Position numbers and translations under genes: made by a program. The notes beneath the pieces are model-generated. The model ran no database searches and was not told where the DNA came from. It worked only from the letters and a program-made list of their open reading frames with translations. DNA of 45,294 nt from Syntrophomonas sp. DTU018 (GTDB lineage Bacteria > Bacillota > Syntrophomonadia > Syntrophomonadales > Syntrophomonadaceae), in NCBI GenBank assembly GCA_001513155.1, contig LFSR01000030.1:33240-78533 (forward strand), given 5' to 3'. Each line of letters begins with the position of its first letter. Positions within the stretch are counted from its first letter, which is position 1. Of this stretch, positions 1 to 45,294 are shown piece after piece.

Positions 1-202
1 ACGGTGTGAGTTAACAGATCGCCACGTCGCTTCGCTCCTCGCGATGACAGACTTAAGTTTTCGTTTATCGTGGCCTGTTATTCAGGTGATAATTGCGAGG
101 CACGAAGTACCGTGGCAATCTCGAACGTCCAACTATTATTAATAATAAGCTTTTTTGACACGCTGCACTTGCCTGCACAGGCAAGTGCAGCTGTCAAAAA
201 GC
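1..202. repeat. Palindromic repeat island A (cut by window edge)
   Basis: Contains imperfect palindromic units of the GATCGCCACG...CTCGCGATGACA and ATCGTGGCCTG...GGCAATCTCGA types that recur at about 8.5, 9.9, 12.6, 17.3, 37.2, 40.6 and 45.2 kb. The first 70 bases nearly repeat 37301-37378. It ends in AGCTTTTTTGACA (148-160), which resembles the terminal inverted repeat of the other islands. The left end lies outside the window. Confidence 0.8.
163..190. repeat. Perfect 13-bp hairpin between two island termini
   Basis: CTGCACTTGCCTG (163-175) pairs perfectly with CAGGCAAGTGCAG (178-190). The hairpin is framed by GCTTTTTTGACA (149-160) on the left and TGTCAAAAAGC (192-202) on the right, themselves inverted copies. 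It may be the right-hand copy of a terminator flanking island A. On the + strand no clean T-run follows, so termination there is uncertain. Confidence 0.5.
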
Positions 203-232
203 CTTGGCTGACAGCCTCTGCCGCTCTGCCCC

Positions 233-260
233 TTGCACCTTTGTGTGAATGGATTATGAT
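233..260 (+). promoter_or_regulatory. Candidate promoter of hypB
   Basis: TTGCAC (233-238), 16-bp spacer, TATGAT (255-260). It lies 60 bp upstream of the hypB start and just after repeat island A. The match is fair only. Confidence 0.35.
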
Positions 261-319
261 AAAGTTACTGAATATGTTGAGGAACGGATTGGATCGTATT
301 AATAGGAGGTAAACATTAA

Positions 320-988
320 TTGAGCGAAGTCAGGATAATCGAAGTCAAGCAGAACATATTGGCCAACAATGACAAACAAGCGGAGAAGTTGAGAGAGACC
401 CTGCGCCAGCAAAAGACTTTTCTTTTAAACCTGATGTCTTCACCGGGATCGGGGAAAACCAGCGTTATTTTAGGCACTATTGCACGGCTGCGGGACAAAC
501 TGCGCATAGGGGTAATGGAAGCGGATATCGATTCGGCGGTGGATGCGGAAAAGATTGCCGCGGTAGGGATACCGGTGATCCAACTGAGAACCGGAGGACT
601 ATGCCACCTGGACAGCACCATGACCGGCCGGGGGTTAAGGGAGCTTAACCCGGACGACCTGGACCTGGTGATTATCGAAAACGTGGGCAACCTGGTCTGC
701 CCGGCGGAGTTTGATACCGGAGCAGTAAGAAACGCCATGATTCTCAGTGTGCCTGAGGGAGACGACAAGCCTCTCAAATACCCTTTGATGTTTTCCACCT
801 GTGATGCCCTGTTAATAAACAAAATCGACTATCTGGGAATAGCCGATTTTGATGTGGAAGCGGTAAAAAAACGGGTATATGCCTTAAACCCGGATATTAA
901 GATTTTCGAAGTGTCAGCCAAAACCGGCCAGGGTATGGAAGCCTGGGCGGACTGGCTCTACCAGGAAGTACTGGCCTGGACTAAATAA
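320..988 (+). CDS. hypB: Hydrogenase nickel incorporation GTPase HypB
   Basis: GTPase that works with HypA to load nickel into NiFe-hydrogenase precursors in the cytoplasm. The 222-residue protein has a P-loop (SSPGSGKTS, residues 40-48), the HypB-type GGLCHLDS segment whose Cys-His pair binds metal at the G-domain in known homologues, ENVGNLVCPAEFD, and the NKIDYL base-recognition motif. The His-rich N-terminal nickel store found in some HypB proteins is absent. The start is TTG, supported by AGGAGGT at 304-310 nine bases upstream. The gene stands alone: hypA is 13 kb away at 13943, and no hydrogenase subunit is in view. It converges with the next gene with a single base between the stops. 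The related GTPase UreG is less likely given the CHLD and CPAEFD motifs. Confidence 0.93.
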   Translation: MSEVRIIEVKQNILANNDKQAEKLRETLRQQKTFLLNLMSSPGSGKTSVILGTIARLRDKLRIGVMEADIDSAVDAEKIAAVGIPVIQLRTGGLCHLDSTMTGRGLRELNPDDLDLVIIENVGNLVCPAEFDTGAVRNAMILSVPEGDDKPLKYPLMFSTCDALLINKIDYLGIADFDVEAVKKRVYALNPDIKIFEVSAKTGQGMEAWADWLYQEVLAWTK

Positions 989-989
989 T

Positions 990-1748
990 CTATTCCTCCA
1001 GGATAAACCTCCAGGCGCAGAACCATTCCTGGGGATGTTCGTCAGGAGGACAGCCTACACATTCGGTGCGAATCCGGTCATCGATGCCCCAGGCAAAGCG
1101 GCTGTATTCCACCAGGCCGGCTGATTTGCAGGGATAGTCATCCAGGCCTTTGCGCTGGCGGGCCGATTGCACCCGGCAGTCATTCATCTGAAAGATGATG
1201 CTGGTGGGGCTTTCGTCGATAATAGACTGTTTGTTGATGCGAGAGTACATGCGATAGCCCAGAGCCTGTTTGAGCCCTTCCAGACCTGGCCTTTCCGGTA
1301 AGCCCAGGAAACTTTTAATGAAGCGGGCTTCAACCTGGGAAAAACGATTCCAGCATGAATCATTGCAGCGTTTGGCATCGTTCATGCCATAGGCTCTCTC
1401 AATGGCCTGAAACCAGAGGCCATCCATGGCCAGCCAGTTTTTGCCTATCTCTCCGGTCAATTCCAGAAGCTTTTCCCGGGGCAGGTCCAGCAGGGGCTTG
1501 GGAATCCCGTCTTGGACTTCAAAACCCAGAACTTTGCCCAGGCGCTGTATCTCAATACGGCTGCTCTGCTGGGTAACCTGTTCCAGTATATCCAGGGCCC
1601 GTTCCATTCCTAACTGGTGTTCGGTTTCCCTGAACCACAGGGTATGGTGGATGTTCATGCGGTGTATCATAGACAGGATAAAGCGGGCCAGATCCTCCTG
1701 GCTTAAATCTTCTAACTGCTGGAATTGAGCTTCGCGGTCTGCTGCCAT
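990..1748 (-). CDS. Conserved cytosolic protein, DUF6125-like
   Basis: A 252-residue soluble protein without signal peptide or membrane segment. It is rich in Trp and Cys, with a central RCNDSCWNRF segment and a C-terminal block of paired cysteines (ECVGC...WFCAWRF) that could bind a metal or form a hydrophobic pocket. The pattern resembles proteins annotated as DUF6125 in Clostridia and Desulfobacterota; this is from memory and no function is established. The ATG start at 1748 has a GGAGG-like site upstream on the minus strand. It is monocistronic and convergent with hypB. Confidence 0.75.
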   Translation of the reverse strand: MAADREAQFQQLEDLSQEDLARFILSMIHRMNIHHTLWFRETEHQLGMERALDILEQVTQQSSRIEIQRLGKVLGFEVQDGIPKPLLDLPREKLLELTGEIGKNWLAMDGLWFQAIERAYGMNDAKRCNDSCWNRFSQVEARFIKSFLGLPERPGLEGLKQALGYRMYSRINKQSIIDESPTSIIFQMNDCRVQSARQRKGLDDYPCKSAGLVEYSRFAWGIDDRIRTECVGCPPDEHPQEWFCAWRFILEE

Positions 1749-1961
1749 TATGCATTCCTCCTAATCAATACCGTTCCCAAAGAGTGTTGGTTAAATATTA
1801 GTTTCTCGTAAAGGGCGGCAGTTTCCTTGTACAAATATTTGCAAAATATTTCTGCTTGGCGACATAAAAGGAATAGGGCCAAACCCCGCCAATAATGCCG
1901 GGAGCAAAAAAAGAATAAACTCCCTGAAAGATACCTTGTGACCTTAATATTAAGAGGTGGC

Positions 1962-1990
1962 TTGCAAAAGGTATGGGTTTTTGCTAATAT
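1962..1990 (+). promoter_or_regulatory. Promoter of tRNA-Asp
   Basis: TTGCAA (1962-1967), 17-bp spacer, TAATAT (1985-1990), preceded by TGC, which gives an extended -10. The tRNA begins 11 bases after the -10 box. Confidence 0.65.
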
Positions 1991-2000
1991 ACTAATGCGC

Positions 2001-2076
2001 GGAGCCGTGGTGCAGCGGTGAGCATACTGGCCTGTCAAGCCAGAGATCGCGGGTTCAAATCCCGTCGGCTCCGCCA
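2001..2076 (+). tRNA. tRNA-Asp (GTC)
   Basis: The acceptor stem GGAGCCG (2001-2007) pairs with CGGCTCC (2066-2072). The discriminator is G and the CCA end is encoded. The anticodon stem CTGGC/GCCAG closes a CTGTCAA loop, giving anticodon GTC. The T-arm GCGGGTTCAAATCCCGT is canonical. Confidence 0.96.
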
Positions 2077-2131
2077 TTTAAATAGAATATTTCCTGGTAT
2101 TAAGCCATATTTTGATAAAAAGGAACTTGCC

Positions 2132-2161
2132 TTGACGGGGAGTCATCCCATCGGGTAAAAT
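2132..2161 (+). promoter_or_regulatory. Promoter of tRNA-Gly
   Basis: TTGACG (2132-2137), 18-bp spacer, TAAAAT (2156-2161). It lies immediately upstream of the tRNA at 2171. Confidence 0.55.
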
Positions 2162-2170
2162 TTTTAGCGC

Positions 2171-2245
2171 GCGGGAGTAGCTCAGTGGTAGAGCACCGGC
2201 TTCCCAAGCCGGGTGTCGCGGGTTCGAACCCCGTTTCCCGCTCCA
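2171..2245 (+). tRNA. tRNA-Gly (CCC)
   Basis: The acceptor stem GCGGGAG pairs with TTCCCGC with one G-T wobble. The discriminator is T and CCA is encoded. The anticodon stem CCGGC/GCCGG closes TTCCCAA, giving anticodon CCC. A T-run follows directly. Confidence 0.96.
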
Positions 2246-2298
2246 TTTTTTTAAGATGAGGAGAATACTCTGGTAGAGTTTTGAGGGGGTTATATTAT

Positions 2299-2439
2299 AT
2301 GAAACATATTATTACGGTTATTAAGCCCGGCTTAAAGCGTGATGCCGGCCATATCAACTGCCAGGAGTGTGCTACTTCCTGCCAATCTGCTTGCAAAACA
2401 TCCTGTACGGTAGGTAATCAGACCTGTCGGAACCAATAG
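2299..2439 (+). CDS. scfA: Six-cysteine peptide SCIFF (RiPP precursor)
   Basis: A 46-residue peptide beginning MKHIITVIKPGLK, with six cysteines at 21, 24, 28, 32, 36 and 43 in the arrangement of the SCIFF (six cysteines in forty-five residues) family. SCIFF is a ribosomally made, post-translationally modified peptide almost universal in Clostridia. Its maturase forms a thioether between a cysteine and a threonine. In the studied clostridial homologue the link is reported between Cys32 and Thr37, and this peptide has Cys and Thr at exactly those positions. GAGGGGGT at 2283-2290 is the ribosome binding site. The maturase scfB follows after a hairpin. The biological role of SCIFF is unknown. 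Confidence 0.93.
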   Translation: MKHIITVIKPGLKRDAGHINCQECATSCQSACKTSCTVGNQTCRNQ

Positions 2440-2452
2440 AAAAACTACATAT

Positions 2453-2476
2453 AGGGGGCTTTGTGCCCCTTTTTTT
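2453..2476 (+). terminator. Hairpin with T-run between scfA and scfB (attenuator)
   Basis: GGGGC (2455-2459) pairs with GCCCC (2465-2469), extended by an A-T and a G-T pair and followed by seven T. Its place after the peptide gene and just before the maturase gene suggests partial termination, giving more precursor mRNA than enzyme mRNA. Confidence 0.7.
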
Positions 2477-2498
2477 GTATTAACCTGGAGGAATTGTC

Positions 2499-3881
2499 AT
2501 GATTATCCTGTCTGATTATGATTTTCCCGCCAATGTCCACCTTTACCCCTTTCAGGAGCTCTATATAGTCCTGGATGTCAACAGCGGAGCCATTCACGTA
2601 GTTGACCAACTGGCCGCTGAGCTTATTCAGGCAATTATCAACTGCCGGGGCGATTTTTACCGGGCCATGGAGATCTGTGCGTCCCGCTATGATTGGGAAA
2701 AAGTGACGGAAGTGGCCATGGAAGTAACCGGGCTATGGGAAGACGGCAGCCTGTTCAGTGAACCGGAAGATCCGGTTATAGATTTGACCGGTGCTCCCAT
2801 TAAAGCCCTGTGCCTTAATGTAGCCCATGCTTGCAATATGAAGTGCAGCTATTGTTTTGCCAGTCAGGGCAGCTTTGGCCTGCGCCCCTCTCTGATGAGC
2901 AGTGAGGTGGGACGCCGGGCGGTGGATTTTCTGGTGGAAAACAGTCAGGGAGTAAAGCACCTGGAAGTGGACTTTTTCGGGGGAGAGCCCCTGCTTAATT
3001 GGGAAGTTGTCAAGGATATCGTAAACTACGGCCGGCAGATTGAAGCCGGTACCGGCAAAATAATCAATTTCACTCTGACCACCAATTGCCTCCTGCTGGA
3101 TGAGGAGATAATGGATTACCTGGTGCAGGAAAAGATAGGGGTTATACTCAGCCTGGACGGCCGGGAGGAAGTTAACGATCGCTATCGAGTGCTAAACAAT
3201 GGTCAGGGAAGTTATAAAACCATATTGCCTAAGATTCATAAAATGATAGAAAAGGGACCGATCAGCTATTATGTCCGCGGCACCTATACCCGCAGCAATC
3301 TGGACTTTTGCGAAGATGTACGCCATATAGCGGATCTGGGCATTGATGCTTTGTCCCTGGAACCAGCGGTAGGGGTTAACAGTGATCTGGCCATCCGGGA
3401 GGAAGACCTGCCCCAAGTGTTAAAAGAATACGAAAAACTGGCTTTGCTGCTGCTGGAGTATCACCAGCAAGGCCGGCAGGTTCACTTTTTCCACTATGAC
3501 CTTGACCTGCAGAAAGGACCCTGCCTGGCCAAACGACAAACCGGCTGCGGAGCGGGGATACATTACCTGGCCATTACCCCGGAAGGAGATATTTATCCCT
3601 GTCACCAGTTCGTAGGCCAGAATGATTATCGCCTGGGAAATATTCTGGAAAACAGTCCATTGCGAGCAGACCTGCGCCAGAAGTTTATCAGCAATACCCT
3701 GCTGGCCAAAGAAGAATGCCGCCGCTGCTGGGCGCGCAATTTTTGCGGCGGGGGCTGCCATGCCAATAATTACTTCACCAACGGAGATATCAGCCAGCCT
3801 GCCCGGTTGACCTGTGCCATGCACAGGAGACGGATAGAAGCGGCAATTTACCTGGATATAAAAAAACGTTTGGTGCCCTAA
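2499..3881 (+). CDS. scfB: SCIFF radical SAM maturase
   Basis: A 460-residue radical-SAM/SPASM enzyme that installs the thioether crosslink in the SCIFF peptide encoded just upstream. An N-terminal domain of about 100 residues is consistent with a peptide-recognition (RRE-like) region. The radical-SAM cluster motif CNMKCSYC uses Cys112, Cys116 and Cys119. The GGEP motif follows, and the C-terminal SPASM domain carries CGAGIHYLAITPEGDIYPC and later CRRCWARNFCGGGC, which bind auxiliary 4Fe-4S clusters in the family. The ATG start is preceded by CTGGAGG at proper spacing. Adjacency to scfA makes the assignment firm. Confidence 0.94.
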   Translation: MIILSDYDFPANVHLYPFQELYIVLDVNSGAIHVVDQLAAELIQAIINCRGDFYRAMEICASRYDWEKVTEVAMEVTGLWEDGSLFSEPEDPVIDLTGAPIKALCLNVAHACNMKCSYCFASQGSFGLRPSLMSSEVGRRAVDFLVENSQGVKHLEVDFFGGEPLLNWEVVKDIVNYGRQIEAGTGKIINFTLTTNCLLLDEEIMDYLVQEKIGVILSLDGREEVNDRYRVLNNGQGSYKTILPKIHKMIEKGPISYYVRGTYTRSNLDFCEDVRHIADLGIDALSLEPAVGVNSDLAIREEDLPQVLKEYEKLALLLLEYHQQGRQVHFFHYDLDLQKGPCLAKRQTGCGAGIHYLAITPEGDIYPCHQFVGQNDYRLGNILENSPLRADLRQKFISNTLLAKEECRRCWARNFCGGGCHANNYFTNGDISQPARLTCAMHRRRIEAAIYLDIKKRLVP

Positions 3882-3974
3882 GAAAAAAACTTTGGTTCAA
3901 AAGCAGGAGAAATACTGGAACAAATAGAATGTTTTTCAGGTCTAATAAATTTTATATTTCGTGGAGAGTGTCCT

Positions 3975-5312
3975 ATGATTGATTATTTACTGCAGAATAA
4001 GAAGCTGTCAGTCAGAGTAGCTATTGGGATTGTCATCATAACGGTACTGTCTATCCTGTGGACAAATGTTATCCGGACACCAGCCTATTTAGTAATAGTA
4101 GACGGGAAAAAAGCTTTTGTAGTTAAGCATAAATCTGATGTTGAAGAGGCTCTGCTCAGCTTACAGGAGCAGCAAGCCGAGCAAATTAAATCAAAGCTGG
4201 AATTAGGCAACCAAATTGACTACCGGCGCACCTTTGCCAGCCGGGGTGATGTTATCTCCGGGGATGAGCTGGAAAAGGCCCTGCGCAAAACGGTCAATTT
4301 CAAGATGCTGGCTGGTGCCTTGATAGTTGACGGGAAGACCATTGCCTACCTGGAAAGCAAAGCCGAAGCTGAGAAACTGTTGAAGAAACTGAAGGAAGAA
4401 TATACGGCAGTAGATGAGGGAGAAAAGCTCATTTCCGTTGATTTTGCCGAAAAAGTTGCTGTTGCCGAAAAAAGCGTTAACTCAGCCAAGGTCATGTCCT
4501 TTGACGAAGCCTACCAGTTGATCACCACGGGAACTGACAAACCGGAGAAGTATATTGTTAAGGAAGGAGACAATCTGTGGCTGATTGCCCGCCGCAACGA
4601 CATGTATGTAGATGACATAATGCGGGCCAATAAACTGACATCGGAAAATCTCCAGATCGGGGATGAGCTGATTCTGGTAAAAAGCCAGCCGTACATAAAT
4701 GTTGTTGCCAAAGTAGAAGGGGAAAAAATCGAGACTATTCCCTTTGAAACCAAAACGGAAATAAGCTCAAGTGCCAGCGGGGTCCGGATCAAACAGGAAG
4801 GCCGCAACGGAGAAAAGAAAATTGTCTACGTAGCCACCAAGGTTAACGGGGTGATAGAAGAGCGGGAAGTTAAAGAGGAAACCATTCTCAAAGAAGCAGT
4901 TACCAGGATTTTAGTTAAAGGAAATCAGGTAACGGTAGCTTCCCGCGGTGGCGGAGGAGGAACTCTGGACTGGCCTGCCTATGGACCCATTACCTGCTAT
5001 TATGGCAGAGGACATACCGGTCTGGATATTGGGGCGAAGGCTGGATCAGCTATTAAGGCAGCTGACAGCGGAACTGTTACTTTTGCCGGCTGGCAGGGCG
5101 GGTACGGTAATTTTATAATCGTCAACCACGGCAATGGCCTTATCACCCGTTATGCTCATTGCGCCAGCATATCCGTATCTAAAGGCCAGCAGGTGGCCCG
5201 CGGTCAAGTCTTGGGGACAGTAGGATCTACCGGACGCAGTACCGGGCCTCACCTCCACTTTGAGGTACTATCGGGAGGCTCCTTCCAAAATCCGCTAAAC
5301 TATTTACGCTAA
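3975..5312 (+). CDS. Membrane-anchored M23 peptidoglycan endopeptidase with LysM and G5
   Basis: A 445-residue cell-wall hydrolase. One membrane segment (about residues 14-32) anchors or exports it. A long alpha-rich region follows, then a LysM domain (about 193-237, starting YIVKEGDNLW), a G5-like domain (about 240-318) and a C-terminal M23 domain (about 334-445). The M23 zinc and catalytic residues are visible as HTGLD, YAHC and HLHFEV. Such LysM-G5-M23 proteins act in peptidoglycan turnover and in sporulation-related wall remodelling in Firmicutes. The ATG is preceded by GTGGAGAG. It stands alone between scfB and trxB and is closed by its own terminator. Confidence 0.9.
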   Translation: MIDYLLQNKKLSVRVAIGIVIITVLSILWTNVIRTPAYLVIVDGKKAFVVKHKSDVEEALLSLQEQQAEQIKSKLELGNQIDYRRTFASRGDVISGDELEKALRKTVNFKMLAGALIVDGKTIAYLESKAEAEKLLKKLKEEYTAVDEGEKLISVDFAEKVAVAEKSVNSAKVMSFDEAYQLITTGTDKPEKYIVKEGDNLWLIARRNDMYVDDIMRANKLTSENLQIGDELILVKSQPYINVVAKVEGEKIETIPFETKTEISSSASGVRIKQEGRNGEKKIVYVATKVNGVIEEREVKEETILKEAVTRILVKGNQVTVASRGGGGGTLDWPAYGPITCYYGRGHTGLDIGAKAGSAIKAADSGTVTFAGWQGGYGNFIIVNHGNGLITRYAHCASISVSKGQQVARGQVLGTVGSTGRSTGPHLHFEVLSGGSFQNPLNYLR

Positions 5313-5319
5313 AGGAAAC

Positions 5320-5353
5320 AAAACCCTGTCCCAAAGGGTCAGGGTTTTATTTT
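5320..5353 (+). terminator. Intrinsic terminator after the M23 gene
   Basis: AAAACCCTG (5320-5328) pairs with CAGGGTTTT (5340-5348), with an inner TCCC/GGG extension and a T-rich tail. Confidence 0.85.
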
Positions 5354-5379
5354 TATGTGTAAGCAAAGGAGAGGTCAAA

Positions 5380-6288
5380 GTGTATGATGTAATAATCATT
5401 GGTGCAGGACCGGCCGGATTGACTGCTGCTATATATACCGGCAGAGCCAAATTAAACACTTTGATAATTGAATCCAATATTATCGGGGGAAACACGGCCA
5501 TGACTGATCTGATAGAAAACTATCCCGGTTTTCCCTTTGGCATTAATGGTGCTGAGCTGATGGAAAACTTTTGGCGGCAGGCCCAGCGCTTTGGTGCCCA
5601 GCTGAAAATGGAAGAAGTGGTTGACCTGCAAGTGGTGCCGGAGGGCAAAAAGGTTATTACCACCGAAGGGGAGTACCTGGCCCGGGCAGTTATTATTGCC
5701 ATGGGTGCCCGCCGCCGGGAGCTGCAGGTACCGGGAGAAAAGGAGTATTTAGGCCGGGGAGTCTCTTACTGTGCTACCTGCGATGGGGCTTTTTTTCAAG
5801 GGGTACCGGTAGCGGTAGTAGGGGGAGGAGATTCCGCCGTGAAAGAAGCTCTCTACTTATCTGATATAGCTTCCAAGGTTTACCTGATCCATCGCCGGGA
5901 ACAGTTCAGAGCCCATCAGACCGCGGTAGACAAAATGCTGGAGAATGACAAGATAGAACTGAAGCTTAACAAAGTGGTTAAGCGGGTGGAAGGCAACCAA
6001 AGCATGATGCAGCGGCTGGTACTGGCTGATGTAAAAACCGGCCAGGAAGAAATCCTGGAAGCGGAAGGCTTGTTTGTTGCCATTGGCCTGGTCGCGGCCG
6101 CTGATTTCCTGGATACCCTGGTGGAAACCGTGGATGGATATATTGTTACTGATCAGAACATGCAAACCTCGGTGGAAGGCATATTTGCCGCCGGAGATAT
6201 CCGCTTCAAACAATACCGTCAGGTGGCCACCGCCGTAGGGGATGGCGCTCTGGCAGGGATTGCCGTGACTGGATACCTGAAGGAATAG
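5380..6288 (+). CDS. trxB: Thioredoxin reductase
   Basis: A 302-residue flavoprotein of the low-molecular-weight NADPH:thioredoxin reductase type, which passes electrons from NADPH through FAD to thioredoxin. It shows the FAD-binding GAGPAG near the N-terminus, the redox-active CATC (Cys131 and Cys134), the second nucleotide-binding motif VVGGGDSA and the C-terminal GIFAAGDIR. The start is GTG, supported by AAGGAGAGG a few bases upstream. Length is normal for the family. Ferredoxin- or F420-dependent relatives share this fold, so the donor is not settled by sequence alone. Confidence 0.9.
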   Translation: MYDVIIIGAGPAGLTAAIYTGRAKLNTLIIESNIIGGNTAMTDLIENYPGFPFGINGAELMENFWRQAQRFGAQLKMEEVVDLQVVPEGKKVITTEGEYLARAVIIAMGARRRELQVPGEKEYLGRGVSYCATCDGAFFQGVPVAVVGGGDSAVKEALYLSDIASKVYLIHRREQFRAHQTAVDKMLENDKIELKLNKVVKRVEGNQSMMQRLVLADVKTGQEEILEAEGLFVAIGLVAAADFLDTLVETVDGYIVTDQNMQTSVEGIFAAGDIRFKQYRQVATAVGDGALAGIAVTGYLKE

Positions 6289-6320
6289 TGCCACTATTTG
6301 CTTACTCTCCTGGAAGAGGG

Positions 6321-6336
6321 GCCATTGTATAATGGC
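6321..6336. promoter_or_regulatory. Dyad over a TATAAT box upstream of the MA-type peptidase
   Basis: GCCATT GTAT AATGGC forms a perfect 6-bp inverted repeat that contains TATAAT (6328-6333), about 24 bp before the start at 6357. No good -35 box is spaced correctly. It may be an operator over the -10 region or simply a small hairpin. Confidence 0.3.
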
Positions 6337-6356
6337 TCTAGAGAGGAGAGGAAAGC

Positions 6357-7208
6357 ATGTTGGGGATAAGGGAGTTTGGCTCCGTCAAGACCGCCAGCTT
6401 AATTCTGGTTCTGCTCCTGCTGGCCGTTTTGGCGATAACCAGATATAGCAATGTATTGCTGAGGTTTGCCGTAGGACAGGAGATTAATCTGAAAACCGCT
6501 CACTTCAGTGTGGCGGAAACGGAGCATTTCAAAATAAAATATACTGCCGTAGACCAGGACTATGTCCCTATAATCTCCCGGGCATCCGAACAGGCTTACC
6601 GGTCAGTGAGTCAGGTTTTCGGCCGGGAACCCCAGGGCAAGACGGTTATTGTGGTTTATCCCGACAGTGAGAGTCTGGCAGCCAGTTTCGGCTGGGACAG
6701 GGATCAAAAGGCAATGGGAGTTTACTGGGGCGGGTCAATTCGTATCCTGTCACCGCGAGCATGGATTGATGCTGCTGACGCGGAGAAAGTTTTTACCCGG
6801 GAAGGGCCCATGGTTCACGAATTTGCTCACCTGATGGTTGACGAAATCACCCGGGGAAACTATAATCGCTGGTGGACCGAAGGAATTGCTCAGTATGTAG
6901 AAAAAAACCTTACCGGTTTTGAGTTTGCTGATCCTTTTGCAAATGGACGCACCCCGTACTATTACCAGCTGGATTCCCTGGAAAGAAGTTTTGACAGCCT
7001 GGATCAGCAAGTGGCTTACTGGCAGTCTCTGAAAATAGTAGAATACTTGGTAGATGAATACGGACAGGAATGCCTGTTTGAGATTTTGGAATATTTGGGA
7101 CAAGGGTTAAGCATGAAACAGGCTGTTGAGAATGCCCTGGAAGTGGACTACAGTTCTTTTGAAAGCAAAGTATATGGCGTACTGAATGGAAATGGGCGAG
7201 AGGTGTAA
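6357..7208 (+). CDS. Membrane-anchored zinc metallopeptidase, MA (gluzincin) type
   Basis: A 283-residue protein with one N-terminal membrane segment (about residues 14-36) and an extracytoplasmic catalytic domain. HEFAH (His154 to His158) is the zinc site and WWTEGIAQY supplies the downstream glutamate typical of peptidase MA-like proteins. The substrate is unknown. The ATG start follows GAGAGGAGAGG. The stop lies five bases before the murA start and the murA ribosome binding site is inside this gene, so the two are probably co-transcribed and translationally coupled. That points to an envelope-related role. Confidence 0.85.
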   Translation: MLGIREFGSVKTASLILVLLLLAVLAITRYSNVLLRFAVGQEINLKTAHFSVAETEHFKIKYTAVDQDYVPIISRASEQAYRSVSQVFGREPQGKTVIVVYPDSESLAASFGWDRDQKAMGVYWGGSIRILSPRAWIDAADAEKVFTREGPMVHEFAHLMVDEITRGNYNRWWTEGIAQYVEKNLTGFEFADPFANGRTPYYYQLDSLERSFDSLDQQVAYWQSLKIVEYLVDEYGQECLFEILEYLGQGLSMKQAVENALEVDYSSFESKVYGVLNGNGREV

Positions 7209-7213
7209 AGTTA

Positions 7214-8461
7214 TTGAAAAATACATTGTATATTGAAGGTGGGTATCCCCTGCATGGCCAGGTCCGCATCAGCGGAGCCAAAAATGCAGCTTTGGTTTTA
7301 ATTGCTGCCAGCATTATGGCAGAGGGGGAAACTATTCTGGATAATGTCCCCCGTATCCGGGATGTAGAAGTCCTGGTGCAGTTATTGGAGGATTTGGGAG
7401 TAAAAGTAGGCTGGAATGAAGACGGCAGCCTGTCAATCTGCCCTCCAGCCAAGCTCAAAACCCGCACCTCTTATGAGCTGTCCAAGAAACTGCGGGCTTC
7501 CAATTTGCTCCTGGGCGCATTGTTGGGCAGTCAGAGTGAAGCCCAGGTTTCCATGCCGGGCGGCTGTGACATAGGTTCCCGGCCTATGGATTTGCACATC
7601 AAGGGAGTACAGGCCCTGGGTGCAGAAGTAGATTTGGAATACGGCTATATTAACGCCAGAGTAACCAAGCCTTCCGGCGGCCGTGTATATCTGGATTTTC
7701 CCAGTGTCGGGGCTACGGAAAACATTATGATGATGGCAGCCAAGACACCGGGTCAGACCGTAATAGAAAATGCCGCCAAAGAGCCGGAAATAGTGGATTT
7801 AGCTAACTTCCTTAACTCCATGGGAGCACGCATTCGCGGTGCCGGAACGGATGTGATCAGGATAGAAGGCGTATCCACCCTAAAGGCGGGACGCTATGCT
7901 ATAATACCGGACCGGATTGAAGCAGGTACCTATATGGTAGCCGCAGCCATCACTGGGGGAGAAATTCTGGTGGAAAATGTTATCCCCACCCACCTGCACC
8001 CCATAATCGCCAAGCTGCAGGAGACCGGTACCCGGGTGGAAGAAGTCAAGCAAGGGGTTCTGGTACGGGCTGTCCGGCCCATAAACCCGGTAGACATTAA
8101 AACCCTGCCCTATCCTGGTTTTCCTACGGACATGCAGTCCCAGATGATGGCTTTGCTGTGCTATGCCCAGGGTTCCAGTATCATCGTAGAAAACGTTTTT
8201 GAGAACCGCTTCCAGGTAGTAGATGAGCTGAAGCGGATGGGAGCCCGCATAAAGGTGGAAGGGCACACGGCGGTAGTTGAGGGAGGGACCCGGCTGTGCG
8301 GGGCCAAGGTCAGGGCTACCGATCTGCGAGCCGGTGCCGCCCTGGTACTGGCAGCTTTGGCCGCCGAGGGCGAAACAGAAATCGAAGAAGCGGGCCATAT
8401 TTTCCGGGGCTACGAGAATATAGAAGAGAAGCTGAAAAACTTGGGAGCTAAGATAAGATAG
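7214..8461 (+). CDS. murA: UDP-N-acetylglucosamine 1-carboxyvinyltransferase
   Basis: Catalyses the first committed step of peptidoglycan synthesis, transferring enolpyruvate from phosphoenolpyruvate to UDP-GlcNAc in the cytoplasm. The 415-residue protein has the substrate-binding SGAKNAAL motif near the N-terminus, the [10 protein letters not shown] loop with catalytic Cys118 (equivalent to the fosfomycin-targeted cysteine of Escherichia coli MurA), and YPGFPTDMQ near residue 300. The start is TTG with GAGAGGTG overlapping the end of the preceding peptidase gene. Clostridia often carry two murA genes; whether this is the main one cannot be told here. Confidence 0.94.
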
Positions 8462-8476
8462 AATAACCGGCAATCC

Positions 8477-8498
8477 AAAGAGGCCAACGGCCTCTTTT
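8477..8498 (+). terminator. murA terminator, left copy of a duplicated hairpin
   Basis: AAAGAGGCC (8477-8485) pairs with GGCCTCTTT (8489-8497) over a 3-base loop. The same 22 bases recur at 8651-8672 beyond a repeat island. Confidence 0.85.
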
Positions 8499-8650
8499 GA
8501 GAGTGTCAAAAAACTAGCTAAAAGAGATCGCCACGTCGCTACGCTCCTCGCGATGACATACCAAAAGGCCACCTTATGTGTCATTGCGAGCCCCGGAGGG
8601 GCGTGGCAATCTCGAATGTCCAACTATTAATAAGCTTTTTTACACGCTGC
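8499..8650. repeat. Palindromic repeat island B between two terminator copies
   Basis: About 152 bp. The left terminus is GAGAGTGTCAAAAAACTAGC and the right terminus AAGCTTTTTTACACGCTGC, which are imperfect inverted copies. Inside are GATCGCCACG...CGCGATGACA and TCATTGCGAGCCCC...GGCAATCTCGA units. The flanking terminator hairpins are identical, as expected for a target duplication. Confidence 0.85.
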
Positions 8651-8674
8651 AAAGAGGCCAACGGCCTCTTTTTT
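8651..8674 (+). terminator. Right copy of the murA terminator hairpin
   Basis: AAAGAGGCC (8651-8659) and GGCCTCTTT (8663-8671) followed by a longer T-run. Its sequence is identical to 8477-8498. Confidence 0.85.
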
Positions 8675-8757
8675 ATACGGTGATGGAAGATATTGAACAG
8701 TATAAGCCCCTCAGCATGGCACACAATATCTGTACCAAGTTATGAGGGAGGAATTTT

Positions 8758-9828
8758 ATGAACCGGGAAAGAGCCAATGGCGTGCTGGCATTTTTGGTTC
8801 TGTTTGTAATAGGATTGGCCCTTTATAACTTAATTGATACTGCTCTGGCTCCCAGCAAACCAATAGTGCAGGAAGAGTCGCCAGCGGCAGGAGGGGTAAG
8901 TGAAGCAGCGGCTCTGGTCAGCCCGTCGGTGGTGGGGATTACCAGCTTGCAAAAAGGAGGAGGAATATTTGACGGGCGCGACAGCGAATCCACTGGCTCA
9001 GGAGTAATTTTGGACAAAGAAGGCCACATCGTTACCAACAACCATGTGGTTGCTGATGCGGACCGGTTGATTGTTACCCTGGTAAACGGAGAAGAAAGAG
9101 AAGCCGAGATAGTAGGAACTGATCCCCGTACTGACCTGGCGGTTATAAAAATAAAGGGAGATGAGGATCTGACCCCGGCTGTATTTGGAGATTCCGATAA
9201 TCTGGCGGTGGGACAGGAAGTAATAGCCATCGGCAATCCCTTAGGGCTCAGTTTTGCCCGTTCCGTGACCGCCGGGGTGGTAAGCGGTCTGAACCGGTTG
9301 CTGAGCACCGATGAGGGTTTTGCCTACCGGCTTATCCAGACCGATGCCGCTATCAATCCGGGTAACAGCGGCGGTGCTCTGGCGAATCTGGAGGGAAGAG
9401 TCATTGGCATTAATACCGCCAAGATTGCCGTAGAAGGTTTTGAAGGCATGGGTTTTGCCATACCTTCCAATCAGGTGCAGATGGTAACCAAAGATCTGCT
9501 GCGCTATGGGGAGGTACAGAGGCCCAGGCTGGGAGTACGGATAGTAGGAGAAGTAAGCCCTGACCAGGCCAAGTACCACAAGCTGCCGATTTATCATGGA
9601 GTAGTAGTAGAGCCTCACGCAGGAGGCCCGGCTGACAAAGCTGGCATAGAACCTTTCGACATCATAACCCAAATTGACAACCAGAAAGTAACCACCAGTC
9701 AGGAACTGCAGGAAGCGATATTAAGCAAAAAAATTGGCCAGGTGGTGAAAGTACAGCTGATGCATCTTCCTGACGGCAATACTGCCAAAGCTCAGGTTAA
9801 AACCATTAGAGTCAAACTGACCAAATGA
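8758..9828 (+). CDS. htrA: HtrA/DegP-family serine protease with PDZ domain
   Basis: A 356-residue membrane-anchored protease for quality control of misfolded envelope proteins. The N-terminal hydrophobic segment (about 8-28) keeps it outside the membrane. The trypsin-like domain shows the triad His96 (TNNHVV), Asp126 (DPRTDLAV) and Ser204 in PGNSGG, and the substrate-binding GMGFAIPSN follows. One PDZ domain occupies about residues 255-350, with GPADKAGI. The ATG start follows GAGGGAGG. It is monocistronic, lying between repeat islands B and C. Confidence 0.92.
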   Translation: MNRERANGVLAFLVLFVIGLALYNLIDTALAPSKPIVQEESPAAGGVSEAAALVSPSVVGITSLQKGGGIFDGRDSESTGSGVILDKEGHIVTNNHVVADADRLIVTLVNGEEREAEIVGTDPRTDLAVIKIKGDEDLTPAVFGDSDNLAVGQEVIAIGNPLGLSFARSVTAGVVSGLNRLLSTDEGFAYRLIQTDAAINPGNSGGALANLEGRVIGINTAKIAVEGFEGMGFAIPSNQVQMVTKDLLRYGEVQRPRLGVRIVGEVSPDQAKYHKLPIYHGVVVEPHAGGPADKAGIEPFDIITQIDNQKVTTSQELQEAILSKKIGQVVKVQLMHLPDGNTAKAQVKTIRVKLTK

Positions 9829-9854
9829 GCAGGTTTACTTGCCCTATATAAAAT

Positions 9855-9880
9855 AAGCCCCGCTGCTGAAAGCGGGGCTT
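9855..9880. terminator. Terminator after htrA, left copy
   Basis: AAGCCCCGCT (9855-9864), loop GCTGAA, AGCGGGGCTT (9871-9880). The identical 26 bases recur at 9997-10022. Confidence 0.8.
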
Positions 9881-9996
9881 ACAGACTGTCAAAGAAGTCT
9901 ATTAGCGGTTCGACGTTCGAGATTGCCACGCCCCTCCGGGGCTCGCAATGACACATATGATGGCCTTTTGGTATGTCAACTTTTTTGACACTCTCT
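9881..9996. repeat. Palindromic repeat island C between two terminator copies
   Basis: 116 bp, and the most compact complete example. The left end CAGACTGTCAAAGAAGTCT and right end AACTTTTTTGACACTCTCT are imperfect inverted repeats. The centre is one TTGCCACGCCCC...GGGGCTCGCAATGACA unit. It is bounded exactly by the two identical terminator hairpins. Confidence 0.85.
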
Positions 9997-10022
9997 AAGC
10001 CCCGCTGCTGAAAGCGGGGCTT
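9997..10022. terminator. Right copy of the htrA-side terminator
   Basis: Identical to 9855-9880 and followed by TTGTTATTGTTGTTATTG. The perfect stem can act in both directions and would also close the leftward gene ending at 10039. Confidence 0.8.
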
Positions 10023-10038
10023 GTTATTGTTGTTATTG

Positions 10039-10440
10039 TTATAGACCTAACCGGGCATATTCTTCCTCATCGGGTTCGGCGTCATCGAATTTTGGTATGG
10101 AAATATCCGGAGCAGATCCATCCCGCAGATCGTGGATGCATCCTTCTTTCATATAGAAGCATTCCTTGCTGCCTATATTGACGATTATTTCCAGTCCGCC
10201 TTCTGCTGTGAGCTGGTAGAAGTTTTCGCCAATCCGCAGGATTTCCTGGATGGGGCCTTTGCCTAACAATTTAAGGCCGTACTTTTTCAGTTTGATTTTT
10301 TCTACATGAATACGCATCATGTCAAACATGGATTTCTTGGCGGCTTCCGCCATTTTAGTCAGGTCGATGGCGCTAGTATCCCGGAAAATAATACGAACTT
10401 CAAAACCAACAATATTTTTTGAGGATTCTTGACTACTCAT
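10039..10440 (-). CDS. Uncharacterised protein, 133 residues
   Basis: I do not recognise the family. The protein begins MSSQESSKNIVGFEVRI and is soluble, with mixed alpha/beta character and an acidic tail (DDAEPDEEEYARLGL). There is no membrane segment or signal peptide. I chose the ATG at 10440 over an upstream in-frame start (10464) because AAAGGAGGT sits eight bases before it on the minus strand. It lies in the same direction as the DUF6179 gene, 87 bp downstream, and may be part of the same unit or have its own promoter. Confidence 0.75.
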   Translation of the reverse strand: MSSQESSKNIVGFEVRIIFRDTSAIDLTKMAEAAKKSMFDMMRIHVEKIKLKKYGLKLLGKGPIQEILRIGENFYQLTAEGGLEIIVNIGSKECFYMKEGCIHDLRDGSAPDISIPKFDDAEPDEEEYARLGL

Positions 10441-10527
10441 GTAAATCAACCTCCTTTTTAACAAAATAGCATATTTGTGGCAGGATTGTAAGGTAGTATA
10501 TAACAGGATAAGACAAAATATGTGTTA

Positions 10528-11913
10528 TTATGCTAGCTGGATGATAAGCTGTTGAATATTCTTCAGCCTTTCACTGCTGAGGCTTGCCAGATAAAAAATC
10601 AGCTGGGATGTCCACTCCTTCTCTGAATGGCTGCTGCTGAACAGCTTTACCAATGGGGCATCATTCTCCGCAAAGATATCGACAACCAGTCGGGCCAGCA
10701 TCGATAATTCCAAATCCCCCAGATGCTGAAAAAGCACCGGATAGTCCTGGCTAACCAGGCAGTCTGCTTCCAAAATATCTATAAAGTCGCTGAATGTGCG
10801 GACATTGCCCATAATCAGGGCAGCCTTGGCCTGACTGTCGGTTAATTGGCGGAGTTTATCTGTTAAATGGCGAAAATCAGTATCTTTCATCGGTGCAGGT
10901 TGTTTCAAGGCCACCATTGGCTGGGGGATGGGATGGTCGGTTATGACCAATTTGTCCAGGCTGTGGTTTTGCAGCGCGGGAATTAACCTGTGAAGAAGGT
11001 TATTCTCAGCAGATTTAATGTAATCGATAAGATCGGAATCGTTTATTTCCAGCTGAACAATTAATCGGTTCACAGATTGTTTGAGCACCGGGGGAATAAA
11101 GGATAGGTCCAGGGAATAAAGCTGGGAGCGCAAAAGGTCGCTGTCCGCTTTGGAAATGGTCAAATGGCGGGCATTTTGACCCAGCATAACGGCAAATACG
11201 GCATTGGCAAACACGATTTCAAAAATATTTAATAGAAATTCAGGATAGTCGATGTGATAAGTTCTGCCGTAGTTTTGCAGCAGCCTGTTAATGTCCGGAT
11301 CCGCAAAGTTGGAACAGAATTGATTTTCCAGGTTCAGTTTACTGATGTACTCCTGGATATAAAATATGCCCCGCTGGTTTTGGCAGTGGCTGGCTAAAGG
11401 ATAATCAATATCAGCCATGGTGTCATGGGCCAGAAATCTAGGGTCATATTGGGCCAAAAAACCGGGCAACCCTTCATCGATTGTAGAGTTATAGGCAATC
11501 AAATCAGTTGCAATCCGCGATGCCTTGGTTTGCGCAAACAACTTCCGGGTTTCTTCCAGGCAGGATTCAACCTGGGCCAGCCCATCCTGGTATATTTCCA
11601 TTATCGTTTTGCTGTGCAGTTCCCTAAGACTTTCTTCGGGGGCGTTCAGAGCCAGCAAGCGGGCGTCGATACAATAAAGAATAGAGTTGATCAAGGACTG
11701 GGCGGTGGCAGCAGTGACAGAACTGCTTTGGCCGCCGGTATATTTAAATATTACCTTTTTCAGCACTTCCATAACCTGTAACTGAATGGATTGTATCATG
11801 GTTTCATTGATTAATTGGGCAGCTAAAGCATTGTTCAGGAGAGATACCAAATAATTATCAGGATTCAGGGCAGATAATTTCCGCGTGCATTTTGGGAAAA
11901 GCGGTTTGCTCAT
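10528..11913 (-). CDS. Uncharacterised protein, DUF6179-like
   Basis: A 461-residue, largely alpha-helical soluble protein with no catalytic motif I can identify. It has the look of the DUF6179 proteins of Clostridia, usually found beside a DUF6323 gene, and that is the arrangement here. The family name is from memory. Its ATG overlaps the stop of the upstream gene in an ATGA (11910-11913), so translation is coupled. Leu and Ile content is high and there are few cysteines. No function is established. Confidence 0.8.
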   Translation of the reverse strand: MSKPLFPKCTRKLSALNPDNYLVSLLNNALAAQLINETMIQSIQLQVMEVLKKVIFKYTGGQSSSVTAATAQSLINSILYCIDARLLALNAPEESLRELHSKTIMEIYQDGLAQVESCLEETRKLFAQTKASRIATDLIAYNSTIDEGLPGFLAQYDPRFLAHDTMADIDYPLASHCQNQRGIFYIQEYISKLNLENQFCSNFADPDINRLLQNYGRTYHIDYPEFLLNIFEIVFANAVFAVMLGQNARHLTISKADSDLLRSQLYSLDLSFIPPVLKQSVNRLIVQLEINDSDLIDYIKSAENNLLHRLIPALQNHSLDKLVITDHPIPQPMVALKQPAPMKDTDFRHLTDKLRQLTDSQAKAALIMGNVRTFSDFIDILEADCLVSQDYPVLFQHLGDLELSMLARLVVDIFAENDAPLVKLFSSSHSEKEWTSQLIFYLASLSSERLKNIQQLIIQLA

Positions 11914-12392
11914 TTGCTCACCTCATTATCTTCACCGGATAAAGTACGGTAATAATGTCCCTGGCGGGCAGCTTGGATAACATCCTCCATTCCCTGGCTT
12001 ACCAATAACTCAATGGAGCCCCCACAACGGGTGTCGAAGCGTTCTTTCATAAGCTCGATTATTTCCAAATCGCCAATCTCATCCCGGGTTTCATTTTTGA
12101 TATAGTAAAAGGCTTCCATTAGGTCTATAACAGCAGCAGCGTAATTTTCCTGGCTTATGAAAGGGGAGCGGCAGAATATGGTGATCAGCTGACTGATGAC
12201 TCCAGTGCTTATCTCTACACGACCTAAGTTTTTCAAGATTGCCTGGCGAGCCATGAAGATCTGTTCAGCATCCTCTTCATTCAGGGACAGTCCATATTGA
12301 CAAGAGACAGTATTGGTAGCCATAATTTGATGTATAGTGTCCTGCTTAGTCAAGCTGTGTAATGAAAACCTAAATGGCATGATGTTAGACAT
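11910..12392 (-). CDS. Uncharacterised protein, DUF6323-like
   Basis: A 160-residue protein of the DUF6323 type (name from memory). The pattern YGLSLNEEDAEQIFMAR, then GRVEISTGVISQLI and QENYAAAVIDLMEAFYYIKNE matches my recollection of the family. It is the first gene of a leftward unit, translationally coupled to the DUF6179-like gene. GGGAGGT sits eight bases before the ATG. The close, conserved pairing suggests the two products act together, possibly as a complex; the role is unknown. Confidence 0.8.
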   Translation of the reverse strand: MSNIMPFRFSLHSLTKQDTIHQIMATNTVSCQYGLSLNEEDAEQIFMARQAILKNLGRVEISTGVISQLITIFCRSPFISQENYAAAVIDLMEAFYYIKNETRDEIGDLEIIELMKERFDTRCGGSIELLVSQGMEDVIQAARQGHYYRTLSGEDNEVSK

Positions 12393-12413
12393 ATATTTAA
12401 CCTCCCGCGCCTC

Positions 12414-12442
12414 TTGACAAATAATAAAATATATGCTATAAT
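12414..12442 (+). promoter_or_regulatory. Near-perfect rightward promoter
   Basis: TTGACA (12414-12419), 17-bp spacer, TATAAT (12437-12442), with TGC just before the -10 box. Both hexamers match the sigma-A consensus and the -10 is extended, making this the strongest promoter in the window. It points away from the DUF6323/DUF6179 operon. Confidence 0.8.
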
Positions 12443-12448
12443 TTAATT

Positions 12449-12529
12449 TTAAACATTAAGGGTAGTTTATTATATCTAAGAATTACAATTTAGTCAAGAA
12501 GACCAGAAGCCTTATAAAGGGCTTCTTTT
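12449..12529 (+). ncRNA. Candidate small RNA or attenuated leader
   Basis: The strong promoter at 12414-12442 predicts a transcript starting near 12449, and an intrinsic terminator ends near 12529, giving about 80 nt. There is no start codon with a ribosome site inside it. It may be an independent small RNA, or the leader of the 4Fe-4S gene at 12884 cut short by the terminator. I recognise no known RNA family. Confidence 0.4.
12505..12529 (+). terminator. Terminator, left copy of a duplicated hairpin
   Basis: AGAAGCC (12505-12511) pairs with GGCTTCT (12520-12526), followed by TTT. The hairpin plus the following TTTTGTATTAAATAG recurs, with small changes, at 12709-12743. Confidence 0.75.
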
Positions 12530-12540
12530 GTATTAAATAG

Positions 12541-12708
12541 CAATTTTCACCTGTGGCACAGGCCACGATGAATGAAAAGTCACCTTTTGTGTCATTGCTG
12601 TGAAAATGGCTTTCATGTCAGTAAAAAGGCAACCATTGTGTCATCGCGAGCGCGTAGCGCGTGGCAATCTCAAGCGTCTAAGCCCTAGTAGATTTCTTTG
12701 ACAGTCTG
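12541..12708. repeat. Palindromic repeat island D between two terminator copies
   Basis: Contains ACCTGTGGCACAGGCCACGATGA, TGCTGTGAAAATGGC and CATCGCGAGCGCG...GTGGCAATCTC units and ends in GATTTCTTTGACAGTCTG. The matching left terminus is missing. Bases 12577-12676 are nearly identical to the inverted segment 40765-40866. Confidence 0.8.
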
Positions 12709-12732
12709 AGAAGCCTTAAAAGGGCTTCTTTT
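12709..12732 (+). terminator. Right copy of the duplicated terminator
   Basis: AGAAGCC (12709-12715) pairs with GGCTTCT (12723-12729), then TTT. The copy differs from 12505-12540 by one deletion and one substitution over about 35 bases, which suggests an older duplication than islands B and C. Confidence 0.75.
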
Positions 12733-12883
12733 GTTTTAAATAGTGATGATAATTGCACAGAGCAAATAAACATCTGCTGTACCCCGGCAGGAATAAAAAT
12801 CTTAAGCATTGAATATTTCGAAATAGAATTTAGGTACAGGAAACATGTGCTTCTAAACCACATTTAATTGGGAGGGATTGTGG

Positions 12884-13924
12884 GTGGCAACCGAAGCCTT
12901 TAAGAGTTACGCAGCCCGTTTGGGATTTCCCGATTCGGATACCATGCTGGAGATACTGGAAATGCTTTTTCCGGAAGGGGACGCAAGAAGGGTATTTGAG
13001 GCTCTGGCCAAACCGGCTACCATTGATGAAATTGCAGCGGTCACCGGTATGTCCAGGCAGCAGGTGGAAGAGGCCACTTCTTACCTGCATCGCGCCGGTG
13101 CCATTGCCCGTTATCTTGATCCTCCGGACAAGTTTAAGCTCTTTGGAGCCATGATAGAACTCAGGGATGCTTCCGTTGTGTATCCCCGTGCTCCCCAGGA
13201 ACTGTTTCAGCTGTGGGATAAACTGATAACCGAGGACTTAAAGAAGGTGGTTCCGGTTTGGAAGCAAGCCAATTATCCTCAGATATTGCGTACGGTACCT
13301 ATTGAAGAAGCGGTTCCCTCCCAGAATCTCATTCTGGACATTGACTCTGCCCGGCAGATCATCAAACAGGCGGAAATAATAACCGCTGCCCCCTGCCCTT
13401 GCCGGACTCAGGCCCAGCAGGTTGGCAAAATGGACGAAAAGTGCCCCGCTCCCAGGGATGTTGATCTATGCCTGCAGATAAACAGGTTTGCTTACCATTT
13501 TATACAGCGGGGTATCGGGGAACAGATCAGCCAGGAGGAAGCCCTGCGCCGCCTGGGTATGGCAGAGGATGCCGGACTGGTTCACCAGGTACGCAATAAT
13601 GTGAAAAGAGACATGTTAATGTGCAACTGCTGTGCCTGCTGCTGTACCGGCCTGTACATGACCCACAAGCTTGATTATGCTGTTTATGCCAAATCCCGCT
13701 TCCAGGTTCGTCTGGATGAGGCAGCCTGCAACGGCTGCGGCAAGTGCGTCAAGCGCTGCCAGTTTAAGGCTATTACTCTGGATAAGAGCCGCCCTAAATC
13801 GGAGCGTAAAGCTGAGTTCGACCTGGATAAGTGCTATGGATGCGGCAATTGCGTAGTCACCTGCCCCACTCAGGCCCTGGCTTTAATAGAAGTGCGGCCC
13901 CGGGAATATGTGCGCAATACCTGA
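12884..13924 (+). CDS. 4Fe-4S protein with winged-helix-like N-terminus
   Basis: A 346-residue cytosolic iron-sulfur protein. Residues about 30-80 read like a winged-helix domain (IDEIAAVTGMSRQQVEEATSYL). The middle contains CPCRTQ and a dense CNCCACCC block. The C-terminus has two ferredoxin motifs, CNGCGKCVKRC (about 282-292) and CYGCGNCVVTC (about 317-327). I chose GTG at 12884 instead of the in-frame TTG at 12878 because GGAGG (12871-12875) is eight bases from the GTG but only two from the TTG. hypA follows 18 bp downstream, so the two are likely co-transcribed. The role is unknown; redox-linked regulation or electron transfer to hydrogenase maturation are both only inference. Confidence 0.85.
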   Translation: MATEAFKSYAARLGFPDSDTMLEILEMLFPEGDARRVFEALAKPATIDEIAAVTGMSRQQVEEATSYLHRAGAIARYLDPPDKFKLFGAMIELRDASVVYPRAPQELFQLWDKLITEDLKKVVPVWKQANYPQILRTVPIEEAVPSQNLILDIDSARQIIKQAEIITAAPCPCRTQAQQVGKMDEKCPAPRDVDLCLQINRFAYHFIQRGIGEQISQEEALRRLGMAEDAGLVHQVRNNVKRDMLMCNCCACCCTGLYMTHKLDYAVYAKSRFQVRLDEAACNGCGKCVKRCQFKAITLDKSRPKSERKAEFDLDKCYGCGNCVVTCPTQALALIEVRPREYVRNT

Positions 13925-13942
13925 TGCCGGGGGATAAATGAT

Positions 13943-14296
13943 ATGCACGAACTGCCGGTAGTAGAAAGCATTTTGAACATAGTAATGAAACATGCGGAAA
14001 TGAACCAGGTGCAGAAAATAGTCTCCATCAGCCTCATTGTAGGGGAACTGAGTGACCTGGAAGCAGAATGGATGCAGCACTATTTCGACTTTTTAAGTAA
14101 CGATACCCTGGCGGAAGGCGCCCGGCTAAAAATTACCTACACCCCTATTATCCTGCGCTGTCCCCAGTGCGGCCATTCTTTTCAGGTAAAAAAAGAGCAT
14201 TTGACGACAGCTTCCTGCCCCTCCTGCGCCCATGACGGCAAGTTCGACCTGGTATCAGGCAAGGAGTATTACATAAAAGAGATGGAAGCATATTAG
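13943..14296 (+). CDS. hypA: Hydrogenase nickel insertion protein HypA
   Basis: A 117-residue nickel metallochaperone that delivers Ni to hydrogenase large subunits with HypB. The N-terminal MHELPVVES supplies the nickel-binding His2 and Glu3. The zinc site is CPQC (Cys73, Cys76) and CPSC (Cys92, Cys95). The gene is separated from hypB (320-988) by 13 kb and pairs instead with the upstream 4Fe-4S gene. GGGGGATAA precedes the ATG. Confidence 0.93.
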   Translation: MHELPVVESILNIVMKHAEMNQVQKIVSISLIVGELSDLEAEWMQHYFDFLSNDTLAEGARLKITYTPIILRCPQCGHSFQVKKEHLTTASCPSCAHDGKFDLVSGKEYYIKEMEAY

Positions 14297-14324
14297 AAAT
14301 TGGTGCCAGCGGTTAAAGGGAGAT

Positions 14325-14354
14325 ATGCAGCGGAAACGGAAGTTCCCGCTGCAT
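14325..14354. terminator. Hairpin between convergent hypA and propeller genes
   Basis: ATGCAGCGG (14325-14333) pairs with CCGCTGCAT (14346-14354). There is no T-run on either side, so termination is doubtful. Confidence 0.35.
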
Positions 14355-14373
14355 CCGGTAAAACCTGCTTTGC

Positions 14374-16041
14374 TCAAGCTGAGGATTGAAGAATAGTGCC
14401 GAAATCGCCTACCACCACATCTCCTGCAGGGGAACAGGTTATGCCGTAGAGGAAATGATCAGTGGCGGTGTTCTGTACTTCCCATTGAGTGCCATCAATG
14501 GAGTAAGCTACTTTCCCCGGGGTGCCGCTTAAAGCAAAGCGGTCCTGGCAGAACACTACATGCAGCCAGAAGGGGGAATTCTCACCTACTCGGAGGATGG
14601 TCCAGCTGCTGCTGTCCGGGGAAGTCATCACCAGGCCGGAATCGCCGGCGGCAACAAACAGACCCTGACCATAGGCAATACTTTGCAGTGATTCAAAACC
14701 AGGTTCCACTGCCGCCTGCTGCCAGTCCTGGCCATTGGGAGAAACCAGTATGATACGGTTGTTGCCCACCGCCACAAAGCGATCCTCCCCAAAAGCCACC
14801 CCATTAAGTGTAGTGGTGGTACCCGATTCCGTTACCTGCCAGTTTCTTCCGTCCGGGGAGGTTAGGATAATACCCTTTTCCCCCACGACAACAAACTGCC
14901 CATTTCCAAAAGTTACGGCTCTAAGCCGGTTGGTTAAGGGAACTGTCTCCTGGTACCAGCTGACTCCATTGGCGGATCTGAGTATGGTCCCGTTATCTCC
15001 CACCGCAATGAAGGTTTGATGGGCATGAGTCACACCCCACAGGTGGCTGGTGGTGCCGCTGTCCCTGGCTTGCCACCTGACTCCATCGGGAGAGGTCAAT
15101 ATGGTTCCGTTATTGCCGACTGCCACCAGCATGTCAGCCCCGAAGACTACATCGTGGAGTTCTTCATAAACACCGGAGGTCTGCCTGGTCCAACTGGATC
15201 CATCTGGAGAAGTGAGTATTATTCCGCCTAGGCCGGTGACAACAAATAGATCAGGACTGCTGGCGATGCTTAAGGATAAAAGCAGGTCATCAGTAAGCTG
15301 CACCGTCCATTCCCGGCCATCGGCGGAAGTCAGCACCACACCGGTGTTAAGATCCAGGTCTCTCCCTACCGCAACGTAGAGGCCATTGCCAAAGGTCACT
15401 TCCTCTAAAAAAGCAGTACTGTGGGAAGCGACACTGCTCCAGGTTACCCCATCAGGAGAAGTCAGAATAGTGCCACCGCCGCCTACCGCTACAAACTGGC
15501 CTTGGGCATAGACTACACTGTTCAAGGGGAATCCCCCGAAAGACCCCCGGTTGGTCCAGGTGATCCCGTCCGGGGAGGTGAAGATGGATCCTCCCGTTCC
15601 CACTGCCACAAAGGTGTCATTGCCGAAAGCTACTCCCTGCAGCCAGAAAACCGTGACCCCGTTGGGGGTCCAGTTTTCACCGTCGGTGGAGGTGACTATG
15701 GTCCCCAGCTGTCCTACCGCCACATACATCCCATTGCCAAAGGCAACATCATCCAGCCAGGATGAGGTGCCTGATTCCTGGGATCGCCAGGTTACTCCAT
15801 CAGGAGAGGTAAGAATGGTTCCTTCCATTCCCACTGCTACATACAGTCCGTTGCCATAGCCGACTCCGGACAAGTAATTAGTGGTCCCGCTGTTCTGTAT
15901 AGTCCAGTTGCTGCCGTCAGAAGAGGTCATAATCGTACCGAATTGACCCGCTGCCACAAATTGTCCTTCGGCATAGGCAGCCGCCCGCAGAGCATTCCCC
16001 TGGGGAAGAGGGTTGCGCCACAGCCATTGGGTATCAGCCAT
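14374..16041 (-). CDS. Fourteen-repeat beta-propeller protein
   Basis: A protein of 555 residues from the ATG at 16041, or 563 from a GTG at 16065 that lacks a clear ribosome site; GGTGA precedes the ATG. It consists of tandem repeats of about 40 residues with the pattern FGNGxYVAVGxxGTILTSPDGxxW. I count 13 full [ST]SxDGxxW-type motifs. The C-terminal strand GDFGTILQSSA can complete a fourteenth with the N-terminal TQWLWRN, so two seven-bladed propellers closed by N- and C-terminal strands are plausible. No signal peptide is seen. Ycf48-like and BNR-type propellers look similar. The partner or ligand is unknown. Confidence 0.82.
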   Translation of the reverse strand: MADTQWLWRNPLPQGNALRAAAYAEGQFVAAGQFGTIMTSSDGSNWTIQNSGTTNYLSGVGYGNGLYVAVGMEGTILTSPDGVTWRSQESGTSSWLDDVAFGNGMYVAVGQLGTIVTSTDGENWTPNGVTVFWLQGVAFGNDTFVAVGTGGSIFTSPDGITWTNRGSFGGFPLNSVVYAQGQFVAVGGGGTILTSPDGVTWSSVASHSTAFLEEVTFGNGLYVAVGRDLDLNTGVVLTSADGREWTVQLTDDLLLSLSIASSPDLFVVTGLGGIILTSPDGSSWTRQTSGVYEELHDVVFGADMLVAVGNNGTILTSPDGVRWQARDSGTTSHLWGVTHAHQTFIAVGDNGTILRSANGVSWYQETVPLTNRLRAVTFGNGQFVVVGEKGIILTSPDGRNWQVTESGTTTTLNGVAFGEDRFVAVGNNRIILVSPNGQDWQQAAVEPGFESLQSIAYGQGLFVAAGDSGLVMTSPDSSSWTILRVGENSPFWLHVVFCQDRFALSGTPGKVAYSIDGTQWEVQNTATDHFLYGITCSPAGDVVVGDFGTILQSSA

Positions 16042-16193
16042 ATTTAAAATCACCGCTTTCTGCACAAATTTTATTGCCGGTACTTTTTACTGGTAACCGA
16101 GCAGAATATAATCGGTTCCATTAACTATGTATGCTAACCGGCATCACTTTGGTGATTTTTTCTCGCCAAAATGCAGGCGGAGCAGGAGCTTAC

Positions 16194-16223
16194 TTGACAG
16201 ACAGGAAGAAAATAAAATATACT
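16194..16223 (+). promoter_or_regulatory. Promoter of the DUF6530/GIY-YIG operon
   Basis: TTGACA (16194-16199), 18-bp spacer, TATACT (16218-16223). Transcription would begin near 16230, directly before the palindrome at 16235. Confidence 0.7.
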
Positions 16224-16234
16224 CAAGCAGTAGA

Positions 16235-16257
16235 TTAGTAAATTAGTAATTTACTAA
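16235..16257. promoter_or_regulatory. 23-bp palindromic operator
   Basis: The half-site TTAGTAAATTA (16235-16245) is followed by a central G (16246) and the exact mirror TAATTTACTAA (16247-16257). It sits at the expected transcription start, 26 bp before the gene at 16283, so a bound repressor would block initiation. The style suits MarR- or GntR-type dimers. No matching regulator gene lies nearby. Confidence 0.7.
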
Positions 16258-16282
16258 AAATAAAGTAACTGAGGTGTAATAA

Positions 16283-16762
16283 ATGAAAATTCCCGCCACC
16301 TTAAAACACAAACCGGTAATAGTGGTAAACGATTATGAGCAGGTCGACGGCAGGCAGGCTTATAATTCCGATGCCAAAGGACTGTCAGTGGGGCTGGCCC
16401 AGTGGAATGACCGCGGCAAGTTAGATATTTCCGCCAAGGTATGGAGATATACCGGGGAGAAGTGGTCGCGCCAGTCAGAGGAGCTGCCCTTGCATAGAGT
16501 ACTGGATCTGGCCCTGCTCATCTGTGAAGCCCGGCGCCATTTCATGGAGGCTTACCGCTATGAAAAGCTGTATGACCCGGACAACACCACCATCGGCCGC
16601 ATTGGTTTGCAGGGCGATGCCATGACGGTGGAGATATGTACGGATAATCCATTAATCGATGAGGACATGAAGTTATTCCGGGATTGCCTGGCGCGGGATG
16701 ACGAATTGATAGCGGAACGATTAAAAACCTTGTCCCGGGTATTAAAAGAATTAGGGTATTAA
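16283..16762 (+). CDS. Conserved protein, DUF6530-like
   Basis: A 159-residue soluble protein beginning MKIPATLKHKPVIVVNDYEQ, with the well-conserved block GLSVGLAQWNDRGKLDISAKVW. This matches my memory of DUF6530 proteins in Firmicutes. No catalytic motif or membrane segment is visible. It is first in a two-gene unit with the GIY-YIG-like gene (18 bp gap) under a strong promoter and palindromic operator, so expression is probably induced by a specific signal. Function unknown. Confidence 0.8.
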   Translation: MKIPATLKHKPVIVVNDYEQVDGRQAYNSDAKGLSVGLAQWNDRGKLDISAKVWRYTGEKWSRQSEELPLHRVLDLALLICEARRHFMEAYRYEKLYDPDNTTIGRIGLQGDAMTVEICTDNPLIDEDMKLFRDCLARDDELIAERLKTLSRVLKELGY

Positions 16763-16780
16763 TTACAGGAGAGTGTAAAA

Positions 16781-17137
16781 ATGAAAATATCCAGTGAAAG
16801 AAAAAAGGAACTGCAGGAGCAATACAGGCAAATGAAGCCGGATATGGGCATACTGGCGGTTATCAATAAAGACCACAAGCGCTGCTGGCTGGAGGCTGCT
16901 CCTAACTTGAAAGGCAAGCAGAACAGCGTGGCCTTTCAGTTAAAGAACGGCAGCCATGTTAACCGCCGGTTGCAGAAGGATTGGAACGAATTGGGAGAGC
17001 AAGCCTTCCAGATAGTGGTTCTGGAGCAACTGGAATATGACCAGGATGAATCTAAAACCGATTACCGGGAGGACCTGGAAGTGCTGAAAATGATGTGGAT
17101 AGACAAGCTCAAGGAGCAGGGCTTCCAGTTGTATTAG
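16781..17137 (+). CDS. GIY-YIG nuclease-family-like small protein
   Basis: A 118-residue protein resembling the short GIY-YIG-family proteins of Clostridia. GILAVINKDHKRCWLEA occupies the place of the GIY...YIG core, followed by NLKGKQNSVAFQLKNGSH, then LQKDWNELGEQAFQIVVLEQL. Both signature tyrosines are replaced (GIL and CWLE), so nuclease activity is doubtful and a non-catalytic role is possible. AGGAGAG precedes the ATG. It is co-transcribed with the DUF6530-like gene. Confidence 0.75.
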   Translation: MKISSERKKELQEQYRQMKPDMGILAVINKDHKRCWLEAAPNLKGKQNSVAFQLKNGSHVNRRLQKDWNELGEQAFQIVVLEQLEYDQDESKTDYREDLEVLKMMWIDKLKEQGFQLY

Positions 17138-17230
17138 CATCCAGTGGTTGATCTCCAATTCTGACTAAGGAAGAGGGCGCCCGGGGATTGCTTGCCGGAG
17201 CCTTATATTCATGCTAATATAGTTTTGTCA

Positions 17231-17495
17231 ATGGCTGTGAAAACAGTACTTGTGTTGACCAAAAGGACATCCATAGTGTCATTGCTGTGAAAATGCCTCT
17301 CGGGGCGATGTGGGCATCGCCCCCTACGACACATAATATGGTGTTTTCATTCATCGTGGCCTGCATCACAGGTGAAAATTGCTGTGAAAATGGCGTTCTT
17401 TTGTGTCATCGCGAGCGCGAAGCGCGTGGCGATCTCTTTTGCGCAGTTAGCGTACCTCGTTAGAGATTGCTTCGCTACACTAGCGATGACATGCC
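17231..17495. repeat. Palindromic repeat island E
   Basis: A mosaic of GCTGTGAAAAT, ATCGTGGCCTG...CACAGGTGA and TCATCGCGAGCGCG...GTGGCGATCTC units, with a further palindrome GGGGCGATGTGGGCATCGCCCC near 17300. Unlike islands B, C, D and G, I see no duplicated terminator on its flanks. Confidence 0.75.
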
Positions 17496-17530
17496 AGTGG
17501 ATAATTCTTAAGAAAGACCGAGGAAAGGAC

Positions 17531-17554
17531 ATGCGCAAAGGTATTCTGGCTTAA
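17531..17554 (+). CDS. Possible leader peptide MRKGILA upstream of the ABC-F gene
   Basis: ATG CGC AAA GGT ATT CTG GCT TAA, preceded by AGGAAAGGA. A seven-codon reading frame followed by a terminator hairpin just before an ABC-F gene is the layout of ribosome-stalling attenuators known for some antibiotic-resistance ABC-F genes. The ribosome-site spacing is short, so this is tentative. Confidence 0.3.
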   Translation: MRKGILA

Positions 17555-17678
17555 GTGAATACGGACAAATGGGCAGAGTTATTCTGCTGGTCCGGTTATG
17601 ACCAGGATACTTGTTGCTGCGTTTATTTAATAGAATAGCCCCGGAGTTAAATACACCGGTATTGCTTTAAGAGCTATC

Positions 17679-17720
17679 AGGCTGCAGGAAACAGGAGTTC
17701 CTGGCAGCCTTATATTTTTA
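17679..17720 (+). terminator. Attenuator-like terminator just before the ABC-F gene
   Basis: AGGCTGC plus AGGAA (17679-17690) pair with TTCCT and GCAGCCT (17698-17710) with one bulged G, followed by a TATATTTTTA tail. It ends about 14 bp before the start codon, in the position of a conditional terminator. An upstream hairpin CTGGTC/GACCAG (17588-17607) may take part. Confidence 0.6.
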
Positions 17721-17733
17721 TCGGAGGGAAAGC

Positions 17734-19458
17734 ATGCTAATCAGCTGTCGAAACATTAAGAAGAGCTTTGGCGACAAAGTGGTGTTAAATGGCATAGATT
17801 TGGATATTTGCCGGGGGGACCGGATTGGTCTCGTGGGCAGGAACGGAGCGGGCAAGTCCACCTTGGCAGAGATTCTGACCGGTAACAGCACTGCAGATGC
17901 CGGAACCATCATTTCTTCCCGGCAGAGAATAAGAGTGGGCTACCTGCGCCAAGCGGAAGATGCTGGGATATTTCGCGATGTCATGGTCAATGAAGTCGAT
18001 TTGAGCGGTGAACTGCAGCGGGTAACCAGTTATTTAGGTGTCAGGGGTTTCAGTGATTTACAGGAGGAGCAGCTGGGTAAGCTCAGCGGCGGCGAGAAAA
18101 CCAAGCTGGCATTGGCAGCGGTTTGGGCTGCCCAGCCGGACCTGGCTATTCTGGATGAGCCCACCAACCACATGGACTACCAGGGAGTGGAATATTTAAT
18201 TCAGGAGCTGCAGCGGTTCCCGGGAGCGGTGGTTATTATTTCCCATGACCGCTTCTTCCTGGACAATACGGTTACCAAGATTGCGGAGATAGAAAACGGG
18301 ACTATTACCATTTATCCCGGCAACTACTCGGCTTTCCGGCAGGCCAAACAGCAGCAAAGAGAGAGTCAATGGCGCCTGTACCAGTCCCAGCAAAAAGAGC
18401 AGCGCCGGATCGACCAGGCCATCGAGCAGCTAAAAGCCTGGTCTGATAAAGCTCATCGGGAGTCAAGACAGAAGGGGGGAGGCAGGGTAGGCGGCAAGGA
18501 ATACTATCGCAAGAAAGCCAAGAAGCGTGATCAGGCTATAAAATCCCAGATAAAGCGCTTGGAAAAAATGCGCCAGGAACAGGTGGAACGGCCTGCCGCC
18601 GATCCCCGGGTAAAGTTTTCGGTTAACTTTGCCTCCCAGGGCGGCCGCCGGGTTATAGAAGCTGAGGGCATCAGTAAAGCCTATGGAGAGAAAATTCTTT
18701 TCACTGGCAGCTCCTTTTATATAAATCGGGGGGAGAAGGTTGGCATTTTTGGTCCCAATGGGTGCGGCAAAACAACCTTGGTCCGCATTATTTTGGGCCA
18801 GGAAGAACTGAATGAAGGACAGCTGTTTGTTAGCAGTTCGGCTCGAATTGCCTATATCAGCCAGGAACTGCCCCAGGGTGAAAAGGAGAGCTTACTTAAT
18901 ACCATCAAGGATTGGCCTGTGGATCAACAAAAGCAGGTGATGCAGCTTTTGATAGCTTTGGGATTAAGCTATGATCGCTTCCAGGTAGCCTTGGGCCGGC
19001 TCAGCCGGGGAGAAAGAATGAAGATAGCCCTGGGACTGGCCATCTGGGGCGAGAATGACCTGTTAATACTTGATGAACCTACCAACCATCTGGATATCTA
19101 CAGCCGGGAGGCCCTGGAGGAAAGCTTGCTCCAGTATCCTGGCACCATCCTGCTGGTTTCCCATGATCGCTACCTGCTGGACCAGGTTTGTGACCATATG
19201 CTGGTTTTCGAGGGGCAGCAGGTAAGAAGGATTGAAGGCCAGCTGACCGATTATTTAAGCAAGAGGCGGGAATATAACAAGACAGATCCGGCGAAGGCCA
19301 GTGCCGAGGAGAGATTAATCCTGGAGACCCGTATGTCCCGGGTCCTCAGCGAACTAAGCCTGCTCAAGCCCGACAGCCCGGAGTATGCAGCTCTGGATCA
19401 GGAGTATAAGGAATTGCTCCGGCAGCGGTCCATGCTTGAGCGTGGAAGCAGTTCCTGA
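17734..19458 (+). CDS. ABC-F family ATPase, ribosome-acting
   Basis: A 574-residue protein with two ABC ATPase domains and no membrane segment, as in ABC-F translation factors that enter the ribosomal E site. Walker A motifs GRNGAGKST (near residue 34) and GPNGCGKTT (near 340), signatures LSGGEKTK and LSRGERMK, and Walker B LAILDEPTNH and LLILDEPTNH are intact. The linker between domains is long and highly basic (about 210-285, with KGGGRVGGKEYYRKKAKKRD). The linker and the attenuator-like leader resemble antibiotic-resistance (Vga/Lsa/Msr-like) members rather than housekeeping EttA types, but the drug specificity cannot be read. The ATG follows CGGAGGG. Confidence 0.88.
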   Translation: MLISCRNIKKSFGDKVVLNGIDLDICRGDRIGLVGRNGAGKSTLAEILTGNSTADAGTIISSRQRIRVGYLRQAEDAGIFRDVMVNEVDLSGELQRVTSYLGVRGFSDLQEEQLGKLSGGEKTKLALAAVWAAQPDLAILDEPTNHMDYQGVEYLIQELQRFPGAVVIISHDRFFLDNTVTKIAEIENGTITIYPGNYSAFRQAKQQQRESQWRLYQSQQKEQRRIDQAIEQLKAWSDKAHRESRQKGGGRVGGKEYYRKKAKKRDQAIKSQIKRLEKMRQEQVERPAADPRVKFSVNFASQGGRRVIEAEGISKAYGEKILFTGSSFYINRGEKVGIFGPNGCGKTTLVRIILGQEELNEGQLFVSSSARIAYISQELPQGEKESLLNTIKDWPVDQQKQVMQLLIALGLSYDRFQVALGRLSRGERMKIALGLAIWGENDLLILDEPTNHLDIYSREALEESLLQYPGTILLVSHDRYLLDQVCDHMLVFEGQQVRRIEGQLTDYLSKRREYNKTDPAKASAEERLILETRMSRVLSELSLLKPDSPEYAALDQEYKELLRQRSMLERGSSS

Positions 19459-19532
19459 TAACTGGTACATCTTTCGGGCCAGTAGTAGAATAGGGACATA
19501 AAGCAGAGTTATCGATCTATTGGGGGTAGCAC

Positions 19533-20636
19533 ATGAAAGCGGTAATAATCATCCTGGCGCTGGCAGCGATTGCTCTGATCATCCTGGGCTGTGTGCCCTC
19601 CTTCGGAGCCAACCCCTTCCAGCGCCAAACCAGAGTTTATAAATCCTCACCCAATTACCGGCGGGGAAGATTTGTCAATACTAAGCCGGCACGGGGGAAA
19701 GCCAGCGGGAGTATCATTTTTTACATATTAAAAGGCCGGGTTAAAAATCGCTCCCAATTACGGCCGCCTCGCCCCCTCAAAGTTGATCGCCTGAATAGAT
19801 CTTACCTGTCCGACCAGCGCAGTCAGGTCATCTGGCTGGGCCATTCCACTTTATTGCTGCGTATAGCCGGCCAACTGCTGCTATTGGACCCCATGCTGGG
19901 ACCGATTGCATCGCCGCTGCCTCCCCTGGGCAGCCACAGGTACACTAAAAAACTGCCGGTCAACATAGATAATCTTCCCTTTATAGATGCGGTTCTGGTA
20001 TCCCACGACCATTACGATCATCTGGATTACGGTACCATAAGAAAGTTAAGAAACCGGGTAGGGCAGTTCTTTGTTCCCCTGGGAGTAGGCCGCCACCTGG
20101 AGAGATGGGGGATCCCCTCTGCTAAAATCAAGGAGTGCAACTGGTGGGATGAGGTGGAATGCGGGCCGCTCCGATTGGCCTGTACACCAGCCCGCCATTT
20201 TTCCGGGAGAACCATAACCGGCCGGAATTCCACCCTATGGTGTTCCTGGGTCATAAATGGTCCGGAAGCAAGGGTATTTTTCAGCGGGGATGGGGGATAT
20301 GGCCCGCATTTTAAAGAGATAGGAGACAAGTACGGCCCCTTTGATTTGACTTTGATGGAATGCGGGCAATACGACCGGCTCTGGGCGGCTATTCATATGA
20401 CCCCTGAGCAGACTGTCCAGGCTCATATGGATTTAAGAGGCCAGGTGCTTCTGCCCATTCACTGGGCTGCTTTTACCCTGGCTTTGCACAGCTGGACCGA
20501 ACCTATCCAACGGGTGACCCGGGCAGCGACCAGGCAAAACCAGCAGGTGACTACCCCGCGCATAGGGCAGCCCGTTTTCCTTGGTGATCCGGATTATCCC
20601 CGGACTGCCTGGTGGAGGGAATACAAGAGAAAATAG
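19533..20636 (+). CDS. MBL-fold metallohydrolase, NAPE-PLD/UlaG-like
   Basis: A 367-residue protein with an N-terminal hydrophobic segment ending in LIILGC, a possible lipoprotein signal with Cys20. A metallo-beta-lactamase fold follows. HDHYDHLD is the main metal-binding motif, SGDGGYGPHF holds a further aspartate ligand, and PIHW near the end supplies the last histidine. The spacing and the WLGHSTLLL start of the domain match the group that includes NAPE-PLD-like phospholipases and UlaG. A phosphodiester substrate is likely but unproven. GGGGGTAGC precedes the ATG. Confidence 0.85.
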   Translation: MKAVIIILALAAIALIILGCVPSFGANPFQRQTRVYKSSPNYRRGRFVNTKPARGKASGSIIFYILKGRVKNRSQLRPPRPLKVDRLNRSYLSDQRSQVIWLGHSTLLLRIAGQLLLLDPMLGPIASPLPPLGSHRYTKKLPVNIDNLPFIDAVLVSHDHYDHLDYGTIRKLRNRVGQFFVPLGVGRHLERWGIPSAKIKECNWWDEVECGPLRLACTPARHFSGRTITGRNSTLWCSWVINGPEARVFFSGDGGYGPHFKEIGDKYGPFDLTLMECGQYDRLWAAIHMTPEQTVQAHMDLRGQVLLPIHWAAFTLALHSWTEPIQRVTRAATRQNQQVTTPRIGQPVFLGDPDYPRTAWWREYKRK

Positions 20637-20727
20637 CCTGCGCCAGGGAAATAATGTCCAACGGGACAGCAGCAGGGTGGATGAGATTGGCGGCAATTAA
20701 TGTCTCGCGATAACACTGCACGCAATT

Positions 20728-20961
20728 AAGCAGGAGTATTAGCCAAGATGCTGAAGTATTAGCCGGCTCGCTCCGGTATTCCTCGCCTGCAACCCATCGG
20801 CAAACTTTAAGTGCGAAGGGGACCGCTCGTAATTCGGCATCCATGCACTCAGTACTCGCTGCTCGAAACGTCCTGTTTCTCGCTCCCCTTCGCAGCCCTC
20901 AGTTTCGCCTTGGGTTGCAACGGCTCGTCGTAAGTCGCTCGCCCGGCTAATACTCCAGCTT
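20728..20961. repeat. Foldback repeat family 2, copy 1 (MITE-like)
   Basis: About 234 bp. The terminal AAGCAGGAGTATTAGCC is inverted at the right end as GGCTAATACTCCAGCTT. Further inward are nested inverted pairs: GCAACCC with GGGTTGC, and GCGAAGGGGA with TCCCCTTCGC. It is about 95 percent identical, by my reading, to 37609-37824. The rest of the gene-free stretch 20637-21147 shows nothing else I can name. Confidence 0.8.
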
Positions 20962-21147
20962 AAGCCCTGGGTTACTGAAGATCGGTATAGAGATTGCTGA
21001 TGACATTATAGGCGTCTTTTTGGCTTACAGGGTCCATGTTCACAGTTATAACACTAAACGGGATACTCAGAGAAAAGAGCGGTTTACACGAATTGGAATT
21101 ATAATAGTAGTTAACGGAATCAAAAAAATTGCCGATAAGGAGTTGCC

Positions 21148-21516
21148 ATGGCCGTATTTTCCATTGATCAGTTTGCTGAATGGCTGGAAGAGGCGGTGGA
21201 ACGCATTCCGCCTCATTTTTGCCGGGGGCTGACGGGAGGATTCAACCTCCAGGAGGAAGCCCGGCGGGAAGGAGATTTCTGGATTTTAGGGGAATACATC
21301 GAAGATGAGCATTTAGGCCGGTTCATTGTATTTTATTATGGTTCCTTTGTGGAATTATTGCAGGATGAACCGGAGGAGGTCTGGAAAGAAGAGATTATAG
21401 ATACCGTTTTGCACGAATTGCAGCACCACCTTGAGCTGATGGCCGGAAGAGATGATCTCGGTCGCCGGGAAATGGAGGAATTGGCCCAGGCTTTGAAAGA
21501 CAGCGGAAAAAGTTAA
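21148..21516 (+). CDS. Zincin-like metallopeptidase family protein
   Basis: A 122-residue single-domain protein of the small zincin-like (DUF1025 type) metallopeptidase family. The motif HELQHHLE (residues about 91-98) gives the HExxHxxE zinc site, and the N-terminal FAEWLEEAVERIPPHF is typical. No signal peptide is seen, so it acts in the cytoplasm; the substrate is unknown. AAGGAGTTGCC precedes the ATG. The crotonase gene follows 14 bp downstream, so they are probably one operon. Confidence 0.85.
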   Translation: MAVFSIDQFAEWLEEAVERIPPHFCRGLTGGFNLQEEARREGDFWILGEYIEDEHLGRFIVFYYGSFVELLQDEPEEVWKEEIIDTVLHELQHHLELMAGRDDLGRREMEELAQALKDSGKS

Positions 21517-21530
21517 AGGAGGGAGCATAA

Positions 21531-22295
21531 TTGGAAGAATACCATACTATAATTTGGGAAATAGTTGATGAAGGCATCGGTTTGCTCACCCTGAACCGTC
21601 CAGCAGCCTACAACTCCATAAACGGGGAGATGCTGGATGAGCTGGAGAGATTCTGGCAAAAGCGCCTCTATGACATGGACACCAGGGTAATATTGTTGCG
21701 GGGGGCGGGGGAAAAGGGATTCTGCGCCGGCCTGGACATAAAGTACACCCTGGAACACAGTGAATTGATGCAACCCATCGATTTCTATAACTTCCAGGCC
21801 AGGCTGGGCCGCTTAAACCTGGCTATGCGCCGGGCACCGCAGCCAATTATTGCGCTGGTCCACGGAGCAGCGGCCGGTCTGGGATTCAGCTTCGTGCTGG
21901 CTTCTGATATTCGCATCGTTTCCACCGATGCCCGTTTTTGTGCGGCTTACATAAATATCGGATTGGGCGGAGCCGACATGGCCTGTAGTTACCTGCTGCC
22001 GCGCTTAATTGGAGCGGGAAGGGCTTACGAGATAATGTATATGGGTGAGTTTTTCTCTGCTCAGGAAGCTGCTGACCTGGGCATGATTTCCCGGATCGTA
22101 GACAGAGCGGACTTGTATGATACCGGGCTGGAGATGGCTCGCAAAATGGCCAGCCGCAATCCTATGGTTCTAAGACTAACCAAGGAAGCCATCAACATGA
22201 ATATAGACGCGGGAAGCCTGGAACAGGCCTTGAATATGGAGGATCGCAATCAGGTTCTGCTGACGGTCATTTCCGGAGTTAAATCTACCGTATAA
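21531..22295 (+). CDS. Enoyl-CoA hydratase/isomerase family protein
   Basis: A 254-residue crotonase-fold enzyme. GFCAGLDI and HGAAAGLGF give the two oxyanion-hole loops. Aligned by eye with rat crotonase, the first catalytic glutamate (E144) is replaced by Tyr (FCAAYINIG) while the second (E164) is kept (GRAYEIMY). Loss of the first with retention of the second is seen in 2,3-enoyl-CoA isomerases, so isomerase activity is more likely than hydration. The TTG start follows AAGGAGGGAGC. The gene sits after a small metallopeptidase gene rather than in a beta-oxidation cluster. Confidence 0.87.
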   Translation: MEEYHTIIWEIVDEGIGLLTLNRPAAYNSINGEMLDELERFWQKRLYDMDTRVILLRGAGEKGFCAGLDIKYTLEHSELMQPIDFYNFQARLGRLNLAMRRAPQPIIALVHGAAAGLGFSFVLASDIRIVSTDARFCAAYINIGLGGADMACSYLLPRLIGAGRAYEIMYMGEFFSAQEAADLGMISRIVDRADLYDTGLEMARKMASRNPMVLRLTKEAINMNIDAGSLEQALNMEDRNQVLLTVISGVKSTV

Positions 22296-22306
22296 CCCGA
22301 TAAGGG

Positions 22307-22353
22307 GGTCAGGTCTTGAAACATTCCCAGGGCATTTGCTTCAAGACCTGACC
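22307..22353. repeat. REP-like 14-bp hairpin
   Basis: GGTCAGGTCTTGAA (22307-22320) pairs perfectly with TTCAAGACCTGACC (22340-22353) over a 19-base loop. There is no T-run. The sequence resembles GGGGTCAGGTCTTG ends I recall flanking REP-associated tyrosine transposase genes; no transposase is here. It lies between convergent genes. Confidence 0.6.
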
Positions 22354-22361
22354 TCTGGCTC

Positions 22362-22862
22362 CTATTCTTCGGCGATGGAAACCAGCCGGCGCCGGACAAC
22401 TCTGATTGTGGAAGAGAATTTAGCGGTATGGAAGATGATGATGGCGGTTTTTCCTAAAATTTTTCCCGTGGAGGACATGAAGTCCGGTGCTACAGATACA
22501 GTAATCTTGGAATTAGCCGGCAGACCGTTAATGGGTGTTATAAAGACTCTTCTCCCGTTATGGGTAACGCGAATGGGAAGGCGGAAAGTTCCGGCCCACA
22601 TTCTTATTTTATGACGGTTATGAGCCCATACGCCATTATCTACCACGTTTTCGTCAAAGGTCAAGGTTACGGTAAAGCGGCCGGAGCGAACGTCAACTGC
22701 ACCATGGGCTGGATCGGAAGCCACTAAACTGAACAGTCTTACTTCTTCACAGAGCGGGGGTTCGCCGTCTTGGTGATGCCGCCTGTGTCCATCCCAAAAA
22801 GGGGCATGCCCCCAGGAGGGACCATCATCCCAGTGTGGTGCTCTATTATGCCAGCGGGACAT
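22362..22862 (-). CDS. Ig-like domain protein (Big_5/SbsA-like)
   Basis: A 166-residue protein. The first 35 residues are rich in His and Trp (HNRAPHWDDGPSWGHAPFW). A bacterial Ig-like domain follows (about 42-150) with SDPAHGAVDV, VTLTFDENV, VFITPINGLPANSKITVSV and the closing GKTAIIIFHT. Such domains occur in surface and spore-associated proteins. There is no signal peptide, so a spore-coat-type or cytoplasmic location is possible. The ATG follows AAAGGAGGT on the minus strand. Confidence 0.82.
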   Translation of the reverse strand: MSRWHNRAPHWDDGPSWGHAPFWDGHRRHHQDGEPPLCEEVRLFSLVASDPAHGAVDVRSGRFTVTLTFDENVVDNGVWAHNRHKIRMWAGTFRLPIRVTHNGRRVFITPINGLPANSKITVSVAPDFMSSTGKILGKTAIIIFHTAKFSSTIRVVRRRLVSIAEE

Positions 22863-23093
22863 TTATAAAACCTCCTTTAATCGGTTACTAAATGGGTTGC
22901 TTTATTGTATGTTTGTAACTCCTACAGGGGTACCCCGATTAGATATGTAGTTTTTTCCAAGTGAATTGCTAGCTGAATAGTGGCAAAACGGTAACGTGTG
23001 GCTACTTTGTGATTGATTTGAACAGATTGTTTTAATAACACTTGGAATAGTTTGCATAAAGCAGAGAATACCGAATGTAAGGTGGCATGCTTT

Positions 23094-23123
23094 TTGCGTT
23101 TTTTGGGCCAAGCTGCCTATAAT
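23094..23123 (+). promoter_or_regulatory. Promoter of purC
   Basis: TTGCGT (23094-23099), 18-bp spacer, TATAAT (23118-23123). It lies about 38 bp before the purC start. The rest of the gap from 22863 shows no riboswitch I can recognise. Confidence 0.6.
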
Positions 23124-23160
23124 ATAAGCGTGTCAGTACACCAGGAAGGGAAGGAATACT

Positions 23161-23844
23161 ATGAAGCTAGTTTACAGCGGTAAAACCAAAGATGTATATC
23201 AGCTGGAAGACGGCAATTTGCTTTTGAAGTTTAAAGACGACGCTACCGGTGAAAATGGAGTATTTGATCCCGGTGCCAATACAGTAGGACTGACTATAGA
23301 AGGTGCCGGGCGGGCTGGCTTGCGGCTGACCAAGTATTTTTTCGAAATTTTGCACCAAAAAGGGATTCCCACTCATTACATAGATGCAGATATTGAACAG
23401 GCTACCATGACGGTTAAACCAGCCACCCTGTTCGGCAAAGGACTGGAGATTATTTGCCGCTTACGGGCGGTAGGCAGTTTCCTGCGCCGCTATGGGGATT
23501 ATGTGCAGGAAGGACAGCCCCTGGATTACTTTGTGGAAGTTACCCTGAAAGATGATGCCCGCCAGGACCCGCCTATCAGCGAGGATGCCCTGGATATGCT
23601 GGGTATCCTAAGCCATGAGGAATATGCTGTCTTAAAGGATTTGACCAGGAGGATTACCGCTGTAATTAAAGAGGAGCTGGCCAAAAAGGGAATCGAACTG
23701 TACGATATTAAACTGGAATTCGGCCGGGTAGGTCCGGATAAGCAGATTGTATTAATAGATGAAATATCCGGAGGCAATATGCGGGCATACAAAAATGGCC
23801 GGCATCTCCAGCCCCTGGAATTGGAAAAATTGATGCTGGAATAA
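23161..23844 (+). CDS. purC: SAICAR synthetase
   Basis: Phosphoribosylaminoimidazole-succinocarboxamide synthase of de novo purine synthesis, joining CAIR and aspartate with ATP hydrolysis. The 227-residue protein has the N-terminal YSGKTKDVYQ nucleotide loop, FKDDATGENG, the conserved CRLRAVGSFLRRYG block and LIDEISGGNMR near the end. Length is normal for the short bacterial form. The gene is alone, outside the usual pur operon, with its own promoter and terminator. Confidence 0.95.
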   Translation: MKLVYSGKTKDVYQLEDGNLLLKFKDDATGENGVFDPGANTVGLTIEGAGRAGLRLTKYFFEILHQKGIPTHYIDADIEQATMTVKPATLFGKGLEIICRLRAVGSFLRRYGDYVQEGQPLDYFVEVTLKDDARQDPPISEDALDMLGILSHEEYAVLKDLTRRITAVIKEELAKKGIELYDIKLEFGRVGPDKQIVLIDEISGGNMRAYKNGRHLQPLELEKLMLE

Positions 23845-23862
23845 AGCTGCCGGCCATGACTG

Positions 23863-23896
23863 ATCCCCTCTGCCCCACAGCAGGAGGGGATTTGTT
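23863..23896 (+). terminator. Terminator of purC
   Basis: ATCCCCTC (23863-23870) pairs with GAGGGGAT (23884-23891), followed by TTGTTCTTCTT. It lies between convergent genes and may work for both. Confidence 0.75.
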
Positions 23897-23909
23897 CTTC
23901 TTGTTGCCG

Positions 23910-24320
23910 TTATCTCATGAGACGTTGATGTTCTCTCATGATACAGCAGTCTTCGATGATGGTTATGTTATGTTCCCGGGCCAGTTCTTGACTGGCTTCG
24001 TTGCAGTGAACTCCTATCTGGGTCCACACCGCAGGTATGTTCTTCTCCTGAGCAGCTTTGACGATGTCGTACACTGCGTCACTGCGCCGGAAGACGTCGA
24101 CCACATCTACTTCGCAGGGAATGGATTGAAGATCAGGATAGCACTTTTCCCCCAGGACTTCTGACAGACCAGGATTCACCGGGATAACCTTATAGCCTTG
24201 CTGCTGCAGGTACCTGCCGATGCGGTAACTGGGACGATCAGGATTGTCAGATAGGCCCACAATGGCAATAACCTTGGCCTTCTCTAACAGAGCCTTTTTT
24301 TGCTGATCGCTGTTGTTCAT
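23910..24320 (-). CDS. CoA-binding domain protein (YccU-like)
   Basis: A 136-residue Rossmann-type CoA-binding protein. VIAIVGLSDNPDRPSYRIGRYL is the nucleotide-binding start, then GYKVIPVNPG and EVDVVDVFRR, ending in a short Cys-bearing tail (EDCCIMREH). Single-domain members bind CoA; their role is poorly known. I chose the ATG at 24320, which has GGAGAAATTCT before it, rather than the upstream in-frame start at 24365. It lies 35 bp downstream of the nitroreductase gene on the same strand. Confidence 0.85.
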   Translation of the reverse strand: MNNSDQQKKALLEKAKVIAIVGLSDNPDRPSYRIGRYLQQQGYKVIPVNPGLSEVLGEKCYPDLQSIPCEVDVVDVFRRSDAVYDIVKAAQEKNIPAVWTQIGVHCNEASQELAREHNITIIEDCCIMREHQRLMR

Positions 24321-24355
24321 AGAATTTCTCCTTTCGCGATAAGATAAAAAACCTA

Positions 24356-25180
24356 TTAACGCCATGTTATCCGGGCTGGCTGGCGTTGGGGGATTCTATG
24401 GTATTTATAAAGGGGGTACCCCAGCATTAGAGCTCCATAAGGCTGATGCCCTTCAGGCAGCTGGAGAACTTCCTGCAGGGGAGGGTAGTAAGTGGCAGCG
24501 GTAGTCAGGAAACCAGCCCAGCAAGTGCCCAGACCCTGGGAATAAGCGGCAAGTTCCAGATATGCCAAACTGATTGCGCAGTCAGTGGCTACCCCGAACT
24601 CACTGGCGGGAGCATGGGCAATTATTACCTGGGGAGCCCCGCGCAGGATCCTGTCCACTCCCTGGTCCCAGGCTTCCACTACCCGGCCATAGCGGCTCTT
24701 TAAAGCCTCATCCTGGCTGTGCTGCAGCATAAGGCGCATCCAGTCTGCAACCAGGCTTGCCATATGATGCAGTTTATCTCTGCCTTCTATGACCAGCCAG
24801 TAAACCTGCTGTTTATTGCTGCCAGTGGGGGCATGACGGGCAATATCGATTAATGCTTCAATCTGTTGACGGCTTACCAGCTGTTTTTTAAAAGTGCGGA
24901 CAGAACGGCGGGAAGTCAGGAAATGGCGCACCTGGCTGGAGCTGGGCAGCAACTCCTGATTTACGGCTTCCAGCTCTTCAGGCTCAAGGCCTTTTAACTT
25001 TAGAGCTCCATGAGGACAAACTGCGATGCAATGACCGCAGTCGATGCAGAATTCTTCAGCCTTTTCTATAGTTGTAGGGTAGCTGTCTTTTTCCGGGAAA
25101 ATTATCAGTTTGCCCGGGCATTCCTGGGCACAGATACGATCCCGCTGGCATTTGGTGGTATCAATTTCTATCAGGTTCAT
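24356..25180 (-). CDS. Ferredoxin-nitroreductase fusion protein
   Basis: A 274-residue protein joining a two-cluster ferredoxin domain (residues 1-60) to a nitroreductase-fold FMN domain (about 80-265). The cluster motifs are CQRDRICAQEC and CIDCGHCIAVC. RRSVRTFKKQ and HAPTGSNKQQ mark the FMN site. Such fusions probably reduce substrates with electrons from internal clusters; the substrate is unknown. The ATG at 25180 is chosen because AGGAGAGG lies upstream; an earlier in-frame start at 25327 lacks one. Confidence 0.9.
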   Translation of the reverse strand: MNLIEIDTTKCQRDRICAQECPGKLIIFPEKDSYPTTIEKAEEFCIDCGHCIAVCPHGALKLKGLEPEELEAVNQELLPSSSQVRHFLTSRRSVRTFKKQLVSRQQIEALIDIARHAPTGSNKQQVYWLVIEGRDKLHHMASLVADWMRLMLQHSQDEALKSRYGRVVEAWDQGVDRILRGAPQVIIAHAPASEFGVATDCAISLAYLELAAYSQGLGTCWAGFLTTAATYYPPLQEVLQLPEGHQPYGALMLGYPLYKYHRIPQRQPARITWR

Positions 25181-25370
25181 AGAAACATCCTCTCCTAGGT
25201 CTGTTTTTTTATGCAGTCTGGGTCGCCTGCTGTGAAGAGAATAGAATATTCTTTTCTCATACCTTAATATACCATTATTATAAAGCACATAATAACCACT
25301 ACCAACAGCAGGAGTCCGGTTAATCAAACCGAAAAGTGTTATGAACCATATTTTTACTGGGAGGATATCT

Positions 25371-26765
25371 ATGGAAAAGGTAGTAGTCAGGCAGCTATTC
25401 AGGGATATCAGCCGTTATTTGAATCAGTCGGTTGAGATTAACGGCTGGATACGCAGCAACCGCGATCAGAAATCTTTTGGCTTTATTGTCCTCAATGATG
25501 GCACTCATTTTAATTCCGTACAGGTGGTATATGAAAAAGAGGCCCTCAGCAATTTTGCCGAGGTAGCCCGGTACCGGGCCGGAGCCGCCATAACGGTACG
25601 GGGCGTGGTGGTAGCTACCCCCCAGGCCAAACAGCCCTGGGAGATCAAAGCCCAGGAAATAATCCTGGAAGGGGATGCTCCGGAAGATTACCCCATTCAA
25701 CCCAAAAGGCACACCCGGGAATTCCTGCGGGAAGTGGCCCATTTGAGATCCCGCACCAACCTGTTTTCCGCCGTTTTCCGGATACGTTCCCTGGCAGCCT
25801 ATGCTATCCACCAGTTTTTTCAGGAACGGGGCTTTGTTTACGTGCACACCCCCATTATCACCGCCAGTGATGCGGAAGGTGCCGGAGAAATGTTCCGGGT
25901 TACTACTCTGGATCCCCTGCAACCGCCTCTTGATGACAATGGGCAGGTTGATTTCAGTCAGGACTTCTTTGGCCGTAAAACCAATTTAACCGTAAGCGGC
26001 CAACTGGAAGCCGAGGCTTTTGCTCTCGCCTTTAGGGATGTCTACACTTTTGGACCAACCTTCCGGGCGGAAAATTCCAATACGGCCCGCCATGCGGCCG
26101 AGTTTTGGATGATTGAGCCGGAAATGGCCTTTGCAGATCTGCAGGATGACATGCGCCTGGCCGAAGCCATGGTCAAGCATATTATCAATTATGTATTGGA
26201 AAATGCCCCGGAGGAGATGGAGTTCTGCAACCAGTTCGTGGATAAAGGCCTTCTGGAGAGATTGCAGTCCATTGTCAGCCAGGAATTTGCCCAGATTACT
26301 TATACGGAAGCTATAAAGCTGCTGCAGGCTTCCGGGGAAAAATTTGATTATCCTCCTCAATGGGGCAATGACCTGCAGACTGAGCATGAACGTTATTTGA
26401 CCGAGAAATACTTTCACAAGCCGGTTTTTGTTACTGATTATCCCCGGGATATCAAAGCTTTTTATATGCGGCAGAACGATGACGGGCGGACCGTAGCCGC
26501 CATGGATTTGCTGGTTCCCGGAGTGGGTGAACTGATCGGCGGCAGCCAGCGGGAAGAAAGGCTGGAACTGCTGGAAGCCCGTATCAGGGAACTGAATATG
26601 TCCCGGGATGAGCTGTGGTGGTATCTGGAACTGCGTAAATACGGCGGTGTCAAACATGCCGGCTTCGGTCTGGGCTTTGAAAGAATGATCATGTATTTGA
26701 CCGGTGTCAGCAATATCCGGGATGTCATTCCCTTCCCCCGCACGGTTAATTCTTGTGAGTTCTAA
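25371..26765 (+). CDS. asnS: Asparaginyl-tRNA synthetase
   Basis: A 464-residue class IIb aminoacyl-tRNA synthetase. It has an N-terminal OB-fold anticodon domain (about 1-105, [12 protein letters not shown]), class II motif 2 ([21 protein letters not shown]) and motif 3 ([15 protein letters not shown]). The Asn-type [11 protein letters not shown] segment and length fit AsnRS rather than AspRS. The ATG at 25371 follows GGGAGG; an upstream in-frame ATG at 25341 is unsupported. No T-box is evident upstream. The organism therefore charges Asn directly, at least in part. Confidence 0.95.
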
Positions 26766-26802
26766 CGAGTTTTTCCTCTCCTTCGGCCTGCGCTTATGCC
26801 CT

Positions 26803-26839
26803 AATGCGCCCTTCTCAATCAAATCAGGGAGGGCGCATT
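26803..26839 (+). terminator. Hairpin after asnS
   Basis: AATGCGCCC (26803-26811) pairs with GGGCGCATT (26831-26839). A T-run (TAATTTTTTG) comes only about 12 bases later, so efficiency is uncertain. Confidence 0.6.
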
Positions 26840-26921
26840 GGCTTGCTTTGTAATTTTTTGATGAATTAAGCAGACGGCAGGTCTATAATGTAGAGCATGA
26901 GCTATAAATAGAGGTGCTTTT

Positions 26922-28178
26922 ATGATCGGCTCGGGGAGAGGAAAATACAGGTATTTGTTGATAGCAATTCTTGCTATAACCTATATGCTTATCTACCTGC
27001 AGAGAACCAATGTAAGCATGCTGCTGGTGGATACTCGCTTCCTGGAGGAAATGAACTTGCTGGGGCAGACCGCCCGGCAAGGTCTTTTGATGACCGTGTT
27101 TCTATTGGCCTATTCACTGTCCAATATGTTAATGATTCCCATAATTAGCCGTCTGGGTCCAAGACGGTCTCTAATACTCGGTATTGTTATGGGATCATTG
27201 ATACTAATGTTCGGAGGGTGGGCCGCCTCTTTTGCTGCTGTTATTGCCGTCCGCATACTTCTGGGTATTGCCCAGGGTATTCAATATCCCAATTTCAGTG
27301 TGCTGGTAAAAAACTGGTTTCCGCCCCAGGAACGGGGTACTGCCAATGCCGTGTATAGTATGGGCGGAACTCTTGCCGCGGCCCTGTCGGTACCCTTGTT
27401 TGGCTGGCTTATTTCCTCCTGGGGATGGGAGTACAGTTTCTTTGTTCCCGCTGCTTTGGGACTGGCCTGTATAATTCCTTTGCTGTTGGGCTGGATTACC
27501 AACCGGCCGGAGGACAATCCTTTCATATCTGCTGGGGAAGTGGCCTCCATAAAAACCAATCAGCCCGGCTGGCCGACTCCCCAAAACAATGGCAAGAAGA
27601 AAGGAACCAGCCAGATATGGGATAATTCTACTTTTTGGTTATTGTGCATAGCCTATACGGCATTTATGTGCAACTGGTGGGGATTGCTCACCTGGATCCC
27701 TCAATACCTGGTACAAGCCCGCAACTTGGATATGTCCGGTATGACCAGTTATGTAACTATCACCTACATAGTTGCCATGGGGAGCTGCTTCATAGGCGGC
27801 AGGCTGGTGGACCGGGTACAGCGCAAGAGCCTGGTAGGATTTGGGGCTTTAGCAAGCGTAGCCCTGGCCACCTTTGGCATTTCATCCTTGCCTTCCTCAA
27901 CGGGAGCAATTATCTGTATCATTTTGGCGGTAGGTATAAATGAATTTGTTTTCCCGGCAGCCTGGGCTATTTTGCAAGCTATTACACCGGATAGATTCAT
28001 GGCGGCCTGCGCAGGAGTAATCAGTGGCACGTCTAACTTGTTTTCAGCCATGACTCCCTTCATAATAGGATTTTTGATTCAGATTACCGGAAGTTACGCC
28101 AGCGGGCTTATGTTCCTGGTAGGAATGTCGGTTTTGGGAGCATTAAGCTGCCTGGTGCTGCTGCGACGGGACCATTAA
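26922..28178 (+). CDS. MFS transporter, anion:cation symporter-like
   Basis: A 418-residue integral membrane protein with about 12 predicted helices. The helix 2-3 loop reads SRLGPRRSL, a variant of the MFS motif, and NWFPPQERGTANAV after helix 4 is typical of the ACS group (GlpT, hexuronate and phthalate transporters). A basic loop (NNGKKKGT) separates the two halves. The substrate is probably an organic anion. GAGGTGC precedes the ATG. It is alone on this strand, followed by the DNRLRE gene. Confidence 0.87.
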   Translation: MIGSGRGKYRYLLIAILAITYMLIYLQRTNVSMLLVDTRFLEEMNLLGQTARQGLLMTVFLLAYSLSNMLMIPIISRLGPRRSLILGIVMGSLILMFGGWAASFAAVIAVRILLGIAQGIQYPNFSVLVKNWFPPQERGTANAVYSMGGTLAAALSVPLFGWLISSWGWEYSFFVPAALGLACIIPLLLGWITNRPEDNPFISAGEVASIKTNQPGWPTPQNNGKKKGTSQIWDNSTFWLLCIAYTAFMCNWWGLLTWIPQYLVQARNLDMSGMTSYVTITYIVAMGSCFIGGRLVDRVQRKSLVGFGALASVALATFGISSLPSSTGAIICIILAVGINEFVFPAAWAILQAITPDRFMAACAGVISGTSNLFSAMTPFIIGFLIQITGSYASGLMFLVGMSVLGALSCLVLLRRDH

Positions 28179-28313
28179 AGCTGGTTGAATAAAGACCATT
28201 TTCCTTTTGGTTGGAAATTCAGGGATGATGTGCTCAAGATGCAGCTGTGTACTGCATCAAGTGGAACCAATTGCCACCCGCTCCAATATTATGTATTAAA
28301 AAAAGGAAAGGGG

Positions 28314-28868
28314 ATGGCAAAGGTGCCCAACATTTTCTTCGAGCCCCTGGGTGACACGTATGTGGCAGAGTTCTATAGGGATGTGAATTTTGGAGCTTCG
28401 CCATATTTATACGCAGGCCGCTTTCAGGGACCGGGGGACATTTATCGTACCCTGTTGCTTTTTGACTTGTCCAGTCCCCGCTTGAGTTCAAACTTGATAC
28501 CACCTGGAGCCACGATAAATGAAGCTTTCCTGCGGCTGACCATATATCTTAACAATATTCCGTTAGGAACCACCATATTTTTGAATGCGTACCAGCTTCT
28601 ATCCCCCTGGTCGGAGAATACTGTGACCTGGAACACCCAGCCTAACTTTAATGCCCTGACCCCAGTATACAGCGCTCCTGTCTCCAGCGGCTTTGGTACC
28701 ATAGAGTTTAACCTGACCAACCTGGTCAGAGGATGGTTTGAGGGCGGAGCAGTGAATGTAGGAGTGCTGATTACCGGGGATGAGGTCAACAACCGCCTGG
28801 TAGGGTTTTTCTCCGAACAGTTCCCCAACACCAATTTATGGCCGCGCCTTTATGTGAACTGGACCTAA
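28314..28868 (+). CDS. DNRLRE domain-containing protein
   Basis: A 184-residue protein made of one DNRLRE-type beta-sandwich. It has the stretch YRTLLLFDLS, the helix-like AFLRLTIYLNN, WSENTVTWNTQP and LTNLVRGWFEGGAVNVGVLI. These domains usually occur in surface or spore proteins of Firmicutes. No signal peptide is visible. I chose ATG 28314, which has AGGAAAGGGG directly upstream, over an in-frame TTG at 28185; spacing is tight. A strong terminator follows. Confidence 0.82.
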   Translation: MAKVPNIFFEPLGDTYVAEFYRDVNFGASPYLYAGRFQGPGDIYRTLLLFDLSSPRLSSNLIPPGATINEAFLRLTIYLNNIPLGTTIFLNAYQLLSPWSENTVTWNTQPNFNALTPVYSAPVSSGFGTIEFNLTNLVRGWFEGGAVNVGVLITGDEVNNRLVGFFSEQFPNTNLWPRLYVNWT

Positions 28869-28898
28869 CTAATAATAGGCTGACCGGCAAGTTTGGAT

Positions 28899-28934
28899 AA
28901 TGCCTGTTCTGATTACAGAACAGGCATTTTTTCG
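28899..28934 (+). terminator. Strong terminator after the DNRLRE gene
   Basis: AATGCCTGTTCT (28899-28910), loop GATTAC, AGAACAGGCATT (28917-28928), then a T-run. Confidence 0.9.
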
Positions 28935-28981
28935 GGGAAATTTACTGAAAATACAGATAAAATCCTCATTTTCAGCAAACA

Positions 28982-29010
28982 TTGACACCATTTCTAGGAT
29001 GGCCAATAAT
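28982..29010 (+). promoter_or_regulatory. Promoter of the crotonase gene
   Basis: TTGACA (28982-28987), 17-bp spacer, AATAAT (29005-29010), 60 bp before the start at 29070. It is sigma-A type; no sigma-54 (-24/-12) element is visible here. Confidence 0.65.
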
Positions 29011-29069
29011 AAAAACAGACAAATATACGAATCGAAAATATTGGATTCAAAGTAAAGGAGCGTGTAAGC

Positions 29070-29840
29070 ATGGCGTATGAAATGAGGATTGAAGACAACA
29101 TAGTTATCTTCCAGTTTAAGAGCAACAAAGTCAGCTCTATTCAGCTGGAAACCTTAAAGGCCCTGGACCAGGTGATTGATCGGGTTAACAATGAGGAAGA
29201 ACTGAAGGGTATTGTCCTGGTGGGTACGGATCGTTATTTCTCCGGCGGTTTTGACCTTAACGAATTTGTAAGTTTCCCCGATGCTCAAGCAATTATCGAC
29301 TGGTTTAAAGTGGAAGAAGAAGTGCTCTACAAGCTGTTTACCTGCAGCAAACCGGTTATTGCCGCGGTAAACGGTGCGGCTACTGCTGCCGGTATGATCG
29401 TTGCCTGTGCCGCTGACTACCGGATCGGCTTGAACCATCCCAAGATTAAAGTGGGCATGACCGAAATCAAGCTGGGCCTGTCCCTTACCCCGGCAGAAGC
29501 AGGTTTAATGCGTTGGGGCTTGGATACCGAGAAGAATTATCGTGACATTATATTCAAGGGCGATTTAATACCTATAACCGAAGCTGTGGAGAGAGGCATC
29601 TTCGATGAACTGGCTGACACTCCCGAAGAGCTTATGGAAAAGGCTAAAGCAAAAGTGGTAGCCCTCATTGACACACCGGGCAGACCCTTTATCAATTTGA
29701 AAAAGATGCATCGCCAGCACCATGCCAGCATCATTCGCAAGGGAATTGATGAGTTCGATTGGAACGAGCTGGTGAAAGTCTTTACTGACGAAAAGGTTAT
29801 CGGCACTCTGAAGATGGTCAAGCAAGCTTTGGGAATCTAA
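29070..29840 (+). CDS. Enoyl-CoA hydratase/isomerase family protein
   Basis: A 256-residue crotonase-fold enzyme with a strong own promoter and terminator. FSGGFDLNEF and NGAATAAGM form the oxyanion-hole loops. By eye, the first catalytic glutamate is present (GMTEIKLGL) while the second position reads Asp (NYRDIIFKG), the opposite pattern to the crotonase at 21531. The exact reaction is uncertain. The gene stands just before a PAS/sigma-54 activator and an acyl-CoA dehydrogenase, which suggests a role in fatty acid or related acyl-CoA breakdown. AAAGGAGCG precedes the ATG. Confidence 0.87.
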   Translation: MAYEMRIEDNIVIFQFKSNKVSSIQLETLKALDQVIDRVNNEEELKGIVLVGTDRYFSGGFDLNEFVSFPDAQAIIDWFKVEEEVLYKLFTCSKPVIAAVNGAATAAGMIVACAADYRIGLNHPKIKVGMTEIKLGLSLTPAEAGLMRWGLDTEKNYRDIIFKGDLIPITEAVERGIFDELADTPEELMEKAKAKVVALIDTPGRPFINLKKMHRQHHASIIRKGIDEFDWNELVKVFTDEKVIGTLKMVKQALGI

Positions 29841-29861
29841 GCTGAATTACACCAAAAAGCG

Positions 29862-29896
29862 ACGGGTCTGGTTCAGTGCCAGGCCCGTTATTTTAT
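29862..29896 (+). terminator. Terminator after the crotonase gene
   Basis: ACGGGTCTGG (29862-29871) pairs with CCAGGCCCGT (29879-29888) with one G-T pair, followed by TATTTTAT. Confidence 0.8.
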
Positions 29897-30100
29897 CTGT
29901 ACCCTTCCCCCATGGTCGCTTGCCTCCCCTGAATCTGACTTTAATTTACAATATTATCTATCCCAGTTTACGCCTACCAATATTTATACCAGAGGAAAAT
30001 TAGGCTACAATAAACTTGATCTGCATTAATAATTGTCTTTATTCTAAAAATAATAATTTTTCACTGAACTGATCACTGTGGGAAGGGAGAATATTCCGCC

Positions 30101-31525
30101 ATGACCGCCCCGGAAGAGATCATAAAGAAAAAGGAACGTATCATAGATCAATTGATAACCATTGCCAATCTGGTCAGTGATGGCATCCTGGTTACCAAAG
30201 CGGACAGCACCATTATAATGATCAACCAGAAACATGCCTTGCTGGATATGTTTACCATGGAAGAAATTATCGGCCGGAAACTGACCACTATAGTGGAGGA
30301 CGGGTTTTACACTTTCCTGTCCCCGGTGGATGTGTACCGTATGGCAGAAATTTTGGAAGAGAGAAAAACCCTTAACTTTGAAGCCATAGTTAAAAGCGGA
30401 AGGCGTCTTCTGGTCAGTGCCAATCCTATTTTCAACGAAGACGGCAAGGTTTACCGGATAGTTTACACCTCCCGGGATATTACCGCTTTGGAGAGAATGC
30501 GCCGGGAGTTGGAAAAAGAGGCCAATTTGCGTATGTTTTATGAGCAGCAGCTGAAACATGAAGCAGGCAAGGACTTCATTTTCTCTAGTCAGGAGATGAA
30601 AGATGTTCTCGATATAGTTGTAAAGGTCAGCAAAGTTGATAGCAATGTATTCTTAAGCGGAGAATCGGGAGTGGGCAAAGGAGTAATAGCGCGGAAAATC
30701 CATGAGCTGGGGCCGAGAAAAAACCAGCCATTTGTCCAACTGAATTGCGCGGCTATTCCTGAGAGCTTGTTTGAAGCAGAATTGTTTGGCTATGAAGAAG
30801 GGGCTTTTACCGGGGCCAAAAAACAGGGCAAGCCCGGTTTGCTGGAACTGGCCGGGGATGGAACCATTTTCCTGGATGAGATAGCAGATCTGCCCGGTTC
30901 CTTGCAGGCCAAGCTCCTGCAGGTTCTGCAGGAAGGAGAATTCCGTAGGGTGGGTGGTGTAACTCCGGTTCACCTGAAAGCCCGGGTTATCACTGCCACT
31001 AACAAGAATCTGGAAGAGTTGGTGCGCCAAAACCGTTTCCGGGAAGACCTGTACTACCGTTTATGCGTAGTACCTATCCATATACCCCCTCTCAAACAGC
31101 GGCCGGGCGATATACTGGTACTGGCTGACCATTTCCTGCAGAAGTTCAATGAGAAATATGGAGTGCACAAGAGGCTGGAGGATGGGGTCAAAAAGTGGAT
31201 GTGCTGCTATGACTGGCCCGGAAACGTGCGGGAATTACAGAATATTATTGAACGGCTGGCGATCGTATCGGAAACGGATTTGATTACGGTGCGGGATATC
31301 CCCGAGTCTTACCGCTCCAAAGTCCAGGGATTTGAGAATGGCATGAATTACCGGACTCCTTCCCTGAAGGAAGTTAATGAAGCAGCGGAACGACGCCTGC
31401 TGGAAAGCGTGATCAGAAGCAACAAGAGCAGCCGGCAGGCTGCCCGCGAACTGGGGATCAGCCAGGCTACTCTGCTGCGCAAAGCCCGCAAGTACGGGAT
31501 ATCCTTTTCCGCCCAGGATGATTAA
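30101..31525 (+). CDS. PAS / sigma-54 activator / Fis-type regulator
   Basis: A 474-residue enhancer-binding activator of sigma-54 RNA polymerase. It has an N-terminal PAS sensor (about 12-130), an AAA+ domain (about 155-385) and a C-terminal Fis-type helix-turn-helix (about 435-470, SSRQAARELGISQATLLRK). Walker A is GESGVGKG (187-194) and the sigma-54 contact loop is GAFTGA (234-239), both intact, so it should be a true sigma-54 activator. There is no receiver domain; the PAS domain probably senses a ligand. It lies beside crotonase and acyl-CoA dehydrogenase genes. I found no clear sigma-54 promoter within the window. Confidence 0.92.
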   Translation: MTAPEEIIKKKERIIDQLITIANLVSDGILVTKADSTIIMINQKHALLDMFTMEEIIGRKLTTIVEDGFYTFLSPVDVYRMAEILEERKTLNFEAIVKSGRRLLVSANPIFNEDGKVYRIVYTSRDITALERMRRELEKEANLRMFYEQQLKHEAGKDFIFSSQEMKDVLDIVVKVSKVDSNVFLSGESGVGKGVIARKIHELGPRKNQPFVQLNCAAIPESLFEAELFGYEEGAFTGAKKQGKPGLLELAGDGTIFLDEIADLPGSLQAKLLQVLQEGEFRRVGGVTPVHLKARVITATNKNLEELVRQNRFREDLYYRLCVVPIHIPPLKQRPGDILVLADHFLQKFNEKYGVHKRLEDGVKKWMCCYDWPGNVRELQNIIERLAIVSETDLITVRDIPESYRSKVQGFENGMNYRTPSLKEVNEAAERRLLESVIRSNKSSRQAARELGISQATLLRKARKYGISFSAQDD

Positions 31526-31533
31526 TCCAGCAC

Positions 31534-31568
31534 GAGAAAGAAGCAGCTATTGAGGCTGCTTCTTTCTC
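31534..31568. terminator. Terminator after the sigma-54 activator gene
   Basis: GAGAAAGAAGCAGC (31534-31547) pairs with GCTGCTTCTTTCTC (31555-31568). This long stem lies between convergent genes. Confidence 0.8.
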
Positions 31569-31627
31569 TGGTAGAAACTGTGTGAGCTGAACTGGGGGGG
31601 GTACCAGTTACAGAGACACCGCGTTCC

Positions 31628-32773
31628 TTATCCTTTTAACAGCAAGTTGGAAATAACCACCCGCTGTATTTCATTGGTACCTTCATAAATTTGGGTTATT
31701 TTTGCATCCCTCATCATACGTTCCACCGGATAATCGCGGCAGTAGCCGTAACCGCCCAGGATTTGGACTGCCTCAGTGGTGACATACATGGCGGTGTCGC
31801 CGGCGAACATCTTAGCCATGGCACTGGCCAGTCCGTAAGGCTCATTCTGCCCCTCCAGCCAGGCTGCTTTGTAGGTGAGCAGTTTGGCGGCTTCAATCCT
31901 GGTGGCCATGTCCGCCAATTTAAACCGGATGGCCTGCTGTTCAGCGATGGGTTTCCCAAACTGGACTCTCTGCTTGGCATAGTCCAGGGCAAACTCGTAG
32001 GCACCTTCGGCGATCCCCAGCGCCTGTGCAGCTATGCCGTTGCGGCCCCCGTCCAAAATCATCATACCGATTTTAAAGCCTTCTCCTTCTTTGCCCAGCA
32101 AGTTCTCCTTGGGAACCCGGCAGTTATCAAATACCAGTTCATATGTGGCCGAAGAACGGATTCCCATTTTCTTTTCCTTTTTACCGAAGCTAAAGCCGGG
32201 AGTTCCCTTTTCCACAATGAAGGCACTTATGCCCCGATGGCCAAGCTCCTTGGGACCGGTGCGGGCAATTATTACATAGATGTCGGCATAATAACCGTTG
32301 GTGATAAACACTTTGGTTCCGTTCAGGACATAGGCGTCTCCGTCCAGTACCGCGGTGGTCTTGGTGCCGCTGGCATCTGAGCCCGCCGAGGGTTCCGTTA
32401 TGCCGAAAGCACCCAGCTTGGTTCCTTCCGCCAGGGGTTTCAGGTATTTTAACTTTTGTTCCTCAGTGCCAAATTTCCATATGGGCCAGGAACACAAAGA
32501 AACATGGGCGGAAAGGGTTACGCCAGTTGAGGCACATACCTTGGAGAGTTCTTCTACCGCGATGGCATAAGCTAAAAAGTCAAAACCTGATCCCCCGTAT
32601 TTTTCTTCCCAGGGCAGACCAGTGAGACCCAGCTCGCCCATTTTGTAAAAGAGTTCTATATCGAAGCGCTCTTCTTCGTCCCGCTCCGCAGCACTGGGAG
32701 CTACTTCATTAATGGCAAAGTCACGGATGGTTTTCTGAATCATGAGATGGTCTTCACTGAGTTTGAAATTCAT
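31628..32773 (-). CDS. Acyl-CoA dehydrogenase, short-chain (butyryl-CoA type)
   Basis: A 381-residue FAD enzyme that oxidises acyl-CoA to enoyl-CoA in the cytoplasm and hands electrons to electron-transfer flavoprotein. [12 protein letters not shown] is the flavin-contact motif, [20 protein letters not shown] is typical of short-chain members, and the catalytic base Glu364 lies in [10 protein letters not shown], the position used by butyryl-CoA dehydrogenases. I chose the ATG at 32773, with GGAGG eight bases upstream, over an in-frame start at 32788. The neighbours are a crotonase and a PAS/sigma-54 activator. Chain-length preference cannot be fixed from sequence. Confidence 0.93.
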
Positions 32774-32905
32774 ACTGCATACCTCCATTGATAAATTGAT
32801 AGATTTGCGGGTGATTTTTGCTGTGTCTGTTCTGTAATGGTAAAAAGTGCCCCGGTGAATTTGAAATCAGGGTTTTAAATTATAACGGGCAGGTCCTGGG
32901 AGAAG

Positions 32906-32939
32906 GGCAGGGGAAGATAGAAGGGATCATTCCCCTGCC
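32906..32939. repeat. 10-bp inverted repeat in the 33-kb gap
   Basis: GGCAGGGGAA (32906-32915) pairs with TTCCCCTGCC (32930-32939). There is no T-run. The gap 32774-33372 has no gene I can support; apart from this hairpin it holds a second one at 33265-33305 and a terminator at 33338. Confidence 0.5.
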
Positions 32940-33264
32940 GTAATCTGCTCCTTGACCGCTGAGAGGTTACTCTCCTCCAGAAAAAGGACTACCTATAGTA
33001 TGAGCAAAAAATGTGCCAACTTTTAAGATAAAGTTTCTACCGGGCAATAAAAGAGCGCCAACAGGGGGTTAATCGTCTTCAGAGCACTAATAGTCAGGTA
33101 TTAAGACGGATGGCCTTTGATGAAAAAGAAAGCAAGGGAGGCTGTATAAAGATACCGGGAAGTTGGCAGCTGCTGCAAAAATGAAGCACCCCTGGGGAAA
33201 TGTGAATGTGAAAACAAGAGCAATTACCGGTATTTATGCTCTTCCCCCGGTGATTCAAAAATGA

Positions 33265-33305
33265 TTCGCTGAATACTTATATGTTGCAGTTAATGATTCA
33301 GCGAA
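33265..33305. repeat. 10-bp inverted repeat
   Basis: TTCGCTGAAT (33265-33274) pairs with ATTCAGCGAA (33296-33305). It lies downstream of the selenoprotein gene and its terminator; purpose unknown. Confidence 0.5.
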
Positions 33306-33337
33306 GAAGGGCAGACTCTTTTTCCGCAAATAAGAAA

Positions 33338-33355
33338 GCGAGCCCGAAGGCTCGC
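33338..33355 (-). terminator. Terminator of the HesB-like selenoprotein gene
   Basis: On the minus strand GCGAGCC and GGCTCGC pair over a 4-base loop and are followed by TTTCTTATTT. It ends about 35 bp after the stop codon, supporting a real leftward gene. Confidence 0.75.
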
Positions 33356-33372
33356 CAGGATTTGGCTTGCTG

Positions 33373-33699
33373 TTAACCACAGGAGGTACAGGAGGAACAT
33401 CCTCCCATGTCCTGGTCAACTTTGGGAATAATACGGAACAGGGTCTGATCACCCCGTTTAACCGATTCCACGGTAAAACCTTGATACATATCTATCAGGG
33501 GCTGCATAACTACAAACTGGATTCCATCTATGACCTGTACCTGGTCCGATTCTCCTGGTTCATCCAGAACCAGATAAAAGGAGGCTCCCCCTCAGCCCAT
33601 GTTCATAGCAATGCGCAGGCTGTTTTTATTAATACCCTGAGCTGAGAGTACTTGCTTGATATCCTCTACCACATCGGCAGCGGCAGTAATAATCTCCAT
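33373..33699 (-). CDS. HesB-like selenoprotein (Sec at UGA codon 36)
   Basis: A 108-residue protein read continuously on the minus strand if the single in-frame UGA (33592-33594) is decoded as selenocysteine. The sequence around it is LRIAMNMG-U-GGASFYLVLDEP, the HesB/IscA-type fold with Sec at the place of the conserved Cys. This is the known HesB-like selenoprotein family (TIGR01911 as I recall). The frame stays open for 72 codons after the UGA and ends in a Cys-rich tail, GGCSSCTSCG. A candidate bacterial SECIS hairpin begins 18 nt after the UGA: CUGGUUC, loop UGGAU, GAACCAG, with a G in the second loop position. AAGGTG precedes the ATG. A role in iron-sulfur or redox chemistry is inferred. 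Ordinary gene callers miss or split it. Confidence 0.85.
33555..33573 (-). promoter_or_regulatory. Candidate bacterial SECIS element
   Basis: In the mRNA, CUGGUUC pairs with GAACCAG over the loop UGGAU. The apical loop is about 26 nt after the UGA and has G in its second and third positions, within the usual bacterial SECIS range. Confidence 0.6.
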
Positions 33700-33784
33700 A
33701 AAATCACCTTCTTAGCTGCATTTGGGGTATATTACCCCCTGGGGGTATTATACAATAAAATATTAACCGGCACAAGTAGTCACT

Positions 33785-36178
33785 TTACGAGATTTGTTCC
33801 AGCGGCCGAGGGAAACGGACATAAAAGGTGGTTCCACGGCAACTGGTTTCCACATCAATAGCCGCGTTATGGCGGGCAGCAATGCGGTAGCAGACTGACA
33901 AACCTAATCCGGTTCCATTTTCCTTGGTTGTTACAAATGGTAATCCTATTTTGTCCAAAACGACTTCATCAATACCTGGTCCTTCGTCTTGAACCATCAG
34001 AATCACTTGCCCTTTTTCTTCAAAAGTTCCCAATGTCAGGGTGCCGCCATTCTCCATGGCATCCAGGGCATTTTGGGTGAGATTGAGAATCAGCTGGCGG
34101 ATTTCCTTGTCGTCTAACAGGATGTCAGGCACCGGGCAGGGTTGGTAATCCACACGTATATCGTGACTCAAAGCATGGGCTTGAATAAGGGGAATAACAC
34201 TTTCTAAAATTCTTGACAGATTGCCGGGCAGCAATTCCACGTGCTTGTTTTTAGCCAGGAAAAGAAATTCAGTTATAATGGAGTTGGCCCGGTCCAGCTC
34301 TTCAATCATCAGTTCGAACAAATCCCGATCCGCCGTATATAATTCATTGCTGCTCAGCATTTGCAGCAATCCCCTCACCGTAGTCATGGGATTGCGGATT
34401 TCATGGCCTATGCTGGCGGCCATTTCCCCGATCAGGTTCAAACGGTCCAACCTTTCCATTTCCCGGTCGATGCGGCGTTTTTCGGTTATATCATTAATGG
34501 AACTTAATATGTAAGTGTCTTCCCCCAACTGAATATACTGCCCGGATATCAGGCCCACCCGCACTTCCCCTGACCTGGTGACGAAATTAAATTCGTAATC
34601 CTTAATCAGACCCTGTTCCTTGATCAATTGCTTGAAATGGTGACGCTTTTCCGGAATATTCCATATCATCATGAATGATTTGCCAATCAGTTCTTCTCGC
34701 TTATAGCCCATCAAGTCACAAAAGGCATCATTCACCTCTATACACCGGCCATCTTCCAAAGTGGTAATGCTCATAGCAACGGGGCTGGCGGTAAAGGCCT
34801 TGGCAAATTTTTCTTCCGACAACCGCAAGGCTTTAGTTTTCTGCTCCACTAGCTTTTGCAGGTGATTCCGGTGTTGCAAAAGTTCCAATTCCATGGCTTT
34901 GCGGGCAGTTATATCCTGGGCTATGATGATACATCCGCTTAAATGTTGATGAGCGTTATAAATAGGAGCTATGCTCAGTTCAGCTATAAAAGTGGAACCA
35001 TCCCGCCGTATACAGGTATATTCACCCTGTTTGCAGCAGCCTGCTTCTATTATCTGGCGATAGTCCAAGCCCATGCGCCCCCATTGATCAACCCGCAGTA
35101 AAACCAGACCGCTCTGTCCCACTAGTTTAGCCGGGTCCTTCCACCCCGACATTATCAACCCTTGAGAGTTAATGAATTTGATAATCCCTCTGCGGTCAGT
35201 CAAGACAATGGCACTGGGTGAGGTTTCTACCAGGGAGCGATACAGGCTTTCGCTTTCCAGCAAGTTGGCTTCAAACTGTTTCCTTTCACTTATATCACTG
35301 ATTGAACCGGCCACCTGGCTGGGATAGCCGCTGTGATTATACCGGGTTACCCGCGCTTTGAAATGAATCCACTTCCATTTGCCCTGCTTGGTCTGCATCC
35401 GGTATTCAGTGGAAATATAAGAACGATAACCTGCCAAGTGATCTTTCAGATGCTTTAACACCTGGTGGACATCACCAGGGTGAATACTGCTCAGCCAGGA
35501 TTCTTCATCCATTTTGTCGGTATGGAATTCCAATATCTCTGCGCAACGGGGAGTCATGACAATAGTATTGTCCTCCTCCCAGATCCAGAAGCCGTCATTG
35601 CTTGATTCTATAATCATCATGAGGCGTTCTTCACTGGCTAAAAGCTCTCTTTCGGCTTCCAGTCTTTGTTTGCGTTCCAAGCCAATTTGGGCCAATAAGC
35701 GGGTCAGGTCGGCAAGCAAACGCAGAGTTTTCTCTATATGCTGGGGGGCTACTACTTTTACCTTGCTCAGGGCCTCCAGGTAAGCTTCTTCATCAAATCC
35801 GAATTGGCGTGCCTGCTGGAGGTAACGCTGGGGATCCGGGTCATTGTGCAATACCTGTCCGGTAATAATGGTACCCAGATGATTCCCATCTATGTTAATT
35901 GCTGCTGCGTAATAGATTAAGCCGTTCCGGCATTCCCGGGTTACATAACGTTCTTCTGTAACCAGCTGATGAAGATGCATAAAGTTCATCTGGCAGTACT
36001 CCTGAGTGACAGGACAGCGAAAATGAAAATCAGAGCAGAATGACTGCCAGCCGGAACCGGTTATTATGGCACCATTGTGGTCTATTATGGTTGTGGCAAT
36101 GCCGGTTACGTCGGAAAAGCGATTAATTATAGCCTGCAGCAATTCAATATCAATTAGGTCAATCAAACGGTAATTCAT
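33785..36178 (-). CDS. Sensor histidine kinase with PocR and three PAS domains
   Basis: A 797-residue soluble kinase. Residues about 5-165 form a PocR-type sensory domain with a cysteine set (CSDFHFRCPVTQEYC) that may bind a small ligand or a metal. Three PAS domains follow (about 180-300, 305-425, 455-570). The dimerisation box is GHEIRNPMTTVRG with phosphorylated His592, and the ATPase domain has NLTQNALDAM, DEGPGI and GTGLGL. No membrane segment is present, so it senses a cytoplasmic signal. No response regulator is adjacent, so it is an orphan, possibly feeding a Spo0A-like phosphorelay (inference). GAGGGGGACCT precedes the ATG. Confidence 0.92.
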   Translation of the reverse strand: MNYRLIDLIDIELLQAIINRFSDVTGIATTIIDHNGAIITGSGWQSFCSDFHFRCPVTQEYCQMNFMHLHQLVTEERYVTRECRNGLIYYAAAINIDGNHLGTIITGQVLHNDPDPQRYLQQARQFGFDEEAYLEALSKVKVVAPQHIEKTLRLLADLTRLLAQIGLERKQRLEAERELLASEERLMMIIESSNDGFWIWEEDNTIVMTPRCAEILEFHTDKMDEESWLSSIHPGDVHQVLKHLKDHLAGYRSYISTEYRMQTKQGKWKWIHFKARVTRYNHSGYPSQVAGSISDISERKQFEANLLESESLYRSLVETSPSAIVLTDRRGIIKFINSQGLIMSGWKDPAKLVGQSGLVLLRVDQWGRMGLDYRQIIEAGCCKQGEYTCIRRDGSTFIAELSIAPIYNAHQHLSGCIIIAQDITARKAMELELLQHRNHLQKLVEQKTKALRLSEEKFAKAFTASPVAMSITTLEDGRCIEVNDAFCDLMGYKREELIGKSFMMIWNIPEKRHHFKQLIKEQGLIKDYEFNFVTRSGEVRVGLISGQYIQLGEDTYILSSINDITEKRRIDREMERLDRLNLIGEMAASIGHEIRNPMTTVRGLLQMLSSNELYTADRDLFELMIEELDRANSIITEFLFLAKNKHVELLPGNLSRILESVIPLIQAHALSHDIRVDYQPCPVPDILLDDKEIRQLILNLTQNALDAMENGGTLTLGTFEEKGQVILMVQDEGPGIDEVVLDKIGLPFVTTKENGTGLGLSVCYRIAARHNAAIDVETSCRGTTFYVRFPRPLEQIS

Positions 36179-36447
36179 AGGTCCCCCTCACCAGAATTAA
36201 ACATTATCTCAGCAGGGTATGAAAGCAAATAGAAGAAAATGTTACACAAAACAACTTTGGACACCCAGCTAAAAGTTCCTTTAGAGAAAGTGTCGTATTT
36301 GGTCTACCGCGAAAAGTAAATTTTTCTATAATTCTCCATAAATCGCAGGCTGTTTTTGGCAAAGCATTATGTGTTGAGAAAGTGATAGTAGGAACACCAT
36401 AAATTTGCTACACTGAAACCAGAATTGCTTATATGGGAGGGTACGGT

Positions 36448-36957
36448 GTGGTGGACAAGATTAAATTTGTAAGAAACTACAGTGACCTCAGCACCAGCAA
36501 AGGATTTCAATTTGAATTTTATTGTGACCGCTGCGGCAGTGGATATAGGACCAGGTTCAAGCCCTCGGTTACCGGTACTGTAGCCGGGGTTTTGGATGCC
36601 GCCGGCGGCCTTTTTGGTGGTCTTTTTAGCAGAGCCGCTGATGTAGGCGAGCGAGTCCGTTCGGCATCCTGGGAAAAAGCCCATGACGATGCTTTTGCTG
36701 CAGCCGTTGAGGAACTGAAGCCTGATTTTATCCAGTGCCCGCGCTGTATGAGCTGGGTGTGCCGGTCGGGCTGCTGGAATACCAAAAAAGGATTGTGCAA
36801 GGCATGTGCGCCGGACTTGGGTGTGGAAATGGCTGCTGCCCAGGCCAGCAAATCGGTAGAGGAAGTATGGGCTCATGCGGCCATGGCGGAAGAAGACAAA
36901 AAACTGGCTACCGAATACTGGCGGGAAAATATCAGAGCATCATGTCCCAATTGTTAA
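36448..36957 (+). CDS. Zinc-ribbon protein, truncated by a stop codon
   Basis: A 169-residue product. It has an N-terminal CDRCGSGY site, a small Gly/Ala-rich helical stretch (about 45-70) and a second Cys cluster, CPRCMSWVCRSGC...CKAC. It ends at CPNC followed directly by TAA (36955-36957). The reading frame continues in register for 44 more sense codons with further zinc ribbons, so the last ribbon is cut in half. I chose GTG at 36448, six bases after GGGAGGG, over an ATG at 36433 inside the same motif. The role is unknown. Confidence 0.75.
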   Translation: MVDKIKFVRNYSDLSTSKGFQFEFYCDRCGSGYRTRFKPSVTGTVAGVLDAAGGLFGGLFSRAADVGERVRSASWEKAHDDAFAAAVEELKPDFIQCPRCMSWVCRSGCWNTKKGLCKACAPDLGVEMAAAQASKSVEEVWAHAAMAEEDKKLATEYWRENIRASCPNC

Positions 36958-37092
36958 GCCCCCTTGGCCTCTAATGCCAAGTTCTGTCCGGAATGCGGTG
37001 CACCTTTGAAAGTTCGGGAAAATTGCCCTGCCTGCGGATCTAAAGTCACCCCGGGCAGCAAGTTTTGCCCCGAGTGCGGAACCAAGCTATAA
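36958..37092 (+). pseudogene. Detached double zinc-ribbon tail of the preceding gene
   Basis: Same frame as 36448-36957. It encodes APLASNAKFCPECGAPL, then CPACGSK and KFCPECGTKL, ending in TAA at 37090-37092. The preceding CPNC would complete the first ribbon, so a single nonsense change (for example AAA, GAA or CAA to TAA) or a sequencing error explains the break. It has no start of its own. Confidence 0.75.
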
Positions 37093-37144
37093 TCCACCCC
37101 ATTTGTCAGATTTTATGATAGTTTTGCCGCGCCCTTCAGGGAGC

Positions 37145-37460
37145 TCAGACTGTCGAAAAAGGCCATGTAAAGAGATCGCCACGTCGCTTCGCTCCTCGCG
37201 ATGACATACCAAAAGGCCATCTTATGTGTCATGGCTGTGAAAATAGCTTCCAATTTTGTCATTGCGAGCGCGTAGCGCGTGGCAATCTCTATGGCAACTA
37301 ACGGTGTGAGTTAACAGATCGCCACGTCGCTTGGCTCCTCGCGATGACAGGCTTAAGTTTTCGTTTATCGTGGCCTGTGCTACTGGTGACAATTGCGAGC
37401 CCCGGAGGGGCGTGGCAATCTCGAACGTCTAACCGCTAAAAGACTTCTTTGACAGTCTGC
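37145..37460. repeat. Palindromic repeat island G between two terminator copies
   Basis: The left end TCAGACTGTCGAAAAAGGCC and right end GACTTCTTTGACAGTCTGC are inverted copies. Several units lie inside, including a stretch (37301-37378) nearly identical to the first 78 bases of the window. The flanking GCGCCCTTCAGGG hairpins (37129-37144 and 37461-37476) match in 15 of 16 positions. Confidence 0.82.
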
Positions 37461-37481
37461 GCGCCCTTCAGGGCGCTTTTT
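37461..37481 (+). terminator. Terminator, right copy
   Basis: GCGCCC, loop TTCA, GGGCGC, then TTTTT. The left copy at 37129-37144 has one mismatch and no T-run. Confidence 0.75.
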
Positions 37482-37608
37482 GTCTCCCGGTTGCATGAGA
37501 GATCTTGGTTTTTGGAAAATTAAAGACAAGTAAATGGCTATTGAAAGTACCCTAGGGATAATAAACCCGAAGCTTTCATTTGTGGCATTACCGTCTAAAA
37601 TATGACTG

Positions 37609-37824
37609 GAAGCAGGAGAAATAGCCGGCTCGCTCCGGGACTCCTCGCCTGCAACACATCGGCAAACTTTAAGTGCGAAGGGGACCGCTCGTAATTCGGC
37701 ATCCATGCACTCAGTACTCGCTGCTCGAAACGTCCTGTTTCTCGCTCCCCTTCGCAGCCCTCAGCTTCGCCGTGGGTTGCAACTGCTCGTCGTACGTCCC
37801 TCGCCTGGCTAATACTCCTGCTTC
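37609..37824. repeat. Foldback repeat family 2, copy 2 (MITE-like)
   Basis: About 216 bp. The ends GAAGCAGGAG and CTCCTGCTTC are perfect inverted repeats. The core is almost identical to 20728-20961, with about nine differences in 190 bases by eye. A fragment of the first family (ATCATGGCCTGGGGCACAGG) follows at 37846-37865. Confidence 0.82.
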
Positions 37825-37889
37825 AGCGGGCGCGATGATATCGTTCATCATGGCCTGGGGCACAGGTGACAATTATGGAGGTGTACTTT

Positions 37890-38861
37890 ATGAACAGCGA
37901 AAACCTCAAAACTGAAAAGGCTACCTTTGCCGGGGGCTGCTTCTGGTGCATGGTGGCACCTTTTCAGGAGAAGGAAGGAGTCCTGCAAGTAGTATCAGGA
38001 TATACCGGCGGCCATAAGAAAAACCCCACCTATGAAGAGGTCTGTTCCGGGCAAACCGGCCATTATGAAGCCGTGCAGATAACTTATGATCCCAGCCGCA
38101 TTTCTTATCCTGAGCTGCTGGAGATTTTCTGGAGGCAGATAGATCCCACTGACCCGGGCGGGCAGTTTTTCGACCGGGGGCAGTCATACCAGACGGCTAT
38201 TTTTTATCATAATGAGGAGCAAAAGCGACAGGCTGAGGAATCCCGGGACCGCCTGCAGTCCAGCGGGCTCTTCCAGAAACCCATCGTTACCAAAATCCTG
38301 CCTGCCTCGGAATTCTACCCGGCGGAGGACTACCACCAGGATTATTACAGGAAAAACCCGGTGCATTATGCCCAGTACAAACGGGGCTCAGGAAGAGAAT
38401 TCTTTCTGGAGGCTACCTGGGGAAAGCCAGCCAAAAATCTGGATGAGCTGCGCCACCGGTTAACCAAGCTGCAGTTTGATGTGACCCAAAACAATGCCAC
38501 CGAACCGCCATTTCGCAATGAGTACTGGGATAACAAGCGGGAAGGGATTTATGTGGATGTGGTCTCCGGGGAACCGCTGTTTACCTCCCTGGATAAATTT
38601 GACTCCGGCTGCGGCTGGCCCAGTTTTACCCGCCCGCTGGATCCCGGCAGCATTGTAGAAAAGCTGGATACCAGTCACGGTATGGTGCGCACCGAGGTAC
38701 GCAGCCGCCAGGCAGACTCCCATCTGGGCCATGTGTTTAACGACGGACCGGCACCTACCGGTTTGCGCTATTGCATTAATTCCGCCGCCCTGCGCTTCAT
38801 ACCCAAGGAAGATTTGGAGAAGGAAGGCTACGGCGAATACCTGCATCTGTTCGAGAAATGA
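37890..38861 (+). CDS. msrAB: Methionine sulfoxide reductase MsrA-MsrB fusion
   Basis: A 323-residue two-domain repair enzyme that reduces both epimers of methionine sulfoxide in oxidised proteins. MsrA (about 10-165) has the GCFWC motif with catalytic Cys17. MsrB (about 185-320) has [21 protein letters not shown] and [11 protein letters not shown] with catalytic Cys295. The cysteine pairs of the zinc site found in many MsrB proteins are not seen. No signal peptide is present. The ATG at 37890 follows GGAGGTG; an upstream in-frame ATG at 37866 lies in repeat sequence. It converges with the YitT-family gene with four bases between stops. Confidence 0.95.
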
Positions 38862-38865
38862 CAGC

Positions 38866-39714
38866 TTAGTCCAGGGGAGCAAATCCTTCCCCCAGTACTT
38901 TGTGGGTGGTTTGCACGGCAATAAAGGCGTGGTTATCCAGGCGCCGTATGTAATCCCGCAGTTTGATGTATTCCCGGCGTTTGACTATAGTCATAAGAAC
39001 TTGCCTCTCCTGCAGGGAGTAACCGCCCTGAGCCTTATAGATGGTTACTCCCCGTCCCAGTTCATTCAGTATGAATTCCCTGACTTTCTCCGTTTCCCCG
39101 GTGATAATAGTCACCTGCTGGCTGGTGTCGATACCTTCAATAATATAATCGATGGTAAAGCTGTACAATATCACCCCCAATAGAGCATAAAGCCCTTTTT
39201 CCATACCGAAGGTAAAAGCAGCGGAAACAACAATGAAAAAGTCAATGACGAACAATCCCTTGCCCATATCCAGGCTGTAATACTTGTAGAGAATACGGGC
39301 GGCGATATCCGTACCTCCCGAGGAAGCGTTCTGGTTAAAGAGCAGGGCCAGGCCGATGCTGGAGATTATCACCCCGAAAATTAACTGAATAAGCAGATCC
39401 TCGGCCAGGGGAGTGTTCAGGGGGTGCAGCTTTTCCAGGGCCCAGATCCACAGGGGAATAATAATGCTGCAGTAGATGGTCTTTATCCCAAAACCGGTTC
39501 CTACCAGGATAAATCCGGCAGTCAGCAGTACAATGCTCAGGATCAGAACCAGAGCACCTAAAGGCAAAAAAGGCAGGTAATGATTAAGGACCAGCGCCAG
39601 GCCGTTAATGCCCCCAGCAGCGATATTGCCCGGAGACAGGAAAAAATAGAAGCCGGCCGCGTCCATAAATGCTCCCGCATTTAACAGTAAAAAGCTCATC
39701 AGTACTCTTTTCAT
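38866..39714 (-). CDS. YitT family membrane protein
   Basis: A membrane protein of about 282 residues with five or six N-terminal helices (MSFLLLNAGAFMDAAGFYFFL, the glycine-rich IAAGGINGLALVL and others) and a C-terminal cytosolic DUF2179-like domain (about 215-275, VTIITGETEKVREFILNELGRGVTIY). The family is widespread in Firmicutes and its transport function is not settled. The start is uncertain: ATG at 39714 (MKRVLM) or 39723 (MGVMKR). AAGG lies at better spacing for 39714. The longer in-frame extension to 39858 has no hydrophobic or conserved content. Confidence 0.85.
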   Translation of the reverse strand: MKRVLMSFLLLNAGAFMDAAGFYFFLSPGNIAAGGINGLALVLNHYLPFLPLGALVLILSIVLLTAGFILVGTGFGIKTIYCSIIIPLWIWALEKLHPLNTPLAEDLLIQLIFGVIISSIGLALLFNQNASSGGTDIAARILYKYYSLDMGKGLFVIDFFIVVSAAFTFGMEKGLYALLGVILYSFTIDYIIEGIDTSQQVTIITGETEKVREFILNELGRGVTIYKAQGGYSLQERQVLMTIVKRREYIKLRDYIRRLDNHAFIAVQTTHKVLGEGFAPLD

Positions 39715-39870
39715 AACGCCCATACCTTGTTGTTTTTTCCTATTATTTCCCTTTGTTAGTCTGGAAAATCCATTCCCATTGAAAATCCTGCAGATCAACT
39801 GTCTAAAGGAATAGAAATAAGTGGGTAAAAGCACCATTGACGGGGCAGCGCAATTCACCTAGACTGAAAT

Positions 39871-39898
39871 TAGACCAGATGGTCTAGACCGACTGGTC
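39871..39898. promoter_or_regulatory. Two adjacent TetR-type operator dyads
   Basis: TAGACC AGAT GGTCTA (39871-39886) and GACC GACT GGTC (39887-39898) are back-to-back dyads with centres 14 bp apart, 24 bp before the TetR gene. GACCGACTGGTC is a familiar TetR-family operator style. The arrangement predicts autoregulation. Confidence 0.7.
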
Positions 39899-39922
39899 GA
39901 TACTGGCGGGAGTGAAAAACCT

Positions 39923-40546
39923 ATGGTAGGCAAAGAAATTACCCCCAAGGAAAAGCTAATATTAGAAGCCTTGAAAGAGTTTGCGGACCGGGGATTTGAT
40001 TCAGCCTCCCTGAATCAGATCATCAAGCGGGCGGGTATTTCCAAGGGCAGCTTTTACCATCACTTCGCTAACAAGGAAGAGTTGTTCAGCCAGGTTATTC
40101 ATCGCGCGGCTCAGGAGAAGCTGGATTTTGTCAGCCTGTGGATTGAGCAGAATGGACCTGGTCATGAAAACCTGGGTTTTTTTGACCGGCTTCGTTTGCA
40201 TATGGCGGGGGGAATTGAATTTGCCCGGCAGCGGCCGGAATTCAGTGCTTTTATATTAAGTGTCCTTCAAAACCCGGAATTGAAAAGCAAAGTTTTAGCC
40301 CTGATGCCCGCCTATTATGACCAGGCCTTTGATGCTGCCGTGACCGAAGCGCTGCAAAAGGGAGAACTGCGCCAGGATCTTGACCCTGATTTGGTCAAGA
40401 AAGTGCTTAAATATACCCTGCTGGGACTCAGCCAGTTGATACTGGACAGCAGTGACGGCAATCTAAATGAGAACCAGTTAAAGGAGCAGACCGATGGTTA
40501 TATTGACTTCCTGCAGCGCGGGTTCGGGGCGTACCGGGATGGATAA
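39923..40546 (+). CDS. TetR/AcrR family transcriptional regulator
   Basis: A 207-residue repressor. The N-terminal helix-turn-helix (about 10-57) reads SLNQIIKRAGISKGSFYHHFANKEEL, typical of the family. The C-terminal ligand domain is variable. Two palindromic operators lie directly upstream, and a MacB/MacA-like export operon follows on the same strand after a repeat island of about 350 bp, so the operon is the most likely target. CGGGAGTG precedes the ATG. Confidence 0.92.
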   Translation: MVGKEITPKEKLILEALKEFADRGFDSASLNQIIKRAGISKGSFYHHFANKEELFSQVIHRAAQEKLDFVSLWIEQNGPGHENLGFFDRLRLHMAGGIEFARQRPEFSAFILSVLQNPELKSKVLALMPAYYDQAFDAAVTEALQKGELRQDLDPDLVKKVLKYTLLGLSQLILDSSDGNLNENQLKEQTDGYIDFLQRGFGAYRDG

Positions 40547-40550
40547 ACAC

Positions 40551-40900
40551 GTCATTGCTGTGAGAATAGCCTTTGTGTCATCGCGAGGCACGAAGTGCCG
40601 TGGCGATCTCGTTCACATACCTGAAGGTACCGTTAGAGATTGCTTCGCTGCACTCGCAATTATCACCTGAATAACAGGCCACGATGAATGAAAAGTCCTC
40701 TTATGTGTCATTGCGAGCCCCTGAAAGGGGCGCGGCAATCTCATTCGTCTATCTGTCTCCCCGATTGAGATCGCCACGCGCTACGCGCTCGCGATGACAC
40801 AATGGTTGCCTTTTTACTGACATGAAAGCCATTTTCACAGCAATGACACGAAAGGTGATTTTTCGTTCATCGTGGTCTACACCGTAGGTAATAATTGCGA
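40551..40900. repeat. Palindromic repeat island H between tetR and the export operon
   Basis: A mosaic of the first repeat family in both orientations. Bases 40765-40866 are a near-exact inverted copy of 12577-12676. The island reaches to within about 15 bp of the ribosome site of the ABC gene at 40929, leaving no room for a normal promoter outside it. Confidence 0.8.
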
Positions 40901-40928
40901 ACATTATCATAGCATAGGAGATAATCGG

Positions 40929-41639
40929 ATGACACCGCCAATCTTAATGAGCCTGAAAAATGTCAGCAAAACTTATATTATGGGCGAGGTTAAAGTGGAA
41001 GCCCTAAAAACAACCACTTTGGATGTTTACGAGGGGGAACTGCTGGTGATATTGGGACCCAGCGGTTCCGGCAAAAGTACCCTTCTGAACCTGATGGGCG
41101 GCATCGATCAACCCAGCGCGGGAGAGATATTCTTTGCCGGGAAACCTCTTACCAGTGCAGGGGAAAAGGAAATGACCAATTATCGCCGCCGGGAAGTGGG
41201 GTTTGTATTCCAGTTTTACAACTTGATCCCTGACCTGACCGCTGCCGAAAATGTGGCTTTGGCTGCCGAACTGGTGCATAAGCCCCGCCCGGTAAATGAA
41301 GTCCTGGAGGAAGTGGGGCTGCTGGATCGCCGGGATCACTTCCCTTCCCAATTAAGCGGCGGGGAGCAGCAGCGGGTAGCCATAGCCCGGGCATTGGTAA
41401 AGCAGCCCCGCCTTTTGCTGTGTGATGAGCCTACGGGAGCATTGGATTTTGAAACCGGTAAAAGAGTGCTCCGTTTACTGTATGATATCCGCCAGAAAGG
41501 TTCCGGTACCGTAATCATTGTTACCCATAATACCGCTATTGGCGCTATCGCGGACCGGGTGGTGCGCATGCGCAGCGGTTCAATCGCTGACATCACAATT
41601 AACCAGAACCCGGTACCCCCAGAAAGGATTGACTGGTGA
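40929..41639 (+). CDS. ABC transporter ATP-binding protein, MacB/LolD-type
   Basis: A 236-residue ATPase subunit. Walker A is GPSGSGKST, the Q-loop is [17 protein letters not shown] (LolD/MacB type), the signature is LSGGEQQR, Walker B is [12 protein letters not shown] and the H-loop is VTHN. It pairs with the FtsX-like permease downstream, with overlapping stop and start (TGATG). Together with the HlyD-type adaptor it forms an export system of the MacAB sort as found in Gram-positive bacteria. The ATG at 40929 follows AGGAGATAATCGG; the upstream in-frame extension is repeat sequence. Confidence 0.92.
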
Positions 41640-44014
41640 TGACTACCCTGACCCGCAAACTTCTGCGTACCATTACCTCCGGCTGGGGACAATTTGTGGC
41701 TCTGGTTCTGATTGTTATGCTGGGAGTCATGATATATATCAGCATGAATACGGCTTATTCCAATCTGAGCCAGTCCCAGGAGCGGTTTTACCAGGAATAC
41801 CGGTTTGCCGACTATACCTTTACCGTTGTGAAAGCTCCTGAATCAGTAATCAGCCGGATTGAGGCCGTCCCGGGAGTCATTAAAGCCACCGGCCGGGTAC
41901 AGAAGGATATCCCCATTGTTAAAGCAGAAGATGAACGGGCTACCGGCAGGCTGACCGGTTATCCCTTGCCTCAGGAGGGGGAGGTAAACCGCCTGCACTT
42001 GCTGTCAGGCAGTTGGTTTGAGGAAAGCCCGGCAGGAAATATTGGGGTTCTAGTTGATCCCCAGTTTTTCGTCGCCAACCACCTTACTGCAGGTGACAGT
42101 CTGGAGGTTATAGCCGGCGGCAAGAAAGTGGTTCTGACCGTGATAGGAACCGCTGTAAGCCCGGAATTTGTTTATCCTATGCCGGATGCTGCTGCTCTGG
42201 TACCTGAGCCGGAGCGCTTTGGCATTATTATGATACCCCAGATCCAGGCCCAGCAAATCCTGGGCTATCCAGGGCAGATTAATCAGGTTGTAGTTGACCT
42301 GGCTCCCGGAGCAGATGAGACTGCGGTGGTCAGAGAAATAGAAAGGATTCTGGAGCCCTATGGGAATTTAGCCAGCTATCCCCGCCGGGACCAGTTAAGC
42401 CACGCTGCCCTGCAGGCGGAACTGGACGGGCTGAAGACCATGTCCGGCTCGTTGCCGCTGGTATTTTTCCTGATTGCGGCAGCGATTCAGTTTGTAATTA
42501 TTAACCGTTTGATAAAGACCCAGCGCTTGCCTATCGGGGTAATGAAAGCTCTGGGTTACAGCAGTTTTCAGATTATCGGGAATTATACCGGTTATGCTCT
42601 GCTGGTAAGCGGTGTCGGGGCAGTATTGGGCATAATAACAGGCATTGGCATGGCGGCAGGTATGTCCCAGGTTTATGCCCAGTTTTTTAATCTTCCCAGT
42701 ACTATCGGAGGAATTAATCTATCCGTAGTTATTCGCAGTGTGGTAATTAGCCTGGTGGTGGGCGGGGCAGCAGGATTGTTTGCTTCCCGGTCGGTAGTCC
42801 GCATTCGTCCTGCTGAAGCCATGCGTCCGGAACCCCCTGCTTCCGGGAAACATACCCTGCTGGAAAACTGGACCTGGCTGTGGCAGCATCTGGATAGCAG
42901 CTGGAAAATGAGCCTGCGTTCTATCCTGCGCAACCGGGTGCGTTTTGCTATTACCGTGCTGGGAGTGGTTTTTTCCGTCTGCCTGCTGATCTTCGCTCTG
43001 TTTTCCAATGATGCAGTGGACTACCTGGTACAGCAGAGCTTCACCTTAAGCAATCGCTATGATTATATAGTCAGGTTTACCCAACCGGTCAAGTATGAGG
43101 ATATAACCTACTGGAACCGCTGGAGCGAAGTGCAAAAGATAGAACCTCTCCTGGAAGTGCCGGTGAAAATAAAAGCAGGTGATCGTGCTGAGGATGAATT
43201 GCTGGTAGGAGCTCAAGTAACCGGTGAACTTAGAAAAGTGTACGATATGCACGGCCAGCAGAAGCAGATCCCCGAAGAAGGTATTTTGCTCAATAAAAGT
43301 ACTGCGGACAAACTGGGAATAAAGCCTGGTGATGAGGTTGAGGTGCATACCACCTTGGGAATCGGGCCTACCCGGACCGAACGGCTGCGGATAGTTGGAC
43401 TAAATCAGCCTATGTCAGGCAGCGGATCTTTTATATCCTGGGAAACGGCCAACCGCCTGCTGGGGGAAAGCCGGGTGGTGTCTGCGGTGATGCTGAAGCT
43501 GGACCGGCCGGAAATGAAGGAAGTGGAGAAGCGCCTGTACGAAATGACCAGCGTAAGTTCAGTAATGAGTCCCCAGCGGGAACAGGCGGCTTTTTTGCAG
43601 TACATGGACACAATTATTGTTTTTATAGCCATCATGGTTTTAATGGCCGGATTGTTGGGGTTGGCTATTGTGTATAACACTTCGCTGATGACCTTTCAGG
43701 AGCGCCAAAGGGAGCTGGCTTCCCTGCGGGTCCTGGGTTTCTCCCGGAGGGAAATAGCCGGTTTGCTGCGTAAGGAGACCGGGGTGCAGGCTGTGCTGGG
43801 AATCATAATCGGATTGCCCGCTGGCAAAGCCATGGGAAACGTCCTCATGGCCAGTATCAGTACGGATCTTTACAGTATGCCGGCGGTTATTTATCCCCGG
43901 ACCTATTTTATCGCTGCTCTGTTAGCTTTAGTTTTTATTGGGATAGGTCAGCAGCTGGCCATCCGCAAAACCGGACAGATAGATATGGTGGAAGCCCTGA
44001 AAAACCGAGATTAA
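41636..44014 (+). CDS. FtsX-like ABC transporter permease, duplicated
   Basis: A 792-residue permease with about eight membrane helices in two halves. Each half has one N-terminal helix, an extracytoplasmic MacB-type domain and three FtsX helices; the first set lies near residues 16-38 and 270-395 and the second near 440-460 and 655-785. This mechanotransmission-type fold uses ATP to drive extracellular work or export rather than classic transport. The start is GTG 41636, with AAAGGA at good spacing, or ATG 41639, three bases later. The translated overlap with the ATPase gene shows coupling. Confidence 0.92.
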
Positions 44015-44030
44015 AGAGGGGAGAGCGCAG

Positions 44031-45197
44031 ATGAAAATCAAGAAAGCCTGGTTAGTGGCTGCTATAGCCCTGGTAGTGCTGCTGGCAGCAGTGGCGATGG
44101 TTATGAGCAGCGGGCAGCAGGTAGAGGTGGTCCTGGCTGAGAAGGGTACTTTTACCCAGGTTATTGAGGAAACCGGTTATGTTCAGGTTATTGAAGAGCA
44201 GCAGATTCAGGCTGCCCAGACCGCTAAGATAAGCCAGATCCTGCTGGAAGCGGGGGATCGGGTGGAGATAGGGCAACTGGTGATGGTTTTAACCAGTCCC
44301 GAATTGGAAGCGGAACTGGCTTCGGTACGCTCTCAATTGGCCCAGGCGGAAGTCCAGCTGGAGGCAGCCAAACTAGACCTGGCTTCCGGGCAAGCCCAGT
44401 TAAAGCAGGCTCAGGACAACCTGGCCAGAAAGAAAGCCCTGCTGGATGCCGGGGCTTTGGCAGAAGCCGAGTATGAGGCTGCCCAGCTGGAAGTTTCCCA
44501 AATTGAAAACCAGCTGGCCCAGTTGGAAAGCAGCGTCGCCGGACTTAGTAAGCAGCTGCAAAACCAGGAACAAATGCTGGACGCTCTGTTGCGCAAGAAT
44601 ACAGAACTGGAAGTCAGAAGCGGGGTAGAAGGTATCTTGCTGGATGTGCCGGTCAAGGAAGGGCAGATGGTAGGCCCTGGAACCTTGCTGGCACAGATAG
44701 CTGCCGGGAAGGGAATGGAAGTAAAAACCGAGCTCTTGAGTGATGAAATCCGGTCCGTGCAAGTTGGGCAGAAGGCTGCCATAACTTCGCCGGTTCTGGG
44801 AGAAGAAAGCCTGTCCGGACAGGTTGCCAAGATTTATCCCCAGGCCTATGAGAGAGTATCCGCTCTGGGAGTTGTCCAAAGAAGAGTACCGGTATTGATA
44901 AGCCTTGATGAAACCGGGAATTTGCGCCCAGGTTATGAAGTAAGGGTCAGCATAGAAACCCTGCGCAAGGAAAATGTGGTACTGCTGCCCCGGGAGGCGG
45001 TACAGGTCAATAGTGATGGCAGCTATCAGGTAATGAAGGTTGTTGACAACCGCATGGTTATTCAACCGGTGCAAATCGGGGAGAAAAATCAGCAGTTCGT
45101 AGAGGTGTTATCAGGAATTGAGCCTGGGCAATTGGTAGTACGAGACGGCAGCTTGGACCTGAAGGAGGGAGCCCGGCTAAAACCTGTACAACCATAA
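44031..45197 (+). CDS. HlyD/MacA-like efflux adaptor protein
   Basis: A 388-residue membrane-fusion-type protein. It has one N-terminal membrane anchor (about 7-27), split lipoyl-like halves (about 65-90 and 200-225), a long coiled-coil hairpin between them (about 92-195, rich in Gln, Leu and Ala) and beta-barrel plus membrane-proximal domains to the end. It works with the preceding ATPase and FtsX permease. In a single-membrane cell the adaptor would face the cell wall. It starts 16 bp after the permease stop, with GAGGGGAG upstream. Confidence 0.92.
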   Translation: MKIKKAWLVAAIALVVLLAAVAMVMSSGQQVEVVLAEKGTFTQVIEETGYVQVIEEQQIQAAQTAKISQILLEAGDRVEIGQLVMVLTSPELEAELASVRSQLAQAEVQLEAAKLDLASGQAQLKQAQDNLARKKALLDAGALAEAEYEAAQLEVSQIENQLAQLESSVAGLSKQLQNQEQMLDALLRKNTELEVRSGVEGILLDVPVKEGQMVGPGTLLAQIAAGKGMEVKTELLSDEIRSVQVGQKAAITSPVLGEESLSGQVAKIYPQAYERVSALGVVQRRVPVLISLDETGNLRPGYEVRVSIETLRKENVVLLPREAVQVNSDGSYQVMKVVDNRMVIQPVQIGEKNQQFVEVLSGIEPGQLVVRDGSLDLKEGARLKPVQP

Positions 45198-45217
45198 ATA
45201 CTAAGGACAAAAACTAA

Positions 45218-45240
45218 GGACGGTTGTTTATCAACCGTCC
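45218..45240 (+). terminator. Terminator hairpin of the export operon, island-interrupted
   Basis: GGACGGTTG (45218-45226), loop TTTAT, CAACCGTCC (45232-45240). The expected T-run is missing because a repeat island starts at the next base. By analogy with islands B and C, a second copy with a T-run is expected beyond the window. Confidence 0.65.
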
Positions 45241-45294
45241 GCAGAGTATCAAAAAAGTTGCTAAAAGAGATCGCCACGTCGCTGCTCTCCTCGC
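45241..45294. repeat. Palindromic repeat island I (cut by window edge)
   Basis: It begins GCAGAGTATCAAAAAAGTTGC, matching the terminal repeat of the other islands, then AAAAGAGATCGCCACGTCGC as at 8519-8538. The right part is outside the window. Confidence 0.75.

Follow-up and report, generated by a model that had tools for sequence, protein, structure and literature searches.

The window, as we call the whole 45,294-nucleotide stretch of Syntrophomonas sp. DTU018 DNA analysed here, carries on its minus strand a reading frame that runs through one TGA codon. The initial annotation took this frame for the gene of a HesB-like selenoprotein. The locus raises the questions whether the UGA is decoded as selenocysteine, how the product is related to the known HesB-like proteins, and what its function might be. 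Knowledge of HesB-like selenoproteins goes back two decades; in Methanococcus maripaludis one was identified through mutagenesis and labelling with 75Se, and the function of these proteins continues to be described as unclear (PMC11097638).

The gene and its in-frame UGA

The features of the locus are listed in Table 1. The frame and its UGA lie where the initial annotation had placed them, and the hairpin, the ribosome-binding site and the terminator are present as it described. Translation of the frame gives MEIITAAADVVEDIKQVLSAQGINKNSLRIAMNMG-U-GGASFYLVLDEPGESDQVQVIDGIQFVVMQPLIDMYQGFTVESVKRGDQTLFRIIPKVDQDMGGCSSCTSCG, in which U is codon 36, and the frame ends at TAA. The gene, hereafter hesB-Se, is probably monocistronic.

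Table 1. Features of the hesB-Se locus, in window coordinates.
Feature	Position	Strand	Evidence
HesB-like selenoprotein gene, 108 codons	33373..33699	-	Sequence, homologues, IscA/SufA fold in the model
In-frame UGA, codon 36, read as selenocysteine	33592..33594	-	TGA in the homologue of every one of the 26 hesB-Se genomes of the family; UxGP-type Cys homologues have Cys here
SECIS hairpin, 7 bp, loop UGGAU, 18 nt after the UGA	33555..33573	-	Synonymous-codon null; pairing in 44 Sec genes; lost in Cys genes
Codons for the tail GGCSSCTSCG (three Cys as CxxCxxC)	33376..33405	-	Conserved through the clade
Palindromic type-2 CsoR operator (predicted), TACCCCCAGGGGGTA	33733..33747		One of two exact TACCCN5GGGTA sites in the genome
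-10 box TATAAT, last base shared with the operator	33747..33752	-	Sequence; same layout in relatives
Weak candidate -35 TTGTGC, 17-nt spacer	33770..33775	-	Sequence only; TTGTGC not reported by the consensus scan
Ribosome-binding site AAGGTGAT	33703..33710	-	Sequence
Intrinsic terminator stem	33337..33356	-	Sequence scan

Selenocysteine decoding depends on a dedicated machinery, and the genome (2.56 Mb in 59 contigs) has it. Matches to selA (591 bits) and selB (378 bits, over the cut-off) lie close together, selD (392 bits) itself includes a single internal TGA, and the gene for tRNA-Sec (anticodon TCA) is located on the window's own contig.

Homologues were found in 26 of 54 genomes of the same bacterial family, at 41-87% identity, their named records being Syntrophomonas sp. 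and Syntrophomonadaceae assemblies. All 26 are of the Sec type; the full-length copies each contain a single TGA, which always falls in the same alignment column. Whereas each close homologue has Sec at this column, Cys is found there in the homologues L063, L067 and L068. The protein sequence on both sides of the UGA is HesB-like, as had been proposed (NF038090, E=9e-13; TIGR01911, E=4e-12), though the scores are below both curated cut-offs. That the frame is more than chance read-through was borne out by the single TGA column in 26 family genomes and by a hairpin kept beyond what the protein demands. Because selA, selB, selD and tRNA-Sec are present, the UGA is kept in the homologues of 26 genomes and the hairpin behaves as described below, the UGA at codon 36 almost certainly encodes selenocysteine. 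The reading of this UGA as a true stop, or as a sequencing or pseudogene artefact with the downstream frame untranslated, draws support from nothing beyond the UGA itself; it is extremely improbable given that 26 genomes share the codon, that the protein is conserved on both sides of it and that the hairpin covaries. It is near certain that the 108-codon gene encodes a selenoprotein of 108 residues with the HesB/IscA fold, and hesB-Se of the window is a clear case of a gene that would be cut short by default annotation.

Two family copies were imperfect. That of G046 is divided between two contigs, and in L046 (G008) the frame shifts near the end, before the Cys tail, which is readable in another frame; this apparent frameshift may be a sequencing error or recent decay.

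Other elements were seen elsewhere in the window. A 219-nt repeat is present in two copies that are 93% identical (20747-20965 and 37609-37827), and the first contains a match to the TwoAYGGAY RNA (20775-20934, minus strand; 44.1 bits, gathering threshold 43 bits). A short dispersed repeat family with GATCGCCACGTCGCT(T/A)CGCTCCTCGCGATGACA occurs at 1-133, 8521-8587, 37169-37235 and 37301-37433. Positions 14374-16065 of the minus strand encode a 563-residue protein of repeated VAVGNNGTILTSPDGxxW-like units.

The SECIS hairpin

The hairpin, CTGGTTC-TGGAT-GAACCAG, has its apical loop 25 nt from the UGA. We recoded each gene with synonymous codons at the codon usage of the family and compared the pairing of the stem. 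Of 182 possible stem pairs 177 were observed, against 126 ± 5 after recoding (maximum 141 in 2000 trials), and a folding-energy scan against the same null was clearly negative only in segments that contained the hairpin. This ruled out the hairpin as a mere by-product of the conserved peptide LVLDEP.

Scored over 44 distinct Sec genes, 95% of cells at the seven pairs are paired; shifting one arm by 1-3 bases lowers this to 17-46%. Changes are found on both sides, for example from C-G to T-A at pair 23-33 (22 vs 21 genes), although the 44 genes are related and their pair changes are thus not independent events. The loop is UGGA(U/C/A) in all 44. The five inner pairs score 4.9/5 in both Sec groups and 2.0/5 in five Cys genes. 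An Rfam scan around the gene gave no match, as expected because bacterial SECIS elements are gene-specific. The published model of the bacterial SECIS has a stem of 4-16 bp, a G in the first two loop positions and an apical loop 16-37 nt from the UGA (PMC13188914), and the window hairpin conforms to it with 7 bp, UGGAU and 25 nt. What had been put forward as a candidate element thus behaves as a bacterial SECIS in recoding, in pairing and in its loss from Cys genes, and we regard it as near certain that the hairpin is real.

Fold and relationship to HesB-like proteins

An AlphaFold model built with a 25-row alignment had a pLDDT of 88.6, and its top Foldseek matches were SufA (2d2a) and IscA (1r94), at E about 8e-6. 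The model has the HesB/IscA fold; Sec36 takes the place of the first ligand cysteine of IscA, and the UGA is aligned with the conserved HesB Cys. The GGCxxCxxC tail was poorly modelled, with low confidence. The initial annotation had pointed to this Cys-rich tail as a further feature; it is present as described, but it is not peculiar to this protein, being conserved across the clade and found in variant form in canonical members. In a Pfam search the protein had no match at E ≤ 0.01, and a single-protein search of genome contigs with it found no relative.

Among all families the best scores were those of the two models of HesB-like selenoproteins, TIGR01911 (HesB_rel_seleno; 46.6 bits, cut-off 66.35) and NF038090 (48.4 bits, cut-off 85), yet both are below the cut-off. 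We considered excluding the protein from the family on the TIGR01911 score and dropped this, since five canonical UxGP proteins used as comparators also fall under the model cut-offs, which are therefore a poor divider. The missing Pro and the tree divide instead. HesB-like selenoproteins are listed with the motif U-x-G-P (PMC13188914), whereas the window protein has UGGA and its clade UGG[AMSVTI]. In the tree the window clade forms one group (99/98 support), although few columns were available and the deeper forks are unsure. With the known HesB-like selenoproteins the window protein shares the fold, Sec at the conserved HesB Cys, the place of the SECIS and a Cys-rich tail. Its earlier assignment to a known family therefore stands, with the qualification that, judged from motif and tree, it is a separate clade of that family without U-x-G-P.

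Outside the bacterial family, many HesB-like genes with one TGA were present in 398 sampled genomes from the phylum, mostly with GUGGP or GUSGP; the Cys homologues have GCGGP or GCSGP and align their Cys at the UGA column. Four genomes (G025, G027, G029 and G030) have a second TGA-containing HesB-like gene besides that of the window type, and the gene L061 in G025 has GUGGP and a CsoR-like operator of its own. Two relatives of the window protein, L049 (G041) and L050 (G053), lack both Sec and Cys at the UGA column (GFGD and DLDG), and the part seen shows no Cys tail; they are possibly a branch with another function.

The fold and the position of Sec36 suit a role as an A-type Fe-S carrier like IscA, SufA or ErpA, with Sec replacing one cluster ligand and the promoter operator described below merely tuning carrier supply. 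No other HesB-type protein was found in the genome by a search with NF038090, which also matches E. coli and B. subtilis, and this too would fit a carrier. Similarity to the A-type carriers is, however, confined to the fold and weak in sequence: the ligand set of these proteins is a Cys plus a C-terminal CGC, and the window protein has Sec36 and CxxCxxC instead. Against a carrier it also counts that hesB-Se is absent from about half of the genomes of the family, many nearly complete ones included, and that a M. maripaludis mutant with a disrupted hesB-like gene was unimpaired in nitrogen fixation (PMC11097638). We consider this role quite improbable.

A probable CsoR-type operator shared with csoR-trxA

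The most informative clue to function is one that the initial annotation lacked, a CsoR-type operator in the promoter. The promoter carries TATAATACCCCCAGGGGGTA, in which the last T of the -10 box begins the palindrome TACCCCCAGGGGGTA. Type-2 CsoR operators have the form TAC-N9-GTA with G-tracts, as in Streptomyces copZA2, TACCCCCTAGGGGTA (PMC3902906), and the window site has this form.

Two exact TACCC-N5-GGGTA sites occur in the 2.56-Mb genome, one in the hesB-Se promoter and one just upstream of the only CsoR-family gene (PF02583, 93.7 bits, cut-off 22.8), so that the repressor gene bears the same site at its own promoter. This second site lies 24 bases before the PF02583 match and 5 bases from the start codon of the gene. 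Since the control pattern, the reversed sequence, was found 7 times, the sites are not enriched in number; what matters is the location of both and their recurrence. The CsoR-type protein, encoded at 1483-1752 (minus strand) of locus L141, has 89 residues, an RLxR motif and a Cys...His...Cys set, and the next gene is trxA, encoding thioredoxin.

The 15-mer form TACCC-N5-GGGTA precedes most homologues, and the arrangement of -10 box and operator is the same in relatives. Among the 26 hesB-Se genomes, 20 have both the operator and a CsoR gene, 4 have neither, 2 (G024 and G026) have the operator with no CsoR gene detected, and none has CsoR only (Fisher P=0.001, although the 4 genomes with neither are one genus and the association is weaker than P suggests). 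The operator group includes G017, whose hesB-Se and csoR promoters both have a half-site of the variant form TACCT.

At the loci examined, the CsoR proteins of the family were of two types. One type (YC...KHMxSC and similar) stands ahead of copZ-like or copA-like genes and is without the operator; the genomes that have it (G014, G022, G023, G048 and G050-G052) lack hesB-Se, G022 having also a second csoR with the operator. The other type is followed by trxA, and the operator is nearly always present. In a separate family (f14; G073, G157 and G190), csoR-trxA and a canonical UxGP hesB-Se each carry the site. The f14 repressor has Tyr for the His metal ligand that is kept in the window's family; this residue, four before the second Cys, is His in CsoR and not His in CstR. 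Other canonical hesB-Se genes have related sites in some cases and none in others.

Like the CsoR copper operon and the CstR persulfide operon, the system has a type-2 operator and an apparently autoregulated CsoR-family gene. It differs from both in its thioredoxin partner, in having a selenoprotein as second target, and in that neither an efflux pump nor a rhodanese is found at the two sites in the genome. Taken together, the sites suggest that the CsoR-type protein is likely to control hesB-Se and csoR-trxA jointly through the predicted operator; G024 and G026, with an operator but no CsoR gene detected, speak against it. No link between CsoR and HesB-like selenoproteins was found in the literature searched, which returned mainly unrelated work.

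Further operator sites in relatives

Many exact sites elsewhere are inside genes and are probably due to chance. Sites in promoter position precede genes for a Tat-type 4Fe-4S protein with a cytochrome b-like partner (G002, G011 and G022), a PF04143 TsuA/YeeE-like transporter (G010), a TrxB-like reductase (G009) and TldD-like proteins (G008 and G017; named by eye). At L179 (G010:C18) and L180 (G011:C20) the operator is followed by the gene of a CC/Se-motif selenoprotein (DLCSU; NF041239, 35 bits, cut-off 40) and then by DsbD_TM. The common theme of these promoter sites is the redox chemistry of thiols, sulfur and selenium, not copper efflux.

Proposed signal and function

The reading we favour, with a confidence slightly above even, is that hesB-Se is controlled together with thioredoxin by a CsoR-type repressor that answers a reactive sulfur or selenium signal, and that its product provides a selenol centre. 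The CsoR-like repressor, with its Cys/His/Cys sensor, would keep the hesB-Se and csoR-trxA promoters off until reactive sulfur or selenium species, for example persulfides or polysulfides, modify its thiols and cause its release. Repressor, thioredoxin and selenoprotein would then be produced together. Sec36 and the flexible CxxCxxC tail may form a selenol/thiol centre for the uptake or reduction of sulfane sulfur, or for metal binding, that thioredoxin recycles; that Sec36 comes close to the tail cysteines is a proposal, because the tail has low confidence in the model. By analogy, we infer the nature of the signal from known repressors: the CsoR paralogue CstR responds to persulfide, and sulfite, selenite and tellurite modify it (PMC5016687), and the CsoR regulon of B. 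subtilis is induced by polysulfanes (PMC6943732).

Copper is a serious rival as the signal, because the repressor of the window's family keeps the Cys/His/Cys set of copper CsoR, also in its csoR-trxA type, and this counts against a sulfur or selenium signal. In that case the repressor would be a Cu(I) sensor, and the selenoprotein would, with its Sec and the three Cys of its tail, bind Cu(I) or shield Fe-S assembly from copper. The operator is identical in form to copper CsoR sites. Moreover, the exact composite TATAATACCCCNAGGGGGTA has 31 occurrences in 257 Gb of species genomes; six are at hesB-Se genes of the family, and elsewhere it precedes one csoR gene and a few genes that by eye look copper-related. 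On the other hand, neither of the two exact sites of the genome is at copA or copZ, the copZ/copA-linked type of CsoR in the family has no such operator and every genome in which it was seen lacks hesB-Se, the partner gene is trxA, sulfur and redox genes stand at the sites in relatives, and the f14 repressor has no His. On balance a copper-responsive regulon, the main rival, seems unlikely.

Returning to the sulfur/selenium signal, we suggest more tentatively, at somewhat less than even confidence, that reactive sulfur or selenium species are the signal for the thioredoxin-linked CsoR-family repressor, and that this repressor controls HesB-Se in many genomes and, in two relatives, also the unrelated CC/Se-motif selenoprotein with its DsbD-like partner. 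If this is true, there is a repressor regulon built around selenol proteins, and HesB-like selenoproteins have a physiological role within it. The operator shared with csoR-trxA would tie them to thiol, sulfur or selenium stress and offers a first lead to their function.
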